From: Spirochaetaceae bacterium
GTDB taxonomy: Bacteria; Spirochaetota; Spirochaetia; Treponematales; Breznakiellaceae
Length of the DNA stretch: 15,854 nt
Reading direction: 5' to 3'
Assembly: GCA_031258625.1 (NCBI GenBank)
Contig: JAIRMO010000025.1
Span: 1-15,854, forward strand
Part shown: piece by piece, positions 1-15,854 of the stretch
How the letters are laid out: every line of letters starts with the position of its first letter
How positions within the stretch are numbered: the stretch's first letter is position 1
Made by a program: the position numbers and the translations under genes
Notes under the pieces: model-generated
Told to the model about the DNA's origin: nothing
The model's database searches: none
Seen by the model: only the letters and a program-made list of their open reading frames with translations

Positions 1-792
1 CCGCAAATCATCCAGATAGGGGCCGGCGATATCTTTCTCCGTTTCCGCCATGGGCTTTCCGACCCGGCTTGGGTCAAAATGGCCGCTCACCAGGCCCCCG
101 TTGCTGTACACCACGGCAACAGCCCCTTCATAGGGCCGTATCTCTTCCACCTGCCGCTGAATGGCGGTTATCTCAATATCGATACCCATGGAACCCACAA
201 AGCGGCCTTTGTTTTTGATCGGCATGGCGAGGGTGGTCATCAGGACCTCCCGGCCCGCGACTGTATACAGATAGGGTTCCACCAGGGTCTCGTTCCCGGT
301 CTGTTTCGGGATGAGGTAATAGTCCCCCACCCCGGGAACTTCATAGTCCGCCAGAGGTTCCAGGGTTATATCGATAACGCCGCGGAACCAGTAGGGGATG
401 AACCGTCCGGTGTGGTCCGTCCCCGCCGTATTGGCAAATTCCGCGTCCAGGCCGTCCAGGGCATTGGGCTCCCAGGCGCTTGAGGCGGCGACAACCTCGG
501 GATTCTCCTCCACCATGGCCCGGACCATCAGGCTAAAGAAGGGCCGCCGGTCCACCCGGTCTATTTCTTCATATTTCGACATAACCTGACCCATCGAGCG
601 GGCCGCGTCCAGATAAAGTTCCAGCCAGGCCTTGATTTCCAGGGCGTTTTCTTTGGCCAGATTGGTTATTTCATTGTCGATGAGGCTGGTTATCTGTCCC
701 TGGGCAAGGCTCAGGATAGTTCCGGTTAACGCGGCGGTTCCCGCAAGATTGAGGACGATGATCATAACCACAAGTTTTCTACCTATTTTCAC
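1..792 (-). CDS. Methyl-accepting chemotaxis protein, N-terminal part (cut by window edge)
   Basis: The first 264 residues of a chemoreceptor are visible; the gene continues beyond base 1. A GTG start at 792 follows a strong AAAGGAGG ribosome site. Residues 1-8 are a basic n-region (KIGRKL) and about 8-30 form the first membrane helix (VVMIIVLNLAGTAALTG). Residues 31-80 are the helix leading to the periplasmic sensor. From about 80 onward the sequence reads like a dCache-type sensor: FIPYWFRG at 131-138, a DYEVPGVGDYYLIPKQTG stretch at 149-166, VLMTTLAMPI at 183-192, and GRFVGSMGIDIEI at 196-208. The last motif is typical of the beta-sheet core of spirochaetal and clostridial dCache receptors. 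The second membrane helix, HAMP and methyl-accepting signalling domain would lie outside the window, so the receptor class is inferred from the sensor alone. The ligand is unknown. The gene stands apart from the etf operon by 441 bases and probably has its own promoter in the AT-rich stretch upstream. Confidence 0.88.
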   Translation of the reverse strand, partial: MKIGRKLVVMIIVLNLAGTAALTGTILSLAQGQITSLIDNEITNLAKENALEIKAWLELYLDAARSMGQVMSKYEEIDRVDRRPFFSLMVRAMVEENPEVVAASSAWEPNALDGLDAEFANTAGTDHTGRFIPYWFRGVIDITLEPLADYEVPGVGDYYLIPKQTGNETLVEPYLYTVAGREVLMTTLAMPIKNKGRFVGSMGIDIEITAIQRQVEEIRPYEGAVAVVYSNGGLVSGHFDPSRVGKPMAETEKDIAGPYLDDLR

Positions 793-868
793 GGGACAAC
801 CCTCCTTTGGGCATAAATAAAAATTATCCGGACGGCCTCATGGTGAATATTGAGTACGATACCTTAAT

Positions 869-903
869 TTAAAATATAATACATAATTAAATATACTACA
901 TAA
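869..903. repeat. AT-rich tandem direct repeat upstream of the chemoreceptor
   Basis: On the minus strand two nearly identical units sit head to tail: TTATGTAGTATATTTAA (903-887) and TTATGTATTATATTTTAA (886-869). They differ by one substitution and one inserted T. The array lies 77-111 bases upstream of the chemoreceptor GTG. It could hold promoter elements or binding sites for a regulator, since several TATATT/TATTAT hexamers occur in it, but no convincing -35/-10 pair could be assigned. Confidence 0.6.
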
Positions 904-1011
904 CGAAAGTAATTTATAGACGATGAGCCGGGGGGCAGGATCATTTACTTTTACCCGGGAGGCGAAATCCCGGCTCCCCCGATCATCCTCACCGGTAGGG
1001 GACGGCCAACC

Positions 1012-1042
1012 CGGCGGGGTTCACCGGCGGCGAGCCCCGCCG
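1012..1042. other. GC-rich inverted repeat (8-bp stem)
   Basis: CGGCGGGG (1012-1019) pairs perfectly with CCCCGCCG (1035-1042) across a 15-base loop. There is no T-run on either side, so it is not a standard intrinsic terminator. The right arm coincides with the left end of the 24-base direct repeat. Weaker stems follow: CCGAT/ATCGG (1068-1072/1079-1083) and TTTACA/TGTAAA (1084-1089/1104-1109). Confidence 0.5.
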
Positions 1043-1212
1043 TAAAGGAGGTTCTTGGTTTCCGACCCCGATACGAAAATCGGTTTACACCTTTTCTACG
1101 GGTTGTAAATTTTCCGGAACAAGCGCGAACCGAAGGTTCGACGGGGTATGGACCACGCCTTCCAATCAACAACCTCGCCTTGAAGCTCCCCCGCCGCAAA
1201 GCGGGTTCTTGG
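1035..1212. repeat. Pair of degenerate 24-base direct repeats
   Basis: Bases 1035-1058 and 1189-1212 match at 21 of 24 positions, sharing CCCCGCCG, AAAG and GGTTCTTGG blocks, 154 bases apart. A second 11-base exact repeat, GGGTATGGACC, is at 1144-1154 and again at 1211-1221, each followed within about 20 bases by CAATCAA. The pattern suggests a partly duplicated intergenic element. Whether it recurs elsewhere in the genome cannot be seen here. Confidence 0.5.
1126..1140. other. Tight hairpin CGAACC-GAA-GGTTCG
   Basis: A perfect 6-bp stem with a 3-base loop lies in the middle of the GC-rich intergenic element. It has no following T-run. It may be part of a folded RNA or of a palindromic intergenic repeat, and its function is not visible from sequence. 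Confidence 0.5.
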
Positions 1213-1233
1213 GTATGGACCCTTCGCATACAA

Positions 1234-2955
1234 TCAATCTACGCTATTGATTACTTCCCCATAGTTCTTGAGGAGGGTCCCGTCTTCGCATAAGATGAAG
1301 TTCCGGTTCGCCTCGATCCGGGAGGACATCCGGGTGATGAAGATCGAGGCAACCTTGAGTTTCCGGCCGCTGTGGGCCCCGTCCCGCAGGAGGAGGTAAC
1401 CGATGATGAGGTCCGTAGCCATTTCCACGAGCCTGCGGGAATGGTAGGTCAAAAACTGTTCATGCCCCTTGTAGGCCTTGACAAAATCCAGGGTCTCGTC
1501 AAAGAGTTTCCGGCCGGCGCGGATCTTTTCAAGCAGTTCCGGCCCCTGGGGAAAACCTGACCGGTCGTATTCGTCCAGGATCATCTGGGCGATACCGGAA
1601 GTTACGGGGCCGATGGCGGCAACGATCTGGAGCTGGGTGGTACCCTCGTAGATGTTGGTGATCCGGGCGTCCCGGTAGTGGCGTTCCGCGTTGAATTCCT
1701 TCATATAACCGGTACCGCCGTGGATCTGGATGGCGTCGTAGGCCACCTTGTTGGCCATTTCCGTGGTGTAGGCCTTGACCATGGGGGTAAAGAATCCGGC
1801 AAGCCGGGCATATTTCTTTTTTTCCTCGATAATTTCGCCCTTTTCCTCGGGATGTTTTTCCGAATAGTCTTCCAGCGCCTCCTTGAGGTCCACAAACCGG
1901 GAGGTTTCGTAAAGGAGGGTCCTGCCCGCCTCTATGGACACCTTCATCTCGGTGAGCATTTCGAATACCGGGGGAAGGGTCCGTACCGGGGCGCCGAACT
2001 GGACCCGCTTGGCCGCATAGCGGTCCGCCTCCCGGTAGGCCGCTTCGGCGATACCCACCGCCTGGGCCGCGATACCCAGCCGGGCGTTGTTCATGAGCCA
2101 CATGGTGTACTTGGTGAGCCCCCGCTGGCGTTCCCCCACCAACCGGGCCGGGGCGTGGTTGAACTGGAGCTCGCAGGTGGGGGAACCGTGGATCCCCAGC
2201 TTGTGTTCCAGCCGGCGGATGATCATCTTATCATCCCGCTCGTAGAGAAAGAAGGAAAGCCCCCGGGCGCCCCGCCCCTGATCCTCGCTCCGGGCCAGGA
2301 CCAGGCCGATGGTGCCGCAGCCGTTGGTGATGAAGCGCTTGACCCCGGTGAGGTACCAGGCGCCGTCATCCCCGGGGACCGCCTTGAGGTTCACCGCCTG
2401 AAGGTCGCTCCCCGCGTCGGGTTCGGTGAGGATCATGGAGGAACCCCATTCCCCGGAACAGAGCCGGGGAAGAACCGCCTGTTTCTGCTCCTCCGAGGCG
2501 AATTTGTTGATGGTTTCGGCGATGTCCTGCTGGAGGCCGAAGTTGAGGAAGGAAGCGTCCGCCCGGGCGATGATCTCCGCGGCAACGCTGAGGATGGTGG
2601 TGGGCATATTGAGTCCGCCGTACTGCCGGGGGATGCAGAACCCCATGAGGTCCGCCTGGGCGAACATATCCAGGGCCTTTTGGGTGGCCGGGTTGAGCCG
2701 CACCTGGTTGTTTTCCAGGACGGGCCCGGCCTCGTCCACCCCGGGGGCCGCGGGGGCGATAAACTCCCCGCAGATCTCAGCGATGATCGAGAGGACGAGC
2801 CGGTAGTTCTCCCGGGCGTCCTTTTCGTCCTTGGGGGCATAGGGATAGCGGCCCGCCTCCCGGAACCCCTCTTCCTTAAGCCGGACGATCCGGTCCAGGT
2901 CCAAATGTTCCAGATGAAACAAAATATCTTCGTTGTCTTTTAAAAAGTTTTCCAC
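1234..2955 (-). CDS. Acyl-CoA dehydrogenase, long (573 aa) subfamily
   Basis: This is an FAD-dependent acyl-CoA dehydrogenase, which interconverts acyl-CoA and trans-2-enoyl-CoA with ETF as electron partner. Translation starts at GTG 2955 after AAAGGA with 7-base spacing. Both family signatures are clear: LTEPDAGSD at 176-184 (flavin/substrate region) and QIHGGTGYMKEFNAERHYRD at 410-429. The catalytic base is expected to be Glu437 in IYEGTTQLQ (435-443). At 573 residues it is much longer than the usual roughly 380. It has an extended N-terminus (1-60), a charged insertion around 355-385 (DYSEKHPEEKGEIIEEKKK) and an extra helical C-terminal domain (about 450-573), as in FadE5-like or acyl-CoA_dh C-terminal-type enzymes. 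It is the last gene of the etfB-etfA-dehydrogenase operon, 41 bases after etfA. Chain-length preference and direction in vivo are unknown. In an anaerobe a reductive role on an enoyl-CoA is as plausible as beta-oxidation. Confidence 0.95.
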   Translation of the reverse strand: MENFLKDNEDILFHLEHLDLDRIVRLKEEGFREAGRYPYAPKDEKDARENYRLVLSIIAEICGEFIAPAAPGVDEAGPVLENNQVRLNPATQKALDMFAQADLMGFCIPRQYGGLNMPTTILSVAAEIIARADASFLNFGLQQDIAETINKFASEEQKQAVLPRLCSGEWGSSMILTEPDAGSDLQAVNLKAVPGDDGAWYLTGVKRFITNGCGTIGLVLARSEDQGRGARGLSFFLYERDDKMIIRRLEHKLGIHGSPTCELQFNHAPARLVGERQRGLTKYTMWLMNNARLGIAAQAVGIAEAAYREADRYAAKRVQFGAPVRTLPPVFEMLTEMKVSIEAGRTLLYETSRFVDLKEALEDYSEKHPEEKGEIIEEKKKYARLAGFFTPMVKAYTTEMANKVAYDAIQIHGGTGYMKEFNAERHYRDARITNIYEGTTQLQIVAAIGPVTSGIAQMILDEYDRSGFPQGPELLEKIRAGRKLFDETLDFVKAYKGHEQFLTYHSRRLVEMATDLIIGYLLLRDGAHSGRKLKVASIFITRMSSRIEANRNFILCEDGTLLKNYGEVINSVD

Positions 2956-2996
2956 GATCTTTTCCTTTATGAGTATGAGAGGCCGGGAACGGCGCC

Positions 2997-4010
2997 TTAT
3001 ACCCTGGCCTTGCAGGCCTTGATCATCCGGGGAATCACCTCGGAAAGGTCCCCCACGATGCCGTATTGGGCGATACTGAAGATGGGCGCCTCAGGATCGG
3101 TGTTGACGGCGATGATCCGGGCGGAAGCGTCCATTCCCGCCCGGTGCTGGATGGCCCCGGAGATGCCGCAGGCGATGTAAAGCTTGGGCCGTACCGTGGT
3201 ACCGGTCTGGCCCACCTGGTGTTCCTTGCCGATGAGCCCCGCGTCCACCGCGGCCCGGGAGGCCCCGACCTCCCCACCGAGGACCTCGGCCAGGCTTCGG
3301 ATAAGGGCGAAATTCTCCCGGGTGCCCACCCCCATGCCCCCGGAGACGATGATGTTCGCCCCCTTGAGGTTGACGGTTTTTTCTTCCAGGACCCGTTCAA
3401 GGATCTCCGTGGGGAAATCCCCCTCCCCCAGGGAGGCGGGGAGCCTGAGGATCTCCGCCTTACGGGTGTTATCCGGGGCGTTCATCCGCATGACCCCCTC
3501 CCGAACCGTGGCCATTTGGGGCTTATGCTCGGGACAGACGATGGTGGCGATGATGTTCCCCCCAAAAGCCGGCCGGATCTGGTAGAGGATGTTCCGGTAT
3601 TCCCGATCCTTTTGGGTATGGTCCCCGATTTTGAGGTCCGTACAGTCCGCGGTGAGCCCCACCCTCAGGTTGGAAGCCACCCGGGGGGCCAGATCCCGGC
3701 CGCCGGTGGTGGCCCCGTAGAGGACGATCTGGGGTTTGTAGTCCTTGATGACCCGGATCATCAGCTTGCTGTAGGGGATGGGGGTATAAAACCGAAGCCG
3801 GGGGTCCTCCACGAGACAGACCACGTCGGCCCCCAGGGCGGCGATCCGGGGGACTTCCCCGGAGACCTCTTCGCCGAAAAGGGCGGCGCTTACGGGAACC
3901 CCCAACTCGTCCGCCAATTCCCGGGCCTTGGACACCAATTCCAGGCTTACCTCGGCTGTTTTTCCGCCCTCCTGCTGAATATATACCATGACACTGTTTT
4001 CCGCACGCAT
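2997..4010 (-). CDS. etfA: Electron transfer flavoprotein, alpha subunit
   Basis: This is the alpha subunit of ETF, which carries the FAD that passes electrons to or from the neighbouring dehydrogenase. The chosen start is ATG 4010: it follows AGGAG at 6-base spacing and gives a normal 337-residue EtfA. The open frame extends upstream to 4085, but those 25 residues overlap the end of etfB and are unlikely. The N-terminal domain (about 7-200) has the EtfA/B nucleotide-binding-like fold, with YGATTGGRDLAPR at 98-110 and QIRPAFGGN at 144-152. The C-terminal FAD domain (about 215-337) shows SGGMGVG (223-229), GASRAAVDAGL (249-259), QVGQTGTTVRPKLYIACGIS (265-284), GAIQH (285-289) and NTDPEAPIF (303-311), the conserved FAD-binding series. 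There is no added ferredoxin domain at the N-terminus, unlike CarE of the caffeyl-CoA reductase system. The gene lies 16 bases downstream of etfB and is certainly co-transcribed with it. Confidence 0.96.
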   Translation of the reverse strand: MRAENSVMVYIQQEGGKTAEVSLELVSKARELADELGVPVSAALFGEEVSGEVPRIAALGADVVCLVEDPRLRFYTPIPYSKLMIRVIKDYKPQIVLYGATTGGRDLAPRVASNLRVGLTADCTDLKIGDHTQKDREYRNILYQIRPAFGGNIIATIVCPEHKPQMATVREGVMRMNAPDNTRKAEILRLPASLGEGDFPTEILERVLEEKTVNLKGANIIVSGGMGVGTRENFALIRSLAEVLGGEVGASRAAVDAGLIGKEHQVGQTGTTVRPKLYIACGISGAIQHRAGMDASARIIAVNTDPEAPIFSIAQYGIVGDLSEVIPRMIKACKARV

Positions 4011-4026
4011 TACGCTCTCCTCTCCC

Positions 4027-4866
4027 TTACCCCAGGGTATGATCCGCGATAAGCTCGTGGACCAGGCCCGTGATCCCCCCTTCACCGGGATCGATATACC
4101 GGATTTCCCCGGCGGTGAGGACCACGGAGGTGATGTTTTTTACCTTGGTGGGGGAACCCGAAAGGCCGCACTGTTCCGGATCCGCCTTGATGGCGCTGAT
4201 GTCCCAGAGGGCCATCGCCGAATTACCCCGGGGATCCGCCTGGGGGCTCACCGCTTTATAGGCCATGGTTTTCTTAGCCGAAGGAGGCCGGGGGGCTTCC
4301 CCTTCGGCGGTAAAGGTGAGCAAAACCGGGAGGCCCGTCCGAACCCGCTCCCAGCCCCCCTCCACGGAACGCCGGGCGGTGATGGTCCTTTGGGGGATGT
4401 CCACCGCTTCGATCCGGGACACGCTGGTAATCTGGTTACACCCCAGCTTTTCCGCGGTTTGGGGGCCCACCTGGGCGGTATCCCCGTCGATGGCCTGACG
4501 GCCGCAAAAAACCAGGTCCCAGGGCCCGGTGGTTTCAATGGCGCACTTGAGGGCGTAGGAAGTGGCCAGGGTATCCGCCCCGGCAAAGCCCCGGTCCGAG
4601 ACCAGGGCGGTAAAGTCCGCCCCCCGGTAGAGGCACTCCTTGAGGATGGCCGCGGCCGCCGGGGGGCCCATGGTGATCACCTGTACCCTGGTCCCGGGGA
4701 AACGGTCCTTGAGCCGCAGAGCCGCTTCCAGGGCGTAAAGGTCGTCGGGGTTAAAAATCGCCGGCAGGGCGGCCCGGTTTACGGTCCCGTCCTCCTTCAT
4801 GGCATCCCCGGTAATATTCTGGGTGTCCGGCACTTGTTTGACCAGGACTACCAAATTCAAACCCAT
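4027..4866 (-). CDS. etfB: Electron transfer flavoprotein, beta subunit
   Basis: This is the beta subunit of ETF, forming the heterodimer with the adjacent EtfA and binding AMP or, in bifurcating ETFs, a second FAD. It starts at ATG 4866 after AGGAG with 6-base spacing and is 279 residues, slightly longer than the usual 250-265. Family motifs are KQVPDT (10-15), NPDDLYALEAALRLK (39-53) and the ETF-beta signature region FCGRQAIDGDTAQVGPQTAE (120-139), which contacts the nucleotide. The C-terminal GSPTKV (237-242) reaches into the subunit interface in known ETFs. It is the first gene of the operon, immediately downstream of the promoter at 4886-4914. The overall style is that of ETFs from anaerobes, some of which bifurcate electrons from NADH to ferredoxin and an enoyl-CoA. 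That activity cannot be assigned from these motifs alone. Confidence 0.96.
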   Translation of the reverse strand: MGLNLVVLVKQVPDTQNITGDAMKEDGTVNRAALPAIFNPDDLYALEAALRLKDRFPGTRVQVITMGPPAAAAILKECLYRGADFTALVSDRGFAGADTLATSYALKCAIETTGPWDLVFCGRQAIDGDTAQVGPQTAEKLGCNQITSVSRIEAVDIPQRTITARRSVEGGWERVRTGLPVLLTFTAEGEAPRPPSAKKTMAYKAVSPQADPRGNSAMALWDISAIKADPEQCGLSGSPTKVKNITSVVLTAGEIRYIDPGEGGITGLVHELIADHTLG

Positions 4867-4885
4867 TTATTTCTCCTGAGTATCT

Positions 4886-4914
4886 ATCATAACAATAACC
4901 CAAAGATATTTCAA
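4886..4914 (-). promoter_or_regulatory. Sigma-70-like promoter of the etfB-etfA-dehydrogenase operon
   Basis: On the minus strand TTGAAA (4914-4909) is followed after exactly 17 bases by TATGAT (4891-4886), each close to the consensus hexamer. The etfB ATG lies 19 bases downstream of the -10 element, giving a short leader that still contains the AGGAG ribosome site. This is the best promoter match in the window. Confidence 0.75.
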
Positions 4915-4922
4915 GGGTTATT
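4894..4922. promoter_or_regulatory. Inverted repeat over the etf promoter, candidate operator
   Basis: AATAACCC (4894-4901) and GGGTTATT (4915-4922) form a perfect 8-bp dyad separated by 13 bases. One arm abuts the -35 hexamer on its upstream side and the other lies in the -35/-10 spacer. A dimeric repressor bound here would block RNA polymerase, as with TetR- or FadR-type regulators of acyl-CoA genes, although no such regulator gene is in the window. An alternative is a weak stem-loop ending transcripts of the giant gene, whose stop codon is 38 bases upstream. The loop is long and there is no clean U-run, so I favour the operator. Confidence 0.45.
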
Positions 4923-4929
4923 TAGACAT

Positions 4930-4947
4930 TTATTGAAAATTTGTCAT
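4930..4947 (-). other. Micro-ORF (5 codons) with a strong ribosome site just after the giant gene
   Basis: Directly overlapping and following the TAG stop of the giant gene is TAGGAGGAG, then AGAAAA and ATG at 4947. The reading frame is MTNFQ followed by TAA (4930-4932), and a second ATG abutting that stop reads MSK and stops. The Shine-Dalgarno sequence is much better than chance would suggest, but the peptide is too short to be a conventional gene. It lies upstream of the etf promoter, so it is not a leader for that operon unless transcripts read through. Confidence 0.25.
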
Positions 4948-4959
4948 TTTTCTCTCCTC

Positions 4960-7900
4960 CTAATACGAGTAGTTCTTTGGCTTTACCCTACTTGTTTTTA
5001 ACCTATAAAAAGAGGTGTTGTTCATCACCCTGCCGAAGGTATTAGGATCACGGGTCCAGTATTCGCCGTTTTTGATCCCTCCCTGGGAAATCCGGGGGCC
5101 CAGGGCGGGAATATAGGTACCGTAATTGGCCACCACGGTCCCGATATGACCGTGATAGTTGTCATTATCACCGGTTTTAAGGTATCCCGGATTAACATAG
5201 GAAACCGCCGCCATATTACCCATATTCGCCTCAATTTGCGCCATCAATCCGGTGTAAAGCTGGTCGTATTCGGAACTCAAAAGTAAGCCGATTTTATTGG
5301 CAATACCTGCCTCTCGTAAGGTTTTGGTGAGATCATTCGTGCCGAGTACGGCTTCGATAGTGTCGAGAAACACAAAATTACAGTAGGTTTCCCCGTTCCG
5401 GGGCTGCAATTCTTCTTTAAGGCTTACCTGATTGGCGGTATCCCTTATGGCATAGGCTTTTTGACTATTTTCGAATGAAAATTCCGGCAGATGGACCATT
5501 CCAAATTCACGCAAAAGGCCGTTTTCAATCGTTATTCTATTGTTATTTACCGCCAGCGCCGTTGTCCCTTTCCACATCCACAAGCTCCGGTTTTCCGGAT
5601 CCTGGGGATCCGCGGTATATTCCAGCCCGGCGGCGATCATCATGTCCTGGATCGCGGTAATATTCTCTTCGGTGGGATTCAGGTCTAAAATATGCAGTAA
5701 TCCTGTTTCAATCCCCGAGGAGCCCAGGGTTCCGCCCGGACCTTTTACCGGTTCCTTGGTTCTGGTTCCGTCGTAATTTATATACAACCCGTCCACATCC
5801 CTTAAATACCCGCTGCCGTCGTATTTCAAGCCCCCCGTGCCGGTGAGCTGCCAAAAATCCCGGTTTGAATCATAGGCGTCCAAGACGGCTTCGGTTACGG
5901 AATAATTTTGTTGATCCAGGGCATATTGATACCAGAGGGCTTCCCCCCGGAGACCGGCGCTTAAGCCGTCCGCTCCGTAGGTTCCCATAAGCCCCAGGAC
6001 GGCGCCGATATGTCCGGTAACCGCCTTATTCCGTTCAATAATTTGTCCGTAAACGCCGTCATCCCTGCCGTTACGATAGGCCTCGTGGCTGAAAATAACG
6101 TTTAACCCGAACCTGCCGCCCTCTTCCAGGGCATCCCGGCCCAGGAAAACGGTCTTTACCCCCGTATAGTCATCGTATATACTTTCGGTACCTTCGGCGG
6201 ATCTGTTTTCCAGATACCGGGTCCGCCCCTCCAGGACCGCTTCGAATTCGGCCCGGTTAACGGCATCCCCCGAATACAAGGTCCGCATCTGACTTGCGTA
6301 TTGCCGGGCGTTTTTTTCTTTTGAAGCAAGGAGCCGGGCGTTTACCTTCCAGGCCTCAAGCCCCCGGAAAGCGCCCGTCATGGCCCCCGGGCTCACATCA
6401 ACACCTCCGGTTCCAAAGGCCATATTAACCCCGTCACGGCCCAAGTGTAATTCCAACAAGCCGGAATTTACCTTTCCGCCGGTGAGCAGGTCCAGATTAA
6501 GAAGATTTAAGCCAAAATCCCCGTTGAAAGCGTAGTTTACCCCCTGTCCGGTAACCCCCCCCGCAAGGGAAGACAGTTTTTCCCCATCCGTATGGAGCCG
6601 GCTATAAAAACCGTCCAGTCCCCAATTCATCACCCCGGCGGTAAAGCCGCCGGCCATGCCGCTTAAGGCTCCTATGGAGGCGCTTTTCATACCGCCGGTA
6701 AATACATCCCCCGAGAACCCAAGGCCGTCTTTTGAATTATAGGTAACGGCGTTTAAAGCGCTGGTGACGGTTCCGGTGGTTAGGGACTGGATCCCGGTCA
6801 TCGCCGTCTGAACCATAACCTTGGAAAGACCCGTGAGATTTTGTGTGACCATTCCGGTGAGCCCCTTCTGAAGAAAACTTGAAGAAGCGGAAGCGGCTAA
6901 GGAACCAGCGCCGTTAAACGCCCCGCCTATCAGGGAACCGGCCGTGGTGATGACCGCCTTTTTCCCAAACTCAAATCCCACCTCATCCCAGCTTTTGAAA
7001 TTTCCGGCCGCGTCCATGGCGCCAAAAAACAAATCATCGGATAAATTAACGGCGGTATTGATCGCCGCGGCAGCGGCAAACCCGAGTCCCCCGGAGAAGG
7101 CCCCCGCCACCGCTCCTATCGCGGTGGAAGCTATGGTCGATACCACCTGGAGGCCGGTATCTATCGCGCTTCTTATGCTTGGCGCCTGAAACCAACTGTC
7201 CCGGGAATCCCAAAGGGGTTTTTCCCATAAAGCGGAATTAACCGCGGCGATTCCGTTCTTTTCTTTTAACGACCAGTAGATATAGGAACGCAGTAATTTT
7301 CCCAGTTGTCCTGTTCCATCATCTGAAAAAAGTTCGTGTATTTTCATATCGGATTTGACATCCGGTTTTACGGTCGGTCCTTCTCCGATATGTTGATTAA
7401 ATAAGCCGGCATCGTTTTTATCGGTACCAAAGATCTTTTCGGTTATCCCTTGAACCTCCGTATACATATTGTTTATGAGGGCCTGTACAGCCAAAATGTC
7501 TAAATTTTTTATTCGATCTTCGTTTAAATCGGCGGATAGTTTTACGGGGGCCATCTGATAATATTCGTAACCATCAACCGCTGCCGATGTGGTTATCACC
7601 GGATCAAAGAGCGTAGAATGAACGATTACCTTCTTTACATATTGCCTTCCGCTTTTCCTCCACTGCCCCTCGATTATAAAGACATCATCCATGTTTTCAT
7701 CAAAATTTTTATTAGCCTCATCAACGTTTTTGACCAGGTTATCAAGCGCTTCCTTTACCATCTGCTGAACATGAACGGCCACCCTTTTCGCCTCCCGGGC
7801 CGCCAGTTCCTCGTTGGTTTCCTTTGCCAACATAACCGCCGCCGCTTGAACTGTTCCGGAATTCCAGGCGCTAGGTCCGCCCATGCCCCGGCGTACCTGG

Positions 7901-10900
7901 CTTGCTATCGTCCCGGTAATACCATTCGCCGCGGCAAAGGCTGTTTCCAAATTTATAATCCCCGTACTGTTCAGTAACTGCCGCAGGGTTTTTTCCGCTT
8001 CTTCCGTACTATTAACAAGGCTCATACCCGCCGGATCCCGGGTATCCATTCTGCGAATCATCATTTCCGCTTCAGAGCCGACCATGGCCAGCATGGTTTC
8101 GGAAGCGGTATTGTGAGCCGCTTCGGCGGCCAGATCCACCCATCGGGCCTTGTCTTCAAGCCCCGCAAGATAAGCGGCAGCCCAGGTTTCGTTGACCCGT
8201 TTGTATTCTTCATTAAAATCTTTTATCCACCGGGCATAAGACTCCTGCATGGTTGTTATTCCTGTTTTCCAATCGATCCTTCCCCGTTCAAGGATAAGAT
8301 TTGACGCCTCCATCCAGGAACGGTACTTCTCCTGAAGATCATAACGCTGTATATCCCATTCCAGTTCCCTTGCCGCAAGTTCCGCGTTATACCTTGCCGA
8401 ATACGCCCGTTGTATCAGTCCGGTTAATTCTTCGGCAAGTCCGATATATTCGGTTTTATAACCGGTACCATTTTCCATAATTCCGCTTAAATCACGCATA
8501 ATGGTTTGTTCAAGATTTTCCAAATGGGTTTTTCGCGCCGGTGTTTTATATCCATAGGCAGATACGGCGGCCGTATTCAGTTCCTTCATATCCGCCTCGC
8601 CTTCAACAAACGCGGCAAAAACCTCACGGTAAGTCGTTTCGTTTTTCAGCCTGATTTGTTCGTCCTCAATCCATGCCTGTTCAAAATTTCTTTTGTCATC
8701 CTCCTTTTTGTTTTTGCTCCACCGGCTCAATTCTTTTATGGCTTCAACGGCATTATTATAGGAACCGCCTGTATCCTTTTCCATTTCCGACCAGTAGTTT
8801 TTAAGTTTCTTTATTTCCTCATAATTAAGCCCCCCGGAAAGCAACAAGGCGCTTTCTATATTGTTCCAGCCGATTTTTTTATTCCCCCCTTCCATACCGC
8901 TTAACCGGGCCAGGGTATTACAGGAATTACTATATATTCCCAAATAAGCGTTTAAAGATTCAAGGGTCATTCCCAATCCAACCCGGGATTTCTCTACCAT
9001 TTCGTTTATCTGAGAAAGAGCAGGGGTAACGTGATTCGCGGTGGCACGTATTTTATCGAGTCCTTTTTGATAAAAATGCCTGGCAATCGGAATTTTTAAC
9101 TTTCCCTTGAGCCTTGATTTTTCATTGTTTAGTTTTGTCATGAGGTTTATATATTCGTTCTGCTCCGATATATAAGAGAACCCCTTGGAATCTCTACCGC
9201 CGTTTCCAAGGATCGTTAAAATCGTATAAAATTCAAGATCCGCTTTTTCTTCGGCACTCAACAGATCCCAGGCGTTCTTCTGTGCCGCCGCCAATCCCCC
9301 GGACCTATAGGACCCCGCGATTGTATAAACCCGCGTATCCTCCATGAACCCGCCGTACACTACAGGCATCATCCCCAGATTCTCATCTTTGTTTAGCGCT
9401 TCAGCGGGACTATACCAGTCCGCCATGTTTTTAAGTGTCGTATTATGAGCGATTAACTGGCTTAGGAGGTAATCCCGGGCTAATCCCCATTGGCTGTATT
9501 TATTAGCATCCGTATCAACTTTATACTTGACCATGTTTGCGCTTAACTGCCTTAACGCTTCCTCAAATCGAGAAACCATATTTGCCTCAAACCCCGTATT
9601 TCCCCGGGGTTCAAAAAAATCCTGTAACATCCCGGCCTGTCCGTTGGTCATTTCTTGGATTTGGAAGGAACTGTTATAAGCAAAACAGAGTCTGCCGTTT
9701 TTAATTTGTATTAAATCCATTAACTGCCATTCGCTCTTATCACCCGGCGGCTGATAGGCCGGCGGATAATTTATGGAAACGCCCAATTCGGCCAAGTACC
9801 GTTGATAATTATCATAGTAGGTGTTGTTTTTTTGTTTTTCTTTAGCAATCGCGTCTTCAAGCGAACCGAGGGCTTTTACGGATAATAACATCCGTTGAAA
9901 ACTCTCTTTGTAATTGTTGTATAATGTTTCATACTCATTGTCCGCGTAAGGCCTTTTTTCCTCTTTTTCGTATAATCCGGCCAGGGCATTCAGGGCTGCC
10001 GAAGCCCGTTCATACCGTTCATTGCTATACGACAGATCCTCATAAGGTTTTTTATAGTTTAGGGTGAATTCACCGGCGCCGGGATTGTTGTCCAAATAAG
10101 CGGTACTTGCCCATCTTCGGATCGCATCTTGTGTTTCATAGGCGGCCCTGGTGTCCTCAAGAAGGACATAATCTTTCTTAACCCTGTTGTAAATTTCGTC
10201 ATATACCGATCCGGCGGAAGCAAAGTCCGATGCCGCGTTTCCATAGGCGGCGGCTTTAAGATTATACGCATCCTGGAGGGTTATAATTTCATCGGATGTT
10301 TTTTCAAGTTCCGCTTTGATTTTGGCGCTGCTCTGTTTTGAAGCGGTATACCCCATGCCGAGTTGTTCAATTTCTTTTTCCAGGGAAGCGGCAAGGGTAT
10401 GGTTTTTTTGAAATTCACCGGATTCCATATAATAGTTGTCATAAAGAACATAATCCACGGTTTTTATTAACCCTTCGTCCCAATCAAGAAGGGGATTGTC
10501 CTGATATTTTTTTATCCCGGCCCGTATGTCTTCGTCCTCTGCCGGATCTTGGGCGTTCATAAACATCCGGAGGGCATAATTAAGCCTTTGGGTGTCCTGG
10601 GCCGCTTTTTCATAGGTATCCGCAAGAACACCTTCCCGCCAATTTTTAGCGCCTTTTATTCCGCTATATGTTCCTTCAGGATCCCCCTGAATACCCGGGG
10701 TTGCTTTCTTATCTTCGTTGCCGCTCCGGTTATTATAGTCTTCAAGAAAACCGGCATCCAAAAATTGCCGCCAATGGCTTCTCCCTTCCCCTTCGGCGTC
10801 ACCTATGGTTTTATTCATATCCTCATAGGCCTTTAACAGGGCATATTCATAATCCAAACATTCCTGACGCCCGGACAGGGCATCAAAAATAAGGGGTAAT

Positions 10901-13900
10901 TCCCGGTTTATGATTTCATAAAAATAATCATACCCCTGTGTTTCATCAATGGAACGGTCATCCCATTGACCGGACTGTACGTACCAAACCGCTTCATCCA
11001 CGGATTTTTTCCGTATCTCCTCATCGGCATATCCGTGGCGTACTAAAGCCATGGCCGTTAAGGCATCCCGTAGGGCAGCCTCATCGTTAAAGGCGCCGGT
11101 ACCGTATTGTTTCGCCAGGTCCCGGCCGATTCTTTTTATGGCTTCCTCTTCAACGGCGGCTTTATCAATATAGGTAAATAGATCCGGCGGCAGTTGTAAA
11201 GCGGCGCTTAAAACCATGGCGCTCCCCGGATTGGCATAGAGCAGGGTGTCCGCCACAAGCTGTACCGCCTGAGATTGTTTTTTGACGGCTTCTATTTCAT
11301 TCTTTACGGCGCCGCTGGAACCGGTGATACTGCCGTTGATATAAATTGTTTTGGCCGCCATATAGGCAATAAAAGACTCCTGCCACGTTTGTATCTCGAC
11401 TTTGATCCATTGGGGCAGTGAATCAAGTTGTCCGTTCAATTTGAATAAAAAATTTGCGAGGTTATGGGTTAGGGATCCTTCCATCCCGGCAAGGGCGGTT
11501 CCCATGGATTTTATGCCGGGAAGAAACGTATCGTTCAGGCTGACGCCGTAGGACTTAAAAAGTTCCCCCGTCTTTTGTAAACCCCGAAGCCCCATTTCCC
11601 GTATCACCGGAGCGGCTTGCGGGCCGGTGATTTGATACGCCGTTAATAAGCCCCGGCTCCGGGCGGCCGCGGTCATCTCGGCTTCTAAAAAACCGTACCC
11701 GACGGCTTTTCCCGATTGAGTAACAAAACAGGAGCCCCCGTTCAAAAACCACGCGACGATTCCCTCGGATTGGCCGGCGTTTTCCAGGGCCTCGTAATAA
11801 TCCGCGGCACTACCCGCTTCGACAGACTCAAGGAGGCGCTGAAATTCTTTTAATATGCCGAGAATCTTCGCGGCATCCGAAGAACCGGCAAAACAAAAGG
11901 TTGATAATAATTTTGCCCGATCCCCTCCCGCGCTTTCCCCTAAAAAACAGGACAAACCTTCCGTCTCCAGGGCAAGACGGGCTTTTAATAAGGCCCGGGC
12001 ATCCCGTTCAACATCGTTATTGAGGCTGGCTTCAAGTCCCAGCCGATCAAAAATTTCCTGTTCCATAACATCCGGTTCATAACCCCGGGCGCTGAAATAC
12101 CAATCCCTGGTTGAATTACAGGCTAAAAGATCCAGGGCCTTCATCCTGGTTTCTACCTGAACCTGGGCCTGGGCTTTTGCCGTTTTTGTCATGGCACAGA
12201 TCAGTTTGTTATATTGTTCCTGAATCTCCCCCTGATCCGCCGCCGGGGCATCGGCAAGGGCTTCTTTTTTTTTCAATAACAGATCTTCAATAAGGGCATA
12301 AAACGGATCATCCCCTTCAAGACCAAACCCGTCAATAACATCCGGTATGGTATGATAAGCCTCAAAAACATTGATATTTGAAACAGCCTCCATCAAATCG
12401 GCCAGGGATTTTCCAATCTCGTCGTCCCCCAAAATAAGCTGCTTTAGCATTTGTCCGGTAGTTTCAAGTTCCTGGGCAAATCCAAGTTCATGGGCCCGTT
12501 CAAGATACCGGACATATATCGCATCCTCCCCTTCGGCGGCGAACAAATGGTATTTCCGGAGCAATTCTTCATATTTTGATACCAGTTCATCCAGGACAAA
12601 ATCATTGCGCCCGGCGGCATACGCGGCCATGATTATCGCATAGGCCTGGTTTTTTTCTTCCAGTTTGTTCTCCGCGTCCCGCAGCGCGGCGGCCGCGTTA
12701 CTCATGGATTCCTGGGCTTCTTTTACCCCGATTCCCGCGGCGCTTAACCGGGACAACGCCGCTTCATAAGCGCCGAGGGCATCATCATAGGATTGTTTCG
12801 CCCGCTCCCATGCCTTAACGCCTTCACTATCGGTCATGCGTCCGGCGCTTAATTCTTCCGCGTAGGAAACTACCGCTTCGGCGATGGTTTTTCGTTTCTC
12901 CCAATAACCGGCCGCCGCTTTTGCCCGGATGAGTTCTATCTGATATTCGTCCAGATTGAAATCCTCACTTGCCGCGCCTTCGGCTAAGATATCCGTGAGG
13001 GCGCCGGTCCCCATCACCATATTAAAATCATTAACCAGGGCATCCCGGGCGGCTCTGGCCTTATCGATATAGGAATCATACAGATCAGACCAGTTTTTTA
13101 ACTCCCGGGCTATTTTAAAAGAATTACTCAGGGGTATTCCCAACCTTTCTAATTGTTCAATCGCTTCTTTCTCCTGGGCTTTACTTTTCCTTCCGTTTAT
13201 AATATCTTTTATCAGCAGACTCATCCGGTCCCCGGAGCCATACCGCTGTTCGCAGACGGCCAAAATCGTTTGCCAATAACCGGTGAGTTCCCCGGATATC
13301 CATGAGGAAAACCCTCCTCCCGCAAGAGCAGGGGCGTTCTTTTTAACGTATTGACTGAGCCAGAAATTGACGTTCTCCTGGGCCCCGGCCACAACGGCGC
13401 CGCAGGTGATGTAGGTGTCCACCCAGGCTTTAGCCCGTCCCGCCCCGGCCTCGGTCCTGATCACAAGATCCCGTTCAAATTCGGCCCTTGCTCCGGCGAT
13501 TGCGGCTTCAAGATTCTCCGACGCCCGTTTGAAAATCGCCGCCCCCGACTCAAAAAGGGTTTTTGCTTTTGCTTCCCAATTACGCCTTTCCTTTTCAAGC
13601 CGGTTAAAGGCGTTACTCCAGGCTTCTTCCCCCGCCAAATAATATTGCCCCGCTTCCTGTTCCCATTCGATACGGCGTACAAAAAACCGCTCCTCCGCAT
13701 CCGCCCATGCTTTAAGGCCCCGCTCAAATTGTTCCCGGTAGGCTTCAAGCCATTCGGATCCGGCGAGGGCCAAATCGCCGTTACCGGTTTCAGCCGCCTC
13801 TATCCGGGTTTCCAGAGCGGTTATTCCCTGGGTACAGAGGGCTTCGGTTTCCTCTATCAGCCGGGCGGTAACCATGGCCGCCGCTTCTTCATCACTTTTT

Positions 13901-14670
13901 TTCCGTAAGCTCCACACGTCCCCGGTTCTTTGGGCAACAAAAATCCGTTCTTCCCGGGCAACCAGGGCTTCAAATTCCCTCCGCCTGTCCGATACCGCGT
14001 TAGCGGTCATATTCCGAAGTTTTTTTTCAAAGGCGTCCCGATCCGCTTCGGGGATATAATCCAGGAGTTCAGGAAACAAGGAGGCTAGGCGGGCCTCATA
14101 TTGGGTCGTAACGGAATTGATAATTTTTTCCGCGTTTTCCCGCCACTGCTTTTGATCCTCCTCCGGAGACCCCGCTGTTTCGCCGGGACGTATCACCAGG
14201 GGATCGCCGGTTTCCTCATCATAACGGATCTCTCCCTTTTCATCCAAATGATACATAAACCGCAAATTGGTTTCCCTGATCTCCTGAACCGAATCCTCCA
14301 ACTGTTCCACCATGCCGGTATTAAAAAAACGCCTCAGAAGCCATTGGGTAAAACGGTTCTCTACCTCCGCCTCACTCCAGGCTCTAATGGTTTCCCCCGC
14401 CGCCTCAAGGAGGGCCCGGTCTTCGTAAAGTTCCGCGGCGGCCAGTTCCCAGGCATTCCGGGCCATAACCATTCCCCGCCGGGCTTCGGCCATCCATTGT
14501 TCAGGGTTGACCTCCCGGTCCGCTCTTTGAAAATGATACTCAAAGGCCCCGGAATTAAAACCCAGGATGTCCGGTTTTGTCTCGCCGGAAAAAACACTCA
14601 TACAAAAACCCAGGAACATCACCGCCGGGGTGATCCTTTTGAAAAAGAAATAAAAAGGTACTGCCGTCAT
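4960..14670 (-). CDS. Giant secreted coiled-coil protein with putative C-terminal cysteine amidase/peptidase module
   Basis: This is a single open frame of 3236 codons. ATG 14670 follows ACGAGG at a suitable distance. Residues 1-28 look like a signal peptide: basic KR at 11-12, hydrophobic ITPAVMFLGFCMSVFS, likely cleavage V-F-S|G at 28/29. Cys23 follows LGF, a poor lipobox. Residues about 30-2490 are mostly charged, helix-forming sequence. A Trp-patterned segment occurs at about 320-385 (FFVRRIEWEQEAGQYYLAGE) and a similar one at about 2090-2180. About 2500-2690 is an Ala/Gly/Ser/Thr-rich hydrophobic stretch (IASTAIGAVAGAFSGGLGFA). About 2700-2777 is Gly/Leu-rich (LLELHLGRDGVNMAFGTGGV). His2862-Glu2863 lie in HEAYRNGRDDG. 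The C-terminus has Cys3097 in GETYCNFVF, His3175 in NYHGHIGTVV and Gln3196 in PRISQGGIKN, resembling CHAP/NlpC-P60-like peptidoglycan amidases. From memory, the whole resembles very long spirochaetal proteins grouped in Leptospira as TIGR04388. Export and domain calls are inference; the frame itself is certain. Confidence 0.93.
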   Translation of the reverse strand: MTAVPFYFFFKRITPAVMFLGFCMSVFSGETKPDILGFNSGAFEYHFQRADREVNPEQWMAEARRGMVMARNAWELAAAELYEDRALLEAAGETIRAWSEAEVENRFTQWLLRRFFNTGMVEQLEDSVQEIRETNLRFMYHLDEKGEIRYDEETGDPLVIRPGETAGSPEEDQKQWRENAEKIINSVTTQYEARLASLFPELLDYIPEADRDAFEKKLRNMTANAVSDRRREFEALVAREERIFVAQRTGDVWSLRKKSDEEAAAMVTARLIEETEALCTQGITALETRIEAAETGNGDLALAGSEWLEAYREQFERGLKAWADAEERFFVRRIEWEQEAGQYYLAGEEAWSNAFNRLEKERRNWEAKAKTLFESGAAIFKRASENLEAAIAGARAEFERDLVIRTEAGAGRAKAWVDTYITCGAVVAGAQENVNFWLSQYVKKNAPALAGGGFSSWISGELTGYWQTILAVCEQRYGSGDRMSLLIKDIINGRKSKAQEKEAIEQLERLGIPLSNSFKIARELKNWSDLYDSYIDKARAARDALVNDFNMVMGTGALTDILAEGAASEDFNLDEYQIELIRAKAAAGYWEKRKTIAEAVVSYAEELSAGRMTDSEGVKAWERAKQSYDDALGAYEAALSRLSAAGIGVKEAQESMSNAAAALRDAENKLEEKNQAYAIIMAAYAAGRNDFVLDELVSKYEELLRKYHLFAAEGEDAIYVRYLERAHELGFAQELETTGQMLKQLILGDDEIGKSLADLMEAVSNINVFEAYHTIPDVIDGFGLEGDDPFYALIEDLLLKKKEALADAPAADQGEIQEQYNKLICAMTKTAKAQAQVQVETRMKALDLLACNSTRDWYFSARGYEPDVMEQEIFDRLGLEASLNNDVERDARALLKARLALETEGLSCFLGESAGGDRAKLLSTFCFAGSSDAAKILGILKEFQRLLESVEAGSAADYYEALENAGQSEGIVAWFLNGGSCFVTQSGKAVGYGFLEAEMTAAARSRGLLTAYQITGPQAAPVIREMGLRGLQKTGELFKSYGVSLNDTFLPGIKSMGTALAGMEGSLTHNLANFLFKLNGQLDSLPQWIKVEIQTWQESFIAYMAAKTIYINGSITGSSGAVKNEIEAVKKQSQAVQLVADTLLYANPGSAMVLSAALQLPPDLFTYIDKAAVEEEAIKRIGRDLAKQYGTGAFNDEAALRDALTAMALVRHGYADEEIRKKSVDEAVWYVQSGQWDDRSIDETQGYDYFYEIINRELPLIFDALSGRQECLDYEYALLKAYEDMNKTIGDAEGEGRSHWRQFLDAGFLEDYNNRSGNEDKKATPGIQGDPEGTYSGIKGAKNWREGVLADTYEKAAQDTQRLNYALRMFMNAQDPAEDEDIRAGIKKYQDNPLLDWDEGLIKTVDYVLYDNYYMESGEFQKNHTLAASLEKEIEQLGMGYTASKQSSAKIKAELEKTSDEIITLQDAYNLKAAAYGNAASDFASAGSVYDEIYNRVKKDYVLLEDTRAAYETQDAIRRWASTAYLDNNPGAGEFTLNYKKPYEDLSYSNERYERASAALNALAGLYEKEEKRPYADNEYETLYNNYKESFQRMLLSVKALGSLEDAIAKEKQKNNTYYDNYQRYLAELGVSINYPPAYQPPGDKSEWQLMDLIQIKNGRLCFAYNSSFQIQEMTNGQAGMLQDFFEPRGNTGFEANMVSRFEEALRQLSANMVKYKVDTDANKYSQWGLARDYLLSQLIAHNTTLKNMADWYSPAEALNKDENLGMMPVVYGGFMEDTRVYTIAGSYRSGGLAAAQKNAWDLLSAEEKADLEFYTILTILGNGGRDSKGFSYISEQNEYINLMTKLNNEKSRLKGKLKIPIARHFYQKGLDKIRATANHVTPALSQINEMVEKSRVGLGMTLESLNAYLGIYSNSCNTLARLSGMEGGNKKIGWNNIESALLLSGGLNYEEIKKLKNYWSEMEKDTGGSYNNAVEAIKELSRWSKNKKEDDKRNFEQAWIEDEQIRLKNETTYREVFAAFVEGEADMKELNTAAVSAYGYKTPARKTHLENLEQTIMRDLSGIMENGTGYKTEYIGLAEELTGLIQRAYSARYNAELAARELEWDIQRYDLQEKYRSWMEASNLILERGRIDWKTGITTMQESYARWIKDFNEEYKRVNETWAAAYLAGLEDKARWVDLAAEAAHNTASETMLAMVGSEAEMMIRRMDTRDPAGMSLVNSTEEAEKTLRQLLNSTGIINLETAFAAANGITGTIASQVRRGMGGPSAWNSGTVQAAAVMLAKETNEELAAREAKRVAVHVQQMVKEALDNLVKNVDEANKNFDENMDDVFIIEGQWRKSGRQYVKKVIVHSTLFDPVITTSAAVDGYEYYQMAPVKLSADLNEDRIKNLDILAVQALINNMYTEVQGITEKIFGTDKNDAGLFNQHIGEGPTVKPDVKSDMKIHELFSDDGTGQLGKLLRSYIYWSLKEKNGIAAVNSALWEKPLWDSRDSWFQAPSIRSAIDTGLQVVSTIASTAIGAVAGAFSGGLGFAAAAAINTAVNLSDDLFFGAMDAAGNFKSWDEVGFEFGKKAVITTAGSLIGGAFNGAGSLAASASSSFLQKGLTGMVTQNLTGLSKVMVQTAMTGIQSLTTGTVTSALNAVTYNSKDGLGFSGDVFTGGMKSASIGALSGMAGGFTAGVMNWGLDGFYSRLHTDGEKLSSLAGGVTGQGVNYAFNGDFGLNLLNLDLLTGGKVNSGLLELHLGRDGVNMAFGTGGVDVSPGAMTGAFRGLEAWKVNARLLASKEKNARQYASQMRTLYSGDAVNRAEFEAVLEGRTRYLENRSAEGTESIYDDYTGVKTVFLGRDALEEGGRFGLNVIFSHEAYRNGRDDGVYGQIIERNKAVTGHIGAVLGLMGTYGADGLSAGLRGEALWYQYALDQQNYSVTEAVLDAYDSNRDFWQLTGTGGLKYDGSGYLRDVDGLYINYDGTRTKEPVKGPGGTLGSSGIETGLLHILDLNPTEENITAIQDMMIAAGLEYTADPQDPENRSLWMWKGTTALAVNNNRITIENGLLREFGMVHLPEFSFENSQKAYAIRDTANQVSLKEELQPRNGETYCNFVFLDTIEAVLGTNDLTKTLREAGIANKIGLLLSSEYDQLYTGLMAQIEANMGNMAAVSYVNPGYLKTGDNDNYHGHIGTVVANYGTYIPALGPRISQGGIKNGEYWTRDPNTFGRVMNNTSFYRLKTSRVKPKNYSY

Positions 14671-14696
14671 TTTTGGCCTCGTGAAAGAGAACCTCT

Positions 14697-14714
14697 ATTC
14701 CGCACAAGCGGAAT
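14697..14714. repeat. Palindrome 1 of the divergent region (7-bp stem)
   Basis: ATTCCGC (14697-14703) and GCGGAAT (14708-14714) are perfect arms around a 4-base ACAA loop. The palindrome lies 27 bases upstream of the giant gene's ATG, between its ribosome site and the next palindrome. In a transcript of the giant gene it would be a stable 5'-leader hairpin. No T-run follows in either direction. Confidence 0.65.
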
Positions 14715-14729
14715 TTCTTTCCTTATCCG

Positions 14730-14759
14730 GCGGTTTCAAAACTTCAGTCTTGAAACCGC
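14730..14759. repeat. Palindrome 2 of the divergent region (10-bp stem)
   Basis: GCGGTTTCAA (14730-14739) and TTGAAACCGC (14750-14759) are perfectly complementary with a 10-base interval. Within the interval ACT and AGT extend the dyad symmetry. It contains CAAAACT, which recurs in palindrome 3, suggesting the two belong to one family. It lacks a terminator-like T-run. Confidence 0.65.
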
Positions 14760-14773
14760 TGTCCTTTATAGGG

Positions 14774-14833
14774 TGAGCTTGTTCCAAAACTAATTTACTG
14801 TGCGCTAACGCGCACGGCTTTGGAACAGCCTCA
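14774..14833. repeat. Palindrome 3 of the divergent region (long nested stem-loop)
   Basis: An outer stem pairs TGAGCTTGTTCCAAA (14774-14788) with TTTGGAACAGCCTCA (14819-14833), perfect over 8 bp (GTTCCAAA/TTTGGAAC) and extending through a T-G wobble and one C-C mismatch. An inner stem GTGCGC/GCGCAC closes a TAAC loop (14800-14815). Together they form a nested 60-base structure. It sits between the two divergent genes and is not followed by a T-run. Candidate roles are a mobile palindromic repeat, a protein-binding site or a structured leader. Confidence 0.65.
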
Positions 14834-14905
14834 ACTTATACATCCGTTCCTGAATTTGATATTCCGGACGGTTTTAGCTCAACCTGATTTTAGGAGTTTT
14901 GCATC

Positions 14906-15649
14906 ATGTCTCTACAGTTTGACCAGGATCGAATAACAAAACGCATAAAGGAGAGTCTTGGTAAAATATACGCTGAGGCGGATCCTGCTGTTTTGAATCA
15001 GTATCGTGACGTAATCAAAAAGGAAGTTTCGTTTTTCAAACGCTCATATTTTGCCGCGTATCTTCTTATGGAGCTGGATCAACAGGGCGGCGGAAAACGT
15101 TACGGCGGCACCGGACGGAACGGGCGCCCTTACCGGGAAAATCCGGCCTATGGTTATAAATACGGAGACGGCTCCGATGCCGCCGGGGAGGGACAAAAAG
15201 GCGATTATCCCCTGGCGGAGGAGGATTCGGTAAAGCTGTTTTTCGGCGCGGGCCGAAGCAGGAAAGTATTCCCCCGCGAAATTCTGGGGCTTATCATCTC
15301 GAAAACCTCTACCGCCAAAGAGGATATCGGCGCGATACGGATTCTGGATAATTATTCCTTCGTACAAGTCCGCAATACCGTGGCGGACGATATTATCAAT
15401 AATTTGAACGGGAGTGTATTCCGGGGAAGGCCCCTGGTGGTAAATTTTGCCCGGATAAAGAAAGATGCCGGACAGTCTCCTGATGGGGAAAACCGGTGGG
15501 ACGACGGTTCCGGTGATAACGCTTCCCCAGAATACGATTCGGGCGGCATCGGGACCGGGGATTTTTCCACTGGAAATTCGCCCGCCGGAAAACCGCCGGC
15601 CGGAGATTCGTCAGATGAGGACGAGAATGGCGATACAAAAGGCGTTTAG
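14906..15649 (+). CDS. Small protein with a DbpA-type RNA-binding domain, no helicase
   Basis: The start is ATG 14906 with TAGGAG 9 bases upstream. The 247-residue product has three parts. Residues 1-60 are a helical N-terminal domain ending in hydrophobic FAAYLLMELDQQ. Residues 61-100 are a Gly/Arg/Tyr-rich linker (GGGKRYGGTGRNGRPYREN). Residues 107-182 match the RRM-like domain found at the C-terminus of the DEAD-box helicase DbpA: VKLFFGAGRSRKVFPREIL, then DIGAIRILDNYSFVQV and GRPLVVNFA. In DbpA this domain binds 23S rRNA helix 92; here there is no helicase core in the protein or nearby. The last 60 residues are an acidic Gly/Ser/Asp-rich tail. A role in RNA binding, perhaps ribosome- or mRNA-related, is inferred; the target is unknown. 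It is divergent from the giant gene, and its 3' end overlaps a convergent gene by 39 bases. Confidence 0.87.
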   Translation: MSLQFDQDRITKRIKESLGKIYAEADPAVLNQYRDVIKKEVSFFKRSYFAAYLLMELDQQGGGKRYGGTGRNGRPYRENPAYGYKYGDGSDAAGEGQKGDYPLAEEDSVKLFFGAGRSRKVFPREILGLIISKTSTAKEDIGAIRILDNYSFVQVRNTVADDIINNLNGSVFRGRPLVVNFARIKKDAGQSPDGENRWDDGSGDNASPEYDSGGIGTGDFSTGNSPAGKPPAGDSSDEDENGDTKGV

Positions 15650-15854
15650 GGCTATTCCCGCGAGAAGCAGCGCCCAGGAGATAATTTCAAGCGTATAGGC
15701 CTTTCGGTTAAACAGCGGGGCGAGTCTTTCGGGATTTCCGGGAACCGCGACATAGGGCGCAAAAACATCCCGGGGAGGCGCCGGCAGGGCTTCTTCCCCG
15801 GCGCCGGTCTTGTCTCCGGTTCCCGCGCTGGCGGGAACGCCGAAAACATACCAG
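15611..15854 (-). CDS. C-terminal end of an unidentified membrane protein (partial)
   Basis: The minus-strand frame is open from the window edge to TGA at 15611-15613, giving 80 residues without a start. It reads as a Gly/Pro/Ala linker (about 10-30), then DVFAPYVAVPGNPERLAPLF (30-49) and a basic NRKAYTLE, then a C-terminal transmembrane helix IISWALLLAGIALNAFCIAI (58-77) ending in LVLI. The clean charged-linker-plus-helix layout and the uninterrupted frame support a real gene. I do not recognise the family. A C-terminal anchor suggests an integral or tail-anchored membrane protein. The final 39 bases overlap the acidic tail of the convergent RNA-binding gene. Confidence 0.62.
   Translation of the reverse strand, partial: WYVFGVPASAGTGDKTGAGEEALPAPPRDVFAPYVAVPGNPERLAPLFNRKAYTLEIISWALLLAGIALNAFCIAILVLI

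Follow-up and report, generated by a model that had tools for sequence, protein, structure and literature searches.

Polymorphic toxins are a known kind of protein, for which several secretion routes have been described. As laid out in PMC3482391, polymorphic toxin systems have an export signal, a conserved shaft, a C-terminal end that can be exchanged, cassettes that have been displaced, partner genes linked to the toxin gene, and a protease-like domain ahead of the end. The family of very large spirochete proteins described below shares the first four of these and has candidates for the last two. The family differs from such systems in having a helical shaft in which Pfam finds no RHS or filamentous-hemagglutinin repeat and in being linked to an RND-type operon; the term “rnd” does not occur in the first 300,000 of the 357,715 characters of PMC3482391. 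CdiA/CdiB offers a second comparison, with a very long exported protein, a C-terminal toxin (putative in our family), and displaced tail-plus-partner cassettes in common; one TIGR04388 giant even ends in CdiA_C. However, P0001, the protein studied here, has no two-partner-secretion or hemagglutinin domain (Pfam, E of 1), and the genes upstream of the giants are of RND type, no CdiB-like gene having been identified among them. The linked operon resembles AcrAB-TolC-type systems in its OEP duct, adaptor, and two ACR_tran proteins but differs in that its two RND genes are divergent and lie in tandem, and in having two Big_5 lipoproteins, additional lipoproteins, and a giant cargo gene. The nearest described family, TIGR04388 (“Lepto_longest,” from the Leptospirales side), appears to be only distantly related. 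It shares with the P0001 family an export signal, a long N-terminal region, variable C-terminal ends, and, near several of its members, TolC-like and Big_5-type genes, but in the members scanned a pretoxin-HINT domain precedes the end, a place taken in the P0001 family by a zincin-like domain. In the open-license literature, we found no paper linking polymorphic toxins with an RND complex, nor did the literature searched yield one in which such a toxin, an RND operon, and a helical giant are combined.

P0001 is encoded in a stretch of 15,854 bp (referred to as the window), which is the whole of one contig (C92) in a 2.1-Mb draft genome of 242 contigs (72% complete). The main features are as follows.

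4960..14670, minus strand: giant open reading frame of P0001, 3,236 amino acids plus stop (ATG to stop, 9,711 bases uninterrupted)
14584..14670, minus strand: putative Sec signal peptide, about residues 1 to 29 (by eye and from the hydropathy maximum)
7381..14583, minus strand: conserved, largely helical shaft, about residues 30 to 2430 (partial model and conservation)
6571..7188, minus strand: hydrophobic Ala/Gly-rich domain, about residues 2495 to 2700 (hydropathy and composition)
5815..6324, minus strand: zincin-like domain, about residues 2783 to 2952, with His2862-Glu2863
4963..5685, minus strand: exchangeable C-terminal tail, about residues 2996 to 3236, with Cys3097 and His3173/His3175
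14728..14840, no strand assigned: break in synteny relative to the RND operon, in repeat-rich DNA (end of homology to L079, and repeats)

The initial annotation had drawn attention to the single frame of 9,711 bases, and the frame is borne out on the minus strand. Stop codons are abundant on the plus strand across 4960 to 14670, and 200 mononucleotide shuffles of the same bases produced stop-free runs of up to 235 codons. Compared over 3,230 codons with its approximately 90% identical same-genus orthologue in L134, P0001 differs at 179 first, 156 second, and 377 third codon positions, and the differing codons comprise 311 synonymous and 318 nonsynonymous cases. The uninterrupted frame, the shuffles, and the pattern of codon-position differences therefore show that P0001 is a genuine coding gene. 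P0001 is covered by no family of Pfam or NCBIfam, so that the full-length match to a characterized family that would have overturned the earlier reading was sought in these two collections and did not appear. A search of its own genome with the last 807 residues gave no second match at an E value of 0.01.

The layout proposed at the outset held to differing degrees. The export signal is visible by eye and in a crude hydropathy scan, the maximum within the first 200 residues falling at residue 9, and we treat it as putative. The predicted helical stalk of more than 2,400 residues is supported by a mostly helical model of residues 24 to 760 (mean pLDDT 67, pTM 0.31), and this support covers that segment of a shaft that runs to about residue 2430; the model has no PDB match at an E value of 0.001, and the PDB sequence matches of the N-terminal region are coiled-coil-like chance hits. 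The hydrophobic domain is present as described, at residues ~2400 to 2800 (Ala plus Gly, 26% of residues 2401 to 2800), with the highest 19-residue hydropathy of the whole protein at residue 2507. Ahead of the tail lies a domain recognized by a zincin-like motif and weak fold matches, whose His-Glu pair is invariant in the giant family and whose motif in P0001 is HEAYR, without a second zinc-binding His. The putative C-terminal hydrolase fared less well. Cys3097 and the His of a GHI motif are retained in divergent short forms of the tail, and these conserved residues alone suggest a hydrolase, but searches with the tail against Pfam, NCBIfam, and the PDB (by sequence and by profile) gave no match, models of NlpC/P60 and other Cys-peptidase families included, and hhalign relates it weakly to tail class 5 (E of 0.0056, probability 6.5). 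The model of the last 797 residues has pLDDT values below 50 from about residue 2935 onward and is unreliable there; therefore, we claim no fold for the tail.

A database search returned 69 relatives of P0001 of similar length. Those named by source are from Treponema or Spirochaetaceae (the others bear a product name only), and a one-pattern scan of genome contigs gave 30 loci, every one titled as a spirochete, which agrees with the proposal that the system is spirochete specific. The last 2,346 residues of P0001 match 63 of 145 genomes of the same family at an E value of 1e-5. When viral contigs were searched with two short patterns, 10 stretches matched and none was confirmed as a relative of the giant.

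The giant family has a conserved core with exchangeable C-terminal ends. Only seven of the 69 relatives (P0002 to P0008) align through to the C-terminal end of P0001; in the other 62 the last aligned segment ends at P0001 residue 2760 to 3142. When 69 sequences (P0001 included, the partial P0055 left out) were linked by phmmer over their last 230 residues, 12 groups resulted, and these tail classes are single-linkage clusters, of which class 0 may lump several M23 types. Among the 67 long sequences, dissimilar tails occur in 5 of 21 pairs with cores at least 75% identical, and shared tails occur in 11 of 389 pairs with cores less than 30% identical. In the giants of L126 and L127, both of the same order as the window, the cores are 89% identical and the tails unrelated, identity per 100 residues running at 74 to 99% as far as residue 2600 and then at 34, 20, and 22%. 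The P0001 type of tail is present in 7 of the 145 genomes, five of them from the window's genus, and it is also found in three short proteins of 327 to 456 amino acids (P0072 to P0074) and in P0071, the copy in G124, which is cut by the contig end.

Displaced (orphan) tail cassettes also occur in relatives. The L127 giant ends in its own tail, followed by a 271-amino-acid exported-looking gene; directly behind these lies an L126-type tail (96.9% identity over 350 amino acids) with a displaced L126-type downstream gene (91.3% over 321 amino acids). Four further C-terminal modules of 602 to 1,344 amino acids, then exported-looking genes of 205 to 366 amino acids, are found in G027 (L083), and one further module of 1,010 amino acids is found in G027 (L064). 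Of the two options originally offered for the giant, a surface adhesin or a polymorphic effector, tail exchange and displaced cassettes support the second.

What the tails might do can be read in part from the recognizable ones. PF01551 (M23 peptidase) is precomputed for 17 of the 69 relatives, and a Pfam scan of 10 tails gave no match for eight, an M23 match at the cutoff for one, and NlpC/P60 for P0069. In other tail groups, the residues retained are either a Cys and a His or a Ser-Asp-Gly-Cys motif preceded by a His. We apply the terms Cys hydrolase, “L,D-transpeptidase-like,” and “C39-like” to such tails on the strength of these motifs, and the last two are to be read as labels because the class profiles A6, A7, and A8 have no credible PDB relative (none for A6 and A7, and chance-level matches for A8).

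Exported genes are linked to the giants in relatives. The earlier reading that neither an immunity gene nor a repeat cassette sits beside the giant is correct for the window, where no immunity candidate adjoins P0001 and the next gene, at 94 bp, is etfB, but it does not extend to the relatives, in which cassettes are displaced as described above and an exported-looking same-strand frame stands behind 27 of 43 complete giants. Such a gene follows 5 of 8 short modules as well, and in the control set 18 of 94 genes in the same loci score as exported. The rule accepted a same-strand frame starting at −60 to +120 bp, for giants followed by 400 bp or more of sequence, and under it 16 of the 43 complete giants have no exported downstream gene. 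Alternative starts were allowed for candidates and the first start only for the 94 controls, and the partner count is therefore biased toward the toxin reading; the rule is also crude, having passed over a gene in L055 that looks like a lipoprotein gene and admitted a questionable frame of 89 amino acids in L052. Similar partner proteins were seen in 22 of 65 pairs sharing a tail class and in 11 of 431 pairs whose classes differ. Pfam recognized five of nine partners scanned, as NADase_transloc (two), FGE-sulfatase (two), and SH3_3 (one).

Several of these neighboring genes deserve individual mention. Exported-looking genes of the FGE-sulfatase type (PF03781) lie directly behind giants in L071 (14514 to 15356) and L136 (19560 to 20474) and are candidate immunity proteins. 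The F5/8-type NADase_transloc domain (PF25302) recurs in partners behind tails of the SDGC type (L060, 3760 to 4902; L126, 17300 to 18262; L083, 13580 to 14677; L199, 94 to 516). In G012, a short form of the P0001 tail adjoins a NADase_transloc F5/8-type frame, the domain of class 2 partners, and 128 bp behind it on the other side is an exported-looking YARHG-domain protein; a search made without a positive control found a relative of the YARHG-domain gene in none of five genomes of the window's genus. In the window itself, etfB belongs to a group at 1234 to 4866 (minus strand) of an acyl-CoA dehydrogenase, etfA, and etfB, which resemble acryloyl-CoA reductase-type genes below the NCBIfam cutoffs, and etfB also lies behind the giant in L044, L079, and G124, which have the window's tail class. 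Also in the window are a gene for a 247-amino-acid protein with a DbpA RNA-binding domain (PF03880) in a frame without the helicase part (14906 to 15649, plus strand) and the first part of a gene whose product has an MCP-like PDC/dCache sensor region (1 to 792, minus strand), cut by the window end.

The giants are linked to an RND operon. In 27 of 36 testable loci, the giant is immediately preceded on its own strand by an RND2-type gene, which is not so in the other 9; of the 41 loci, including the window, 4 had too little upstream sequence (the window among these) and 1 lacked the N terminus, and the 40 loci of relatives were picked from 63 genomes by contig completeness rather than at random. 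Where uncut, the operon runs in the order small lipoproteins, TolC-like duct, adaptor, two Ig-like lipoproteins, RND1, and RND2, as read on seven contigs followed further upstream: C173, from the window's own genome, and contigs of G106, G078, G028, G027, G142, and G134. Family searches covered the C173 genes and two of G106; on the other contigs, gene order, gene length, and the sequence visible served for the matching. In the L108 operon, the duct matches OEP (PF02321), and the NCBIfam TolC model TIGR01844 below its cutoff; the adaptor matches TIGR01730 above cutoff; and ACR_tran (PF00873) is found twice. Judged by these family matches, the linked operon brings together the duct, adaptor, and RND permease genes of an RND tripartite system. 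In both tandem RND proteins (L108, 8531 to 14736; L086; L088; L089), one acidic residue of TM4 is kept and the TM10 lysine expected in a proton-driven pump is absent; by comparison with the AcrB motif, the usual proton-relay residues are partly missing in both.

The association extends beyond adjacency. Eight of the nine genomes with nonadjacent giants have RND1 and RND2 types elsewhere, and in the ninth locus (L045) an RND pair lies ~1 kb upstream of the giant in two frames. The RND2 type is distinct, being found in 62 of the 145 genomes at E values below 1e-180, with the next match at 1.8e-102. Across these genomes, 51 have both giant and RND2, 12 the giant only, 11 RND2 only, and 71 neither, giving a Fisher P value of 6.8e-17, which rests on lists compared by hand, is uncorrected for relatedness, and is affected by incomplete genomes; such Fisher values are not independent tests because the loci are related. 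Hence, the initial statement that the giant has no secretion partner holds for this contig but not for the relatives or for the window's genome, which carries the RND operon on C173. Homology between the window and L079, a 90% identical relative, ends at position 14727, and C173 stops matching at its position 14735. Repeats are present at both break ends, in the window and in C173; one dispersed repeat, GAGGCTGTTCCAAAA, has 17 copies in the genome, often as a hairpin (reversed control, 0), with a window copy at 14819 to 14832 (minus strand). The separation of P0001 from the RND operon is either a rearrangement or an assembly fault.

A comparison with TIGR04388, which the initial annotation had recommended, identified the nearest described family, but P0001 itself is not a member. 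The model (curated cutoff, 45 bits) matches neither P0001 nor its genome, and L126 (28.7 bits) and L127 (22.4 bits), relatives of P0001, score below the cutoff; we have rejected membership on these grounds. Among 296 genomes of the phylum, 14 match the model at an E value of 0.001, and 7 exceed the cutoff. The L130 giant matches it weakly; a profile of the P0001 family recovers L126 and L127 at E values of 3e-133 or better and L130 at 1.5e-16. By hhalign, eight TIGR04388 giants align with the P0001 family over 191 N-terminal columns (E of 2.5e-4, probability 43). The L126 giant has an adaptor, RND1, and RND2 directly upstream, and near the L130 giant are a duct, an adaptor, two Big_5-type genes, and two RND genes. 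One gene of each type lies near the L122 giant, and L121 and L123 have a duct and a weak Big_5-type match; beyond L126 and L127 the RND linkage is only suggestive because the matches are no stronger than those to generic RND proteins. Pretoxin-HINT and toxin domains are present in TIGR04388 giants: all five that were scanned carry pretoxin-HINT, with CdiA_C behind it in one and LysM plus phage lysozyme behind it in one. The three giants scanned from L126, L127, and L136 have no pretoxin-HINT domain. In Leptospira, LA_3725 is reported with a pretoxin HINT domain (PMC4751964). L128 and L131 (G281 and G329) contain giants of 4,601 and 2,752 amino acids, both cut by the locus, with a 5,043-amino-acid frame in G281; these giants match TIGR04388 near the N terminus only and have lipoprotein-like genes upstream.

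We consider it likely that P0001 is the large protein of a spirochete polymorphic toxin system, with RND-dependent export or display and the steps at the tip that follow included in that reading. The giant would be exported by Sec, and its long helical shaft would hold or project it in or beyond the envelope, while the hydrophobic and zincin-like domains may pass on or release the interchangeable tip into a neighboring cell, the zincin-like domain being the candidate for the release itself. P0001 would be a toxin aimed at neighboring bacteria, with a tip that is probably peptidoglycan cutting. The recognized tips in relatives are predicted peptidoglycan hydrolases (M23 and NlpC/P60) and the others putative Cys/His or L,D-transpeptidase-like enzymes; peptidoglycan as the target of the Cys/His tip of P0001, together with its chemistry and export route, is what we infer from sequence comparison. 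In relatives, the gene that directly follows the giant would encode a small protein, exported or anchored by a lipid, that shields the producer's own periplasm. The giant gene is usually placed last in a predicted operon of lipoproteins, a TolC-like duct, an adaptor, two Ig-like lipoproteins, and two RND proteins, whose products may form the export or display machine of the giant, and P0001 is perhaps exported through this complex. The arrangement in the window, with P0001 apart from the RND operon and no immunity gene adjacent, counts against the toxin-system reading.

RND systems are known mainly as small-molecule pumps, and this favors a version in which the giant is a polymorphic toxin but the RND operon serves lipids or small molecules, the giant leaving by another way or waiting in the periplasm until lysis. 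The 9 of 36 giants that are not adjacent to RND genes point the same way, as do the intact RND operons with no giant behind them elsewhere in those genomes (L109 and L110, for example). Adjacency in 27 of 36 loci, the co-occurrence of giant and RND2, and the adjoining of giants to RND genes as far off as L126, L127, and L130 argue for a closer connection, and we regard the pump version as a serious possibility whose chance is well under even. That the giant is no weapon, and instead a self-directed scaffold in the periplasm, with a tip that opens the peptidoglycan of its own cell for RND/TolC or other envelope assembly, strikes us as unlikely: tail exchange, displaced cassettes, exported partner genes that track tail class, and the HINT and CdiA_C domains of TIGR04388 giants all speak against a purely domestic role, although such a role would accommodate the RND linkage, the peptidoglycan hydrolases among the recognized tips, and the retention by the window's genus of one tail class without an immunity gene.

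Two further readings account for the shape of the protein. The export signal, great length, and helical stalk would suit a large surface adhesin, the other option of the initial annotation, which gained no specific support; Pfam and NCBIfam find no adhesin family or repeat, and exchangeable enzymatic ends with linked partner genes do not fit this description, making it highly improbable. A phage-type tape-measure protein ending in a peptidoglycan hydrolase would show a similar order of features (a long helix, a hydrophobic stretch, and, in relatives, an M23 or NlpC/P60 end). The giant nevertheless carries an export signal, its neighbors are metabolic and RND genes rather than a phage neighborhood, no relative was confirmed in viral contigs, and the best PHROG match has an E value of 0.055, and we have rejected this reading as scarcely credible.

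In its widest form, the polymorphic toxin reading becomes a spirochete delivery system spanning the phylum, in which Sec-exported giants of ~3,000 residues would be handled by an RND1/RND2-adaptor-TolC complex dedicated to them, together with Ig-like lipoproteins, and displayed or injected, the tip would be freed in the neighbor's periplasm, and lipoproteins would confer immunity at home. We advance this wider proposal tentatively, as somewhat short of an even chance; if true, it would add a new route for very large proteins via RND-type machines. If the RND linkage is functional, spirochetes would own a weapon class of their own, proteins of over 300 kDa would be among the cargo that RND machines can serve, and the TIGR04388 giants, so far unexplained, would gain a testable role. 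The natural pairs of tip and partner make the question directly testable.
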